Of a stretch of 64,000 nt of DNA, positions 1-64,000 are shown piece after piece. Made by a program: the position numbers and the translations under genes. The notes below the pieces were generated by a model. It ran no database searches. It saw nothing but the letters and a program-made list of their open reading frames with translations, and had not been told where the DNA came from. Positions within the stretch are counted from its first letter, which is position 1. Every line of letters starts with the position of its first letter. Source of the stretch: Tridacna crocea (lineage: Eukaryota > Mollusca > Bivalvia > Cardiida > Cardiidae); NCBI GenBank assembly GCA_943736015.1, contig OX031060.1, positions 3,616,001-3,680,000 on the forward strand, read 5' to 3'.

Positions 1-403
1 AATGAAAATATTTAGTAATAATGCAACAAAAACAAAATTGATTTTGATGGTCACTTTCTTCATTTGATAAAGGACGTGCCCATAAAAATCATTTTTTTTT
101 TAAATTTGAAATAATTATTTTAAACTTTATTGTGACCACAAAAATATCCCAATTACTTCATATGAAGACTCTTTCGTTTATAAAAATATCTTTTTTTTTT
201 TGTCCTTATAAATTCCATAAGTAATATTGCTCCTTCGATTGTTTCAGGAATTGCATAAAAGTAATGGCAAACTAATTCCTATCCCCCTTTTCCCCTCAAA
301 GACTGACACTTTTGCCCAAAAATTCAAAGAGATGTTGGTTTTTTTTCCATTGTTCGCTAATTGCAAATTGACTTTTTCCCTCCAAAATTTTCCAATTTAG
401 TTC
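1..403. other. AT-rich unannotated stretch
   Basis: This stretch has several long T runs and no recognisable gene or repeat family. Confidence 0.5.
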
Positions 404-626
404 TTAACTAAACTACAAAATTTTAGACTGGTCCAAATTGAAAGCATTCGCAGACGACAAACTTAATGTGACTAAAAAACGAATTTTGTTTTGGGAAGGG
501 TAGAAAACATTGTGGGAAAAGGAGAAAATGCTGGTTACCAGCATTTTCTCCTATTCCCATAATGTTTTCAAAAGACCTCTTTCCTCAGGGTCGTGAAAAC
601 CAGGGATTATTTGGTAAAGGGTTTAA
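404..626 (-). mobile_element. Family A TTAA MITE
   Basis: Complete minus-oriented copy with TTAA at both ends. The stem reads through GGAGAAAATGCTGG and its complement. One arm differs (CTCCTATTCCCATAATG), so this copy has begun to decay. Confidence 0.85.
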
Positions 627-689
627 CGACCTTCGAGATAAACCATTTTCGAATGGTAACTTCCAGAGGTAACACTGCTTACAATTCTT

Positions 690-985
690 TAGGTTGTTTT
701 AATCCAGAATCCCTCTGTAAAGCGGACAATATGTATCAAAGAGAAGACTGTATATTTGTACAGTTGGATCTTGATCTACACTGACGGAAAATACAGCAAT
801 AGTTGTGAAAGGGGCTTTATTCTTAGAGCGCCGATTAAACCCAATAGACATTTTTGGAGATAAGAACCAAATAGTGACAGTTTCAAGGCTGCCTTGGTCA
901 AGAATGTCTCCGGAGAGCGGACAATGTAGGTCTAGAGTCACATTGAACGTTTTGTGCAATCTGACCTTCAACCTACACTGACCGA
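690..985. repeat. Two decayed family C copies
   Basis: At 715-790 and 890-985 there are degenerate pairs of the C stem (GCGGACAATGT.., ..CTACACTGACCG). Neither keeps the perfect palindrome or clear TTAA ends. Confidence 0.5.
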
Positions 986-1027
986 AATAGTAACTTGAGT
1001 TCTGACGGGCGTTTAAGGATGGGGCAC

Positions 1028-1176
1028 CCTAATGGGATTCGTGTAAAATCGCCTTTCGCCGTACGGATTCGGCTAAGACTCGGGTAATACGTAATCGATT
1101 ACGGATTACCCGAGTGTTAGCCGAATCCGTACGTTTTTCGCCGATGAAAGGCGATGCTACACGAATCCGCATTAGG
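1028..1176. repeat. GC-rich 149-bp palindrome
   Basis: The outer arms are CCTAATG(G/C)GGATTCGTGTA-like and its complement. Nested inside are GTACGGATTCGGCTAA/TTAGCCGAATCCGTAC and CTCGGGTAAT/ATTACCCGAG around a TAATCGATTA core. It is CpG-rich against an AT-rich background. It is probably a one-off fold-back MITE, and no other copy was seen in the window. Confidence 0.75.
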
Positions 1177-1550
1177 ATGACTTTGCCGTAAAGAGTTACC
1201 TGCTAATAGATGGAAATAGGTAACACTCTGTAGATCTGTTTGTTCTCCTCCTGCTTTCAACAGTTCTCGTCATTTCTGTGAAGGAAATGAACGTGTTTCC
1301 GCTTGTTTTCTTTTCAACAAATAGGCCGTGCTTTTTCGTAAACAATTACTTCACACAAGTAACTAATGAGCCTCATTAGAGTGTTCCTGCCAGTCCTTGT
1401 ATTGAATTACTCGGAACCGCTTCAACATCTCAGTTTTCACTTCAGTAATTGACCAATCAAATGCGTCATTAGATTCATGCAATTCATTCCAGGGTTCAGG
1501 GTGTGGATATAAAATGTATTTTCATTGACTGACATAATATGTTCTTTTAT

Positions 1551-1960
1551 TTCATGCTTGCCGGTAGGATACCGAGAAATAGCAGTGAAAATATTTTCCG
1601 GCGATATTACACTGGTACGACCAGTGAAAATACCAATTTTCATGTTCTTGTTGCCTCGGTAAATTGCTCGTGCCTCACAACGAGATGGAAATATGCCGTC
1701 ATTTACCTTACATTTCTCGCGCTTGGCGTAATACTGTAATGTGTTGCTATTATGCGGGAGGGGTACGCCAAGGGGGAATAACAGAAAAGAACTGCACTGG
1801 ATTTTGATAAAGCTCCTCCCAGAAAGGGATAAAAACATGAAATAAATAGAATATTTTTTTATTTTTTTTTTATTCTTTTTTTTGTGAAAGATCGTCAGTC
1901 GTGAAAATATTACCGATGGTGTTCAATCGATGAAATAAATTTCGATCTTTCACGGAAAAA
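1551..1960 (-). repeat. Family E repeat, copy 1
   Basis: This is an inverted copy of 22686-23129. Shared landmarks are AGCAGTGAAAATATTTTC, the CATGTTCTTGTTGCC segment, AGCTCCTCCCAGAAAGGG and a GTGAAAATATTACCGATGGTG hairpin next to AATTTCGATCTTTCAC. A 133-codon open frame crosses it, but differences from copy 2 look non-synonymous and it is not called coding. Confidence 0.75.
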
Positions 1961-2569
1961 TACAAAAATCCTTTATCCATTACAATACGGCACCTCCAGA
2001 TACATGAATATAAAATTTACTTCGAGACGATTTTTAGGCCAGGGAATCCCTCTCAAGGGATTCCCTTGCCTATAGGGATCGTAAGCTGCCTATTCAGACA
2101 AAAATGTTGGACGGTGTGTCCACTCTATATCGCTGAGTCAGCCAAAACAACTAGTTTCCGAAGTATATACAGAGATTGCTTATCACACGGTGTGAATGCT
2201 TTCCTTTCCTCAAAGCTTTCATCTGCAAAATGCCATGGAATTGTAAGGGTATAACAATCCTTTACTAACTGACAAGTGTGTATTTTTTATCCCGTTTTTG
2301 ATATTAACACTGACCTAATAAAGGCGTAACCAAATGAACTTAGCTTTATCCGGCAGTTGTGTATTCTTACGCGCTAAATACGGTCAATATCTATAACGCT
2401 CTCTCTTGCACTCCGGATCATTCACATTCAGGTATGGTGAGATTAACGAACGACGACTCTGCTCGGAGTTTGTCTATAACTTTGTGTTGACATTTGAACA
2501 TGTGTGTCACAAAACACGTCTCCGCTAAAATACGATTGTAAATAAAGCAAACTACATATAGAATATTAG
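1961..2569. other. No recognised feature
   Basis: Unique-looking intergenic sequence. Short frames only, with no codon or domain signal. Confidence 0.4.
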
Positions 2570-2830
2570 CCCGTGTTATGTTTATCACTTTTTCTTATGT
2601 ATATCGACTAAATCTAGGGTACTTCAGCGGAATGCTGGAGAAATCGGCCCCTGGAGAAATCGACCCCAAACTGCTTTTTCTTATGTATATCGACTTCAGC
2701 GGAATGCTGGAGAAATCGACCCCTGGAGAAATCGGCCCCAAACTGCTTGGCCCGTGTTATGTTTATCACTCCGGAGAAATCGTCCCCTGGAGACGATTTC
2801 TTTGGTGAAATCGTCCAAATTTCAAACATC
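2570..2830. repeat. Tandem GGAGAAATCG repeats
   Basis: A roughly 75-bp unit containing CAGCGGAATGCTGGAGAAAT is repeated twice (about 2620-2748). It is flanked by a direct repeat CCCGTGTTATGTTTATCACT at about 2571 and 2751. The right edge holds a small inversion, GGAGAAATCGTC facing GACGATTTC. Confidence 0.75.
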
Positions 2831-3250
2831 AAATTTCATCCATATCGTTAATCAAGTTGTCTATAAAAATATTTTTGAAATTTCGTTCTCTTTTGTATGT
2901 TTGTTATGTGTATAAGTTACCTTTATCCAAGAGTTATTTGGTAGTTTTGTCATTGTTGATACTGCCTATTTCACACCGATAGGATGTATTTCACACCTTT
3001 TACACCTGTCACAAATAGATTACACCTGTGTGATTCTTAAAAATGTCTTTGATTGACTGATTTGAAACCAAATAAATGCTTATAATTTTTTTCTGTAGTC
3101 GTTCGCTTGTCATTTAATGTATTTTTTTTTATCTCTCTCTCTCTACTAGTGCCATATGACATACCTGTGACCAATACCATTTAGCAGGGGCATCAGTGTC
3201 TCTGACACACATATTTCTAGTGTTCACTAGGGCTTGTGTGCATCCGAATA
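2831..3250. other. No gene; short CT microsatellite
   Basis: AT-rich DNA with a short TC repeat near 3132-3147 and nothing else recognised. Confidence 0.4.
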
Positions 3251-3253
3251 TTG

Positions 3254-3510
3254 CCGGTCCATAACTTCTACAATTGTGGATGGATTTCAAAATAATTTGG
3301 CACAATTGACCTCCATCACGGTTAGATGTACCATTTGAAACATCTGCTCAAGTAGGTTCAAGATCAAGGCCACATTGAAGGCCAATTTTTCGTCCGAACC
3401 ATAACTCCTACATTTTAAGATAGATTCCGATATAAATTAGCATAATGCATTGTTCTCCATCATGAGTAGAAGTTCCCTTTGAAACATCTATTCAGGTCCA
3501 GGGTCTAGGT
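3254..3510. repeat. 140-bp tandem repeat, about two units
   Basis: CCATAACTTCTACA at 3259 recurs as CCATAACTCCTACA at 3399. It is followed in both units by a GATTTC/GATTCC stretch, CACCATCA-like sequence, GAAACATCT and GGTTCAAG/GGTCCAGG. This looks like a molluscan satellite-type tandem repeat. Confidence 0.65.
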
Positions 3511-3554
3511 CAAGCTTGAGAGTCAAGTGTTCGCGGGCTTGACTCTCAAGCTTG
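3511..3554. repeat. Perfect 17-bp inverted repeat
   Basis: CAAGCTTGAGAGTCAAG at 3511-3527 pairs exactly with 3538-3554 across a 10-base loop. It sits at the right edge of the tandem repeat. Confidence 0.8.
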
Positions 3555-4706
3555 TCCTTGGACAACGATTATGAATTAGGATTAACGTCTTTTTATATTA
3601 TGTAGATATAAGTATCGAAGCTCAAGTCACTGTGACTTGTCCGTAAAATAGGCAAGTAAAATAGGAAAACCGAGCCTAATCGTTTTCCCCAAACAATCCA
3701 ACCTTTTCACAGTATTTTATTGAGAAAATATTTTGGCTAAAAGAGAATATGCTTGTAACAAGCAATTCCTCCCAATTTCCCCAAAATCTTACTTTTCAAT
3801 ATACACGAAGAACTACTTTGTATTTTCATCTACAACTTCCTTCAAATATGACCAATTCAAAATTTCGTCGACTTGTGGAAGGTAGAGACAACATGACCAA
3901 CTGCCATATCACTCCAGTCTTTATTATTCATTACATTTTACCTTGATATCTATCTTACATGTATTTTCATTGAAATCGATAAAAATAAATATGTTCTTGC
4001 GTCATAAATGTAAAAAATAATGTCATTCAGAACTACAAGACATCTCATGTCTCAGAAAATTTAGATAACCAAAGTTGGTATTGCACCGATTGAATACGGT
4101 TCAATTTTGACTTGGGATTGTTTACAAGCACGAAAAATTACTAAGTATTCTAAGCCATTATCAAGCACCCCATAACTATGAGCACATGCCTAGCTCTGGC
4201 TTAATTAGTTTCTGGCTGGTGCTTTCTAGTATCAGTTCAAAATTTCCTGTTAAAACCCAAGAATTCCAGGGACTTAATGGAATCCACTTGTATCCCTGTC
4301 TGTCTACCTGTTTGTATCAATTAAAATTGACCTCATGTGTTCTTTCGTATACTCAATTTCCTGGCCTTCAGTACTATCAGTACTTTGATTTTACATGCTT
4401 TCCATTAAGATATTATTAGTTCTTACTTGATATGATACAAGTAAGATCTAATATTAGTTCTTTATACTAATATATACATGTATTTATATTACGAGTTTTG
4501 TTATATAAGCCTCAAGCCCAAAAGTAAAGACATACCAGTTATTTCACCTTATGGGGATTAAAACAAAACACATAGTTTAATGAACATGAAGAATGCATAT
4601 GAAAACACTGTAGGAAAAGAAGTAAAATATTTATATTCAGAATTTACTCCTCTTCCTCAATACCCTCTGTACTTTCAAAGATGAAATTTCGTTGTTTAGG
4701 TCACCC
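3555..4706. other. No recognised feature
   Basis: AT-rich sequence with frames under 80 codons (3749-3946, 4186-4419) that show no known domain. No repeat family was recognised. Confidence 0.4.
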
Positions 4707-5115
4707 TTAACCCTTAGGCTGCCAAGTGCGACGCAAGGGTCTTTTGCGAACAGCGTAGATCAAGATCAGACTGCACAGAACGTGCAGTCTGATCTTGGAT
4801 CTACACTGTCCGTTGAGGACACATATTTCTCCCAAAATGCAATTAACTCTTTACCAAATGACAAAATTTTTGACTAGTCCAAACTGAAAGCATTTGCAGA
4901 CGACAATTTAATTCTAACAAAAGAATTGAAATTTGTTTTGGGATGAGAAGAAAACATTGTGGGAAAAGGAGAAAATGCTGGTTACCAGCATTTTCTCCTT
5001 TTCCGACAATGTTTTCAAAAGGCTTCTTACTTAGGGTCGTAAAAACCAGGGATTGTTTGGTAAAGGGTTAAAATAGCAAAGTTTGAGTTGTTACTATCGC
5101 CTTGAATATTTTATT
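4707..5115 (+). mobile_element. Family C MITE interrupted by A
   Basis: It starts TTAACCCTTAGGCTGCC and contains the stem CAGACTGCAC AGAAC GTGCAGTCTG. Its right part resumes after 5071 as AATAGCAAAG..TTACTATCG, matching the C right half at 13635-13685. A copy 4843-5071 lies in the gap at a TTAA. Confidence 0.75.
4843..5071 (-). mobile_element. Family A MITE nested in C
   Basis: Full-length copy with TTAA on both sides and a near-perfect 33-nt-arm stem (one change, TTTTCCGACAATG). It is inserted in the C element at 4707. Confidence 0.88.
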
Positions 5116-5264
5116 ACTTTTAGTTACCAGAAGAAGCACTAATGTGTCGCTTACCAATGCATTCAACACATAGAAATCTGTTTCGTATTGTCTTCGAAAG
5201 TGTTGCACATGTGTGAAATCGTGCAATAAATATTTCTAATTCATAAATCTGTGATAATACACCA

Positions 5265-5462
5265 GGGTCCTTATTCACCAACCATTCTCAAGAACATCCG
5301 TAGTCTTATTCTTCCGAATTTTGTCAATGTGAAAGTAACAGAACTTCTGATTGGCTAAACCATTCGGTTTAGCCAATCAGAAGTTCTGTTACTTTCCCAG
5401 TTAAAAAATCTCGAAGAACAAGACAAAAAATGCTCTTAAGAATGGTTGGTGAATACGGACCC
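5265..5462. mobile_element. Family D palindromic element
   Basis: Both ends carry GTATTCACCAACCATTCT or its complement. The centre is GGCTAAACC ATTC GGTTTAGCC with long flanking arms (AGTAACAGAACTTCTGATT). Confidence 0.85.
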
Positions 5463-6060
5463 AGATCCTTCGAACGACGCGGAGTACTGACAGATATTCC
5501 TATTTTTTAGAGGAGTATAATTTCGAAACCACGAGGGTCTGTATTCTGTATTAAAGACCAGCTCGCATTGCGCAAGAGGTTGAGTTAACCTTAAGGGCTT
5601 GTAAACATCAAGTCTTTGGTAACTTGAGGGTGTGGGCTCGAGCCCAATGGTTAGCCATCTAAAGGTACTGATCATCTTTCTAAGTCCCGTGTGACGGTGC
5701 TATATACACTGAGCACGTTAAAGAATCATGCGTAACTTAGGACGGGTTTCGTCCTGTATCTGCACTGGCCACCGTAACAATATCAATAGCCTTCAAGGGG
5801 CTTTGCCCATATCAGAGGTGACGATAATTAACGCAAATTTAATTAATCTGTAATAACTAATAAATATCAATTTAAGAAATGTTCTAGGTTTAAGTCTGAA
5901 TTTAGTCTGAAACACAATTTCGGAAAGGCTAAGCATCTTCTTTTGCCATCAGAAACTGTGTACCTCTAAAATTAAGAAGTTCTTGACCTTTGAAATTACG
6001 GTAGCATGGCTGGTGACAATAAAACAGTCAAATATGAAGATATGAAGTAAAAGTGAGCAA
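5463..6060. other. Unassigned; possible old retroelement tail
   Basis: Around 5690-5740 a TGACGGTGCTATATACACTG / GAGCACGTTAAAGAATC stretch resembles molluscan retroposon sequence. I cannot assign a family. Confidence 0.3.
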
Positions 6061-6190
6061 TATACTCTGTGAAAAAGAGGGTTTAATGGATTAACTGAGA
6101 CTATCAATCGAGGCCGCGCAGGCTGACTATTTAATATAGGGCATTGATATGCATGTCAAAAGACCTGTCTACCTCATAATTCTCTCTTTT
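6061..6190. repeat. Decayed family F fragment
   Basis: GGTTTAATGGATTAACTG..GCCGCGCAGGCTGAC..GACCTGTCTACCTCATAATT parallels the better copy at 7955-8105. Confidence 0.5.
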
Positions 6191-6968
6191 GCTGGAGTAC
6201 GGCTCAATCATCCGCTAAAGATCAAAGAAGGTATATGATAATCGACCAGATTCTTTGAACAGCTACGGGTATTTCCCAGTTATTTCCCTTGATTCCTCTC
6301 CAGTATTTCATTGATTCTAATAAGGGGATTACTTGGGTTTTATCCTCGATTTCATCGCACTACACAGCCATGTCCTTGAGATAAGATCTCAACTGATTTT
6401 AGTTAGATTGCTTTTACAAATCGATATATACATATTTTCTGATGAATGAGAACAGAATTTAATTTCAAACCACAAAGGCACCGTATAAATATATCATAAA
6501 TCGTGTAACATATATCGCAACACCTCTAAGGGAATCAGGGATAAAACAAAGGGATACAGATTAAAAAAAAAATAGACAAATCAGTTTATTGGTTACCTTT
6601 AGTTTTTATCTGGTAAAGGGGCACAATTTACCTTACAACAATGGCACACAATGATCGAACGGTAGAGTAAAAATCATAGCTGTCTAGCTGTAAAAAGAAA
6701 CAGCTAAGCCACAAAAGGTAGAGATAAATCGCTGCTATAATCAATTTTTCTGTTCGCTGCAACGTTTTAATAGAGATCTACTGCTTGACGCGTCAAGATG
6801 AGAAAAAAGGTATATACTCGGTGCATGCAAGGCTAGAACTAAATTAAGATCCAGCGAGACGACAACGATTTTCCGTTCGATTTGTTATTGTATTAACCCA
6901 GTCCCATTTGGACAACATCTAATAAATCAGGGGGAAAGATTCTGATGAAATTTTCAGATTCACTACGC
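6191..6968. other. No recognised feature
   Basis: AT-rich DNA without a supported gene or repeat family. Confidence 0.4.
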
Positions 6969-7140
6969 TTAACATTTCGGCTGCAAAGAACTACTCAACG
7001 ACCTTTTGTGGACAGTGTAGATCAAGATCAGACTGCACAGAACGTGCAGTCTGATCTTGGATGTACATTGTCCCATAAGGAGACAGTTTTCTCCAAAATT
7101 AAATTTGAAAAAGCGTCATTTTGGTTCAGTTTTACTAGAG
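6969..7140 (+). mobile_element. Family C MITE
   Basis: TTAA start, then CGGCTGCAAAG, GGACAGTGTAGATC and the full stem around AGAAC. It continues to TTTTCTCCAAAATTAAATTTG. The right end is eroded. Confidence 0.75.
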
Positions 7141-7546
7141 GCTTCAAAGTTTCATATATTTTATTTATCAGAATAAAGGTAAACTTAAAGCAAAAGCTAT
7201 AACATATAGGAAAGACATGAAAAACGACGAGTGCTAGGTTTTTGTCTTTCTTTGGTTAACTTTTTGCGTAATTCGAAACTTTTTACCACATAGTCCCGAG
7301 TTTTACAACCCAGAGGAACTAGGCTTTTGAAAACAAGGTGGTAAAAGAATTTAAGAAATTACAATAGTAGGGCCTAACCACCATTTTCTGCGTTCTCCAT
7401 AATGCTCTCAAGCCTTTAAAATACGAACTTTACGAGCTAAACCACATTTAGTTTGTCGACTGAAAATGGTTTCAGTTTAATGAAGGTTTAAAAAATTGTC
7501 GTCATCTGACAACACTGGCAATTAAATGACGAAGTTTATATCTTCA

Positions 7547-7760
7547 TTAACTTTTAGGCTGCCAAGTGCGACTCACCGACCTTTTGCAGACAGTGTAGAT
7601 CAAGATCAGACTGCACAGAACGTACAGTCTGATCTTTGATTTATACTGTCCGATATAGAGATTTTTTTCTCCAAAAAAAATTGTGCAGCATTATTCGTGT
7701 TTATACTATTGATTTGAAAGTTTCGCTAAAGTTGATTAGATCTAGCAGGTTATGGGTTAA
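7547..7760 (+). mobile_element. Family C MITE, full length
   Basis: TTAA at both ends (TTAACTTTTAGGCTGCC .. AGCAGGTTATGGGTTAA). The stem carries one mismatch (GTACAGTCTG). Confidence 0.85.
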
Positions 7761-7954
7761 GCTTAATTTGCCTTAAAATCTTAAAAAGAGAAGAAAAAAC
7801 GCGGAGAGGAAAGTCAAGGAACATAAAGTCAGTTCCTAGATAAAGATCAATTTTCCGTTCTTGTGTACTGGCACCAAATAGACTAGTTCCGGCAGAAATA
7901 TCATAGACGTATTCATTCTCTAAATAAACCGTAAAAAAAATAAAATTGGCCATA

Positions 7955-8105
7955 ATCTATGAAAAGAGAGTTTAATGCATCTGCGAAAAGTATCGACCTG
8001 GGTCAGCCTGCGCAGTCCGCGCAGGCTGACCCTGGCCGAAACTTTTCGCTCCATTGGTTTATTTTCTGCATGTATAAGGATCAGTCTACCTCGTGATTTA
8101 GCCAT
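7955..8105. repeat. Family F palindrome
   Basis: The central stem is GGTCAGCCTGCGCAGTCCGC with its complement in GCGCAGGCTGACC, flanked by GCGAAAAGTATCG/CGAAACTTTTCGC. Outer arms include AATGCATC and CTACCTCGTGATTTA. Confidence 0.7.
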
Positions 8106-8576
8106 AATAGTTTAAACGAAATAGGTTTTATGGGCCCATCATTATGTGATGACTTGCTTGGTATCGTGCATCATGCAGATGTATGAAGCCCCCTTTTCAC
8201 AGAGCATGGTTCGTAATACTAAACCAGTCTGATTGAACAACGCAGCGAACGTGCTTTTATCAAGATTTCCATTTTTCAAATCGCATTAATTAAATGGACC
8301 TGAGCGTCACGGAAGCAATCCATTTCGATTTCACATATAAAGACATTGATTCCACAGAGAGCAATAGACTGACAGACTACTGTCGTAATGGTGTTCAAAC
8401 GGAAGTTACAAACGCATTACTGTCAACAAAATATACTGGCGCGATGAAAAGTAAATCTCTTGCGCCGTTTGGCTTACTCCAATAAATCCTAAAAATAGAT
8501 CGTAATTTCTGGATTTCAAACAGAAAGAAATTGTATAAAGAACTCAGCAACGGCTGCAAAAGCCTTTTAACCCTTT
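8106..8576. other. No recognised feature
   Basis: Contains CCCCTTTTCACAGAGCATGG near 8190, a motif that also ends another repeat at about 25034. A 63-codon frame (8294-8485) has no recognisable domain. Confidence 0.4.
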
Positions 8577-8800
8577 ACCCCGTATTTCTGACTTTTTTGA
8601 GATTGATTTTTGAGATGGACGAATTTTGACAAAGTTGTGGAAAAGGGAGAATATGCTACTGACCAGCATTTTCTCATTTTCCCGTTATATTTTCTACCCT
8701 TTCCAAAACGAATTGTATTTTTTTAGTCATATTTATGTTGACGTCAGCATGTTTACAATTTAGACAAACTAACATATTTGTCGCGTTGTGAAGGATGAGT
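8577..8800 (+). mobile_element. Family A MITE, decayed
   Basis: Starts TTAACCCTTTACCCCG. The stem is heavily substituted (GAATATGCTACTGACCAG). The right end is not resolvable. Confidence 0.6.
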
Positions 8801-8824
8801 ACTGGTTATGTTGTATAGTTACTT

Positions 8825-9050
8825 CTTCACCACACAAACCCAATTTTCAACAACTTGAGGGCTACGCCTTTTGAAAACATTGTTGGAAAAGGAGAAAATG
8901 CTGGTAACCAGCATTTTCTCCTTTTCCCACAATGCTTTTGATCTTTTCAGAGACGAATTGCGGACAACATTTTAGCTACATTTGAAATGTCGTCTGCAAA
9001 TGTCTTAGATTTAGGAAAGTCTATAATTTTGTTGTTTTATACAGAGTTCA
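8825..9050 (+). mobile_element. Family A MITE, ends decayed
   Basis: The stem is almost perfect (GGAGAAAATGCTGGTAACC), followed by GTCGTCTGCAAATG. TTAA termini are lost. Confidence 0.7.
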
Positions 9051-9214
9051 ATCTTCTGCTGTTAACAAAATGAGCTCGACTTTTTTTCCAAATCTTAAAA
9101 GTAAAAGACTTTCATTGCGACTGAGGATAGCTTTGGTCGAACATCAACATTAGGCAGCAGACTAAATTGAAGTGGTGGTGTGTGGTAGGCCTGCATGTAT
9201 GTATGTATGAAGTG

Positions 9215-9690
9215 AGCAAGCCACAGATGATAGCTAGAAAGCCAGCGAAGAAATGGGCAAGAAGCCTTAATGCTGGCAAGCAGGTAATTATGGGAAAAAT
9301 ATAAATGGAGGGAAAATATACATGTATGGAATCAAGCAAGAAGGAAAGGGAACATGCTCGCTAGCTGTCACGCAAGCCATCAAGCTGGCAAGCCGAGAAG
9401 CGATCCAGTACAGAATACTGTAAGGGACAAAAACCAAGCAAGCCAGGAAGATGGCAAGCAAGCAAGGCTGAAAGGAAGCCGGTAAGCAAGGAAGCCAGCA
9501 GGGACGTGAGCAAGCGTGCAAGGGAGGGAACCAGCCAGGAAGGATGCTAGCAACCACCAAGGAAGCGACCAAGGAAGAGAGCAAGTAATGAAACCAGCAA
9601 ACCAGGCAGACAGAAAGCAAGGAGCTATGTTAGCCTGCAAGCAAGCTAGTAAGGAAGCAAGCCCACAGACAAGAAACACGCAAGTAACAA
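9215..9690. repeat. GCAAG-rich minisatellite
   Basis: A purine-rich stretch is built of irregular GCAAG/CCAGC/GGAAG words. Long frames on both strands (for example 9380-9805 minus) are by-products of this composition: Leu/Cys/Ala-rich on one strand and Lys/Gln/Ala-rich on the other. Confidence 0.75.
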
Positions 9691-9861
9691 AGAGAAACAC
9701 CCCAGGGTATGTATAATCGATCATGTGGACATACTTAGTTACACCTCGACATGGTACCTGTTCTACTTTGATTCTTCTTTTCAAGTTCCGGTTCATTTCG
9801 ATCAAAGCACTCGTCGGCGTTTTCTTGTTATGTCAGAAAAGGTCATGTGCTGTTAGTAGTA

Positions 9862-9970
9862 TTAACTCTAGGGCTGCGAAGCGCGACTCACTGACCTTTT
9901 GCAGACAGTGCAGATTCAGATCAGTCTGCGAAGTTCTCGCAGGTTGACCTGAACAGAAACTTTGCTATCA
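9862..9970 (+). mobile_element. Family C fragment
   Basis: TTAACTCTAGGGCTGCGAAG start and GACCTTTTGCAGACAGTG. The stem is degraded (CAGTCTGCGAAGTTCTCGCAG). Confidence 0.65.
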
Positions 9971-10365
9971 GTCAATTTCTTGTCTTTCAAGGAACGAGTC
10001 TATCAGATTGTTTAGTCGATTTTTTTCTTTTTCACACATAATGGATTTTAGGTATTACATTAACACAAATTAAACAGACAGAAAAACAATGACCTTTTAA
10101 AATGACATGGACAAATAGGTTTGTCTGTATTTCTTCAGAAACTGTCCACTGTAAGGACGTTTAAAGTCGAAGCTTATTTCTAAAATTGGCATAATACCCT
10201 GTCTCAAGCAAAACAAAGTCACATGAGGTAATGCATTAGGCGACAGGGACGATTGGCAAACAGAAAGGAGAAGTGATGGATGAGTTTTAACGAACCATTA
10301 GATTAACGTCTTTAAAGATTTGTGAGCCAAAATCAAGACCACGGAAAGAATGCGCGTTCTATACT
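9971..10365. other. No recognised feature
   Basis: No gene or known repeat seen. Confidence 0.4.
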
Positions 10366-10593
10366 TTAACCCGTTACCAAACGACAAAATTTTAGATTGG
10401 TCCAAATTGAAAGCACTTGCAGACGACAAAATGAATTTAATTCCAAAATTTTAATTTGTTTCTAGCAGGGTAGAAAACATTGTGGGAAAAGGAGAAATGC
10501 TGGTTACCAGCGTTTTCTCCTATTCCCACAATGTTTTCAAACGGTTTCTTTCCCAGGGTCGTAAAAAACAGGGATTGTTTAGTAAAGGGTTAA
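10366..10593 (-). mobile_element. Family A MITE, full length
   Basis: TTAACCCGTTACCAAACGAC to GTAAAGGGTTAA, with a slightly degraded stem (GGAGAAATGCTGG, AGCGTTTTC). Confidence 0.85.
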
Positions 10594-11355
10594 GCGAAAA
10601 TTCCAGTAGACCTATTTGCCTGGTTTCTGCAGACATGAAATGGAACGAAAGAATATTATCGTCATAGAATCGCCCAAGGTTTTGAGATGAGTTTCTTTGA
10701 TTTTCAATAGAAAGGCGTATTATGTTTAATAGATTGAAGAATTTATTACTCTTAAAGGTGGTCCTTCAGATTTTGGGACGAAAGTTTTACAAAAATACAA
10801 AAAAGAATCATCCTAATACTCCCAAAGTCTTTTAATTTTCATTCATAAAACCCCAGTGGTCGAAAACCATCCGACAACAAAAGAAATTGGAGATTTACTA
10901 CGGCCCAGGTCGACACCGACGAGAAACTCTATTTTTACATGAGCAACTCGCTTATTTACATACCGGAAAAACACAGACAAAGGTTCAAAGATAATGCTTG
11001 AAGAAGATATTATGAAAAATAATTACATGTTTGTTATGTGAAGGAATTTAAGTGTCATTAGTCACGTGCCAGTCATTTGACATTCCCACAATGTTTTTTT
11101 TTTATTTCTGGCGCAAAATCTAAAAATATCATAAGAGGCTACATAGCCTTTTAAGGAAACACCGGCATTTTTTTTCTTTTCTTTTTTTGTAGATTTATTA
11201 TTCTTAATTATTGATGATTTGTATTGCTTTTTCATGTAAAATTTCAGTGATATTTATATATTTTTTCAACTTGGTGAGATGTGAAAAATCTTAACATCTG
11301 CCTTTAAGACTTAACAGGTCCTTGGTGCATTAACTTTACCAAATCATTCAGTGAT
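10594..11355. other. No recognised feature
   Basis: AT-rich DNA with an isolated CATTCCCACAATGTTTTTTT at about 11081-11100 that may be an A-stem remnant. Confidence 0.35.
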
Positions 11356-11577
11356 TTAACACTTTACTAATCAATCCCTTGTTTTTACGACCCAAAGGAA
11401 GATGAAATCAGAAAACATTGTGGATAAAGGAGAAAATGCTGGTAACCAGCATTTTCTCCTTTTCCCATAATGTTTTCTACCGTTCCAAAGACAAGTTTCC
11501 ATTTTTGAGTCATGTTGAATTTGTCTTTTGCAGAGGCTATTAATTTTGACCAGAGTACAACTTGTCGTTTGATTTAA
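11356..11577 (+). mobile_element. Family A MITE, full length
   Basis: TTAA at both ends. Its right TTAA is the left end of the next copy. Confidence 0.8.
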
Positions 11578-11771
11578 CAAAATTTAAGACTCGTCCAAAC
11601 TGAAAGCATTTTGCAGACGACAAATTGAATATACAACTTTAAATATTAAAGTTGTCTTTGTAAAGACAGAAAACCTTGTAGAAAAAGAAGGAGATGTTAT
11701 TTACAAGCATTTACTTCTTTTATCACAATGTTTTCAAAACTCCTCTTCGGCGTTTTTTGGTATAGGGTTAA
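11574..11771 (-). mobile_element. Family A MITE, diverged
   Basis: Minus copy with a diverged stem (GTTATTTACAAGCATTTAC). It shares a TTAA with the copies on both sides. Confidence 0.65.
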
Positions 11772-11885
11772 CCCTTTACAATACAATCCTGAGTTTTAAC
11801 GACCATGTGATAAAAAGCCTATTTAAAACATTGTGGGAAAAGTAGAAAATGTAAATTCTGCTTTTTCTGATACGAGTCCTGTCAT

Positions 11886-12119
11886 TTAACCCTTTACCAA
11901 ACAATCCCTGGTTTTTATGACCCTGAGATAGAAGCTTTTTGAAAACACTGTGGGGGTTTGAAAAGGAGAAAATGCTGGTATCCAATATATCCTCCTTTTC
12001 CAAAACTTTTTGTACCCTCCTGGAGATGAATTTCAATTTTTGATTTACGTTTAATTTGTTGTCTTCGGGTGCTTTCTGTTTGGACCAGTCTAAAATTTTG
12101 TCATTCGGTAAAGAGTTAA
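11886..12119 (+). mobile_element. Family A MITE, nested
   Basis: TTAACCCTTTACCAAACAAT to AAAGAGTTAA. The stem carries a short insertion (GGGGGTTTG) and several changes. Confidence 0.8.
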
Positions 12120-12344
12120 CCCTTTACTCCATATATACTCATTTCAACGCATTGCTTGCAAGAGCCTTTGGAAAACATTGTGGCAAAAGGTGAAACTGCT
12201 CGTGACGAGCAATTTCACCTTTTGCCACAATGTTTTCTACACTATCAAAAGGTGTCATATACACATAAGAAACGGCTTCATCCTCGCTGTTATTTAGGGT
12301 CAGTTAGAGATACCATAGAAATGCCTTATGGGGTAAAGGGTTAA
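12116..12344 (+). mobile_element. Family B MITE, full length
   Basis: TTAACCCTTTACTCCATATA to GGGGTAAAGGGTTAA. The stem is GTGGCAAAAGGTGAAA with centre GCTCGTGACGAGC. It shares its left TTAA with the preceding A copy. Confidence 0.88.
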
Positions 12345-12416
12345 GTAACATTTCATTTGTAGTCTGCAAATCTTCTCAATTTGAACCAGTGTAAAATTTT
12401 ATTGTTTGGTAACCAG

Positions 12417-12595
12417 TTAATGACCCTGACGAAGAAAGGTTATAGAAGAACAGAAGAACGAGGAAAAACATGCTGCTTTTTCCCCTGATATTTTTGTACC
12501 ACATCAAATTATAGCAATCACCTTTTCAAAACCATTTAACTTGTCGTCTGCAAATGCTTATTGTGATCCGAATGAATTTCAGTAGCTATCGTTAA
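12417..12595 (+). mobile_element. Family A remnant
   Basis: GACCCTGACGAAGAAAGG, a collapsed stem and CTTGTCGTCTGCAAATGC remain. Confidence 0.5.
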
Positions 12596-12685
12596 GACTG
12601 GGTGTATACCTGTTCTCTCTTTCACTCTTCAAAAAGCCATCTTTCTAGATAAAAGCGTCATGGAAAAAATGTCGTTATTAATCGG

Positions 12686-12911
12686 TTAAATCTCTCCAAG
12701 AAAATCTTTTGTTTAAACGAAGCTGAAGAAGAAGGCTTTTGAAAACCTGGGAAAAGGCTAAAATGCTGTTCATCAGCATTTTAGACTTTTCACACAATGT
12801 TTTCCATCCTCTCTGAGTCAAATACCGCCATTTGAGACACGTATAATTCGTCGTCTGCAAATGCTTTGGACAAGACTAAAATTTTGTCGTTTTGTAAATC
12901 CATGTAGTTAA
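12686..12911 (+). mobile_element. Family A MITE with mirrored stem changes
   Basis: TTAA at both ends. The stem word GAGAAAATGC has become GCTAAAATGC. The opposite arm carries the matching GCATTTTAGA, so two substitutions are mirrored. Confidence 0.75.
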
Positions 12912-13042
12912 TTGATTTACATAGATTTAAACAGAAAACATAATTGACGTCATTGCTCCCTGGAACACACAAGCTTTGCGACTGTCGGCGACAAAATTAG
13001 AGTTAATAAAGCCTGACGAGATGTTATGACGTAAACTTTGGA

Positions 13043-13290
13043 TTAACTCAATCACAAGACAAAATTTTAGATTTGTCCAAATTGAAAGCATTTACAAACA
13101 ACAGGTCAAAGGTGGCTTAACTGGTTGAACTAGTCTTAGTGTTTAATAACATCAGGAGACATTTGATAGGTTAGAAAACGTTGCGTGAAACAGGAGAAAA
13201 TGGTGGTGTCCAGCATTATCTCTTTACCACACAGTGTTTTCAAAGATCGTCTTCGTAAGGGTCGTTAAAAGAAGGGTTTGTGTTGTATAG
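13043..13290 (-). mobile_element. Family A MITE, decayed
   Basis: TTAACTCAATCAC start, ACAAAATTTTAGATTTGTCC, a longer spacer and a weak stem (AATGGTGGTGTCCAGC). Confidence 0.65.
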
Positions 13291-13574
13291 GAATAAAGAG
13301 TCATCAAAGTACTGAGAGTACTGACAGGCAAGCGCATGTGCAATAAACGGCCTTTGTAAGGATAAAATTTGGTTGGCCCACTGAAGAAAACTGATTCAGT
13401 TCAGTTATTAAGTTAGTTATCCGGTTCAGTTAATAAGAACGATTCGGTTTGACCCAATCCGATTTGGGTCGGTCCCATATTTTCATTAAGTCTGATCCGG
13501 TTCCAATAGGTGACTTCACCTAATGTTTAAAGCGATCAACTTGTCATAATCGAAAATATCATGAAAAAATTCTA

Positions 13575-13690
13575 TTTGTTGAACATACAGTCTGATCTTT
13601 ATCTACACTGTCCGATAAGGACATATTTTTTCCAAAAGATTACCTTTGAAATAGCAAAAATTGGCTTTTTACTATCGGCTGAAAAGTTCC
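13575..13690 (+). repeat. Family C right half
   Basis: CAGTCTGATCTTTATCTACA to TTACTATCGG. The left half is missing. Confidence 0.7.
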
Positions 13691-14214
13691 TATTCACTTA
13701 TGCAGCAAGACAAGCGTTAATCTTGCTATGCAGACCAACAATCAGCCAGTACCATGAACCTGCAGTTTCTGTTGTTCACGGTAATTTAACATGTCAGAAA
13801 TGATGGATGCTTGTCTTAGCATATTCCTTATATCCTTTTGCAAGTTCTTTTGCTTTCGCTTCCTGAGATCTACCTGTAAAATGTAAGGATCTTTATATCA
13901 TAATAGTAAAATGTTTTAATTTAGTGACGCGACTATAATTTGGCAAAGGAAAAATTGTTCATTTGACACCAAAACAGCGACTTTTTCCACTGTTCATTTC
14001 TTTTTCTTTTTTTTTTAAAACGTATATTCTTGGGAAAAAAAAATGCCAGAGTGTATGTATATGAGGTACAGAACTTATGATTGATCTTCCATTGAAAACA
14101 ACGTCACGTGATCGATAGTGCTATTTTACAACTTACAACATATTATACCATTGTTTATCGCTCGAACGATTGGGATGGTCCTCCTAAGTTGAATTATCCC
14201 CATACCAAACGAAT
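13691..14214. other. No recognised feature
   Basis: T-rich stretch near 14002-14020. No gene or repeat recognised. Confidence 0.4.
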
Positions 14215-14432
14215 AGATTATATGTACGCTTGTCTGCATTGAAAGCATTAGTGGATTAGAAATCGAATGTGACCCGGATAATGAGATTTGTCTGTGAATT
14301 AACTCATATGAAACATAGTGGGAAAAGGAGAAAATGCTGGCCACCAGTATTTTCTGCTTTTCCCGCAATGTTTTCAAAAGCCTTCTCCACCAAGGGTCAT
14401 TAAAACCCGGGTAAGGTAAAGATTCATGCCAC
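14215..14432 (-). mobile_element. Family A MITE, decayed ends
   Basis: TTGAAAGCATTAGTGG, then stem GGGAAAAGGAGAAAATGCTG and GTTTTCAAAAGCC. TTAA ends are lost. Confidence 0.65.
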
Positions 14433-14469
14433 AGAGCACAGGTACATGTATATGAATGATGCTTTGTAA

Positions 14470-14580
14470 TATAGAGATTTAATCCATCTGCAAAAAGTAT
14501 CGACCCTGGTTCGAAACTTTTTGCTATTGACAAATTTTCTGAATGCCCATGCCCCGTTCTACCTCATGATTCAGACAGTC
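14470..14580. repeat. Family F fragment
   Basis: AAAAAGTATCGACCCTGG facing CGAAACTTTTTGC, then CTACCTCATGATTCAGAC. The GC core is deleted. Confidence 0.55.
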
Positions 14581-14699
14581 GTTAGACAAAAAGAACTATG
14601 TGATGACTTGCTTGGTATGATTGTATCAGACAGATTGACTAACACCTCCTTTTCTTAAAGCTTGGCCCAAACAAGACTTCAACGACATTATTAGTTTGA

Positions 14700-15078
14700 G
14701 ATGAGACGGTGATGTAGTGGTAAAAATGATTACGAAACCAGTGGTCCAAAGTTAGATTCTCAGTCTCGTAGGAGAGTTTCCAGGGACACCTTGCGCTTGA
14801 GGTGCACCGGTAAGAAACCTAGAGGTGCCGGTTCTTTACACTTGGCAGGTAAAAGAACTTCGAGGTTTATTGGAGGGAGGGCCAGATTTTGTATCCAGAT
14901 TTTTTTTGTATCCAATTATTTGTTTCCACTTTCCGAGGACTGATGATGTTCGTTGCGACAGGAATAATTTCTCGTTCACCTATCATCATTATTTTGATGA
15001 TGATTGTGTGAGAAAGCAGCTAATGACTTGGGAAGACCTTTGTGCAAAGCACCATTTGGTTAAGAAGTGATTGGTGTA
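14700..15078 (+). mobile_element. V-type SINE, 3' truncated
   Basis: A degraded tRNA-like head (GGTGATGTAGTGGTAAAAAT..GTTAGATTCTC) is followed by the body motif GATGATTGTGTGAGAAAGC and GACTTGGGAAGACC. It ends at a family D element. Confidence 0.6.
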
Positions 15079-15087
15079 TACGAACCT

Positions 15088-15285
15088 GGGTCCGTATTCA
15101 CCAACCATTCTTAAGGAAGTTCTTAGTCTTATTTTTCAGAATTTCGTCAGTCTGAAAGTAACAGAACTTCTGATTGGCTAAACTATATGGTTTAGCCGAT
15201 CAGAAGGTCTGTTACTTTCACTGTCAGAAAATCTTGAAGAAGAAGACGAAGAACGCTCTTGAGAATGGTTGGTGAATACGGGCCC
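15088..15285. mobile_element. Family D palindromic element
   Basis: Complete copy, GGGTCCGTATTCACCAACC to GGTGAATACGGGCCC. The centre reads GGCTAAACTATATGGTTTAG. Confidence 0.85.
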
Positions 15286-15414
15286 TGGTCTGCGTTTTAG
15301 ATACCGGTTGTTGCCAATTTTACCAAAATGAAAGTCGAATTTCATATTCAAGTCTTTAGACAAGATAATGTACAAATGTGACACCTTAAGAAAGTGTTCT
15401 TCCATGGGCGAAAA

Positions 15415-15720
15415 CAAGGACTTTTGCAGATGGCGTAGATCAAGATCAAACTTTATAAGAACGCTGAATTGATCAAAGGTCGGCCGGGTCTGTATTCACT
15501 ATCCATTCATAAGAACACTCTTTGTCTTATTCGCCAAAGTTGTCTAACTGTGAGAGTATCACAACTTCTAATCACAAACTTTCACATTTTGGAAAGTCTT
15601 GGAGAAAAAGACGAAAACGTTCTTACGGTGGAGTCAATTTTGAAATTGCAATAATTGGATTTTTACTATTGAATTGCTATGAATTTTCGTTTCATTTCGT
15701 ATTATTTAGCAATTTAAGAT
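15415..15720 (+). repeat. Family C split by a D half
   Basis: CTTTTGCAGATGGCGTAGAT and a broken stem on the left, then TTTTGAAATTGCAATAATTG and TTTTACTATTG on the right. The D fragment 15486-15630 lies between. Confidence 0.55.
15486..15630. repeat. Family D, degenerate
   Basis: GGGTCTGTATTCACTATCC, AGTCTTGGAGAAAAAGACG and CGTTCTTACGG. The central hairpin is largely lost. Confidence 0.55.
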
Positions 15721-16012
15721 TTAATTGAAGTGTATGAATTCCTTCAAATCCTTACATTGTGCCGTCTGGTACTAAGTTTGATACTTTTCCAAACTACAAA
15801 TTTTAGACACTTTAGAAACTCGAGATGCTTTGGTAAAAGGATTCAAGAACAAAGATCCTTCTTAGCGCCAGTGTATCGAATTTGAAATCCGTAGGTCCTG
15901 GATTCAATCTGCTTCTGTTATGCTAAATTCCAAGGGTCGTATTTCGACAGGGCGCTGTAGAGCCCAAAGCCTGATACTGTTAGAACCATGAGCACTTTAG
16001 ATTTAACCCATT
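15721..16012. other. No recognised feature
   Basis: Nothing recognised. Confidence 0.4.
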
Positions 16013-16231
16013 ACCACACAATCCCTACTTTTGACGCCCCTGAAAAAGAAGCCTTTTGAAAACACTGTGGGAAAAGGAGAAAATGCTGGTAACCAGCATT
16101 TTCTCCTTTTCCCACAGTGTTTTCTACCCTTCCAAGAACAAATTTCAATGTTTCAGTCACTTGTATTTTGTCGTCTGCAAATGCTTTCAATTTGGACCAG
16201 TCTAAAATTTTCTCGTGTGGTAAAGAGTTAA
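16013..16231 (+). mobile_element. Family A MITE, subfamily c
   Basis: TTAACCCATTACCACACAAT start. Both arms carry the subfamily change (AACACTGTGGG and CCCACAGTGTT). Confidence 0.9.
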
Positions 16232-16239
16232 ACATATGT

Positions 16240-16345
16240 GACCTAGCACGCAAAAAGGGACCTTCTTGGAACTGCGAAAAGTGTCAATCCTTGTCGGACT
16301 ACATGAATTGGGCAGGCTGACCAGGGTTGACACTTTTCGCTTTAA
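16240..16345. repeat. Family F fragment
   Basis: GCGAAAAGTGTCAATCC faces GGGTTGACACTTTTCGC, with a degraded GC core. Confidence 0.6.
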
Positions 16346-16539
16346 TGACATCTTCTTTATGAAATGTGGTCATCGTACCTTGTTACACAATCAGTTTTGA
16401 ATTATCAACTTAAATTGACCTGCACTGTCGTTGATCTGTTTTCATATAATTGATTTACAGAATTCCCAGTTGGTTCCTTTTTGCGTGATGGGTCACATAT
16501 TTATTTTACATCGATTGAGAAATAATTTCTTGCACCTTA

Positions 16540-16696
16540 TACTAATCCCGAGTCTGCTTCCTAGGAGCTACCTCAGTTCTCGCGCCAATCGTGTGAGACA
16601 ATGTACATTCCTAGTTGACACCCGCTCCAGGGTATCGAACTCAGGACCTCGCAGTTAAGAGGCCGATGCTCTACCTCACAACCACGAAGCGCCACC
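16540..16696 (-). mobile_element. SINE with tRNA-Lys-like head
   Basis: On the minus strand GGCGCTTCGTGGTTGTGAGG, an anticodon-loop-like CTCTTAA and GAGTTCGATACCC (B box) form a tRNA-Lys(CUU)-like head that continues into a non-tRNA body. The acceptor stem does not pair, so it is not called a tRNA gene. Confidence 0.7.
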
Positions 16697-17010
16697 ATAA
16701 GTAGACATATATGTGCGAGATTTTGCCGAGATATAACTAAAATAGTGTAGAAAAAAGAGTAAAAACCAATGAAATAAAAGAAATATTCCACGAATCTGCC
16801 ATGAATGGAAAAAGGTCACGTGGTTTAATGACGTCAAGACCAAGTAGGTCGATATCTAAATTTACCAATCTTCTCACGCAGCTGTAAATTAGGCTTATCG
16901 AAAGGAACGCTGACATCCATCGGATTGAAATTCTTGAATTTATGTGTTTCTAAGCCCACCCTTTAAAAAAAAACTTTGGTATCAAAGTTTTTGCCTAATG
17001 GTAAAAATTT
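16697..17010. other. No recognised feature
   Basis: Nothing recognised. Confidence 0.4.
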
Positions 17011-17014
17011 TATG

Positions 17015-17090
17015 CGGACAGTGTAGATACGAGATCAGACTGCAATTTCTGTGCAGTCTGATCTCGTATCTACACCGTCCGACGTTTTTA
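17015..17090. repeat. Family C core stem
   Basis: GCGGACAGTGTAGATACGAG pairs with the right arm ending CTACACCGTCCG. The core is GACTGCA ATTTC TGTGCAGTC-like. The CGAG change is mirrored in both arms (AGATACGAGATC and GATCTCGTATCT). Confidence 0.75.
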
Positions 17091-17259
17091 GGAATCATCT
17101 GACAAAAATAGCTTTGAATTATGCAACTGATGGGTGATACGAAACTGCTAAAAACTTTATTGCTTTTATATGAGATCCTAACTAGAGTAGTTTTATGCTG
17201 TTGTTTACGGCGAATTTACGTTTGATGTTAAATTCTGCGAGAGGTATTTATGGATTGCA

Positions 17260-17488
17260 AGCTCTTTCCCAGACAACAAAAACTGTGAACTCGTCCATAT
17301 AGAAAGCATTTGAAGCCAACAAATTAAATTCAGCTAGAATTATTGGAGTCATCTGTAAAATAGTAGAAAACATTTTGAGCAAAAAGGGAGTGAGTGCTTG
17401 ATACCTACATTTTCTCTTTTTCCAAACATTTTTTCAAAAAGTTTCTTTCTAGGGATCGTAAATTGTTTTTGTTTGGTAAAGTGTTTTG
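17260..17488 (-). mobile_element. Family A MITE, decayed
   Basis: AGACAACAAAAACTGTG, GAAAGCATTTGAAGCC, a weak stem, TTTGGTAAAGTG. No TTAA ends. Confidence 0.55.
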
Positions 17489-17591
17489 GATGTACGATAT
17501 TAAGATCTCGTCTGAAACCCCAAGACTTAGAGCACTTTCTTTATATTTTACGCGTTGAAAGTAAACCTCGTTCGGTATTCACCAATCATTC

Positions 17592-17790
17592 TTAACCCTT
17601 ATTTTAGACATTAAAGTAAATTGAAAGCACATGCAGACGACAAATTAAACGTAACTCAAAAACTGAAGTTTGTTTCCAGCAGGGTCAAAAAAACATTCTG
17701 GTAACCAGCATTTTTCCTTTTTCAACAATATTTTCAACAGGTTTCTATCTCGGGGTCGTAAAAACCAGGGGTTGTTTGGTAGCGAGTTAA
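17592..17790 (-). mobile_element. Family A MITE nested in D
   Basis: TTAA both ends, shortened stem (TTCTGGTAACCAGC). Confidence 0.8.
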
Positions 17791-17860
17791 GAACGTTTTT
17801 AGTCTTATTTCTTAAAAAATCTTCTAAATTTCAAATGTAGAAAACTCTGAATAGTAAGAC

Positions 17861-18089
17861 TTAACCCATTACCACACAATCCCTACTTTTGAAGCCCCTG
17901 ATAAAGAAGCCTTGTGAAAACACTATGGGAAAAGGAGAAAATGCTGATAACCAGCATTTTCTCCTTTTCCCACAGTGTTTTCTACCCTTCCCAGAACAAA
18001 TTTCTATTTTTCAGTCACCTTTATTTTGTCGTCTGCAAAAGCTTTCAATTTGGACCAGTCTAAAATTTTCTCGTGTGCTAAAGAGTTAA
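17861..18089 (+). mobile_element. Family A MITE, subfamily c, nested in D
   Basis: TTAACCCATTACCACAC to AAAGAGTTAA. The left arm has CACTATGGG and the right CCCACAGTG. Confidence 0.88.
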
Positions 18090-18241
18090 GGCGTTCTTAA
18101 GGATAATTAGTGGATACGAGTCCTCGTCTGTATTCAGCCATATCAAATTGCATTATCATTCTAGTTCCAAGTATTTCTGTTTTTAAAGTAACGCAATTTG
18201 TGATTAGTCCTTTCAAACCCAATCAAATTTGTTCTATTTTC

Positions 18242-18456
18242 TTAACCTTTATCTTGCCATACGTGACCAGGAATGACTTTTGCGGAGAACGTATAGCAAG
18301 ATCAGCCTGCACATACGTGCAGTCTGATCTTGCTCTACATCATCCGCTGTTTTGTTGGTAGTTTGGGTTTCATTGGTCAAGCCCAGTGCCAATACATTTA
18401 GCAAAACTTGTTTGTTTGATCGTCAACCTTTCTTTTTTCGGCAGGATAAGGATTAA
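18242..18456 (+). mobile_element. Family C MITE, full length
   Basis: TTAACCTTTATCTTGCC to GGCAGGATAAGGATTAA. The stem is CAGCCTGCACATACGTGCAG. Confidence 0.8.
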
Positions 18457-19366
18457 TTTGGGGATACATGTAAGCTAGAAATTGTTGGACAATACAGGCC
18501 GGGAAACCACTAATCTAAGTAACCTTATGCCATTTCGACATTTTGTATATACATGTACTTAGCAATGACTAGCCAAAATTGAACTCATTGTGGTATTGTC
18601 TTCGACAAACACCACAATGAGTTCAATGTTGAATTTTTGTGCAAAGCCGAAGGAAATAATCCCAATTAAACTCAATTTTATTTTTCTCATGCAAATGAGT
18701 TTTACGGTAGCACTCAGGTATGTAATTGGAAATGACATGTTAAATACACTGGATGAGGCCATCGATCGTATAGAAATACCAATTTTTGATTGGAAATCGC
18801 TTCACTCGCTCATGGCCTTCTATTAGCACAAAGATACAAAATTCATGTAATGATCTCTTGGTCCTGGGCTTTTTCGTTCCAAAACCAGTTCTTCCCATGG
18901 CTTGTTCATACCATGATCGCGCTACTCCATTTGATTGGGCATGAATATTTATTTATAGATCGAAATAATTTATTTTAATGTTGGAAATTTAATGTGAATG
19001 GCCAAAGATATTTAAAAAAAATAGTTTTCAATAATTTTACTCGATATATTTACATGGTTTCTCTCTCTATCAATCATGCATCCTACTGTCTAGGGACGTT
19101 ACTCCTGACTCCCCCCTTATGATCAAAGATAGTGCACCAATACACAAAATAATCCTAACTTTTTCATGAGTACTCTCCCTTCAACCAAAGGATTTTTCGA
19201 TTGATTTTTAGGTAGACTTTCAAGCCAGTATTTCTCATTTTCTTTCCAATTATTGATTCCACACAATGGCTTCTTTGACAAATACCACTTCAGCGTTCTC
19301 AACGCTTTGATTTTTTAAAAATTTCTTTCACTCGGGCTGTGTGAGCATCGTTTCGTTTGTTTGTAT
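18457..19366. other. Unassigned; one hairpin
   Basis: Contains an exact 17-bp inverted repeat (18578-18594 with 18611-18627, ATTGAACTCATTGTGGT). Otherwise nothing is recognised. Confidence 0.45.
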
Positions 19367-19530
19367 CGGAGTTAAACGCCATTTTAACAGTTTAGGTCAT
19401 ATATCAGGAGTCAGTGCACCTACGCATGTGTTCCTGGCTTTCTCACACAAGAAGTAACATTACTACTTTCTTTCCTATATTCCCACGCTGAGGCAAACTT
19501 GCTCGCTGGCGATGTTTTTGCCTCTCACTT
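19367..19530 (-). mobile_element. V-type SINE 3' part
   Basis: GAGTTAAACGCCATTTTAAC..ATCAGGAGTCAGTGCACC is the minus-strand SINE tail (on the minus strand, TTAAAATGGCGTTTAACTC). It matches 41891-42060. Confidence 0.65.
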
Positions 19531-20049
19531 CAGATGCATGTGAGAAAAGTAGTCGGTGATCTAAATCATAGTATTAGGCAATCATGATTTCTTTCCCTGC
19601 CTTAGCCTTCCACCTTACCATCTCAGCGGACAGCTGAAGTAAACAAGTAGGAATTGTATACCTTTACATCGATTTATTTTGTTAAACTGTTCCCACGACA
19701 AATGGAAAAAGACACTTTTTATGGTGAGAAAAGTCCAAACATTTCAAGTAATAGGCAACTTTTATCAGATCCTCACTTTTTTCTGAAAATCCAAAACTAG
19801 AGTGCTATATGAGACGTATTGTCTACTTTTCCATGTACTCAGCCCAGTTGAAAAGCTGTAAAATTGGAGAAATGCATGTAGCTGTTGCTGAAATGTTTGA
19901 AGAACAGAAAACTGCTGTTCTTCATTGAAACGAAAATCATTTTGGGAAGAGGAGAAAAATTTTGCTTGCAACGAGTAGTTTTTCCTCTTTGTTGTCAAAA
20001 GCTGTCAACCCTGTAAGGGGGTAGAAACAACAACATACGCGTGGGGTCG
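19531..20049. other. No recognised feature
   Basis: Near 19930-20010 a weak AAGAGGAGAAAAATT..TTTTTCCTCTTTG inverted pair is seen. No gene. Confidence 0.35.
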
Positions 20050-20081
20050 GTTTGTTGATGTTTAACGCCGCTTCAACTGTA
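20050..20081 (-). repeat. SINE tail fragment
   Basis: TTGTTGATGTTTAACGCCGC is the complement of the common SINE terminus GCGGCGTTAAACATCAACAA. Confidence 0.6.
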
Positions 20082-20547
20082 TATATGTCGTAGGCCAGAT
20101 TGGAATCTAGGCAGATCCGGAATCTGCCTAGACCAAATTAGAATTCAAATTTTGTGTAGACCAAAATGCATTGTTTTCTAATATATTTTTTTAAATAAAT
20201 TGATTTGATTATGTTTACAATTGAGAGGTATTTTCATTTAAAGCATTTTATATGATTTTTCCACAATCGCTCTTTTTTCCCACCTTTTTTATTAGTACAA
20301 GACATTCAAAATTTATATTTACTCTGAATTTCTGACTAAAACTTCTTTTATTTTGAGGTTTACGTTTAAAAGTAAGATGATTCATATGTAGACGTCCAGT
20401 ATTCAACGAGAAATTATCAAAATTTGGTTTAGGCAGATTGTAGAGCTGCAAAGCTAAACTGGAATCCTGATTTGTTATAGAAAAATTCCAGTTTGGTCTA
20501 GGCAGATTCCGGATCTGCCTGGATTCCAGTTTGGACTACGACATATA
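20082..20547. mobile_element. Element with hairpin-bearing TIRs
   Basis: The termini TATATGTCGTAG.. are inverted over about 60 bp. Each terminus holds its own palindrome (AGGCAGATCCGGAATCTGCC) followed by TAGACCAAA. The interior (20150-20440) is AT-rich and non-coding. It is probably a non-autonomous DNA transposon of unknown superfamily, with no other copy here. Confidence 0.75.
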
Positions 20548-20785
20548 CATGTATTTCAGTTTCTTTTAATAGTGTTTTGCACGAACCTGTTATCAAAACC
20601 ACTGGCTGCTTTCCCAAGTAAATGTTGCGGAACAACGTCTTCTGCGGTTTGAGAAGACCAAAACATATTGCAATGGCTCTCACAAAACCCAGAAAGGAGC
20701 GTATATAGTTGAGCTTGGAATAGGTCTAAAGACCCCTGTATTACAAGCTGTGTACATTGCTGACTGGGGCCCACCGTAGACCCGT

Positions 20786-21121
20786 TTGTTTGTTTGTTTG
20801 TTTGTTTGACTGATTGATTGATTGATGTTCAAGACCGTTTCAAGATTACTTCAGTTCTATCATGGTAGCCACTGCACCTATCCATGCTTTCTTTGAGTTT
20901 CTTTTTACCAGTTCTTCACACTATATTCTTCCCGAGTCACTGGCTGCTTTTGCACATAACCACCGGCGAAAATAATGATCGGTTATGAGATACGAATGAA
21001 TCCTGTCGCAGTAACTATCATCAATCTTAGGAAAGAAAATGGAATAACCGTAAGTTCAAACCAGCGATTCTCCACGTCACAAGTCCTGCAACCTTGTACC
21101 GACTGCTCTACCAGGGCTGGT
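20786..21121 (-). mobile_element. Near-complete tRNA-SINE
   Basis: On the minus strand the head is GACCAGCCCTGGTAGAGCAG with B box GGTTTGAACTT near 21055. The body ends at GGTCTTGAACATCAATCAAT and a (CAAA)n tail at 20786-20810. Confidence 0.75.
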
Positions 21122-21239
21122 CTTTAGGGGCGTAAAAAGAAGTCCTCTTTGTTTTGAAATGGGATAATTCTGTACCTAACAACAAAGAACTGGACTCACC
21201 CAAAATGAAAGCATTTACAGACTACGATTTATATGTAGC

Positions 21240-21471
21240 TTAACCCTTTACCAAACGACAAAATAAAATTTTAGGTCGTTCCAAATTGAAAGCATTTGCA
21301 GACGACAAAATTAAAGTAATTCAAACACTTGAATTTGTTTCCAGCAGGGTGGAAAACATTGTGGGAAAAGGAGAAAATGCTGGTAACCAGCATTTTTCCT
21401 TTTTCCACAGCGTTTTTCAAAAGCTTTTATTTCAGGGTCGTAAAAACCAGGGATTGTTTGGTATAAGGTTG
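21240..21471 (-). mobile_element. Family A MITE, nested
   Basis: TTAACCCTTTACCAAACGAC start. The right end is TATAAGGTTGA, a mutated TTAA. Confidence 0.82.
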
Positions 21472-21564
21472 AAGAATGATCGCTGTCTGTCAAAGGGATT
21501 GAAAACATTGAGGGAAAAGGATTTTCCCACAATGTTTTCAAAAAGTCTCGTCACGGAGGTCGTT

Positions 21565-21793
21565 TTAACCCATTACCACACAATCCCTACTTTTGACGCC
21601 CCTGAGAAAGAAACCTTTTGAAAACACTGTGGGAAAAGGAGAAAATGCTGGTAACCAGCATTTTCTCCTTTTCCCACACTGTTTTCTACCCTTCCCAGAA
21701 CAAATTTCAATTTTTCAGACACCTTTATTTTGTTGTCTGCAAATGCTTTCAATTTGGGCAAGTGTATTATTTTCTTGTGTGGGAAAGGCTTAA
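21565..21793 (+). mobile_element. Family A MITE, subfamily c, nested
   Basis: TTAACCCATTACCACACAAT to GGGAAAGGCTTAA. Left arm CACTGTGGG, right arm CCCACACTG. Confidence 0.85.
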
Positions 21794-21820
21794 ACAGGGT
21801 GTTATTTAGTAAAGGCTAAA

Positions 21821-22120
21821 TGGGTTGCACATTCAAATCAAATCCTAACTTGATACGTCTAATGAGGCTTGGTTTTTTGTTTTGTTTAAGTATTTAAATA
21901 AAAATGGACTACTTTTTTTTGTCCGATATTGGAAGACTCTTTATTTAGAGATGATCTTAAAGAACATTTTGACCGCCCCCTCCCCAATCCCCACCACCCC
22001 CAAAAAGAAACATTCTAAGATTTGATCCTAATAGTAAATACTAGTGCTCCAGAAAATATAAATAGGATTCTTTCGATTCAAATCATATTTCTCGGTTTCT
22101 GTCTATCCGCCCGTCCGTTC
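21821..22120. other. No recognised feature
   Basis: C-rich tract near 21974-22005. No gene. Confidence 0.4.

Positions 22121-22171
<51 letters not shown>
22121..22171. repeat. (TC)n microsatellite
   Basis: About 25 TC units give spurious Ser/Leu and Arg/Glu frames. Confidence 0.95.
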
Positions 22172-22176
<5 letters not shown>

Positions 22177-22189
22177 GCCTCCAAATATC

Positions 22190-22350
22190 CATGAGATAGT
22201 CGCAGTTAACAATATTTTCTGTGGAGTGTCCTTTAGCAAAGCACTGCACAAAATGCTAATTACCAACATTTTTCTTCTCTTTCCACGATGTTTTTACAAA
22301 AGCTCTTATCTGTTCGATCACCCATGCAAAGGATTTTTCTGTTAATGGTA
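22190..22350 (-). repeat. Family A remnant
   Basis: AAAATGCTAATTACCAACAT, TTTCCACGATG and TTTTACAAAAGCTCTTATC remain. Confidence 0.4.
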
Positions 22351-22494
22351 AGGTAACAACAATTCATGGATGAAGAACTTTGTTTAATAGTGATTAATAC
22401 GAATATAATACCCAGAAAAAATATGACAATGAAACCTTGTAAATGTAGGACGGTCAAGCAGAAAAACGCTCTTTTTGTTTAGTTTTATTATTTT

Positions 22495-22635
22495 AACCTT
22501 TAGAACGTAGAAAACCCGCACTGGGCATTTTTAGTCCAGAAATGAGCCCTGCGAATTTCAGCTTGCAGTGACTCAGAGGCCATGCATTTTGCGGACAGTA
22601 TAGATTAAGATCAAACTGCAGAGAGCGTTAACAAA
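22495..22635 (+). repeat. Family C fragment
   Basis: TTAACCTTTAGAACG start, TTTTGCGGACAGTATAGATT and AGATCAAACTGCAGAGAGCG. The right arm is absent. Confidence 0.5.
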
Positions 22636-22685
22636 AAAAAAACTCGCTGAAAACGAGTGAAGATAATAGAGGATATTTGTTCTTT

Positions 22686-23129
22686 TCGGTGAAAGATCGA
22701 AATTTGTTTCATCGGGTGGACACCATCGGTAATATTTTCACGAGTGGCGCAGCCACGAGTGAAAATATTACCGATGTGTTCACGAGATGAAATAAATTTC
22801 GATCTTTCACCGAAAAAAAAATATTCTATTTATATCATGCTTTTAACCCTTTCTGGGAGGAGTTTTATCAAAATCCAGTTACGCAGTATAGTTCTTTTCC
22901 ATTATTCCCCGTGGCGTACCCATCCCGCATAGCAACACATTACAATATTACGTCAAGCTCGAGAAATGTAAGGTATATGACGTTATATTTACCATCTGGT
23001 TGCCAGGCACGCGCAATTTACCTAGGCAACAAGAACATGAAAATCGGTATTTTCACTGGTGGTACCAGTGTAAGATCGAAAAATATTTTCACTGCTATTT
23101 CTCGATATCCTACCGGAAAGCATGAAATA
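22686..23129 (+). repeat. Family E repeat, copy 2
   Basis: Begins with a hairpin, GGTGAAAGATCGAAATTTG facing AAATTTCGATCTTTCACC. Inside that, ATCGGTAATATTTTCACGAG faces CGTGAAAATATTACCGAT around GTGGCGCAGCCAC. It then continues as the mirror image of 1551-1960. Confidence 0.8.
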
Positions 23130-23403
23130 AGTGTTTCTACCCCTCTTTCCTCAGAGTGTTGTGCATTTATTTTCCTGTCCTGCAACTGTTTGTCTTTTTG
23201 TCTATAAATTTTGAAAATATGATAAGTTTTGTAGGCCAAAAAATATAGTAAATTAGTTAGTCAATATTCTAGACCTACGCCCATCCACATTCCAATCCGA
23301 AGAATAGCTTGGTATCTTTTTTCATTGACAATGCATGCCTATTCTTTTTCTTTAGAAATTATATTTTTGTGTCATCAAATATTGGTTTACGTATTCCCTC
23401 CTT

Positions 23404-23638
23404 CACCCTTTACTCCATTGATACTCACTTCTAAACATTGCTTGTAGGAGCCTTTGGAAAACATTGTGGCAAAAGGTGAAATTGCTCGTGACGAGCAATT
23501 TCACCTTTTGCCACAATGTTTTCTACACTATCAAAAGGTATCATGTGCATATAAGAAATAGCTTCATCCTTGCTGTTATTTAGGGCCAATTTGAGATACC
23601 ATAGAAAATTTGAAATGCCTTATGGGGTATAGGGTTAA
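23404..23638 (+). mobile_element. Family B MITE
   Basis: CACCCTTTACTCCATTGATA to GGGTATAGGGTTAA, with a perfect 33-nt-arm stem around GCTCGTGACGAGC. Confidence 0.88.
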
Positions 23639-23865
23639 CTCTTCTAACAACCATGACTTTTACGGACCATTTGATGAAAGGCGTTTAAAAATATTGTGGG
23701 AAAAGGAGAAAATGCTGGTGACCAGCATTTTCTCCTTTTCCCACATTGTTTTATACACCATCAAAGACAGAAATCATAAATCATATCTAGCAACGTTTAA
23801 TTTGTCGTCTGTAAATGCTTTCAGTCTGGTTCGGTCCAAAATGTTTTCTTTTGGTAAAGAGTTAA
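23635..23865 (+). mobile_element. Family A MITE
   Basis: Shares its left TTAA with the B copy. The stem centre is GGTGACC. Right end TTTTGGTAAAGAGTTAA. Confidence 0.85.
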
Positions 23866-23899
23866 ACAAGAATGCTGCAAAAGTCGTATTTTTTTTACG

Positions 23900-24100
23900 C
23901 GTCTATATTGATAACATTTGCAGACAAAAAAATAAAACGTTGCGAAAATGACTGAATTTGTGTTTTAAAGGATGGAATACATTATGTGAAAATGCGAAAT
24001 ATCAGTTACATGCTTTTCCTCCTTTTCCCACTACGTTTTCAAACGTCTTCTTTCTCACTTTCTCAGGTTAGATAAAAGTCAGCATAGTTTGGAAAAGAAT
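23900..24100 (-). repeat. Family A remnant
   Basis: AACATTTGCAGACAAAAAAA, a broken stem, then TTTTCAAACGTCTTCTTTCT. Confidence 0.5.
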
Positions 24101-24249
24101 GCAACAAAAAAAACTTTCCAAATCAAATATGGATAACAAACCCGTACCATAGGCGTCTGAAACTTCAATGGTCAATCACGAAATCACGAAAGTTTCATTA
24201 TCGGGCACCGTTACTATAAATAGCACATTGGTCCTCTTAATCGTAATAA

Positions 24250-24330
24250 GTGTGAAACTACTGTGGCAAAAGGAGGTAGCTGGTAATAAGTAATTCTCCT
24301 TTTGCCACATTATTTAGAAGAAAAACAGCC
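24250..24330. repeat. A/B-like stem remnant
   Basis: CTGTGGCAAAAGGAGGTAGC faces AATTCTCCTTTTGCCACA, mixing A and B stem words. Confidence 0.45.
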
Positions 24331-24372
24331 CCTGTAAATTGTAAAATATCATCGTCCCCAGTAAGCGATATT

Positions 24373-24590
24373 TCAGCCCTTTACCAAACGACATTTCTTT
24401 CTTTACTATTTCAAATTAAAAGTTGTTGCAGACGACAAATCAAATGTAGCTTAATTGATGGATGAAATAAATCTCTAAAAGGATAGAAAATATTCTGGGG
24501 AAAGGAGAAAATGCTAGTTACCAGCAATTTTATCCTTTTCCCACAATGTTTCCTCAGGGTCATTAAACCTCGGAATTATATAGTACAGGG
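24373..24590 (-). mobile_element. Family A MITE, decayed
   Basis: CCCTTTACCAAACGAC start, CTAGTTACCAGC stem centre, ACAGGGTTTA end. Confidence 0.65.
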
Positions 24591-24659
24591 TTTACTATAT
24601 ACAGTGTACGTTTCCTTGTGGAAACAATAAAGTATTGTCATCGAAACTTGGCCTACAGA

Positions 24660-24866
24660 AATCGTCCATGCTCTGGCAAAATGGGGTTTAACGCATATCC
24701 ATAATGCATTGTAGAAAGCAAGTTCATAACATAACTATAGATCTGAATAATCCATTTTGTTAAAAAAAAATCCGAGTCAATCATGAGGTAGCACGGTCTC
24801 TTGACATGGAGAAAGTTTAAAGATAGCAAAAAGTTTCTACCTAGGTCAGCCTGTACTGGTTGATCA
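24660..24866. repeat. Family F-like fragment
   Basis: GGGGTTTAACGCATATCC.., GGTAGCACGGTCTC and GCAAAAAGTTTCTACC are fragments of the F outer arm. Confidence 0.45.
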
Positions 24867-25034
24867 GGGCCCGTATTCACCAACCATTCTTGAGAATATT
24901 CTTAATCTTATTCTCCAAGGTTTTCTAAATTTGTAAGTAACACAACTTCTGATTGGCTAAACCGAATGGTTTAGCCAATCAGAAGTTGTGTTACTTACAG
25001 ATGTAAGAGAATAAAACAAAGAACATTATAGTCC
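24867..25034. mobile_element. Family D element, right end truncated
   Basis: GGGCCCGTATTCACCAACC start. Perfect inner arms flank GGCTAAACC GAAT GGTTTAGCC. The terminal right arm is replaced by CCCTTTTCACAGAGCATGGG. Confidence 0.8.
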
Positions 25035-25562
25035 CTTTTCACAGAGCATGGGTCAAGTTATTGTCATCAAAACTTGGCCTTTAGAAATTATAATGTGCTT
25101 CCATCACGAAAAACAGATTTGAATGAAAACAATACAGACCTTTGAATGCATTCAAATTCAATGTTTATTGTTACATATTGCAAGAGATTATCACGGTTCG
25201 TGTGGTATCTTTATTCTTGTTGTAATGTAAAACAACATGTCTTTATTTTGTATTGTTATTTGGAACAACATCCCTTTGTCTTGCAGTATAACCTTAAACG
25301 ACATCTCTCCGTCTTGCTGAAACGATAAGTTACGGACGGAAAAGAGCCTTTTTGTGTTAAATCCTCCCACCCTCCTGACCGATTTAAGAGAACATTGTGA
25401 GAAAAGCAAGTACTTATAATACGCGACTCTTTCGTTTATCATAAAGTGTATCTTTTTAATATATTAAATAAGTAAATAAACTGACGAATGGACTGACTGA
25501 CAGACAGACTGACCGGTTGGCTGGCGAGCGAGCGGGATGGCTTGCTTGCTTGCCGGCCAGCC
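25035..25562. other. No gene recognised
   Basis: Contains short CTGA/GACT and GCTTGCTTGC simple words near 25480-25560. Confidence 0.4.
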
Positions 25563-25797
25563 GGTGTAATGCAGAGAAATGACCCTCCCCTACAAAATGG
25601 CCGGTATGTCATATAGAGAAATGATGCATGGGTCATTTCACTACGTAGAGAAATAACCCGGGTCATTATTCTACGTAGAGAAAATAACCCTCAGGTTTCA
25701 TTTCTCTACGTAGAGTAATGACCCGGGTCATTCCTCTACATAGTGAAATGACCCATGGGTCATTTTGTAGGGTAGGGTCATTTCTTTGCATTACACC
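25563..25797. mobile_element. 235-bp palindromic MITE
   Basis: Termini GGTGTAATGC/GCATTACACC are extended by AGAAATGACCCT and CCCTACAAAATG with imperfect inversion. The interior is a chain of small palindromes: CTACGTAGAGAAAT, ACCCGGGT and CCATGGGTCATT. Confidence 0.8.
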
Positions 25798-26117
25798 AGG
25801 CGACCGACCGATCGACTGATACAGTAAAACCTATCTATACACCTGTATATAGCAACCAACTGCTTAAAGAGACCCTTCATTTGGTTTGTTCTATACCTGT
25901 GAACATAACTTGCAATGAAAGATCAACTGCTATTAGTGGCCATTTTCATTAACGTGGTCTCTAAAAATAAGTTCGCTGTACTTTAAACGTTTTCCCTTCC
26001 TTTAAATGTTTGTCTTTAGAATATTTTCAGATTTCTTAATTACGATAGCTCGGTCTGCAACATACATACAAGGCTTGAAATTTAAAGGGGGGCGTTTGTT
26101 CGAGTCCCATGTTCTTT
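25798..26117. other. No recognised feature
   Basis: Nothing recognised. Confidence 0.4.
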
Positions 26118-26344
26118 TTAACTCATTACCAAACAACAAAATTTTAGGTTTGTCCAAATCGAAATCATTTGCAGACGATAAAATAACAGTGACAGAACAT
26201 TTGAGATCCGTGTTGCGAAGGAAAGAAAACACTGGGGGAAAAGGAGAAAACGCTGGTTACCAGCATTTTCTCCTTTTCCCACAATATTTTCTAAAGGCTT
26301 CTTTCTCAGGGTCGTTAAAACTAGGGATTGTGTGGTAAGGGTAA
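26118..26344 (-). mobile_element. Family A MITE
   Basis: TTAACTCATTACCAAACAAC start. Stem GGAGAAAACGCTGGTTACC. The right end is eroded to GTAAGGGTAATT. Confidence 0.82.
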
Positions 26345-26369
26345 TTCATTCGAAATTTTCCCATGTTAA

Positions 26370-26480
26370 TAAAACAGTACGACAAAGTGCAGTTTCCTGC
26401 ATTTTCTCTATTTCCCACAATTCTGTTCTTTCCTAGACGACTCCCAGTATCTGAGATGTTTCCTTTTGTCTGCATACGCT
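26370..26480 (+). repeat. Family A remnant
   Basis: GCATTTTCTCTATTTCCCAC, TTTTGTCTGCATACGCTTCC. Confidence 0.4.
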
Positions 26481-26488
26481 TCCTCTAT

Positions 26489-26753
26489 ATGGAGTGCAAC
26501 ACGCGAAAAGGTGCATTCGGACATTTGCGTAAAGTGTCGTCCCTGATTAGCCTGCGCAGTCCGCGCAGGCTAATCCGAGACGGCACTTTACGACTACATT
26601 AGATTTTGTGTTACAGTAGACTTGCGTAAAACAGAAAATCACATAAAATCGGAAAGTATCGTTTTGGATTAGCCTGTGCGGACTGCAAACGCTGATCAGA
26701 GACGACACTTTACGCAATTGTCCGAATGACCCTTTTCGTGTGTTGCACTCCAT
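26489..26753. mobile_element. Family F element, complete
   Basis: TIRs ATGGAGTGCAACAC and its complement. Each half holds a GC stem: GATTAGCCTGCGCAGTCCGC facing GCGCAGGCTAATC, and GATTAGCCTGTGCGGACTGC facing a decayed partner. The flanking words GCGTAAAGTGTCGT and ACGACACTTTACGC also pair. A hairpin-of-hairpins layout. Confidence 0.82.
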
Positions 26754-26800
26754 TATTATAAGAATCTAATTCTTTTTGGTTTTTTTTTCCGGCTGTCTTC

Positions 26801-26985
26801 TTAATCCTTCGGCTGCTCAGCACGGCTCGAGGGTATTTTGAGGACAATGTCGATCAAGATCAGACTGCACAGAACGTGCAGTCTGATCTTGGATCCACAC
26901 TGTCCAATAAGTTAATATCTTTTCAACAAAAACACCTTCGAAATCCCAAAATTTGGGTTTTCAGTAATGGTTTATAATACTTATT
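26801..26985 (+). mobile_element. Family C MITE, tandem unit 1
   Basis: TTAATCCTTCGGCTGCTCAG start, perfect stem around AGAAC, then CACCTTCGAAATCCC. Confidence 0.8.
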
Positions 26986-27180
26986 TCACTTATTTAGCAC
27001 GACTCTTGGGCAATTTGCGGACAATGTTGATCAAGATCAGACTGCACAGAACGTGCAGTCTAATCTTGGATCTACACTGTCCAATAGGGATATATCTTTT
27101 CCACAAAAATACCTTCGAAATCGCATTAAAATTTATATTTTCAATGTTACTTTGAAATTGTTCATTTCACTAATTTGGTA
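26986..27180 (+). mobile_element. Family C MITE, tandem unit 2
   Basis: CACGACTCTTGGGCAATTTG continues into GGACAATG and the stem with one change (GTGCAGTCTAATC). It repeats unit 1 head to tail at a period of about 176 bp. Confidence 0.75.
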
Positions 27181-27229
27181 TGACAATGGTAAACAGTCAA
27201 GAATAATAGCACTTCGAATACCATGATCT

Positions 27230-27430
27230 GGTCAAAAGGGGCTTAATGCATATCTTTGATGTATTATACCATTCCAATCAAGTGATTATGTAGCTAGATG
27301 GACCCATAAAATGCATTCTGTCCAACAACCGACTGAACTATGGGTAAAACGGTCCTTTGACATGCAGAAAAAGGACTAAAAGCGAAAAAATTCGCAAATG
27401 CATTAAGCCTGTTCTTGCCAACGCATGGTT
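27230..27430. repeat. Family F-like outer arm
   Basis: GGGGCTTAATGCATATC and TTAAGCCTG-like words frame a core-less sequence. Confidence 0.4.
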
Positions 27431-27489
27431 CTAATTAAGTTTCTGACGGTCGTAAAAGGATGACATGGCTTGTAATTCTCATAATATCG

Positions 27490-27570
27490 GGCGGCGTGGA
27501 TCAACATCACATTGCACTTTCTGTCCCCTCTGGTCTTGACCTACACAGTCCGTAAAATCGATTTGAGTCT
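27490..27570. repeat. Family C remnant
   Basis: GGATCAACATCACATTGCAC and TGGTCTTGACCTACACAGTC. Confidence 0.5.
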
Positions 27571-27621
27571 CATTTGGCATTTGTATTGTTAATAACTTAA
27601 GCATAATCAAATTATAATCCA

Positions 27622-27785
27622 CCGCTGATCATTGTTTCGACGATGATTATGTGGAAAAGCAGCCGGTGGCTTGGAAAGAATATTCATGGTGCGGACTTCT
27701 GGTTAAAAGAAATTCCAGGAAAGCATTGATATGTGCAGTTGTCGCAGCGATATAGCTGGAAAAATACTGAAAACTGCGTCAACTC
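27622..27785 (+). mobile_element. V-type SINE 3' part
   Basis: GATGATTATGTGGAAAAGCA, GGCTTGGAAAGAATATTC and GCAGCGATATAGCTGGAAAA. Confidence 0.65.
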
Positions 27786-28003
27786 CTTAATGACAAAATT
27801 TTAGGCTTGTCCCAATGGAAAGCACTTGCAGACGACACAATAAACGTCATTTAAACATTGAAATTTGTTTCCAGCAGGTTAGAAAAGGTTGTGGGAAAAG
27901 GAGAAATGCTGGTTACCAGCATTTTCTCCTTTTCCCACAATGTTTTCAAAAGGCTTCAATTTCAGGGTCGTAAAAACCTGGGATTGTTTGATAAAAGAGT
28001 TAA
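27778..28003 (-). mobile_element. Family A MITE
   Basis: TGACAAAATTTTAGGC start. The stem has a one-base loss (GGAGAAATGCTGG). GATAAAAGAGTTAA end. Confidence 0.82.
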
Positions 28004-28450
28004 GCACCAGGCAATCGAATGATAACCGTGGTTTCGGCACGATACAAGGCTGATAGCATTGCAAAGGGTTGAAAAAAAAAATAAAACAGTTGCGTGACTG
28101 ACTACATATCTCAGATGACAAAAAAGTATCAAATTTGTGAAAAGAATTCCCCGCTTCAAAAACAACGCAGAATTTGAAACGCTAAAGAATGATACTTATT
28201 GTCAAATTAGCTGAGTCAGTACCTTGCAAGGGACCGGTCTATACTTCTAACGGCTTGTTTGATCCTGGTATTCGTCCTTCTGCCATACTGTTTGTTAAAA
28301 AAGTGTTATGAAACCATATCAATTCGCGTCCAAATATTGGTGAACGTTATTCATTTGATATGTTAACATGATTTTTGAGAAAAGAAGCTGAATTGCTTTT
28401 TGTAGTTGAGTCTTAAACCTATGTTAATTCAGGAAGGGTTAAATCTTTAC
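28004..28450. other. No recognised feature
   Basis: Nothing recognised. Confidence 0.4.
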
Positions 28451-28678
28451 TTAACCTTTTACCAAACAATCCCTGGTTTCTACTATCCTGAGATAGAAGG
28501 CTTTTTGAAAACATTGTGGGAAAAGGAGAAAATGCTGGTAACCAGCATTTTCTCCTTTTCCCACAATGTTTTCTACTCTGCTGGAAACAAATTTCAATTT
28601 TTCAGTTGCGTTTATTTTGTCGTCTGCAAGTGCTTTCAATTTGGACCAGTCTAAAATTTTGTCGTTTGGTAAAGAGTG
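28451..28678 (+). mobile_element. Family A MITE
   Basis: TTAACCTTTTACCAAACAAT start. The 67-bp stem is perfect apart from its centre base. The right end is AAAGAGTGAA (mutated TTAA). Confidence 0.88.
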
Positions 28679-28784
28679 AAATCTTCATCCAGCTAATCAA
28701 GTAAAATAAAACTTTGTCAGTCGTCTAGTCGATTGTAAAAAACCAATTTTTGCCAATTCAAGGATATGTTTTTAGCGGGAAAAA

Positions 28785-28870
28785 ATTGTGTGCATGTGGG
28801 ACAGTGTCGATCGAAGATCAGACTGCACGTTCTGTGCAGTCTAATCTTAATCTACACTTTCTGAAAAAGG
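28785..28870. repeat. Family C core
   Basis: CAGACTGCACGTTCTGTGCA stem, loop in reverse orientation. Confidence 0.65.
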
Positions 28871-28949
28871 TTTATGAGTCGGTCTTAGTCAGCCCTAGAG
28901 CTAAGAATCCAGGCATTCTTTTATTCGGACCGTAATAAAGATTAAACGC

Positions 28950-29120
28950 CTTTGATAAAACATTGTGGAAAAGGAAAAGAAATACATGTATTGATTATCG
29001 AGAATTTTCCACTTTTGTAGCAATTTGTTCTATTATTCTAAATTCTATTATTCTCCCGTTGAGCCACGTTTCAAAATGTCGTCTGCTAATGCTTCCAAAA
29101 AAATTCTTCCAGTAAAGAGG
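28950..29120 (+). repeat. A-like remnant
   Basis: AACGCCTTTGATAAAACATT, GTGGAAAAGGAAAAG and TGTCGTCTGCTAATGCTTCC. Confidence 0.45.
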
Positions 29121-29556
29121 TCATTCTTTCCCTTTAATTTAGTAATGGGTCTTTCAAGGTTTTTTGGTGTCTATGAAAGCAGTTCAGTTTCCAATGAAGC
29201 TACTTTTTTGCAAGAGGAAAAGGAAAGATCATTCCGAGAAATGAGTAATTTCGATCCAAGATCAGGTCTGCACACTTTTACAGGTATCTGATCTTTTTCA
29301 TAACGTCCGCATAACGTCCACCAAACTGACCAACATCATTTGGTGTAAAAAAAAAACACCATAAAATGAGTCAAAATACTACTGTTGTTGCCAGCTTTCA
29401 TATTTTGTGTGAGAAACAGAAGCAAACTGCTTGCAACGAAAAATTGTTAAATCGTTTTCCCACAATGTTTTCCAATTCTTTGACAGAATATATTCCCATT
29501 CCCTCATGCTTTCTTTTACCTCTTCAACTACCAAAGTTTTTTTTAACTGTCAGGAG
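29121..29556. other. No gene; faint C traces
   Basis: ATCCAAGATCAGGTCTGCAC near 29253 may be a C trace. An 88-codon frame (29025-29291) has no recognised domain. Confidence 0.35.
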
Positions 29557-29757
29557 TTAATCCTTATCCTGCTGTATAACTAAAATTAAATTTTCAACTC
29601 CTTATTAATAACAAAAATATAGTTATATTTTGGGGAATAATATCTCCTTATCGGACAGTGTAGATCAAGATCAGACTGCACAGAATGTGCAGTCTGATCT
29701 TTGATCTACACTGTCCGCAAAAGGTCAGTAAGTCGCACTTACCAGCCAAAGGGTTAA
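29557..29757 (-). mobile_element. Family C MITE, reference full copy
   Basis: TTAATCCTTATCCTGCTG to CAGCCAAAGGGTTAA, 201 bp with TTAA at each end. The ends are imperfect inverted repeats and the stem carries one base change each side of the loop. This best defines family C. Confidence 0.9.
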
Positions 29758-30178
29758 CTCTTTCCCAGTGGACAAAATCTTAGAGTCAACAATTTTGAAA
29801 TAATTTTTGAACAATGTTCAGATCAAAGCTTGTCCAAATGAAATGTTGCTTTTTTTAAATCTATGATCAGGGCCCGTATTCACCGACAATCCTTGAGAAT
29901 ATTCTGAATCTTATTCTCCAAGGTTTTCTAAATTTATAAGTAACACGACTTCTGATTGGCTAAACCGAATGGTTTAGCCAATCAGAAATTGTTTTACTTA
30001 CAAATGTAGAAAACTCTGGAGAATACGACAAATGGAACGTTCTTAAGAATGGTTGGTGAATACAGGCCCAGGTAGAAAATATAAAGGGGAAATTGAGGAA
30101 ATAATAAAAAAACGTTTTTTGTTTTGTAGTCATAGAAAAATATTGGACTGTTTGGTAAAGGGTTTTTTTCAGGGTATT
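29754..30178 (-). repeat. Family A remnant around a D element
   Basis: Left TTAACTCTTTCCCAGTGGAC and right ATTGGACTGTTTGGTAAAGG flank the D copy 29870-30069. The stem is lost. Confidence 0.5.
29870..30069. mobile_element. Family D palindromic element
   Basis: GGGCCCGTATTCACCGACAA to GGTGAATACAGGCCC. The centre is GGCTAAACC GAAT GGTTTAGCC. Confidence 0.85.
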
Positions 30179-30339
30179 AAACAAAAAAAAACCTTAAAAT
30201 GCGGTCTTTGTGTTATCAACTAGTATTTTGTTGCATCTAAAGAATGACGATGCATTGTTTCCCAGTTGTCATTGTTTCCTTATTGTCTCTGAAACCCTTC
30301 AAGTATCTTTCAAAACCTTAACCACCCTTCTGCTACCGG

Positions 30340-30390
30340 TGAATGTCGAAATCAGACTGCACAGAACGTGCAGTCTGATCATTGATCATT
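30340..30390. repeat. Family C core stem
   Basis: ATCAGACTGCACAGAACGTG CAGTCTGAT only. The outer element is lost. Confidence 0.65.
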
Positions 30391-30457
30391 TTTGAAATCC
30401 CTATAACTTAAGCATAAAAGTATTCTTGAAGTTCCAATTATTTGACCTCTTTCTTTT

Positions 30458-30734
30458 TTAACCCTTTACCACGCAATGACGACTTTTGATGGCACTGAGG
30501 TAGAAGCCTTAATTTAACATTGTGGGTAAAGGAGACTCTGAGGTAGAAGCCTTTTGAAAACATTGTGGGAAAAGGAGAAAATGCTGGTAACCAACATTTT
30601 CTCCTTTTTCCCACAATATTTTCTACCCTTTGCAAAACAAATTCTAATGGTTGAGTCACATTAATTTCGTCGTCTGCAAATGCTTTCAATTTGGACTAGT
30701 CTAAAATGTCTTATGTCGTTTGGTTAAGAGTTAA
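30458..30734 (+). mobile_element. Family A MITE with internal duplication
   Basis: TTAA both ends. The CTGAGGTAGAAGCCTT segment with the start of the stem is present twice (30494-30540 and 30538-30590), making this copy about 50 bp long. Confidence 0.85.
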
Positions 30735-30834
30735 ACTGGAATAGAATACATCTACATGTAGTTGTATTTATGCGGTATCCTACGGGTTTAAAAAATAAGA
30801 GAACAACTGTTTCCATCAACCCCCCCCCCCTTTC

Positions 30835-31045
30835 CACACACGCACACAATCCCTTGCTGTCGGGAATTGTGAAGTTATTTTTGCAGAAAAATGCCTTTGA
30901 AAAAAATTGTGGTGAAAGGAAAAAAAAAAATGCTGGTGAGCCAATTTTGTTCCTTCCTTTTCTGGCAATGTTGAAAGTTCTTTCAAAGAAAACTCCCACC
31001 GTTTCAGCCACGTCAGCATTTTCTTCATTTCTTCCGAAATGTTGG
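30835..31045 (+). repeat. Family A remnant
   Basis: AATGCCTTTGAAAAAAATTG, AAAAATGCTGGTGAGCC and TTTCAGCCACGTCAGC. Confidence 0.5.
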
Positions 31046-31152
31046 ATTTTTACTAAAAATCATTTCAATTATTTTTCGGTATAAGGATAAAAAGCGAAAC
31101 AGTAGTCCTTTGTAAATTCTAAGCAATTGTCTAAATGTATTTCACAGAGGCA

Positions 31153-31155
<3 letters not shown>

Positions 31156-31191
<36 letters not shown>

Positions 31192-31250
31192 AAATGGAGA
31201 TAGAGAGAGAGAAAATGGGAGACAGACTAAGAGAGAGTGCCAGCCAGAGA
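31156..31250. repeat. (GA)n microsatellite
   Basis: Imperfect GAGAGA tract. Frames through it (Glu/Arg and Ser/Leu) are spurious. Confidence 0.95.
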
Positions 31251-31489
31251 GACAGAGCGAGAGCGGAGACACACAACTGGACATTTTTCCAACTTTTACT
31301 GCACAAAGTATTTTTATAATAGTGACACTGCTGTCAATTTTTCCAATACACTATATAATGTGCATGGGAATTTTTTCGGGTAAATTCTTTCATCTGTCGG
31401 AATTTCTACTTCATTGCTCATTCTACTGTCAACTGCTAATTACATGCATGACTGCGCATAATTCGGTGGCAAAGGGTCAGTCCATGTAG

Positions 31490-31842
31490 ATGCGGGGGTG
31501 TGCGACTTGTTTCTCATGTTACATTTCGCGGTAATTAGCATCACTTACTTACAGTTGCTATTGAAAAGATGTTTAAAGATGACAAGTACATGTTATGGAA
31601 AGTTCTTTTATCCTCGTGTAGTTAGCTGGAGTTAGAATTTAGGAAATCGAAGAATTACATACATGCCGACCTCCGTCTCGCTTCAAGTGTAAAGTCTAAA
31701 CTTGCACATGCGCAGACGGTGGCACGTGTTCATAACAAAGTTTTGGGAATAGACGTTCATAAGAAGTTTAGTTGGTTTATAGTTTGGATTCTAACCTATT
31801 TAACTCAGGTAGTGTGCTTCAGAGCTCAAAGCTTCTAACAAA
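31490..31842 (+). promoter_or_regulatory. Probable 5' UTR/promoter region of QKI-like gene
   Basis: Repeat-free and less AT-rich than its surroundings. It contains a CACGTG E-box (31723-31728) and CATGCGCA (31707-31714, NRF1-half-site-like). No clear TATA box is seen, and the transcription start cannot be placed. The promoter role is inferred from position. Confidence 0.35.
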
Positions 31843-31969
31843 ATGGGGACAGAAACTAACAAAGACGAGCGTAATACACCGGAATATCTTGCACAGTTAC
31901 TAAAAGACAAGAAACAAATACAAGCATTTCCTAATGTTTTTGTTCATTTGGAAAAACTTTTAGACGAAG
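31843..31969 (+). CDS. QKI/how: Quaking/HOW STAR protein, first coding exon (partial)
   Basis: This exon encodes 42 residues plus one base. After a short acidic/polar N-terminus (residues 1-12) come TPEYLAQLLKDKKQIQAFPN and VFVHLEKLLDE. That matches the QUA1 homodimerisation helix-turn-helix of QKI and Drosophila HOW, which share the TPDYL-QLL-DK--L---PN-F-H-ERLLDE pattern. STAR proteins bind ACUAAY-type RNA elements and control splicing, stability and translation, and QUA1 makes the dimer. The start is supported by an in-frame TAG at 31810-31812 and an AAAATGG context. The exon ends at a GTAAGT donor in phase 1, the boundary expected from QKI (LLDE|E). Without splicing the frame runs to 32031 with unrelated residues. 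QUA2/KH exons were not found, so they lie beyond the window or were missed. Confidence 0.88.
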
Positions 31970-31975
31970 GTAAGT
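31970..31975 (+). other. 5' splice donor of QKI-like exon
   Basis: GAAG|GTAAGT is a near-consensus donor immediately after the LLDE codons. Confidence 0.85.
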
Positions 31976-32805
31976 TTTCATTGAAATATACCTTGATTAT
32001 TCCGAGCGTTTTGTTATCACAGATGAAGTAGTTTGAAACCACAAGAATGTTTATGATGTAAAAGAGTTTGACAATGAATATTTGATAAGTGGAAGTAACT
32101 TTAAAAACTTTTTATATACTGCAAGACCCTTTCGCACGTAAACTTTCAATCAGTCGATGCCAAATTGAGAACGGGCACCTGCTTGTAACGTGTAGATGTA
32201 TACTTTACAACGACTTCATATTTGACCACGCAAAAAAAGCAATGAAAAGAATTATTTTACCAACATCGCGTTAATTAATCATGAAATTGTTTCATTTAGT
32301 TTTATTTCTGGATAGGGTAAAGGAATATAATTTACGAATTAAACGCAAGCATTGAACAGTTACCGCTAAATATAGGTAGCCATTTTGGAGGGTTAGTGTT
32401 TTCGCTACCAAGACAAATCCACTCCCGACATCTTTCGTCCTAAATCAAATTTGTTGTCGGAGAAACTGAATGGACAGACACCAAAGTTGAATTTCCCTCC
32501 TGATTTCGTCACCCACTTAAATGACTATTTACTTCGACATTCTGATAATATTTTGAGCTGTCATTGGTCAGAGGTTTATGTTAAAAGATAAGAAGTAATG
32601 TGTGCAAATAGTAAATCTTAGGCTTACTTGCTATGAATTATTTAGTTGATTTTTTTTTTAAAGTTTATCAAGAAAAACTATAGAAAAAGCATTTATTGCC
32701 TTTCTTTTGAGCAGATATGATTTTTACTTTGCAATTGATTCATTATGTTCAAAATTAGATGTTCACTGTGATCCTACGTTGTATTGACATTGAAAAAGAA
32801 GACGT
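31976..32805 (+). other. Start of presumed intron 1
   Basis: No A, B, C or D copy occurs here, unlike the rest of the intron. No exon was recognised. Confidence 0.5.
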
Positions 32806-33032
32806 TTAACACTTTACCCCGTAAGGCATTTCTATGACATCCCTTATTGACCCTAAATGACAGGAAGGATGAAGCTGTTTCTTATGTATAAATGACACCT
32901 TGATAGCATAGAAAACATTGTATCAAAAGGTGAAATTGCTTGTCATGAGCAATTTCACCTTTTGCCACAATGTTTTCCAAACGCTCCTACAAGCAATGTG
33001 TAGAAATGAGTATCTATGGAGTAAAGGGTTAA
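32806..33032 (-). mobile_element. Family B MITE
   Basis: TTAACACTTTACCCCGTAAG to GGAGTAAAGGGTTAA. One arm has CATTGTATCAAAAGG against CCTTTTGCCACAATG (not mirrored). Confidence 0.85.
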
Positions 33033-33100
33033 AGATGGGGAAAAAGGAAGAAAAAGCACTTCTCATAATTGTGTGATTCAAAGAAAGAATGCATAGGGCA

Positions 33101-33324
33101 TTAATTCACTACCACACAATCCCGATTTTAAAGATTAGAAAGAATCCTTTTTATAATATTGTGGAAAAAGGAGAAGATGCTGGTAACAAGCATTTTTACC
33201 TTTTCCCACATGTTCTCTACTGTATCAACGACAAATTCCATCATTTGAGCTATATTTCAATTATCTTCTGCAAATGCTTTCAATTTGGACAAGTCTATTA
33301 TTTGCTTATGTGTAAAAGAGTTAA
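33101..33324 (+). mobile_element. Family A MITE
   Basis: TTAATTCACTACCACACAAT to GTAAAAGAGTTAA, moderately diverged stem. Confidence 0.82.
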
Positions 33325-33543
33325 CCCTTTACTACACTATCCCTAGTTTCCACGACCTTGTAAGAGACTTTCGAAAACATTGTTGGAAAAGGAGAAAATG
33401 CTGGTTACCAGCATTTTCTCCTTATAACACAATGTTTTCCTCTGTAGCAAAGAAGTCATCAATTGGGCTATATTTAATATTATGTTCTGCAAATTTAGTA
33501 AATTCCATTTAGTAAATTCCAAACTTTTTTGTCAGGTGGTTAA
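33321..33543 (+). mobile_element. Family A MITE
   Basis: Shares TTAA 33321-33324 with its neighbour. Contains a short duplication AGTAAATTCC twice near the right end. Confidence 0.8.
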
Positions 33544-33748
33544 GTGTTTATCATCATGTAAGTGAGCTGCACAATATTTGTTGTCATTCTCACATGGATT
33601 TGTTGCAGCCACAAATTATGGAATATGTCCTTGATAGAATAGAAAGCATTGTGGAAAAAGGAGAAAATGCTGGTTACCAGCAATTTCTCTTTTTCCTAAA
33701 ATGTTTTCTTTGGGGTTGTCAAAAGTCGGATTGTGAGGTAAAGGGTGT
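33540..33748 (-). mobile_element. Family A MITE, decayed left part
   Basis: Recognisable from GAATAGAAAGCATTGTGG through the stem to GTGAGGTAAAGGGTG. Confidence 0.6.
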
Positions 33749-33845
33749 ACCAAAATTTCAATGATCATAGAATAATCAGGGTTCAAGGGAAATGGCCTCT
33801 TGAAAAAAAAAAAAGACAAAGATGGTATTAACAAGCAATATCCCA

Positions 33846-34041
33846 GGGCCCTTATTCACCAACCATTCTTAAGAATGTATTTTGTCTTATTCTCCAGAAT
33901 TTTGGACATTTGTAAGAAACACAACTTCCGATTGGCTAAACCATTTGGTGAACCAATCAGAAGTTGTGTTAGTTACAAATTCAGAAAACCTTGGAGAATA
34001 AGACAAAGAATATTCTCAAGAATGGTTGGTGAATACATGCC
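33846..34041. mobile_element. Family D palindromic element
   Basis: GGGCCCTTATTCACCAACC to GGTTGGTGAATAC. The centre GGCTAAACCATTTGGTGAACC has lost perfect pairing. Confidence 0.8.
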
Positions 34042-34064
34042 TAGGATGTCTTTGATTTTTTTCT

Positions 34065-34192
34065 TTAACTTTTTACCACACAATCCCAAGTTGTAACTAC
34101 TTCAAAGAAGTATTTGAAAACATTGTGGGAGAAAGAGAAAATGCTTTCAACTTGGACATGGCTAAAATTTTGTAAGTTGGAAAAACAGTTAA
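34065..34192 (+). mobile_element. Family A MITE, internally deleted
   Basis: TTAA both ends, 128 bp. The left arm (GAGAAAATGC) jumps directly to TTTCAACTTGGACATGG, as if the two GCTTTC/ATGC words recombined. Confidence 0.8.
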
Positions 34193-34393
34193 CTCTTTAC
34201 CACACAATCCCAACTTTAACAACCCTCAGAAAGAAAGCCTTTGTAAACATTGCTGGTAAACAGCATTTTCTCCTTTTCCCACAATGTTTTCTACCCTTCA
34301 CAAAACAAATTTCAAATTTTCAGTCACTTTTATTTTGTCGTCTGCAAATGCTTTCAATTTGGACAAGCCTAAAATTTGGTAAGAGTAAAGGCT
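34189..34393 (+). mobile_element. Family A MITE, left arm shortened
   Basis: Shares TTAA with the deleted copy. The left arm has lost GTGGGAAAAGGAGAAAAT while the right arm is intact. Confidence 0.78.
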
Positions 34394-34500
34394 GAAATGT
34401 CTCAGCAGAGCAGGCAATGTAGAGTTACAGATCAGACTGTACTTAAATTGGGTAAATTCTGATCTTGAAATATGTTTGCTGCTATATAAAACAAGTACAG
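34394..34500 (+). repeat. Family C remnant
   Basis: GCAATGTAGAGTTACAGATC AGACTGTAC, then AATTCTGATCTTGAAATATG. Confidence 0.45.
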
Positions 34501-34602
34501 TTGTAGCAGTTACTCAAAGGGCAAAAACATGAGTAAGAAAGAAAATTATTTATTCAGTAAATAGTGAACAAGCAATTGATTTTGTTTGAAATCTGTTTGC
34601 AG

Positions 34603-34718
34603 AAAATCCGGTCTTCAAACACGACGCTCCAAAACATAATTACTGGTTATGTCAACATGGTAGCCATGAATTGATACAATCATGTGTCGAAAAAAAATGT
34701 TTAACTTGTGTTCTGTAG
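34603..34718 (+). other. Candidate alternative exon (weak)
   Basis: A pyrimidine-leaning ATCTGTTTGCAG precedes a stretch that, spliced to the phase-1 QKI donor, restores E and stays open for 37 codons (NPVFKHDAPKHNYWLCQ start) to TAG 34716-34718. It is not homologous to QUA2/KH. A coincidental frame is the main alternative. Confidence 0.15.
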
Positions 34719-34842
34719 TACTGTTGAAAGGTATTGAGCATTTCAAGATTTTGACCTGTTTGAACATAAGCATTTAGTGGGCAACAAGATCAGCATATTA
34801 GAATTTTTCCTGAAGAACATCACCATTTTCTCGTATGGAATT

Positions 34843-35074
34843 TTAACGCTTTACTCCATAGATACTCATTTCTATGCATTGCTTGTGGGAGCCTTTGGAA
34901 AAAATTGTGGCAAAAGGTGAAATTGCTTGTGACGAGCAATTTTGACACCTTTTGTCACAATGTTTTCTGTGGTATCAAAAGTTGTCATATACACATAAGA
35001 AACGGCTTCATCCTTGCTGTTATTTAGGGTGAATTAGAGATACCATAGAAATGCCTTACGGGGTAAAGGGTTAA
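34843..35074 (+). mobile_element. Family B MITE
   Basis: TTAACGCTTTACTCCATAGA to GGGGTAAAGGGTTAA. The right arm has a small insertion (CAATTTTGACACC). Confidence 0.87.
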
Positions 35075-35179
35075 GGCTTTTTAGCACACTGACTCAAGAC
35101 TTTGCCACACAGCAAAAATGTAAATTTTTGCCAACAATTTAAAGTTGGCTAATATTTGAATTTGTCTTCCACATCAGAA

Positions 35180-35360
35180 CTCAAGATAGGAAGTGCTTTT
35201 GATTTCAAAATTGAAAATATTCATTATTTAGTACTAAACCCTGTGTTGTGGGTACTCATTAAAATTGTTTCAACCAGACAATTTTAATGAGTATCCACAA
35301 CATAGGGTTTTGAAGAGAAACAATGACATTAGAATACCTTTACTGACTTCTTATCTGGAG
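35180..35360. mobile_element. Family H palindromic element
   Basis: CTCAAGATAGGAAGTG to CTTATCTGGAG ends. The central palindrome is GTTGTGGGTACTCATTAAAA with its complement. Confidence 0.75.
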
Positions 35361-35389
35361 CTCTGTTTCACCTGGTAGAAAAGATCACA

Positions 35390-35493
35390 TGGATAGAAGA
35401 AAAGTTTGATCATCAGCATTTTTTCCTTTTCCTAAATGTTTTTAAAAGGCTTCTTGTCATGCATCATTGAAACCCAAGATTGCATAGAGTTAA
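35390..35493 (-). repeat. Family A right half
   Basis: ATCATCAGCATTTTTTCC, TTTTTAAAAGGCTTC and ATAGAGTTAA. Confidence 0.6.
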
Positions 35494-35712
35494 CCTTTTA
35501 CCACACAACGCATTTTAGATCAGTCCGACTTAAAAGCATTTGCAGATGACAGTTTCAGTGTGGCTCATATCAAATGGTTTTTCTGATATGGTGGAAAACA
35601 TAGTGGGAAAAGGAGAAAATGCCAGTAACCAGTTTAAAAGCTTTTGAAAACATTTTGAGAAAAATTCTTTCTCAGGGTTGTTAAAATTTGGGATTGTGTG
35701 GTAAAGGGTTAA
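35490..35712 (-). mobile_element. Family A MITE
   Basis: TTAA both ends. The stem is rearranged: the right arm is replaced by a partial repeat of AAAGCTTTTGAAAACATTTT. Confidence 0.78.
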
Positions 35713-35820
35713 CCATTGCTCATAATATTCTATCCTATCAAAGATAATCATCATTTGGGTTACATTTCATTTTTTATCAGCAAATGCACATGTTCAATTC
35801 GATGGAATCCAAAATGTTGG
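35709..35820 (+). repeat. Family A right half
   Basis: CTATCAAAGATAATCATCAT, TTTTATCAGCAAATGC, AAAATGTTGG. Confidence 0.5.
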
Positions 35821-36144
35821 AGGAGTAGTGGAGGGCTAAAATTTGTTTGCCCATAAATTTCTCTAGTAAGAAATTAGGCAAAAACAAGTCAAATGTAGGC
35901 CCTCAAAAATTTTCGCCACAAGTCCTGGGTTTACTTTTTGGATCAGTGTGTTAGAAGGCTCAATGAATGGTGGGATTACCATGTTGCTGTTGTTACATTG
36001 TAACCTGCGGAGAAAATAGAATAGACTTTAATAGGTCATTTGTTAAACCTAGTTCAATATTTTGATCGCCTTTAGAAAGGGTGGGCACTCAGTCATATTC
36101 ATATCATGCACTGACTTGTGAAACTCCAGGGGTGTTAATATTTC

Positions 36145-36325
36145 ACCCTTTCCCAGAGGACAAAAATTTTAGACTGACGACAAAATGAATACGACTCAAA
36201 CATTGAAATATGTTTTGGGAAGTTAGAAAAGGGCAAAAATCTGGTTACCACCATTTTATCCTTTTCTCACCATGTTTTCAAAAGCCTTCTTGACGATCAT
36301 TGATATACAGGGGTGGTAAAATATA
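36145..36325 (-). repeat. Family A MITE, decayed
   Basis: CACCCTTTCCCAGAGGAC, ACCACCATTTTATCC stem, GGGGTGGTAAAAT end. Confidence 0.6.
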
Positions 36326-36354
36326 TTGCTTCAGTAAGCACAAGTTATGGCACT

Positions 36355-36425
36355 TGTGCACAGCCAAGATTAAAATCTGACTGTCACTGAATACACAGTC
36401 TGATCTTAAGTCTACTCTGTCTTAT
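36355..36425. repeat. Family C core, decayed
   Basis: AAATCTGACTGTCACTGAAT facing ACAGTCTGATCTTAAGTC. Confidence 0.5.
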
Positions 36426-36426
36426 T

Positions 36427-36655
36427 TTTACTCTTTACCACACGACAAAATTTTAGACTGGTTCAAATTGAAAGCACTTGCAGATGACAAAATAAAGGTG
36501 ACTGAAAAATTGAAATTTGTTCTGGGAAGGGTAGAAAACACTGTGGGAAAAGGAGAAAATGCTGGTTACCAGCATTTTCTCCTTTTCCTACAGTGTTTTC
36601 AAAAAGCTTCTTTCTCAGGGGCATCAAAAGTAGGGATTGTGTGGTAATGGGTTAA
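36427..36655 (-). mobile_element. Family A MITE, subfamily c
   Basis: CTCTTTACCACACGAC to GGTAATGGGTTAA. Both arms carry the CACTG/CAGTG mirrored change. Confidence 0.85.
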
Positions 36656-36759
36656 GATGTAGAATTATCAGAATAAAATTGAAATTTCATTATTTTGGCC
36701 GTTTTTTTTTTCCAGGAAAGGCCTTTTTCTATATACTCAAGAATGTAAAGGTTTTACCA

Positions 36760-36945
36760 GAATGATGTTCTCTGGTGGCTGATTATTGTTTTGACAATGA
36801 TCATGTGGGAAAGCAGCAAAGGGCATGGGAAGAGTATTAGGCAAAGGACCAGTAAAAGAAGTTGCAGGAAAAAGCATGGATAGGTGCTTTGGCTGCTAGG
36901 ATATAATTGGAATAATGTTGAAAGTAGCATAAAATACCATGCAAA
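36760..36945 (+). mobile_element. V-type SINE 3' part
   Basis: AATGATCATGTGGGAAAGCA, GCATGGGAAGAGTATTAGGC, GGATATAATTGGAATAATG. Confidence 0.65.
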
Positions 36946-37025
36946 GATACAAATCTGTACCTGGAGATAAACTTGTTGGCATGAAGAGCATCTGCTGATG
37001 ACAAAAAAGATTTAATGCAAAGTGT

Positions 37026-37254
37026 TTAACCCTTTCCCAAACCATTCCTGGTTTTTACGACCCTGAGATGAAAGCCTTTTGAAAATATTGTGGGAAAAGG
37101 AGAAAATGCTGGTAACCAGCATTTTCTCCTGTTCCCACAATGTTTTCTACCCTGCTGGAAACAAATGTTAATTTTTGAGTTACATGTATTTTGTCGTCTG
37201 CAAGTGCTTTCAATTTGGACCAGTCAAAAATTTTCTCCTTTGGTAAAGAATTAA
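37026..37254 (+). mobile_element. Family A MITE
   Basis: TTAACCCTTTCCCAAACC to TTTGGTAAAGAATTAA. Stem near perfect. Confidence 0.88.
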
Positions 37255-37404
37255 AATGGTGGAGCTTGTCTGCATAAGAGTACAAAACATTGTGGGACTA
37301 GGAGAAAATGCTGGTAGCCAGCATTTTCTCCCTTTCCCACTATGTTTTTCAAAAACATTTTTCTTCAGGGTTGTTATATTTTGAATAGTGAAGTAAAGGG
37401 TTGC
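37255..37404 (-). repeat. Family A, left third missing
   Basis: GAGTACAAAACATTGTGGG, stem with GGTAGCC centre, GAAGTAAAGGGTT. Confidence 0.7.
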
Positions 37405-37575
37405 TTCTTTTTTTCCAATAGAGTAGATCAAATGTAAGAGGATTAAAAATGTATTAACTTTTCATAAAAGGGGAGAGGACTGGAAAAGCTTTTGCTGCAG
37501 ATTTGATATACATTATGTTTGGGATAAAGTCGATCAAACTGCAATAAACATGATGGGAAGTTGTCAAATGTAGTT

Positions 37576-37695
37576 TTAACCCTTGGTTAGCCTTTTACAA
37601 CTAAAAAATAGGGATTTTGTGGACATTGTAGATCATGATCAGACTGCACAGGATGTGCAGTGTGATTGGTGATCTATACTTAACAGTCCACTTCT
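37576..37695 (+). mobile_element. Family C MITE, right part decayed
   Basis: TTAACCCTTGGTTAGCC start. Stem ACTGCACAGGATGTGCAGT with a new loop (AGGAT). Confidence 0.7.
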
Positions 37696-37900
37696 GTATT
37701 CTACATTTATTACAAAAACTGTTTCTCCATTTTGCACCGAAAGTATATCAGTGACCTTTGAAAAAATGTAAATAAATATTTAAAAGGGAAAAGTGTTGAC
37801 AAACTTTGTTGACTTTTCAGCAAACAAAGATCAAGATCATACTGCACAAACAAAGCTGAGACAGTAAGGGCTAACAGCATCCTAAAAATATGAAAAAGAA

Positions 37901-38128
37901 TTAACTCTTTACCACTCAATCCTGACTGTTAACGACCCTGAGAAAGAAAGCCTTTGAAAACATTGTTAGAAAATGAGAAATGCTGGTAACCAGCATTTTC
38001 TCCTTTTCCCACAATGTTTTCTACCCTTCACAAAACAAAATTCAAATTTTCAGTAACTTTTATTTTGTCGCCTGGAAATGCTTTCAATTTGGACAAGTCT
38101 AAAATTTTGTCATTTGGTAATGAGTTAA
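37901..38128 (+). mobile_element. Family A MITE
   Basis: TTAACTCTTTACCACTCAAT to GGTAATGAGTTAA. Left arm GTTAGAAAATGAGAAATGC. Confidence 0.85.
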
Positions 38129-38198
38129 GCTATGAAAAAGAATTAAGGGTTATTTCTGGATTTGAAATGTCTGCTGAGTTTATTCAGCATTCTATCAT

Positions 38199-38467
38199 TC
38201 AACTCTTTACCAAATGACACAATTTTAGATTAGTCCAAATTGAAAACCCATCATGAGCAGATGAAAAAATAAGTGTGACCCAAGCAGAAATCTGATTTTG
38301 GAAGACTAGAAAATATTGTGGGAAAAGTAGGAAATCCTCATTACCGGCATCTTAAAAAAGATCTGGTTACCTGCATTTTCTTTTATTCCTTGAATGTTTG
38401 TTGATTTATTAAAATCTTCCTTCGCAGGGTTGCTAAAACTCTGGCTAGTATGATGTGGGATTTTTAA
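38199..38467 (-). mobile_element. Family A MITE, expanded
   Basis: CTCTTTACCAAATGAC start. The stem is interrupted by ATCTTAAAAAAGATCTGG, and the overall length is about 270 bp. Confidence 0.65.
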
Positions 38468-38699
38468 CCCTTTGCCAAACATCATCATGAGCCCTGGTTT
38501 TTACGTGTCTGCAATATAAGTCTTTTGAAAACATTGTGGGAAAAGGAGAAATTGCTCATAACAAGCAATTTCTCCTTTTCCCACAGTGTTTTCTATCCTT
38601 GTGGAGAACTTTCAGTCATTTTCATCAAGTTTAGAATTGTCATCTGCAATCTCTTTCAGTTTGAAAGAGTCTAAAATTTGTCGTTTAGGAAAGAGTTAA
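38464..38699 (+). mobile_element. Family A MITE with B-like stem tip
   Basis: TTAA both ends. The stem is A-type outside (GTGGGAAAAGGAGAAA) but the tip reads GAAATTGCT/AGCAATTTC as in family B, mirrored in both arms. Confidence 0.82.
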
Positions 38700-38999
38700 A
38701 GTTGTTATTTTCCTAGACTTGTTTAATAAAATTTTCTGTCAAATGCCAAGTCATGTCAGGTCCTATATTTCTCATGTACATGATGTTTGTAATTTCTGCA
38801 TTTCCTCAAATATTTTTAAAAAAAAATGGCTGTACAAATTAAAAGGAACAAATTGACACTTATCACCAAGATTTATCAAACAACATTAAAGATTGAATTT
38901 AAAAAAAAAAAAGACAAACTTTGATTGTTACAATATTTCGAGTAGATTTCACCTAACATTTTTCCAGTTTTCTATATATGAGGAAAAAAAACAATTAAT

Positions 39000-39464
39000 T
39001 CCTACACTTTTCCACATATACTCAAGTTACTAATATGATCATGATGCAGAAGATTTTTGAAAACATTGTGGTCAAAGGAGAAAATGCTGGTGACCAGCTT
39101 TTTCTCCTTTTCCCACAATATTTTCTTTGTTCAACTCTTTACCACACAACCCGACTTTTAACGACCCTGAGGAAGAAGCCTTTTGAAAACATTGTGGGAA
39201 AAGGAGGAAATGCTGGTAACCAGCATTTTCTCCTTTTCCCACAATGCTTTCTACCCTTTCCAAATGAATTTTCAGTTTTTGATTCACATTATTTTGTAGT
39301 CTGCAAATGCTTTCAATTTGGACAAGCCTAAAGTTTTATCGTTTGGTAATGTGTTAAATGACTGGTTTCTATTTTTGAATCATGCTTATTTTCTTGTCTG
39401 TAAATGCTTTGACATTACACAAGTCATAAGAATTTTTTTTTCTTTTGTCTGGTAAGGAGTTATG
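39000..39464 (+). mobile_element. Family A MITE containing an A copy
   Basis: Left segment 39000-39133 and right segment 39354-39464 (TTTTTGAATCATGCTTATTT to CTGGTAAGGAGTTA) form one copy split by 39130-39357. Confidence 0.75.
39130..39357 (+). mobile_element. Family A MITE, nested
   Basis: Left end TCAACTCTTTACC (mutated TTAA), right end GGTAATGTGTTAA. Stem nearly perfect. Confidence 0.85.
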
Positions 39465-39573
39465 CTGTAGTTATTAGTATAATCCCAGTTTAGATTTTGT
39501 CAAGATCTGTTGGTAAATACCTCTGCCAAGTCACTTTGACCCATTCAACATTAGAGTAAATCAGGGCAGAAGA

Positions 39574-39783
39574 TTAAACCATTACCACGCAATCCCTACT
39601 TTTGACGACCCTTAGAAAGAAGCCATTAGAAAACATTGTAACCAGCATTTTCTCCTTTTCCCATGATGTTTTCTGCTCTTCACAAAACAAGTTTCAAATT
39701 TTGAGTGACTTTTATTTTGTCGTCAGCAAATGCTTTTGATTTGGACAAGCCTAAAATGATATTGTCATTTGGTAATGAGTTAA
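39574..39783 (+). mobile_element. Family A MITE, left arm deleted
   Basis: TTAAACCATTACCACGCAAT start. The stem lacks GTGGGAAAAGGAGAAAATGC on the left. Confidence 0.8.
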
Positions 39784-40014
39784 ACCTGTCCCAAAATTAG
39801 ACAAAATTTTAGTCTATAGTCCAAATTCAAAGCATTTACAGAAGACAAACTAAAACATGTCAGTGAAAGTTTTGAATTTGTTTTGGGAAGGGACAGGGTA
39901 GAAAACACTGTTATGGTAAAGAAGATGGCATTTTTCCCCTAGAACCCCAATGTTTTCTAATGTCTTCTCTTTTGAGGCAGTTATACAAGCCGGGATTGTA
40001 TTGTAAAGAATTAA
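39780..40014 (-). mobile_element. Family A MITE, diverged
   Basis: TTAA both ends, shared with both neighbours. The stem is eroded. Confidence 0.7.
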
Positions 40015-40450
40015 ACTGTTTCCTAACGAAAAATTTTAGATTGTTCCAAAGTGAGAGCATTCTTCAGGTGACAAATTCGAATGTGGTACAAATGAACTTG
40101 AATGTTTTGGTAGCGTAGAAAATATTGTAGGAAAAGGAGAAAATGGTGGTTAATAGCTTTTTCTCCTATTCAAGATTTAACCCTTTACCACACAATCCCT
40201 ACTTTTACCAACCCTGATAAAGAAGCCCTCTGAAAACATTGTGGTAAAGGAGAAAATGCAGCATTTTCTCCTTTTCCCACAATGTTTTCTACCCTTCCCA
40301 AAACAAATTTCGATTTTTGAGCACATTTATTTTGTCATCTGCAAATGCTTTCTTTTTGGACCAGTCTAAAATTTTGTTTGTAAAGAGTTAATGCTTTCAA
40401 AAAGCTAATCTTCCACAGGTTTATCGAAAAAAAAGACTGGTAAAGGGTTC
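40011..40450 (-). mobile_element. Family A MITE containing an A copy
   Basis: 40011-40180 plus 40388-40450 (GCTTTCAAAAAGCTAATC to GACTGGTAAAGGGTT) reconstruct one minus copy. Confidence 0.7.
40177..40391 (+). mobile_element. Family A MITE, nested
   Basis: TTAACCCTTTACCACAC to GTAAAGAGTTAA. The stem tip GCTGGTAACC is deleted, leaving GAAAATGCAGCATTTTC. Confidence 0.85.
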
Positions 40451-41040
40451 ACTTAAGAATATTGCATAAATCATTTGTACTCTTTCATTTTTTTTTCTCA
40501 ATCCATTTTTACTACTTTTTAAGTAGACAACAGATTTTTTTGGGTTTGACCAAATACATGGATCCATGGCAATCGATATTTGACCAATCAGGTCATCACA
40601 TTTATTTTACCATATGTGCAGCCTTCTTTTCTTACTATTTCAGCTTCCAAATAAACGACATGAATATGAGAACTGTCACCATGATATGACTGAAATACTG
40701 TTGAAAGCGGGGTAAAACACCATTCAAACAAACCCAAATAAACAACAGACTTAACTGACATTCAAATTAGAATAAAGCGTGACAAAAGAAAAACTGTGTC
40801 GATGATACATGTGCTTTTACTTACAGAATATCATAACGCTATCAAAAAGTTTTATCTATGTTTTTTTTTTTGTCCAGATGTTTTCAATTACGTGATAACA
40901 AATTTACATATTATTGACTCTTAGAGCGCCAAATAACCTTCCATACATTTTTATCCTAGGTACACCACCAAGTTGTAATTTCAAGCATGCTTTTGTCAAC
41001 AGTGTTTCAGTAAAGTAAGACATTTTGGATCCAAGACCAT
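40451..41040. other. Mostly unassigned; SINE tail
   Basis: ATGACTGAAATACTGTTGAA AGCGG..TAAAACACC at about 40684-40745 is a plus-strand SINE terminus. The rest is unrecognised. Confidence 0.5.
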
Positions 41041-41076
41041 TACTCATATTCACCAACCATTCTTAAGAAAGTTAAC
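41041..41076. repeat. Family D left tip
   Basis: ATATTCACCAACCATTCTTA AGAAAG, cut by a family A fragment at TTAA. Confidence 0.6.
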
Positions 41077-41212
41077 CAGCATTTTCTCCTTTTCCCACAA
41101 TGTTTTCTATCCCTTCCAAATCAGATTTAAATTTTTCAGTAACATACTGTGCTGTCTGCAAATGCTTTCAATTTGGACTACTCCTTAAATATGTTGTTTG
41201 GTAAAGAGTTAA
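41073..41212 (+). repeat. Family A right half
   Basis: Begins TTAACCAGCATTTTCTCC, so the left half of the element is missing up to the stem centre. It ends GGTAAAGAGTTAA. Confidence 0.75.
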
Positions 41213-41705
41213 AAGGACCACCAGATAACCAAACAGTTATGGAATCCCATGCTGTGTCTTGGTAGATGTTACATTGTTCCAGTTTGTCCAGCTGATGGTA
41301 TCTCTTCAAACAAGATAATGGTTGCCAGGAGAACATGTCTTTTACATTTCCTTTTACATCGATGTCATTCATCACATCAGTCTGAGGCTTCCTCAGGTTC
41401 CAGATATCTATAGTTGGTTACCCTTTCGGGTATTGGATATTGGGTTCGCTGCAAAAATATAATTTCCCCCAAAACAGGTATGGCAGTCAAAAGCCCCTTC
41501 ACAATTTTACAAGGGCGGTCATTATCCCCTTCATCAAATTTTAAAGGCGGTCAAAAGCCCCTTTGCGATTTCGCAAGGGTGGTCATTATCCCCTTGATCC
41601 AATCTTTCGGGCGGACAACAGCCCCTTTACATGGGCTAGCGTTTCCCTTTGTGATTTCTAACGAAGAAATAAAATAATTTCAGTGTCGTACCTGTGCCTT
41701 GCATC

Positions 41706-41738
41706 CCTGCCTGCCCCCCCCCCCCCCCCCCCTTTTTT
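41706..41738. repeat. C/T homopolymer tract
   Basis: A run of about 20 C followed by T, inside the fold-back element. Confidence 0.9.
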
Positions 41739-41890
41739 TTTCTTGCTTGATGGTGATTTACTCATTAAAATTGTTTCCTGTCGGTCATATATGTATACTT
41801 TCAACATGTAAACGAGTGATCACTTTGTACCATAACAGATAATTATCTTAATCGGTCCTCAGTTTATCTGATTCATTTCAATAGATGTTG

Positions 41891-42135
41891 GTTGTATTGG
41901 GGGTTTACGCCACTTTAACAGCTAAGGTCATATCATGGCAGTTGGTGACGCACATGTGTTTCCTGGCCCTCTCACACCAGTACTTACACAACTTTCTTTC
42001 CAAAGCCACCAACTACTTTTCTCAAATGCTTCAGCAGAGATGAGAGCGAATTACGCCGGAAAGAAAGTTCGCCTCAACCGGGTATCGAACTCATAACCAC
42101 TAGGTCATGAGTCCGACACGCTCACCACTTAGCCA
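41891..42135 (-). mobile_element. tRNA-headed V-type SINE
   Basis: On the minus strand the head is GGTCAACGGGTGGCTAAGTG with loop CTCATGA (Met-like) and B box GAGTTCGATACCC. The body ends near GTAAACCCCCAATACAACC. Confidence 0.75.
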
Positions 42136-42164
42136 CCCGTTGACCATTGGCATTTAAATGGTTA

Positions 42165-42315
42165 TGTAAGTAAGTAAGCAGCCAGTGGCCTGGGAAAAAG
42201 TGCCGACTAATGGAAAAAGAGCACCCTGGAAAAGCATTGATAGGTACATTGGCAGCCACGATATAAATCAGACAATGTTTAAAACGGCGTTGAACATTAC
42301 AATCAATCAACCATC
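42165..42315 (+). mobile_element. V-type SINE 3' part
   Basis: GTAAGCAGCCAGTGGCCTGG to ACGGCGTTGAACATTACAAT with (CAAT)n end. Confidence 0.7.
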
Positions 42316-42696
42316 ATCAATTCTATATCCATATCCGATAATTTCACACATTAGTGTAGACATGTATATGTATATTTTACAAGTGTTCTATTTCAAAGCG
42401 ATTATCAGACTTCATGTCTACGGAGGGGATAATGTCGGCATGGTTACCATTCATAGGGACTTTTGTCTGCTTCTGATAAATGGGCCTTTGACCACCATCA
42501 AAATATGATGAAGGGGATAATGACCGCCCTTGCGAAATCGCGAAGGGGCTTTTGACCTCCTTTAAAATTTGATGAAGGGGATAATGACCGCCCTTGCAAA
42601 TTTTCAAAGGGGCTTTTGACCGCCATACCTGTTTTGGGGGTAGGGGATAATGACCGGAGGGGCTTTTGACCGTTTACCGTGAATATACAGCTTAAA

Positions 42697-42765
42697 CCTT
42701 TTCACAGACAAAAGCCTCCAGTCTCTGCCAAATTGAATGTATCGGCACCAAGCCTTGGAACCTCA
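42697..42765. repeat. Duplicated flank, unit 1
   Basis: TTTTCACAGACAAAAGCCTC .. GTATCGGCACCAAGCC recurs at 42958-43035. Together with the adjoining A copies this forms a tandem duplication of about 265 bp. Confidence 0.7.
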
Positions 42766-42953
42766 TTAACTCTTTACCACGCAATCCTGACTTTCAGCAA
42801 CCCTAAGAAAGAAAGCTTTTGAAGACATTTTGGAAAATACTGGTAACCAAGATATTCTTCTTTTCCCTCGATGTTTATTATCTCAAAACAAATTTCATTT
42901 TCAAGTTACATTTATTTTGTCGCCTGTAAAATTTTGTTGTTTGGTAGAGTTAA
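42766..42953 (+). mobile_element. Family A MITE, stem shortened
   Basis: TTAACTCTTTACCACGCAAT to TTTGGTAGAGTTAA. The stem is reduced (AATACTGGTAACCAAG). Confidence 0.78.
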
Positions 42954-42957
42954 ACCT

Positions 42958-43038
42958 AATTTCACAGACAACTGCTTCCAGTCTTCGCCAAATTTAAGTA
43001 TCGGCACCAAGCTTCGGCACCAAGCTTCGGCAGCTCAC
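42958..43038. repeat. Duplicated flank, unit 2
   Basis: Copy of 42697-42765 with an extra internal repeat of CACCAAGCTTCGG. Confidence 0.7.
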
Positions 43039-43267
43039 TTAACTCTTTACCACACAAGAAAATTTTAGACTGGTCCAAATTAAAAGCATTTGCAGACGGC
43101 AAAATAAAGGTGGCTGAAAAATTGAAATTTGTTCTGGGAAGGGTAGAAAACACTGTGGGAAAAGGAGAAAATGCTGGTAACCAGCATTTTCTCCTTTTCC
43201 CACAGTGTTTTCAAAAGGCTTCTTTCTCAGGGGCGTCAAAAGTAGGGATTGTGTGGTAATTGGTTAA
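43039..43267 (-). mobile_element. Family A MITE, subfamily c
   Basis: TTAACTCTTTACCACACAAG to GTGGTAATTGGTTAA. The 67-bp stem is perfect and has the mirrored CACTG/CAGTG. Confidence 0.9.
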
Positions 43268-43453
43268 TAGTGTGCGGAACTTGAGAACAGGAGGTCACTG
43301 ATTTGATTGTTGGCACACTCAGTTTCTTTCCGAGGATTGAAAATAGTCATTCAGACAGAGGATTCATTCCTCTCATAATGCAAACCACTCTTTCGGCAAT
43401 GATTGTGTTTGGGAGTAGACAGTTGCTTAGAAAGAATATTGTATAGGGTACTA

Positions 43454-43884
43454 GGCCCGCATTCACCAACCATTCTTGAGAATATTCTTAGTCTTATTCC
43501 CTAAGGTTTTCTAAATTTGTAAGTAACACAACTTTTGACTGGCTAAACTGACTGGTTTAGCCAATCAGAATTGTGTTACTAACAAATGTTGAAAATTCTG
43601 GAGAATAAGACAAAGAATGTTCTTAAGAATAAAGTTAGTTAACCCTTTACCAAATAATCCCTGGTTTTTATGACCCTGAGATAGAAGCCTTTTGAAAACA
43701 TTGTGGGAAAAGGAGAAAATGCTGGTAACCAGCATTTTCTCCTTTTCCCACAATGTTTTCTACCCTACTCGAAACAAATTTCAATATTTGAGTCATGTTT
43801 ATTTTGTCGTCTGCAAGTGGTTTCAATTTGGACCAGCGAGTCTGAAATTTTATCGTTTGGTAAAGAGTTAATATTATAAGGCCC
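43454..43884. mobile_element. Family D element interrupted by A
   Basis: GGCCCGCATTCACCAACC start. Centre GGCTAAACTGACTGGTTTAG. The right tip continues after 43871 as ATTATAAGGCCC. Confidence 0.75.
43639..43871 (+). mobile_element. Family A MITE nested in D
   Basis: TTAA both ends. The stem is perfect except for its centre base. Confidence 0.9.
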
Positions 43885-44029
43885 TGGTTAAAAGAACTCC
43901 AGGAAACCATGGAAAGATGCACTAGCTGCTACAATATAACTGAAATAATATGGAATAAAACGAAAAGTGTTTCTATTGCAAGGCTCACTGTGAATGTTGG
44001 AAAGCTTGGGAAAAGTACTGTGGGTAATA

Positions 44030-44113
44030 TTGGTTAACAGCTTCCTAAGGAAAGCTTGGCTAGGTCCACTGGCTACAGCAATATAGCAGTAACTAAAACT
44101 GAAATGAACTTAT
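44030..44113 (+). repeat. SINE tail fragment
   Basis: GGAAAGCTTGGCTAGGTCC, GCAATATAGCAGTAACTAAA. Confidence 0.5.
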
Positions 44114-44336
44114 TTAACTCTTTACCGAACAGCAAAATTTTAGACTGGTCCAAACTCAAAGCTCTTGCAGACGACCAAATCAAATGTAATTCAAAATTTG
44201 AAATCTGTTTCCAGTGGAACCATTTTGGGAAAAGGGGAAAATGCTGGTTACCAGCATTTTCTCCTTTTCCCACAATATTTTCACAAGGCTTTTGTCTTGG
44301 GGTCATAAAAATAAGGGAATATTTGGTAAAGGGGTA
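44114..44336 (-). mobile_element. Family A MITE
   Basis: TTAACTCTTTACCGAACAGC to TTTGGTAAAGGGGTAC. Left arm slightly shortened. Confidence 0.8.
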
Positions 44337-44654
44337 CAAATAAGGAAAAAATATTTTGTTTTGTAATTTGGATCTGCTCATCATTTCAAATGTATTATAC
44401 ACTTCCCCAACTTTTTGTGGGGAGGGGTGGGGGGGGAAATGGGGGATTTTACTTTCACAAAAGTATGGTAATGAAAGGACATGCCTCTATAGATATGATG
44501 TTACATATGTGTTGTTACCATGGTAACATACATTTTTCAACTTACTTATCATATTTCATTGTCAAGAATACTGGGACAGTTTATGTTTTTTTTCCCGTAA
44601 AAGAAAAGTTTTTAGCTTGATTTATTAGCATCTGCATTGTCGGTTTACAATGTA
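44337..44654. other. No gene; G-rich tract
   Basis: G-rich run at about 44415-44450 (GGGGAGGGGTGGGGGGGG), a possible G-quadruplex. Confidence 0.5.
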
Positions 44655-44790
44655 ATATAAACTTCTTGCCAAACAATCAAGAATGTAAATGTGGAAAAGA
44701 AGCCCATTGAAAACCAAGTAGAAAAAGGAGAAAAGGGTTGACTATGTTTTTGAAAGCTTTCTTTGTCAAGGGACTTGTTTTGTAATGGAT
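44655..44790 (+). repeat. Family A remnant
   Basis: CTTGCCAAACAATCAAG, GAAGCCCATTGAAAACC, AAAAAGGAGAAAAGGG. Confidence 0.45.
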
Positions 44791-44989
44791 AAATCTTTAC
44801 AAAAAAAAGAATTTAATAATTGTTTAGAATGGAAACATTTGCAGAAGACAGTTTCAGTGCTACTGAAAGCATGAAATTTGACATCCAATAGGTTGAAAAC
44901 ATTGTGGGAAAAGGAGAAAATGCTGGTAACCACGTTTTCACGATATCCTCAGCATAGTCAAAACTCTAGATTGTTGGGTGGAGGGTTAA
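44785..44989 (-). mobile_element. Family A MITE, right arm lost
   Basis: The left arm is complete to CTGGTAACCA, then ends at CGTTTTCACG. Right end GGAGGGTTAA. Confidence 0.65.
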
Positions 44990-45299
44990 AGTAATTGGAA
45001 AAATAAGGAAATGAAAATTATGTAGCTTGAATTTTACTGTAAAAATTTTGAAGAAAGGAGCAATAGCAGGTACTGTAACAATCAATCTTTTACCATAATG
45101 TCTTTTGAATTGTGATATCTGTAGGAAGTTTGAAAAAGTTTTTAGGGACCATGAGAACTTGTTTGAGTCCCGGGACAGGAAGGGTTTTCCGAAAGTGTGG
45201 GAAAGTCAAGGCAGTTTTAGTGATGTTTTACACATCATCATTATTTACAAGGAAGAAGAGAAGTTGGTGGGGTATAAAATTACTACCCATCTCTTTATC
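44990..45299. other. No recognised feature
   Basis: Nothing supported. An 83-codon frame runs into the next A copy. Confidence 0.4.
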
Positions 45300-45534
45300 T
45301 TAATACTTCACCATACAGTCCTAGCACTTTACGTCACGGAGAAAGAGGCCTTTTGAAAACATTGTAGGAAAAGGAGAAAATGCCGGTACCCAGCATTTTC
45401 TCCTTTTCCCACAATGTTTTGTACCCTTTTTTCAGAGCAAATATCCATGTTTGATAAAAAAAAAATTGAGTGTCTGCAAATGCTTACAATTTGGGCCAGC
45501 TAGCCTACAGTTTCGTTGCCTGGTATAGAGTTAA
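45300..45534 (+). mobile_element. Family A MITE
   Basis: TTAATACTTCACCATACAG to TGGTATAGAGTTAA. The stem has GCCGGTACCCAGC at its centre. Confidence 0.82.
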
Positions 45535-45654
45535 CAATAAACTGTAACCCATTTCCAAAATGAAAGGACGTACAGATGACAATCTAAGATAAGAAGTTTG
45601 TATTATAGTTTTTTGTAGCCCCGTAATACACAATTATTGTGTATATCAACAAAC

Positions 45655-45957
45655 ATTTCTGAAGGAAAAAAATTGAAAATTCTGTAGAAAAAGGAGAAAA
45701 TCGTTGTAACTAGCACTGGTTTTTTTTTCCACAAAGTTTTCTACCCTTTTCAAAACAAGTTCAATTTTGGTGTATTTTGTTGTCAACAAAATACTGCTTT
45801 GAATTCTGACTAGTGTAAAATTTATTGTATTGGTAATAGTTATAATAATACTGCAGAAAAACTAGAAAATTCTGGTGGCAAACATTTTCTTCATTTTTGA
45901 CAATATTTTTTTCTGTTACTAAGGGTCACTAAAACGGAGATTGTTTGGTAAAGGGCT
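45655..45957. repeat. Two decayed family A copies
   Basis: A plus-like remnant (45655-45845, GGAGAAAATCGTTGTAAC) is followed by a minus-like remnant (45846-45957, ending GTTTGGTAAAGGGCTG). Confidence 0.5.
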
Positions 45958-46133
45958 GTTTTTGGGTAGAAAGAATGGAGCCCATAAAATGGTTGAGGGA
46001 GGGGTATAATGTTACATGCTGCTGATAAATGGGTGCATGCTTGGATGGATGTTTTAGCTTCTTTTATTTCTTATCCTGCAGCAGTCTTCCGGATTGAATA
46101 TCATGCGCCTGCGCAGGCTATATTTAGATTCTT

Positions 46134-46362
46134 TTAACCCTTTACTCCATAGATACTCATATTTACGCATTGCTTAGAAGAGTCTAATTGGAAAACATTG
46201 TGGCAAAAGGTGAAATTGCTCGTGACGAGCAATTTCACCTTTTGCCACGATGTTTTCTATGCTATCAAAAGGTGTCATATACATAAGAAACAGCTTCATC
46301 CTTGCTGTTATTTAGGGTGAGTTAGAGATACCATAGAAATGCCTTATGGGGTAAAGGGTTAA
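46134..46362 (+). mobile_element. Family B MITE
   Basis: TTAACCCTTTACTCCATAGA to GGGGTAAAGGGTTAA. The stem has one change (GCCACGATG). Confidence 0.9.
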
Positions 46363-46389
46363 AAGATTTAGATATTTCAAAAAGAGACA

Positions 46390-46591
46390 AATCTTTAATC
46401 ATTTGACACACAATTTGGAGCGTAACTGACCTTGACAAAGATTTTAGGCTTCTCAAAAAAATTGTGGGAGAAGAAAAAATGCTGGTTAACAGTCCATTAC
46501 ACTGTTTGGTTAACCTGTTACAGAAAAACAAAATATTTAACTTTTCTAAGTTAAAAACCTTTGCAGGAGACTACATAAAATAAAAACCCTT
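46390..46591. repeat. Decayed family A pieces
   Basis: TTGTGGGAGAAGAAAAAATG CTGG, TTGGTTAACCTGTTAC and TTTGCAGGAGACTAC. Confidence 0.45.
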
Positions 46592-46688
46592 TGCTTTAGC
46601 CAATCAGAAGTTCTGTTACTTTCACAGTCAGAAAATCTTGACAAATTACATAGAACATTCTTAAGAATGGTTGGTGAATACAGAACCA
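46592..46688. repeat. Family D right half
   Basis: CTTTAGCCAATCAGAAGTTC to GGTTGGTGAATACAG. Confidence 0.75.
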
Positions 46689-46740
46689 GGTTGTCTTTTT
46701 CTCTCTTCTGCCTAAGTGTTGTTAAAACTTTGGATTGTGT

Positions 46741-46960
46741 GCCTAACAACCCCTGATTTTTATGACAGAGGAAGACGCCTTCTGAAAATATTGTTGGAAA
46801 AGGAGAAAATGCTGCTAACCAGCATTTTCTCTTTTTCCCAAAATATTTTCTGCTCTTCTAAAATCAAGTTTCAATTTTTGAGTCAGGTTTATTTTGTCAT
46901 CTGCAAATGCTTTTTTCAATTTGGACAAGTCTAAAATTTTTGCCATTTTGTAAAGAGTAA
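46741..46960 (+). mobile_element. Family A MITE
   Basis: CCTAACAACCCCTGATTTTT start, stem with GCTGCTAACCAGC, right end TTTTGTAAAGAGTAAA. Confidence 0.75.
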
Positions 46961-47129
46961 AATAATACAGCACAATAGAAGGATAGGGTAGATCAAGTTA
47001 TCTTTTTCTTTATTTATAAGGAAAAGAATTCTTTCTTGTTGATCAAGGATCTTGATAACAAAGTAGCAATGGACAAGACCCTCAAAAACTGTATAATTGG
47101 TAATCTGAAACATTCTGCAGTATGTTGAC

Positions 47130-47273
47130 CCGCTACCAAACTATCCTATATTTAAGGCCTGCAAATAGGAAAGCTTTTGAAAACATTGTGGGAAAAATAG
47201 AAAATGCTGGTGACCAGCATTTTATTCTTTTTGAACAAAGTTTTATGTTCTTTCAAAGACAAGTCGAAATTAT
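47130..47273 (+). repeat. Family A left two thirds
   Basis: CCGCTACCAAACTATCC, stem with GGTGACC centre, cut by the next copy at TTAA 47274. Confidence 0.65.
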
Positions 47274-47502
47274 TTAATTCATTACTGAACGACAATATCT
47301 TGGGCTTATCCAAATCAAAAGCATTTGCAGATAACAAAATAAAAGTGAATGAAAATTTGAACTTTGTTCTGTGAAGAGTAGAAAACATTGTGGGAAAAGG
47401 AGAAAATGCTGGTTACCAGCATTTTCTCCTTTTCCCACAATGTTTTCAAAAGGCTTCTTTCTCAGGGTCGTCAAAAGTAGGGATTGCCTGGTGATGGATT
47501 AA
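47274..47502 (-). mobile_element. Family A MITE
   Basis: TTAATTCATTACTGAACGAC to GGTGATGGATTAA. The stem is perfect. Confidence 0.88.
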
Positions 47503-47703
47503 TTCTTTACCAAACGACGAAATCTTAGATGGGTCCATATCGAAAGTATTTGCATTTGACAACATGAATGTGGCTCAAAAATTGAAACATGACTTTGGGA
47601 GAATAGAAAACACTGTGGGGTTGCATTTTCTCCCCTTCCCGTAATGTTTTCAGATAGCTTGAAACTTTCTCAGGGTCGTGAAAACCCGGAATTGTTTGGT
47701 AAA
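47499..47703 (-). mobile_element. Family A MITE, stem collapsed
   Basis: TTAATTCTTTACCAAACGAC to TTTGGTAAAA. The central stem has lost about 30 bp. Confidence 0.75.
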
Positions 47704-47954
47704 ATCGTGCTTGGTGTTCTAAGGGTTAGAATTACTGATCAAGAAGATCAGATTGACTTAAAATCTGATCATAGAACCTGATAAGAGTCCATTGAAACAT
47801 GTCATTGAATGATTTAACAAAAAAATGTATTTATATTTTTGTAGCCATTTGTAATTCATGGCTTGGCATACTTATGCTCTATTTAGTGTGTTAGGAACTT
47901 GTCTTACCACTAGTGTTCATTATACAATGGGGACCTTTTTTTTGAGTAAACAAT

Positions 47955-48183
47955 TTAACCCTTTACTTCACAATGACGACTTTTAACGAGCCTGAGGAAG
48001 AAACCTTTTGAAAATATGGTGGGAAAAGGAGAAAATGCTGGTACCCAGCATTTTCTCCTTTTCCCACACAGTTTTCTACCCTATCAAAGCAGAATTGCAC
48101 CATTTCAGCCACTTTGAAATTGTCATCTGCAAATGCTTTCAATTTGGTTAGGTCTAAAATTTTGCTCTGTAATAATGGGTTAA
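47955..48183 (+). mobile_element. Family A MITE, subfamily d
   Basis: TTAACCCTTTACTTCACAAT GACG start. The right body has TATCAAAGCAGAATTGCACC, shared with 59846-60078 and partly with family B. Confidence 0.88.
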
Positions 48184-48275
48184 TCCTTCACTACATTGAC
48201 CAGCATGCTGACAAAGAAAGCTTTTGAAAACATCATGGGAAGAAGAGAAAATGATGGTAACCTTGAATACTTGAA
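48180..48275 (+). repeat. Family A left half
   Basis: TTAATCCTTCACTACATTG, AAGCTTTTGAAAACATCATG, then the match stops after GATGGTAACC. Confidence 0.6.
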
Positions 48276-48463
48276 GGGTAGAAGTGCTGCCAATCGTCTT
48301 GAAACCGATTTTAATGTTGAGATAAATTGAGAGAAAACCATGGCAACAGTTCGAGATTTTAATTAAAAACACCAGTTAGTATTTGCCCTATAACTTTTCT
48401 TGATGCTATCATTTTTTATTCCAGATTATTCTGATAGGTAAATTAATGTTTTTTGTGATTAGC

Positions 48464-48615
48464 TCTTTATCAAATGGCAAAATTTGTGACTGGTCCAAAT
48501 TGAAAGCACTTGCAGACGAAAAACTAAACGAAACTCAGAAATGTTCAGCACTGGGTAGAAAACATTGTTGGTAAAGGAGAAAATTCCCCTTTCTCCAAAA
48601 AGTTTTCAAATGGAG
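48464..48615 (-). repeat. Family A MITE, stem deleted
   Basis: CTCTTTATCAAATGGC, GTAGAAAACATTGTTGG, GGAGAAAATTCCCC. Confidence 0.6.
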
Positions 48616-48672
48616 TAATTTGCTTATTTCAAGCTAATTTTTGGCCACTTCTTCTATGATACTTTTACTCTT

Positions 48673-48904
48673 TTAACTCGTTACCAAATGACTAAGTTTT
48701 AGACCTGTCCAAATTGAAAGCATTTGCAGATGACCATAATAAATGTTGTTGAAAAATTGATATTTGTTGTTGGAAGGGTAGAAAACATTGTGGGAAGAGG
48801 AGAAAATGCTGGTCACCAGCATTTTCTCCTCTTCACACAATGTTTTCAAAAGGCTTCTTGCATAGGGTTGTTAAAAGTTCAGGGATTGTGTGGCAATGGA
48901 TTAA
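48673..48904 (-). mobile_element. Family A MITE with mirrored A>G
   Basis: TTAACTCGTTACCAAATGAC to GGCAATGGATTAA. GGGAAGAGG in one arm is matched by CCTCTTC in the other. Confidence 0.87.
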
Positions 48905-49126
48905 TAAAAAATCCTGAGTTATAAGATCATGACAGGGAGAGCTTTTAAAAACATTGTGAGTGAAGTAGAAAATGCTTGTAACATAACCAGCATTTTCTCC
49001 TTTTCCTACCATGTTTCTTGTCTTCCATAAATAGAATGAAAATTTTGGTTCACAATTATCTTGTTGTCTGGTAATGTTTTGTGTTTGGAAGAGTCTATAA
49101 AATGATGTTGAATGATAAAGAGTTGA
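48901..49126 (+). mobile_element. Family A MITE, diverged
   Basis: Shares TTAA 48901. The stem centre is expanded to TTGTAACATAACCAGC. Confidence 0.68.
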
Positions 49127-49368
49127 TGAACACCAGGGTCTGCGTTAATTTTAGTTTGTATAGAAATAGCCTGGGTAATGGTTGTTGGAATCTCTTAGAA
49201 AGCAACAGAAAGTAAAGATCTTAAGATCAGACAGCAAGCTCTGTATTTTGATCTGGTTTTACACTGCCAGCATTTGTTATTAAATTGTGCAATATGAACT
49301 CCAAAATTAATTTATTTGCCTTGATCCTGATACAGATGTATTATGACATCCATAATGCTTCATCAGAA

Positions 49369-49552
49369 CTCCAGATACAGGGAGTATTCTTGATTTCAAA
49401 ATTGAAAATATTGATAAATCTCCTCTAAAGTCTATGTTATGGGTACTCATTAGAATCGTCTCAGTGAGACGATTCTAATGAGTACCCACAACTTAGGGTT
49501 TGGAAGACAAATAACAGATTTAGATTACCATTACTCCCTGGCTTATCTGGAG
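49369..49552. mobile_element. Family H palindromic element
   Basis: CTCCAGATACAGGGAGT to GGCTTATCTGGAG. Central palindrome GGGTACTCATTAGAATCGTC with complement around TCAGTGA. Confidence 0.82.
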
Positions 49553-49608
49553 CTGTTTCATGAAGTTTCTTTCTGAATACCTTGCATTTTGATGATAGGT
49601 AGTCGGAG

Positions 49609-49790
49609 CTCCAGATAAAGGGAGTGATTTTGATACAAAAATTGAAAATATTAATAATTTTCTTCTAAACCCTATGTTGTGGGTACTCAATAGAATCGTC
49701 TCATTGAGACGATTCTAATGAGTACCCACAACATAGGGTTTGGAAGACAAATAATGAATTAATATTACCATCACTTCCACTTATCTGGAG
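49609..49790. mobile_element. Family H palindromic element
   Basis: CTCCAGATAAAGGGAGTG to CACTTCCACTTATCTGGAG. Lies 56 bp from the preceding H copy in the same orientation. Confidence 0.85.
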
Positions 49791-50086
49791 CTCTGTTTCA
49801 TGAATTTTTTGTCTGGAATATCTTGCATTTTGATGATTATGTAGTTGAATAGCCGGTTAGATAGACTGACTAGTTACATCTAAGAATCATATGAAACTCT
49901 TGGACATGCTGATGTTGTGTTTTCAAGAGATTGAAGTAGAAAGCAGATAAATGTGTTCTTTTCTCATAATATAGCTAGGTTGTTAATGCATTGTCTCGGT
50001 TAGTATTATCATGATTATCAGGAATGTAGTTCTTAGGATATTGACATGACTTTTGGTGGTCAGAGCATTCCCTTCTTTCTTAACCC

Positions 50087-50315
50087 TTAACTCTTTACCA
50101 CACAATCCCGACTTTAACTACCCTGAGAAAGAAGCCTTTTGAAAACATTGTGGGAAAAGGAGAAAATGCTGGTAACCAGCATTTTCTCCTTTTCCCACAA
50201 TGTTTTCTACCCTTCCCAAATCAAATTTCGATTTTTCAGTCACATTTATGTTGTCGTCTGCAAATGTTTTCAATAAGGACTAAGTCTGTAATTTTGCCTT
50301 TTGGTGAAGAGTTAA
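50087..50315 (+). mobile_element. Family A MITE
   Basis: TTAACTCTTTACCACACAAT to GGTGAAGAGTTAA. Stem perfect. Confidence 0.9.
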
Positions 50316-50555
50316 CTCTTTCAACCTCATTATCCGGACTTTTTACTTAGTAACCCTGAGAAAGAAGCCTTTTAAAAACATTGTGAGAAAAGGAGAAAAT
50401 GCTGGTAACCAGCATTTTCTCCTTTTCGTACAATATTTTCTACCCTTCCTAAAAGAAATAACGATTTATGAGCCACAGTTGTTTTGTCATCTGCAATTAA
50501 TCATATTGCTTTTAATTTGGACCAGTCTAGAAATTTGTTGTTTGGTAAAAGAGTT
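50312..50555 (+). mobile_element. Family A MITE
   Basis: Shares TTAA 50312. The tip is perfect and the outer right arm diverged (TTTTCGTACAATATT). Confidence 0.8.
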
Positions 50556-50765
50556 TACTCTTAAGTACAGTATCCCAACTCTAAATGGGGGCTTTTTAAA
50601 ACATCATAGGAAAAGGAGAAAATGCTGGTTTTGCTCATTATCCTTTGCACATGTGGTTCTAAATTTCTTTTCCTTTTTTGTGGATTAACAAGAAACATTT
50701 TCTCCTCAAACCCATAATTCTCTGTCCGGGTTGTTTATATTTTGGACTGTGTGGTGTAAGGTTTA
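50551..50765 (-). repeat. Family A remnant
   Basis: CATCATAGGAAAAGGAGAAA ATGCTGG, TTTTGGACTGTGTGGTGTAA. Confidence 0.45.
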
Positions 50766-50804
50766 GGCATACTAACCAAACTATTAGATAACAAAAAATG
50801 CATC

Positions 50805-51064
50805 TAACCCTTTACCACACAATCCAAAGTTTTAGCAACACATAGGAAGATGCCTTTTGAAAATATCATTGGTAAAGGAGGTAAGCAGCATATTGTCTGT
50901 TTACTTGAAAAGCCTTGTAACTACAGCTTGAAACATTATTGAAGTAAACCAACGATATCCTGTTGAGAAACAAACATCATTGTTTGCAATTAGTTTTATA
51001 TTTGTTATATCCAAAGACTTTGAATTTGGACAAGTCTAAATTTCTATTGTTTGGTAAATAGTTA
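50805..51064 (+). repeat. Family A MITE, decayed
   Basis: TAACCCTTTACCACACAATC start, GAAAATATCATTGGTAAAGG, TTGGTAAATAGTTAG end. The stem is lost. Confidence 0.6.
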
Positions 51065-51240
51065 GTTGCCAATTTCTTCATATCCTAGGGTATGTTAAAA
51101 AATTGAACCACAGTCTGTATGATGTTACAAAAGTTTGTCTGAATGAGGTGAACATGTTATGAGGTAAGAGGTTTTACAAGATCATGCATTTCCTGTAATC
51201 ATTCAATTGCCTGGCCTTACCTTGGCATGCATTAGGCCTT

Positions 51241-51415
51241 GATACCCCTTTACCAAACAATTCTGTGGTGTAACGACTCTTATAATAGAAAAGTCTTTGA
51301 AAACATTGTGGGAAAAGAAGAAAGTGCTGCTTACCAGCATTTTCTCCTTTTTAGCCACAATGTTTTCTACCGTACAAAAGACATTTTCCATCATTTCTAT
51401 TAAATTTGGCAAAGA
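51241..51415 (+). repeat. Family A MITE, right end lost
   Basis: CCCCTTTACCAAACAATTC, stem with GCTGCTTACCAGC, ACATTTTCCATCATTTC. Confidence 0.7.
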
Positions 51416-51439
51416 ATCATTTACAGCTTAGATGATGGA

Positions 51440-51668
51440 TTAACTCATTACCTAACAACAGAATTTTAGGTTAGTCCCTGTCGAAAGCATTTGCAGACAA
51501 CAAAATAAAAGTGACTGAAAATTTGAAATTTGTTTTGTGAAGAGTAGAAAATATTGTGGGAAAAGGAGAAAATGCTGGTTACCAGCATTTCCTCCTTTTC
51601 CCACAATGTTTTCTAAAGGCTTCTTTCTCAGGGTCGTCAAAACTAGGGATTGAGTCGTAAAGAGTGAA
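51440..51668 (-). mobile_element. Family A MITE
   Basis: TTAACTCATTACCTAACAAC to GTCGTAAAGAGTGAA. One stem change (GCATTTCCTCC). Confidence 0.83.
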
Positions 51669-51775
51669 AAACATAGTAGGAAAAAGAATATAGTGGTTAG
51701 CAGAATTTTCTTTTTTCCTCCATAATGTTTTAAAAATTCTCGCCCATAGTGGGTCATAAAATTATAGATCATAAT
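51665..51775 (-). repeat. Family A right half, decayed
   Basis: AAAACATAGTAGGAAAAAG, TTTTCTTTTTTCCTCCATAA, GTGGGTCATAAAATT. Confidence 0.5.
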
Positions 51776-51938
51776 GGAAAAAGGATAATTTGGTCTGTAA
51801 GTTATGAGGTTATTTTGGATAATAATTGTTTCTTCCTGTTGAAATGTGTGGGAAGAAGTTTTTACATGGGCTTATCAGCTTGTTCCTTGCTTGCTTATGT
51901 AAGGTGTAAACTATGGTTTCCATTTGGACTGCGATTGC

Positions 51939-52152
51939 TTAACCCTTAGGTTCCTATGCACACCTCACTGAGCTTTTACCGACAGTGTAGATCAAGATCA
52001 GACTGCACAGAACATGCAGTCTGATCTTGGATCTACCCTGTCCGAGAAGGAGGTATTACTCTGCCAAACAAAATTTCGAAATATCAAAATATTTGGGTTT
52101 GTACGAAAGAAATAAAAGTTTTATTATAGGTATTTAGCAGGATAAGGGTTAA
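51939..52152 (+). mobile_element. Family C MITE, full length
   Basis: TTAACCCTTAGGTTCCTATG to AGCAGGATAAGGGTTAA. Stem with AGAAC loop and one mismatch. Confidence 0.88.
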
Positions 52153-52236
52153 GATCTGGTACAACAGGTAGTTGCTGCATTCTAACTCTTTACCAGACAA
52201 CAAAATAGACTGGTCCAAAAGGAAGGTATTTATATA

Positions 52237-53767
52237 TACCCAAAGGAAAAAGAAACGCAGGGTAAAATAATATGGAATAACTTTCAAACGGCTTTGTCTA
52301 TTATCATGAAAATTGGTCAGGTTATTATCTCGGTCATTGTGTACTCAACACGGTAAGAAAAATTACCGACGCATGTAACGTACCGTGTCACGTAGTGCAA
52401 GTAGTGAAAAGCAAAAATTCCGTGCAGAATAAATCTGATTATTTCGTGAACACAGTTTTTCATATCATTCGATACTCTACAGATTTACACTCTGTTTTCA
52501 GTAGTTAAAACTCTATTTTAATTACCTACGGTAATGGCACGGCTTACGGAAATTCAGAGGGGTCAGGCCATTGCGTTACTAATGCAAGGTCAAACACAAC
52601 GGCAGGTTGCTATGCAGTTTGGCGTGAATGTTTCTACCATAGAACGACTTGTTCGTCGTCTTAGAGAAACTGGAAGGCTTGCCGACCGACCTCGAACAGG
52701 GCGTCCACGCGTAACGACACGACGTCAAGACAGGGCTATACGTCTTGCCCACCTGCGTAATCGATACGTTACTGCCACTGAAACTGCTTACAATACAATA
52801 GGCAATCATAACCGTCATATTCACCCCAAAACTGTAAGGAACCGATTACGTGAGGAGGGTCTGTGATGTAGACGTCCATGCGTTGGTCTGCCTCTCACTC
52901 GACCACGTCGCGTGCGTCGAATGGCTTGGTTGGCGGCACATGCCCCCAGAATATTTCCAATGAGGCAATGGAGACAGGTTTTTTTCACCGACGAGTCGCG
53001 ATTCACCCTTTTTCGTCCGGATGGTCGACGTCGTATATACCGTCGTCGTAGGGAACGTTTCGCCGACGCATGCGTTACTGAGGTGGATAGGTTTGGTGGT
53101 GGATCAGTTATGGTCTGGGGTGGAATATCTCACGGGGTTAAGTCACCGTTGGTTGTGTTGGGTGGAACTTTGACCGCCGTCAGGTATAGGGATGAAATCC
53201 TCCGCCCGGTTGCTGTTCCTTTAGTCCAACAACATAATCTCATTTTCCAACAAGACAATGCCCGACCTCATGTTGCGAGAGTTTGTAGACAGTTTCTGGC
53301 GAACCATAACATTCAGCCACTTGACTGGCCAGCCTATAGCCCAGATTTGTCCCCAATTGAACATCTTTGGGACGAACTGGACAGGAGGGTAAGGCGGCGT
53401 CAGAACACCCCCACCACGCTCGACCAACTGAGAAATGCCTTGTTGGAAGAGTGGAACAATATCCCCATGAGAAAGATAAACACTCTTATGAATTCAATGC
53501 ACAGGAGAATAAGGGCTGTGACTGCTGCGGGTGGTGGACATACCCGGTACTGAGAACTATACGCCGATTTGAAATTACGTTTTTGTGGGGTATCGCCGAA
53601 TTGGTTCAAATAACTCTAAAAGTAAAAGTCAAAATCCAGTGAAATTTTCAGAAATAATTCATGAAAGATAGTTCTTGATAGTGTAAAAAACAAAATTTAA
53701 TACCTTTCTTACAATTTACCATAAATGACCGATAAATTTTACCCTGCGTTTCTTTTTCCTTTGGGTA
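52237..53767 (+). mobile_element. Tc1-type DD34E transposon, complete
   Basis: 1531 bp. Perfect 32-bp terminal inverted repeats (52237-52268 and 53736-53767) begin TACCCAAAGGAAAAAGAAAC. They enclose one transposase frame with a single stop. Identical TIRs and an almost open frame point to recent insertion. Its GC-richer CDS contrasts with the surroundings. Non-coding parts are 52269-52533 and 53554-53735. Confidence 0.93.
52534..53553 (+). pseudogene. Tc1/mariner-superfamily transposase, one in-frame stop
   Basis: A DDE transposase that would cut and paste the surrounding element. The frame is 339 codons, normal for Tc1 proteins, broken only by TGA at 52864-52866 (codon 111). N-terminal helix-turn-helix: residues 4-50 with GQTQRQVAMQFGVNVSTIER. 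A GRPR minor-groove motif follows near residue 56. The catalytic triad is D153 (FFTDESRF), D241 (FQQDNARPH) and E276 (SPDLSPIEHLW), with exactly 34 residues between D241 and E276, so DD34E. The C-terminus ends at TGA after GGGHTRY. The stop is followed by Cys-Arg-Arg-Pro, where related proteins usually have an Arg-rich linker. It is most simply CGA to TGA by CpG deamination. Inactive as it stands unless read through. Confidence 0.93.
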
Positions 53768-53962
53768 TATGAAAAATAAAATGTTACTCAATGTAAAATT
53801 TGTCTTTCGTAGTGTAGAAAAACGTGGAAAAACAAGAGAAAATGCCTGTTACCTGCCTTGTCTCCTTTTCTCTGACTGATCTTTTCAAAAGCCTTTTTCA
53901 TCAGAGTAGTTAAATGTTGTAATTATGTTCGGTAGAAAGAAAACATTTAGAACAGTGATTCT

Positions 53963-54191
53963 ATAACCCATTACCACACAATCCCTACTTTTGACGCCCC
54001 TGAAGAAGAAGCCTTTTGAAAACACTGTGGGAAAAGGAGAAAATGCTGGTTACCAGCATTTTCTCCTTTTCCCACAGTGTTTTCTACCCTTCCCAGAACA
54101 AATTTCTATTTTTCAGTCACCTTTATTTTGTCATCTGCAAATGCTTTCAATTTGGACCAGTCTAAAACTTTCTCTTGTGGTAAAGAGATAA
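53963..54191 (+). mobile_element. Family A MITE, subfamily c
   Basis: ATAACCCATTACCACACAAT start and TGGTAAAGAGATAA end, both terminal TTAAs mutated. The stem is perfect with mirrored CACTG/CAGTG. Confidence 0.88.
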
Positions 54192-54544
54192 TACTATAGA
54201 ATCTGCCTTGTAATTTATAGACTACATAAATATTTTGGTTGCATTTGAAAAAGCACATATCCATGCATTCAATTTGGGCAAATAAATTATTCTGTTGCTT
54301 CATAAAGAGTTAAAAAAAGTTTTTTTTCTTCAAGGGCGTTATTCTGATTTCTATCTTCGACATGATTGAAGGGTTAGAAAATTACTTTGTCATGAATTTG
54401 GATGTATTTTTTTTTTAGGTTTAGGCATGGAATTCTTCAAATTCTAGGAGAAACAATAACAGAATGTCTATTTATGTTATGAGTGATTCTGTTTTATATC
54501 TTTCAAAGAAAGTGGACTGAAAGAGAAAACAGAAATCAGCAGAA

Positions 54545-54748
54545 CTTTTATCATCTCAAGAAATGAAGGCTTTTCAAAACATGGTGGGAAAAGGAGAAAA
54601 TGCTGGTAGCCAGCATTTTCTCCTTTTCTCACCATGTTTTTTACCTTTTCACAGACATAAAATTTGACTTGAGCTGTATAATGGTTCCTTATCTGAACTG
54701 CTTTGAACTTTGTATAAAATTTTGTAGTCTGGTAAAGAGTTGACCCTT
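54545..54748 (+). mobile_element. Family A MITE with mirrored T>G
   Basis: AACATGGTGGG faces TCACCATGTT. The rest of the stem is perfect apart from the GGTAGCC centre. Right end GGTAAAGAGTTGA. Confidence 0.8.
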
Positions 54749-54953
54749 CACTACACAATACCAACTTTTGATGACTCTGTAAAAGAACAGTTTTGAAAAC
54801 ATTGTGGGAAAAGCACAGGTACCCAGCATTTTCCCGAAAATGTTCTTTATGCTTTTCAAAACCAACTACAAATTTTGAGTTATATTTTGTCGTCTACAAA
54901 TTTTTAATGTATGAGCAAGGAAAATTTTTGTTGTTTTGTTAAGGAACTTTAAC
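54745..54953 (+). mobile_element. Family A MITE, shortened stem
   Basis: CCCTTCACTACACAATACC, AAAGCACAGGTACCCAGC, TTTTGTTAAGGAACTTTAA. Confidence 0.68.
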
Positions 54954-55141
54954 AACTTAGCAACATTCTAGACTTGTCCAAATTAAAAGCATTTGCAGAC
55001 AACAATGTTACTGATTCTCAGAGAATTGAACTAGTCTTTGATTGGGTAAAAGCTTTAAGGGTAAAGAAAAAATGGCAAACTACTGGCTGCTTGTTGCTTT
55101 CTGAGGGTCGTTAAACTCCCAATTGTGTGGTAAAGACTTAA
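54950..55141 (-). mobile_element. Family A MITE, stem lost
   Basis: TTAACAACTTAGCAACATTC, GCATTTGCAGACAACAATG, GTGTGGTAAAGACTTAA. Confidence 0.68.
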
Positions 55142-55366
55142 TTCTTTACCCCATGACGCATTTCTATGGTGTCTCTAATTGACCCTAAATAACAGCAAGG
55201 ATGAAGCCTTTGCTTATGTGTATATAACACCTTTTGATATCATAGAAAATATTGTGACAAAAGGTGAAATTGCTCGTCACGAGCAATTTCACCTTTTGTC
55301 ACAATGTTTTCCAAAGGCTCCTACAAGCAATGCGTAGAAATGAGTATCTATTGAGTAAAGGGTTAA
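55138..55366 (-). mobile_element. Family B MITE with mirrored G>A
   Basis: TTAATTCTTTACCCCATGAC to TTGAGTAAAGGGTTAA. The arm TTGTGACAAAAGG is matched by CCTTTTGTCACAA. Confidence 0.9.
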
Positions 55367-55614
55367 AACATAAGAATGTTCAGTAAAGAATTAAAATGGG
55401 CACGGATGCAAGTTATATATTGTTGTTGATGACATATAACTAATGCAATATGCATTCATAATTGTTTTGTTCTGATGTTTTTCTTAAAACAGAATATATC
55501 ACTAGCTTTTGTTACCATTTTCTTTTAATATTTAACTTTCATCTCGCTAAATTAGTTAAATAAAATTTTCAAGCTGACATTTAAATCCTGAAAATTGTAA
55601 TATCTTTTTAAACT

Positions 55615-55685
55615 TTTGATTCGGAGAAAAATATCTCCTTATCGGACAGTGAAGATTAAAGGTCAGACTGGATGTTTTGTGCACA
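55615..55685. repeat. Family C remnant
   Basis: AAAAATATCTCCTTATCGGA CAGTG, GGTCAGACTGGATGTTTTGT GC. Confidence 0.5.
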
Positions 55686-55689
55686 GTGG

Positions 55690-56060
55690 GTCAAACATTA
55701 GAAAAACCTCGTGTACGCTCTAGAGAACACATTTTCAGACTTATACTCCTTAAACTTGGTCAGAATGTTTGTTTTGGTGATGTATCAAAAGAGTTTGATC
55801 ATAATGGGTAATTGTCGGGTTCAAAACTAGGTCACTTGGTCACATCTTAGAAAAACCTTTTGTACACTCTAGAGGCCACATTTTCAGTCCAATACTCATG
55901 AAACTTGGTCAGAATCTATGTCTGTTTTATTGATATCTCAAAAGTGTTTGATAATGGGTAATGTCTGACAAAAAACTAGGTCACTGGGTCACTAGATTGA
56001 AAATGGTTCATGTATGGTCAATAGACTCAGGTGAGAGTTCAGGACCATCATGGCCCTCAT
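55690..56060. repeat. 149-bp tandem repeat, about 2.5 units
   Basis: GAAAAACCTCGTGTACGCTC at 55701 recurs as GAAAAACCTTTTGTACACTC at 55850. Shared words are CACATTTTCAG, AAACTTGGTCAGAAT and AAAACTAGGTCAC. It ends with GGACCATCATGGCCCTC, typical of molluscan copies I know. Confidence 0.75.
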
Positions 56061-56193
56061 GTCTCCTTTTCCCACATTGTTTTCTACCCAGTGCTAGAAA
56101 TGAACAGTAATTTTTGAGTTACATTTGTTTTGTCATCTGCAAGTGCTTTCAATTTGGGCCAGTCTAAAATTTTGTTGTTTGGTAAAGGGTTAA
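56060..56193 (+). repeat. Family A right half
   Basis: TCTCCTTTTCCCACATTG to GGTAAAGGGTTAA, directly abutting the tandem repeat. Confidence 0.75.
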
Positions 56194-56511
56194 AAACATA
56201 GAAATCAAATTGAGGTTTTCAGTTTGTTTATGTTGCAAGAAAAATGGACATTAACCCAATAATATTAAGCCATTCAGACAGAGAAATCCAATCCTTGAAT
56301 ACCGAAAGCCATATTTTTCAGAGTCAAAACTCGATAAGGAGATTTATGCGTGTGAGCACCACAATAAATTGTCTATATTGGTTTAGTCCATGTCATCATT
56401 CTGCCTTCTTTCCCACCCAGTCGACTGGCTACATTTATTTTTCCAAATCAGATGATAATTGGACAATTTGCATATTATAGCTATGATTACTTTTCAACAT
56501 ACAGCATTCAT
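56194..56511. other. No recognised feature
   Basis: A 78-codon frame (56244-56480) has no recognisable domain. Confidence 0.4.
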
Positions 56512-56723
56512 TTAACTCTTTACCACACAGTTCCTACTTTTAGCGGCCTAGAAGAAGAAGGCTTTTGAAAACATGGAGGGAAAAGGAGAAAATACTCAGG
56601 TAACCAGCATTTTCTCCTCTCCCCACAATGTTTTCTATCCAATGATACACTTGATTTGTTGTCTGCAAATGCTTTCAATTTCACCAGGTCCATCATTTTG
56701 TCATTTGGTGAAGATCGAGTTAA
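56512..56723 (+). mobile_element. Family A MITE
   Basis: TTAACTCTTTACCACACAG to GTGAAGATCGAGTTAA. Stem diverged (AATACTCAGGTAACCAGC). Confidence 0.78.
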
Positions 56724-56927
56724 AGATGATAGTGAGTTTAGCCAAACTTTTGAAAACAATGGGGTGAAAGGAGAAAATGGTGGTTACTAGCAATTGCTCC
56801 TTTGCCATAATGTTTTCTCCCTTTTCAAAAAAAGAAATCGGTAGTTGATCTGCCCTTAATTTGACTTCTGCAAATGCTTCCATTTCAATTTGGGTCTAAA
56901 ATTTGATGTTGGGTTTAGGGGCTAGTA
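56720..56927 (+). mobile_element. Family A MITE, diverged
   Basis: Shares TTAA 56720. GGGGTGAAAGGAGAAAATGG, TTTGACTTCTGCAAATGC. Confidence 0.6.
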
Positions 56928-57239
56928 ATGTCACTCTCACATTTCCACCCAATCATGTTGCAGTTTTCTACCGAATTATTTTGGGTTGGATATAAATTGA
57001 GTGAATCTGTATTTACGAGGAAAAAGTCATAAATCTAAAAATATTTTGACAATTACTTTTTTCAAAGATACAAGTTATTATCCAGGAGGGAACAATTTTT
57101 AGGCACACAAGATGCAATAATGTTCTCCCATAAACATTAAATATCCCTGAACACTCAGTAAGTGAATTGTCAGAGTCTGCCAGCTGTGGTAACCATAGAC
57201 CTGATAATGATTGGCTGATTGTATGGTATTGAGCACTAT
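56928..57239. other. No recognised feature
   Basis: Nothing supported. Confidence 0.4.
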
Positions 57240-57371
57240 TTTCCACATTATTTTAGTTATATTACAGCAGGCAGTGCACTTGCCCATACTTTCCTGGAGT
57301 TTCTATTACCAGTAGTCTGCGCAGTATTCTTAAAGTCACTCGGGTTGCTTTCCTTCATAACTATTGTTGCT
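57240..57371 (-). repeat. V-type SINE 3' part
   Basis: TTAGTTATATTACAGCAGGC, CCATACTTTCCTGGAGTTTC and CACTCGGGTTGCTTTCC are complements of the SINE body. Confidence 0.6.
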
Positions 57372-57478
57372 TAACCCTTTACCACACAATTACGACTTTT
57401 AACGACCCTGAGAAAGAAGCCTTTTGAAAACATTGTGGGAAAAGGGGAAAATGCTGCTAACCTGCTGCAAAGGGTTAA
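57372..57478 (+). mobile_element. Family A MITE, internally deleted
   Basis: TTAACCCTTTACCACACAAT to GCAAAGGGTTAA in 107 bp. The left arm runs to AATGCTGCTAACC and everything to the right terminus is lost. Confidence 0.8.
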
Positions 57479-57527
57479 GTTCCCTTTTCATAAAGTATCT
57501 ATATGATACTTAAAAAGTTAAGTCTTT

Positions 57528-59143
57528 TTAAGCCTTTCCCAAACAATTCCTGGTTTTTTCGACCCTGAAGGAAGAGGCTTTAGAAAACATTGTGGGAAAA
57601 GGAGAAAATGCTGGTAACCAGCATTTTCTTCTTTTCCCACAATGTTTTTTACCCTGCTCAGGGTTCCCGCTGGGCTTCGCATTTGGCGCCATTTGCGATA
57701 GATTTTTTAAACTGGCGCAAGAAAATGCTGCTTGGCGAAAATGACTGGCGCCGATATTTCTCCTATCGGGGTGCCGTACATTGTGATATTGGTCTATTTC
57801 AACGCATCGCATGGATGAATGACCGCTAATTCATTGATAAGGTCAAGTTATCAGGGATAAACTAATGCATGTTACTTTACAGATCGGTAACAAATTTACA
57901 CCAAACTATCCGAATATACGTACACTTCCGATAACAAACTTCCGGCTAGTGTCAGTAAATTTGGGAAAACTGTAAGAAAGTTAAAGTATCGAAGACCAGA
58001 GTCCCATATAAATCGTGAATATTTCTCAATATCAAAATTAACCATAACTGCAGTAGAATCGATATATTCTGTGTTAAATAAATACTGCGGTTTCTGAAAT
58101 GCCGACCGCGTCGGCAGTGACTAAAACCCGGACGGTCATGTTTTCGTCGTCCTTGAAGTTTTCTATGTCGTTTTTCCTGCATTCCTGCCCACCTTTCGAA
58201 AAACTTGTTTGGTTTTTCACATTTTAACATATGAATGTTTCAAAATGTAAAAAGTTCCCTCATGAACAATTTTACTAGATCTAGAAATTTCTCCAAATGA
58301 ACAATTTCTACTTTTGTAACATTTTTTTCTCATGTTGACTTTGTTGTTTGATTTGTACCATTTAGACCTCTATCTGTTTCATAAAAGTCTCTCTTTAACA
58401 TTTTGTTACAACAGATGAAATGGTTATCAATGACCTATTTCTGCTTTTGTCATAGTGGTTTTATCAAATTTTGATGACAGAGCTACTGGTACTTAAACTT
58501 AATACATAATGATTTATCAGTGTTAACAAAACTAAGTTTTGGAATATTGGAATATATTCACACATTCAACATAGATACAAGTAATCAAATCAGATAAAAA
58601 CAAATGTGTTCTTGTTTATATTATTGCTCCTGACACAACCATGCAGTGGTAACTTATTGACCAATCCTTTGTGATTGTGTTTTTTCATGGAGTAAAATTC
58701 TCATTGACAGTTTGAACAGACCTAGATAGGACTGCGTATCTGTGTCTTCTGATCTAGATCTGTTCCAACTGTCAATCATGTTACAAATACTTACTCAATT
58801 GATGATAAGCGAACAAAAAGTAAACTAAAGTCTGTTTTCATTTATCATGAGGATGTCACTTATTATACAAAAATTGAATATTTTGTAAGTGTATATCTCA
58901 GGCCTAAATACTTGAATAAAGATATTGATTGATTTTAAGATTGGCTCCAATTGGCTCCAATTATTTCAATTTGGCGCAAACTTTTCTCATTTGGCGAAAG
59001 TGATGGCGCAAGAAAAAAAGCAGCCAGAGGGAACCCTGCTGCTGGAAACAATTTTCAATTTTTGAATTACGTTTATTTTGTTGTCTGCAAGTGCTTTCCA
59101 TTTGGACCCGAGTCTAAAATTTTGACGTTTGGGAAAGGGTTAA
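57528..59143 (+). mobile_element. Family A MITE split by an hAT-like element
   Basis: 57528-57658 carries the left end and whole stem. 59039-59143 continues CTGCTGGAAACAATTTTC to GGGAAAGGGTTAA. Confidence 0.85.
57659..59038. mobile_element. 1380-bp hAT-like non-autonomous element
   Basis: Termini CAGGGTTCCCGCTGG and (complement) CAGGGTTCCCTCTGG match 14 of 15. The flanking CTGCT (57654-57658, 59039-59043) is duplicated. Subterminal TTGGCGC/TTGGCGAAA/TGGCGCAAG words cluster in the first and last 100 bp, as in hAT elements. A 92-codon minus frame (57952-58230, basic, KPNKFFERW) may be an old exon but matches no transposase domain I recognise. A 5-bp duplication is short for hAT (usually 8). 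Confidence 0.78.
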
Positions 59144-59595
59144 AGACAAGTTTTTGACTTGTCTTACCTGTAATTAAAAGCCTTTGTAGACAACAAATTG
59201 GATACCTTATGATGAAAACTATTGAATTTGTCTGTTGAAGGGAAAAAATTATATCAGAAAAGCGAAAAAGCTGGTTCTCCACATTTTCTTGTTCAATTTA
59301 TTTTTCAACAGCCTTCTTTATGAATGTCATTAACTCTTTACCACAGAATCCCTAGTTTTGACGACCCCGAGAAAGAAGCCTTTAGAAAACATTGTGGGAA
59401 AAGGAGAAAATGCTGGTAAGCAGGATTTTCTCCTTTGCCCCCAATGTTTTCTGCTCTTCACTAAACAAATTTCAAATTTTTGTTCACTTTTATCTTGTCG
59501 TCTGCAAAATTAATGCTTTCGATTTAGACAAGCCTAAAATATTCTCGTTTGGTAATGAGTCAAAGCATGGGATTATTTGGTAAGAGGGTTAGAAA
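59140..59595 (-). mobile_element. Family A MITE containing an A copy
   Basis: The left part 59140-59333 (CTGTAATTAAAAGCCTTTGT AGAC, broken stem) resumes after 59563 as ATGGGATTATTTGGTAAGAG GGTTA. Confidence 0.7.
59330..59563 (+). mobile_element. Family A MITE, nested
   Basis: TTAACTCTTTACCACAGAAT to TTTGGTAATGAGTCAA. The stem has several unpaired changes. Confidence 0.82.
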
Positions 59596-59845
59596 AAAGA
59601 CTGAAGGAAAGAGTTTTGATTGGGTGTGTTTTATTTTTTGAGCTTTGCTCTGTGAAAAGGGTACGTAATGGTATTTTACTTTTGCCATAAATGATGCGTA
59701 AAGCTAGATGAAAATGGGACACGTCGTAAATTACACGGGTAGATGAACTTTACAAAATTGTATCATCATGCTTTCTCAGGTTTTCTGTCGACAGGAGTTG
59801 CAACTTTACCCTGCGTTGAAATTGTAGATCTGTCAGAGTTAAGTC
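59596..59845. other. No recognised feature
   Basis: Nothing supported. Confidence 0.4.
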
Positions 59846-60078
59846 TTTGTAACCCTGTACCACACAATGACGACTTAAATTAACGCCCTGAGAAAGCCTT
59901 TTAAAAACATTTTGGGAAAAGGAGAAAATGCTGGTAACCAGCATTTTCCTCTTTTCCCACAATGTTTTCTACCCTATCAAAGCAAAATTGCACCATTTGA
60001 GCCACTGTGAAATTGTCATACTGCAAATGCTTTCAATTCAAGATAGCTCTAAGATTTTGCTGTGTGGTAATTGGTTAA
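59846..60078 (+). mobile_element. Family A MITE, subfamily d
   Basis: TAACCCTGTACCACACAATG ACGAC start, TATCAAAGCAAAATTGCACC, GTGTGGTAATTGGTTAA end. Confidence 0.82.
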
Positions 60079-60444
60079 TTGACCTGCTAAAAGTTTTTCA
60101 AACAATGGGACTTAAGGCAGTTTTTCCTTGTTCCACAAAGTTGTCAAAAACCTGATCTTGTTAATGAAAAATTTTGATTGTCTGCTATTTTACTGTACAG
60201 TACTTTTCCTCTAGTGCAGAGCCTTGTTGCACAGTCAGCTACTAAGACCATTGCACTTGTCACAACATGGCAGATTCTGTTCTTACATCTAACCATGTCT
60301 GTTTCAAGGGTCGATCATTTCCATTTGAACTGCTAATCATGTGATCTGATACATGGCGGCATCACTGTAAGTTGTTTAGCAATGGCATAAACAACCTTGA
60401 TGAAATTATTTACGTACCAGACCGCTCTGGTCTGATCTGGTCTG
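60079..60444. other. No gene; small palindromic words
   Basis: Faint A traces at 60100-60160 and a GGTCTGATCTGGTCTGGTCT simple tract near 60427. Confidence 0.35.
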
Positions 60445-60538
60445 GTCTGAAGCATAATTTCCTTCTTTTTCCACGATGTTCTCTACCCGTTCAGAAACGA
60501 TTCAATCATTTGAGTCCCATTGTCTCTGGATGATTTAA
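60445..60538 (+). repeat. Family A fragment
   Basis: TTCCTTCTTTTTCCACGATG TTC, CGATTCAATCATTTGAGTCC, cut by the next copy at TTAA. Confidence 0.55.
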
Positions 60539-60760
60539 CCCATTACCACACAACCCCTACTTTTGACGCCCCTGAAAAAGAAGCCTTTAGAAAACATTGT
60601 GGGAAAAGGAGAAAATGCTGGTAACCAGCATTTTCTTCTTTTCCCACAATGTTTTCTTCCCTTCCTAAAACAAAATTCAATTATTTAGTCACATTCGCTT
60701 TGTCGTCTGCAAATGCTTTCAATTTGGACCAGTCTAAAATTTTGTGATTTGACAAAGAAT
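60535..60760 (+). mobile_element. Family A MITE
   Basis: TTAACCCATTACCACACAAC start (c-type left end) but with the ancestral ACATTGTGG stem. Right end mutated (ACAAAGAATTCA). Confidence 0.85.
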
Positions 60761-60937
60761 TCATTTCGCTGAAAGTAAGGATGAAGTTTTGGTGATTGTC
60801 CAAAAGTTCAATGTTTGGCTAGTTTACAAAACTTGTTCTGAAGCTTGGAAGAGTTTTTTCTGGAAATTGTTATGTCGCATAAACATGTATGTTGATGGTT
60901 GTATTAGGGGAGCAGTTGTATATATTAATGGTGGGGC

Positions 60938-60978
60938 CCGGGGGGGGAGGGGGGGAGGGGGAGGGGGGGGAGGGGAAG
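60938..60978. repeat. G-rich tract
   Basis: Runs of GGGGGG with A interruptions, a possible G-quadruplex. It gives a spurious Gly-rich frame. Confidence 0.9.
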
Positions 60979-61084
60979 AAGTAGAAAGAATTTTGCAAAC
61001 TATTAGCTTTCCGAGGAAAATTTTAGTTGATATCTTTGGTAATTGAAAGCATTAATTTGTAGACAACCAAGTAAGCCTATGTTT

Positions 61085-61318
61085 TATCAGAGCCAGATCT
61101 TTTTTGTCAGTGGCGGATCATTTCAGTTTTGACCAGTTGAAAATTCTGTTGTTTGGTAAGTAGCAAAATGATGGGTCCATTTATCCTTGTAAGGATTAAA
61201 TAAATTGTGGGAAAAGGAATAAATGCTGGGTACCAGCATTTCCGTCTTTCCCATAAAGTTTTCAAAATCCTCTAGAACCTGGGTGATAAACTTTGAAATA
61301 TATGGCAAAGGATGAAAA
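61085..61318. repeat. Two family A pieces
   Basis: A plus right end (61105-61165, TTTTGACCAGTTGAAAATTC to TTTGGTAAG) is followed by a minus stem and right end (61200-61316, ATTGTGGGAAAAGGAATAAA TGC). Confidence 0.5.
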
Positions 61319-61344
61319 GTTGTGATTATTTTCGACTGTTATGC

Positions 61345-61562
61345 CCAAACTCTTTACCAAACGACAAAATTTTTGACTCCGCTTGTCCAAATTGAAAGTA
61401 CTTGCAGACGACAAAAAAACGCAACTCAAAAATTAAAATTTGTTACCAGCAGGATGGAAAACATTGTGGGAAAAGGAGAAAATGCTGGTTTCCAGCATTT
61501 TCTCCTTCTCCCACAATCTTTTCAAAAGCTTTCTCCTTCATTTTGTGGTGAAGTTTTGAAAT
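61345..61562 (-). mobile_element. Family A MITE
   Basis: CAAACTCTTTACCAAACGAC start, stem tip GGTTTCC, right end lost after GGTGAAGTTTTGAAA. Confidence 0.78.
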
Positions 61563-61949
61563 AATACTGGAAAAAAAAAAACGGCTAATCAGCATCAGTC
61601 ATGACTGAATATGTGTCATGCATTTTGGCCGACAAAGAAAGAATTTCTGCTTGCAAATTAGTTCTCATTTTGCCATGATAATTTCAAAAATTGGTCTGCT
61701 AGGAGACAGAAGTGGTCTGTCTCATAAAAGTCACAGAAGCTGACTAGTCTAATGTTTTGGACCAGAAAAGTGACAAAAGTTTGGGGTCATTGTCGTTACT
61801 TTGTCAAAGTTCGGGATCAACGTCGTTGTTACTTTGTCACTCTTTAGTCCAAATTTGACACCTCAAAAGAGTTTTATTTCAGCTAAGCTATATAGGTTCT
61901 AGCACTTAAAAGCTTTTATTTGTCAGATTCATAGATTTTTGCTCAAGCT
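61563..61949. other. No recognised feature
   Basis: An imperfect local duplication (TTTGGGGTCATTGTCGTTAC, TCGGGATCAACGTCGTTGTT AC) lies near 61780-61840. No gene. Confidence 0.4.
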
Positions 61950-62180
61950 GTAACCCATTACAATAATATCCTGATTTTTTGCAACATGGAGAAAGAAAGC
62001 TTTTGAACACATAGTGGGAAAAGGAGAAAATGCTGGTTACCAATGGTTGCTCCTTTTCCAACAATGTTTCCTACACCTTTCCCAAAACAAATTTCAGTTC
62101 ATTAACTGTAACATTTATTTTGTTGTCTGCAAATGCTTATTAGTTGGACTGGTCTAGAACTTTGTTGTTGGTTTCTAAGG
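61950..62180 (+). mobile_element. Family A MITE, right stem arm diverged
   Basis: TAACCCATTACAATAATATC start. The left arm is intact and the right arm reads ATGGTTGCTCC. Confidence 0.7.
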
Positions 62181-62184
62181 TTTT

Positions 62185-62301
62185 TGACTCTTTACAACTC
62201 TCTGGAGTTTTACTGACCTAGATAAAGAAAGCTTACAAAAAAAAAATTGTGAGAAAATCCTGGTAACCACTCAAAAATTTTGTTGTTTGTTAAAGAGTTA
62301 A
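62185..62301 (+). mobile_element. Family A MITE, internally deleted
   Basis: GACTCTTTACAACTCTC to GTTAAAGAGTTAA in about 117 bp, joined within AATCCTGGTAACC. Confidence 0.7.
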
Positions 62302-62379
62302 TGTGCCAGTAAATTTGACAGACGTTTTCATCCTGGAGATGAGACTCAAATATATGAATTAAAGGGTTTTTCTTCCAAA

Positions 62380-62436
62380 ATGTCTTTGCAAAGTGGACAG
62401 TGGACACTGTAGATCAAAGATTAGACTTTATGTTAA
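62380..62436 (+). repeat. Family C left fragment
   Basis: GTGGACACTGTAGATCAAAG ATTAGACT, cut at the TTAA that starts the next A copy. Confidence 0.55.
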
Positions 62437-62663
62437 CCCATTACTACACAATCCCTACTTTTGACGCCCCTGAGAGAGAAGCCTTTAGAAAACATTGTGG
62501 GAAAAGGAGAAAATGCTGGTTACCAGCATTTTCTCCTTTTCCCACAATGTTTTCTACGCTTCGCTAAGCAAATTTCAAATTTTCAGTCACTTTTATTTTG
62601 TCGTTACTGCAAATGCTTTCAATTTGGACCAGTCTTAAATATTGTCGTTTGGTAATGGGTTAA
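62433..62663 (+). mobile_element. Family A MITE
   Basis: TTAACCCATTACTACACAAT to GGTAATGGGTTAA. The stem is perfect. Confidence 0.9.
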
Positions 62664-62888
62664 CCCTTTACCACATCATCCCGACTTTTAACGATCCCAA
62701 GAAAAAATTCTTTTGAAAACATTGTAGGAAAAGGAGAAAATGCTGGTAACTAGCATTTTCTCCTTTTCCTATAATGTTTTCTACCCTTCCCAAATTAAAT
62801 TTTAATTTTTGAGTCATGTTGATTTTGTCGTCTGCAAATGCTTTCAATTTGGACAAGTCTAAAATTTTGTCATTTGGTAAAGAGTTAA
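62660..62888 (+). mobile_element. Family A MITE with mirrored G>A
   Basis: Shares TTAA 62660. TTGTAGGAAAAGG faces CCTTTTCCTATAA, a mirrored change plus one unpaired. Confidence 0.88.
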
Positions 62889-63227
62889 TAGGATTTTTCC
62901 GAAACAAAAAGTATGTATAGTGCTACAGTAACGAGATGTATATATAGTGCTACAGTAACATAAGACTTGTCTAAGGTCTTTATGTCAAAGACATGGAGCT
63001 AATAACTCTAATGAAGTACATGTATATCCTTTGGGGCTGTTGCCCTGTGGGCCTTTTGAGTGTAATTATACATGTTTTAAATTTGCCTACAATGAAACTT
63101 TTTTTTGGAGGGTAAATTAAATGTCACCCAAATGTATGGACTTTCCTCTGAAAGGGAGGAAATGTTGAAAATAAGAATTAATTTTCTTTTTAAAGCATTT
63201 AAAGTTTATTTTGGTACACGGTTCAAT
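62889..63227. other. No gene recognised
   Basis: A small direct repeat, TATAGTGCTACAGTAAC, at 62917 and 62942. Confidence 0.5.
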
Positions 63228-63345
63228 GTCGCTCCCGTAGTAGGGTGCTATTATCAAGAAAAAATGCACCATTTGAGCATCATTTTGACTTCTAAATGCT
63301 TCCAATTTGGACAAGGCTTAAATTTTGTCGTCTGGTAAAGGTTAA
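63228..63345 (+). repeat. Family A right half
   Basis: TGCACCATTTGAGCATC, TTCTAAATGCTTCCAATTTG, TCTGGTAAAGGTTAA. Confidence 0.65.
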
Positions 63346-63553
63346 TGTGATGAAGATTGAATTGATGGCAGAAGACCACAATGCATCTGTATCCATCTGT
63401 ATCGAGATAAATGTGATAAAAGAATAACTAACGAATAAAAAGGAAATAAAACCTGTCATCGGGCAGCTTCATTAGGGAGCAATTAACTATGGGTGTTATT
63501 AGCTTTTTGTGTCCCCTGCCTTTCATGGTGAGGACCAGTGCACTTTATTGCTC

Positions 63554-63765
63554 TTAACTCTTAGGGTTTTTAGCATGATCTGCTGACCTATTGTGGACAG
63601 TGTAGATCAAGATCAGACTGCACAGAACGTGCAGTCTGATCTTTGATCTACACTGTCCATTGGAGCCGTTATTGTTCCCCAAAAGATTCCATTGAAATAG
63701 TGAAATTGGGAGTTTTTACTGCCAGCCATGAAATGTCATTTTGCTTATCTACCAGGAGATGGGTT
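63554..63765 (+). mobile_element. Family C MITE, near full length
   Basis: TTAACTCTTAGGGTTTTTAG start, perfect stem around AGAAC, TCCATTGAAATAGTGAAATT, right end CCAGGAGATGGGTTGA. Confidence 0.83.
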
Positions 63766-64000
63766 GATATGATTATTTGGTGCTGTATTTATCCTTTTGT
63801 CAAAATGTGATTTGTTTATTAGCACCAGTTTTATGCTAGCTCTAGAAGTCACTTGGTGTTCTCGTAATTAACCAGCTGTACCTGGTAGCTTTGCTTGATG
63901 TAGCTCATTCGGGAAAAGTATTTGGCATGTAATCCATAGGTGTTGAGTTCACTTTCCAGCTGATCCATTCTCTTCCTTGTGAATGAGGTTTTTTGGAGCA
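63766..64000. other. No recognised feature
   Basis: Nothing supported to the window edge. Confidence 0.4.

Follow-up and report, generated by a model that had tools for sequence, protein, structure and literature searches.

A central 67-bp palindrome appears to be kept in paired form in the multiplying lineages of a small TTAA-ended element that crowds the window (the whole stretch of Tridacna crocea DNA analysed here, 64,000 nucleotides), and the copies, once inserted, then decay freely. We give this reading a rough probability of 0.54. It supposes that continued multiplication is largely confined to copies whose palindromic duplex is intact; the arms of a lineage would thus change slowly and in matched pairs, either by two compensating steps or by a single template-switch step. 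After insertion a copy would be released and both its arms would gather one-sided mutations independently, and mirrored changes in single copies would mostly be coincidence or belong to unsampled subfamilies. Most speculative is the proposal that the palindrome works as DNA, via cruciform extrusion or single-stranded folding; once folded it would bring the ends of the 229-bp element together for the transposase and would in this way have a role in transposition.

Architecture and abundance of the element

The palindrome consists of two 33-bp arms (arm sequence GAAAACATTGTGGGAAAAGGAGAAAATGCTGGT) around one centre base, and a profile search of the 64-kb window yielded 81 copies of it. It forms the core of a 229-bp element that is bounded by TTAA, starts with TTAACCCTTTACC and ends with GGTAAAGAGTTAA. 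Only the middle 67 bp are palindromic; beyond them just short end repeats match. A sister family (B), equal to the main family (A) in length and layout, accounts for six of the 81 copies, and both consensus sequences, at 229 bp each, leave no room for a transposase gene of their own. Several A palindromes equal the consensus (Table 1), and the one at 62488 departs from it solely at the centre.

Of 75 A copies, 28 have TTAA exactly at both aligned ends, 26 have it at a single end and 21 at neither; among the 58 better A copies 26 show it at both ends. The definition of piggyBac/TTAA MITEs includes a CC[C/T]T tip of the terminal inverted repeats (PMC2872659, available part of the text). This tip (CCCTTTAC) occurs at the left end of A and at either end of B, and the right end of A (CTCTTTACC) is one base off. 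Because of the TTAA ends, the near-standard termini and the small size, we assign the element, which is very abundant here, as far as its sequence tells to the non-autonomous piggyBac-type (TTAA) MITEs. Recognisable parts of this one type of element occupy 16,762 of the 64,000 bases. The density of MITEs is very high, with 81 right-flank matches at E < 1e-5 in 1-64000. At 11768, 12116, 33321, 55138 and 62660 two element ends adjoin with one TTAA common to both, which suggests insertion into the end TTAA of an earlier copy, leading to tandem arrays.

The window has a GC content of 34-38% and is eukaryote-like. A Pfam scan of nine open frames matched only two neighbouring pieces (helix-turn-helix models and DDE_3), and these form a broken transposase relic that we take to be Tc1-like. 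Exact-pattern scans of viral contigs gave no match. Tandem repeats with a 64-bp period lie at 41482-41631 and 42478-42626 and, by eye, seem to be inverted copies of each other.

Table 1. Positions in the window of the palindromes, elements and other features discussed in the text
Feature	Position	Strand	Remarks
Focal palindrome	48781..48847	-	arms 48781-48813 and 48815-48847, centre 48814
A-type MITE enclosing the focal palindrome	48674..48903	-	from flank-profile matches; right flank 48674-48778, left flank 48849-48903
Palindrome copy with diverged flanks	54575..54641	+	T9G mirrored
A-type MITE	62660..62888	+	palindrome 62715-62781, G12A mirrored; TTAA at 62660 common with the preceding element
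Old palindrome copy	12738..12804	+	A21C and G22T mirrored, adjacent pairs
B-family element	55138..55366	-	palindrome 55245-55311, G13A mirrored on B background
Reference B-family element, 229 bp	12116..12344	+	18-bp terminal inverted repeats (94%), palindrome 12171-12237; adjoins an A end, TTAA common to both
B-family element	23402..23638	+	33-bp arms perfect at 23457-23523
Consensus-perfect A palindrome	28507..28573	+	others at 43694, 47381, 50141
CACTGTG-subfamily palindrome	16058..16124	+	T8C mirrored; further members at 17916, 36534, 43146, 54018, and at 21620, where the arms disagree at this position
A-type element	38527..38593	+	A26T in both arms; position 31 altered in both arms, now unmatched; positions 14 and 21 A-type
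Different MITE with ends CAGAGCTCCAGATA, tandemly duplicated	49364..49842	+	central palindrome, arms of about 37 bp, 1-nt centre; duplication takes in about 45 bp beyond the element
Element of the third palindromic family (fold-back)	24908..25005	+	also 5265, 15084, 29909, 33853, 43472; arms 38-103 bp
Broken transposase relic	52522-53553		helix-turn-helix and DDE_3 parts share a frame, separated by a stop

Matched differences between families and subfamilies

The consensus arms of A and B differ at 8 of 66 bases, and these form four mirrored pairs out of four (unpolarised). The remaining 58 arm bases are equal, and the flanks of the two families barely align apart from the ends. Under random placement four mirrored pairs have a probability of about 9e-8, in a comparison that rests on two families within one 64-kb window. 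A mirrored change that defines a subfamily (CACTGTG) maps to one internal branch with six copies and is still matched in five of them; in the sixth, at 21620, the arms disagree at the T8C position.

The copy at 38527 has A-like flanks and carries, besides its two changed pairs (Table 1), neither of the remaining two B pairs. Its position 31 probably went through G31C and subsequent CpG decay, and the copy may possibly be an intermediate toward B, the pairs changing stepwise. At 32911, 34898 and 38527 arm CpG sites of B-type cores appear as TpG or CpA, as decay of methylated CpG would leave them.

Mirrored changes in single copies

The sequence-only reading had listed five copies with private changes mirrored in both arms and had held that independent mutation would rarely hit both partners. 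All five examples exist (Table 1; in the focal palindrome the mirrored change is A17G), while the positions named for them lie at or near the starts of the elements and the palindromes themselves elsewhere. The list had also passed over unmatched arm changes that occur in every one of the same five copies. Position 13 is changed in one arm of the focal palindrome; at 54575 position 1 is changed in both arms without matching, and positions 13 and 33 in one arm; at 62715 positions 10 and 31 are changed in one arm each; the palindrome at 12738 has a 3-base gap, one-arm changes at positions 10, 13 and 20 and a non-matching change at position 32; and the palindrome at 55245 is changed at position 6 in one arm.

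For a count over all copies both arms of the 81 palindromes were aligned, with the B and CACTGTG copies compared to their own consensus. There are 429 arm changes (219 in the left and 210 in the right arm), and 39 pair cells are changed on both sides, 18 of them mirrored and 21 not. The expected number of mirrored cells is 12.6 from row-by-column rates of copies and positions, and 14.4 +- 3.0 (p=0.14) if right arms are permuted among copies of similar load. The 57 better copies, a count that leaves out 24 of the 81, show six mirrored cells against 4.7 to 4.9 expected (p=0.32). An excess of private mirrored changes over chance is thus not supported.

The picture is different if a single A consensus is used for all copies, with 44 mirrored cells against 21.9 after permutation, and a naive covariation test on 45 chosen copies (41 distinct) found none of 500 shuffles that reached the observed value. 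We reject this naive excess as evidence, since much of it comes from two inherited groups, through the CACTGTG change and the four B pairs. With subfamily correction the mirrored cells fall from 44 to 18, so that over half were inherited. The explanation that the earlier reading had named as fatal to its own case, mirrored types being old subfamilies, indeed applies to the CACTGTG change and to the four B pairs.

Copying from arm to arm in inserted copies (snap-back, template switching or conversion between the arms) had been proposed as the source of private mirrored changes, and we consider it improbable. It draws on the copy at 12738 with its two adjacent mirrored changes and on the copy at 35236 of another family with two mirrored pairs, each of which possibly reflects one event, on the residual excess of about 3.6 mirrored pairs, itself non-significant, and on the fact that template switching yielding compensatory changes in hairpins is already published (PMC8794818, as far as the accessible text goes). 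Against it stand the lack of significance in both counts above, the 21 cells that were changed in both arms without mirroring, and the divergence of the arms: unbiased copying would leave it equal to that of the flanks and would not slow the arms, but it is actually about half. A few real arm-to-arm events may be present among the private cases, with 12738 as the best candidate; since private mirrored changes are near chance, such copying after insertion is not needed. Unbiased arm-to-arm correction alone was rejected as well: under it every change should be matched and the rate should stay as it was, and it fails because single copies show few matched changes together with a slowed rate.

Divergence of arms and flanks

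A sample of 55 separate copies was chosen by flank profiles only, 48 of which are also in the palindrome list. (Earlier pooled rates had dropped 14 of 73 flank-found rows, and at least two rows duplicated an element; the recount gave the 55 copies.) In this sample arms differ at 300 of 3459 sites (8.7%) and flanks at 1461 of 8281 (17.6%), and arm divergence is lower than flank divergence in 51 of the 55 copies (Wilcoxon p=4e-9).

Resolved into 11-bp segments in the 58 better A copies (a set that leaves out 17 of 75), arms diverge by 6.5-9.6% and flanks by 11.2-26.4%; the slow zone coincides with the palindrome. Its right edge is abrupt (9.6 to 24.6%) and its left edge gradual (23.7, 20.1, 14.4, then 9.0%). 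This left-hand gradient, stepping down toward the palindrome, fits conversion between different copies, begun by breaks at the palindrome and overwriting the core with the common sequence, and it slightly lowers the odds of our main reading. Long palindromes are established break-prone sites, and the core would be a likely place for breaks that start such conversion. The right side shows no gradient, however, its first flank segment being already at 24.6%, and differences between A and B that are matched only remain unexplained by conversion among copies, which we regard as very improbable.

The centre base of A diverges by 24.6% over the 58 copies, which exceeds all 66 arm columns and is flank-like (rank 38 of 162), with a composition of A43 T7 G5 C2 and one gap. 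The centre of B is G in six of six copies, so a freely varying centre is seen solely in family A. The composition of the A centre shows no clear surplus of the inversions that template switching may cause. Hypermutation of the centre was rejected, for the A centre varies as flank columns do and the B centre is fixed (6 copies).

Internal branches of a tree built from the flanks have a ratio of arm to flank change of 0.13, terminal branches one of 0.53. Parsimony assigns 20 single-arm changes to the internal branches and only a single mirrored one, many of them on small, doubtful groups; this count is the main weakness of the pairing reading, and pairing may not have been strict in every lineage. 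Among singletons of five tight clusters (31 copies) arms changed at 52 of 2033 sites and flanks at 283 of 4757, a ratio of 0.43. Terminal branches and singletons thus have slow arms as well, a counterpoint to free decay: it fits release after insertion only if those branches hold much unsampled lineage history.

The slow arms of the tight-cluster singletons would also be expected if paired arms protected each other after insertion, lesions being bypassed by copying the intact arm, with a lower mutation rate and no mirrored scars as a result. A tandem duplication of the other palindromic MITE (49364-49842) agrees with such protection in that the arms differ at 5 of 74 positions and the rest of the element at 21 of 114. 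Outside DNA in the same duplication differs at 5 of 48, not clearly above the arms, and these counts are too small to judge protection after insertion. Sparse sampling, which puts earlier lineage history on terminal branches, is another possible cause of the singleton result, and we hold mutual protection to be improbable. Segmental duplicates carrying the element were sought in the window and no usable pair was found.

That there is no pairing constraint at all, and that subfamily inheritance, chance double hits and base composition or ascertainment produce the whole pattern, is hardly credible. Inheritance does explain over half of the mirrored cells. Nevertheless, base-corrected expectations for the singletons exceed the observed counts in all five clusters, flank-only sampling gives the same slow arms, and the four mirrored A/B pairs are not randomly placed. 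The earlier proposal that selection keeps the stem paired is supported for the multiplying lineages, with the four A/B pairs, the CACTGTG change, the slow arms and the free centre of A in its favour, and not for each inserted copy.

Nature of the constraint

Within base classes the constraint is near uniform over the 33 arm positions (dispersion p=0.06-0.08), a profile more to be expected of pairing than of a motif. A point on the other side is that among G/C positions the outer half of the arm changes more (16.0 per pair, as against 9.6 in the inner half). Transitions of the wobble type (71) and the non-wobble type (79) are about equally frequent (p=0.57), so the asymmetry expected from RNA wobble is absent; a search of Rfam gave no match at the gathering threshold and a tRNA search found none. 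Selection on RNA was rejected on these grounds. GC-biased correction was likewise rejected, both transition classes being roughly halved in the arms, as follows from arithmetic on the rates. With this pattern of constraint a DNA palindrome agrees more closely than either a short binding motif or an RNA hairpin, and a long dyad protein site may fit it too.

Such a site would make each arm a half-site of a dimeric protein and the mirrored family differences a shift in the specificity of this protein. In its favour, a profile like the observed one would result from a dyad site whose centre base is free, the constraint varies somewhat along the arm, and in the ends of piggyBac and piggyBat the transposase dimer binds palindromic sites through two cysteine-rich domains (PMC11707139, available section). 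We nevertheless find this explanation unlikely: the constraint varies little across all 33 positions, the palindrome greatly exceeds in length the 19-bp ones that the accessible part of that paper gives for piggyBac (PMC11707139), and the four matched A/B changes would need repeated shifts of specificity.

Other palindromic families in the window

Besides this element, at least two palindromic families occur in the window. The MITE with CAGAGCTCCAGATA ends has a third copy (35176-35371) with mirrored arms, a longer spacer and two mirrored pairs. The fold-back family falls into two subfamilies, with two diagnostic pairs changed in both arms among five readable copies; private changes in these five comprise no mirrored pair and 14 one-arm changes. 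The count excludes the copy at 43494, which has a right-arm indel and with which the one-arm total rises to 29, and 7 of the 14 come from the copy at 33886, some of them beside a likely misaligned end. This family shows the contrast again: subfamily changes are matched and private changes are one-arm.

Further long palindromes outside MITE cores lie at 26489-26753, 25619-25765, 1060-1133, 7983-8049, 17015-17081 and 22724-22776; one shuffled control sequence gave none in the same scan.

A broader and tentative proposal, which we think doubtful at present, sees perfect central palindromes, with arms of about 33-37 bp around a single centre base, as a DNA device under selection whose pairing is required for transposition, a hinge or cruciform joining the ends of a stiff 200-bp element, and supposes that unrelated MITE families in one genome have reached it.

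Comparison with known systems and significance

Fold-back and Angel-type MITEs are hairpin-capable elements for which amplification via the hairpin has been proposed; the element described here shares the capability, but only its middle 67 bp are palindromic. The piggyBac and piggyBat transposons belong to the TTAA superfamily, which is a likeness to our element. The palindromic sites in their ends bind the transposase dimer; these are short and lie within the ends according to the text available (PMC11707139), whereas here a single long palindrome is central.

The closest likeness is found in the CMITEs of corals, described by Wang et al. (2010; PMC2872659, consulted in excerpt) as elements of about 100 bp with TTAA target, piggyBac-type termini and tandem neighbours. 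The internal region was suggested to matter for transposition, and its authors call the origin unclear (PMC2872659, same excerpt). Shared features, within what that excerpt covers, are TTAA, the piggyBac-type termini, a core that varies less from family to family than the outer parts do, and tandem neighbours. Unlike CMITEs as they appear there, which are about 100 bp long with another core, the element here has 229 bp and a 67-bp palindrome. A 17-base piece of the CMITE core has no match in the window at up to 3 mismatches, and the excerpted CMITE description contains no perfect palindrome or compensatory change (PMC2872659).

Template-switch mutations create and maintain RNA hairpins, as inferred in RNA genes (Monttinen and Loytynoja 2022, PMC8794818, available portion). 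The likeness to that account lies in matched changes in both stem halves, possibly from one event; unlike in its RNA hairpins, changes at the level of copies are mostly unmatched here and RNA wobble has left no trace. On the evidence of that portion, template switching comes closest to a mechanism by which matched changes could arise in one step (PMC8794818). Among the matches listed for the open-licence PMC literature, in the extracts these provide, there was no TTAA MITE with compensating changes in a central palindrome.

Covariation in repeat families, as this case cautions, can be inherited structure at the level of lineages and not arm-to-arm copying in single copies. The coral paper of 2010, in its available part, left unanswered why an internal core is better preserved than the ends in some TTAA MITEs (PMC2872659). 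In the present element the core is palindromic, and the data suggest that pairing is kept and not sequence.
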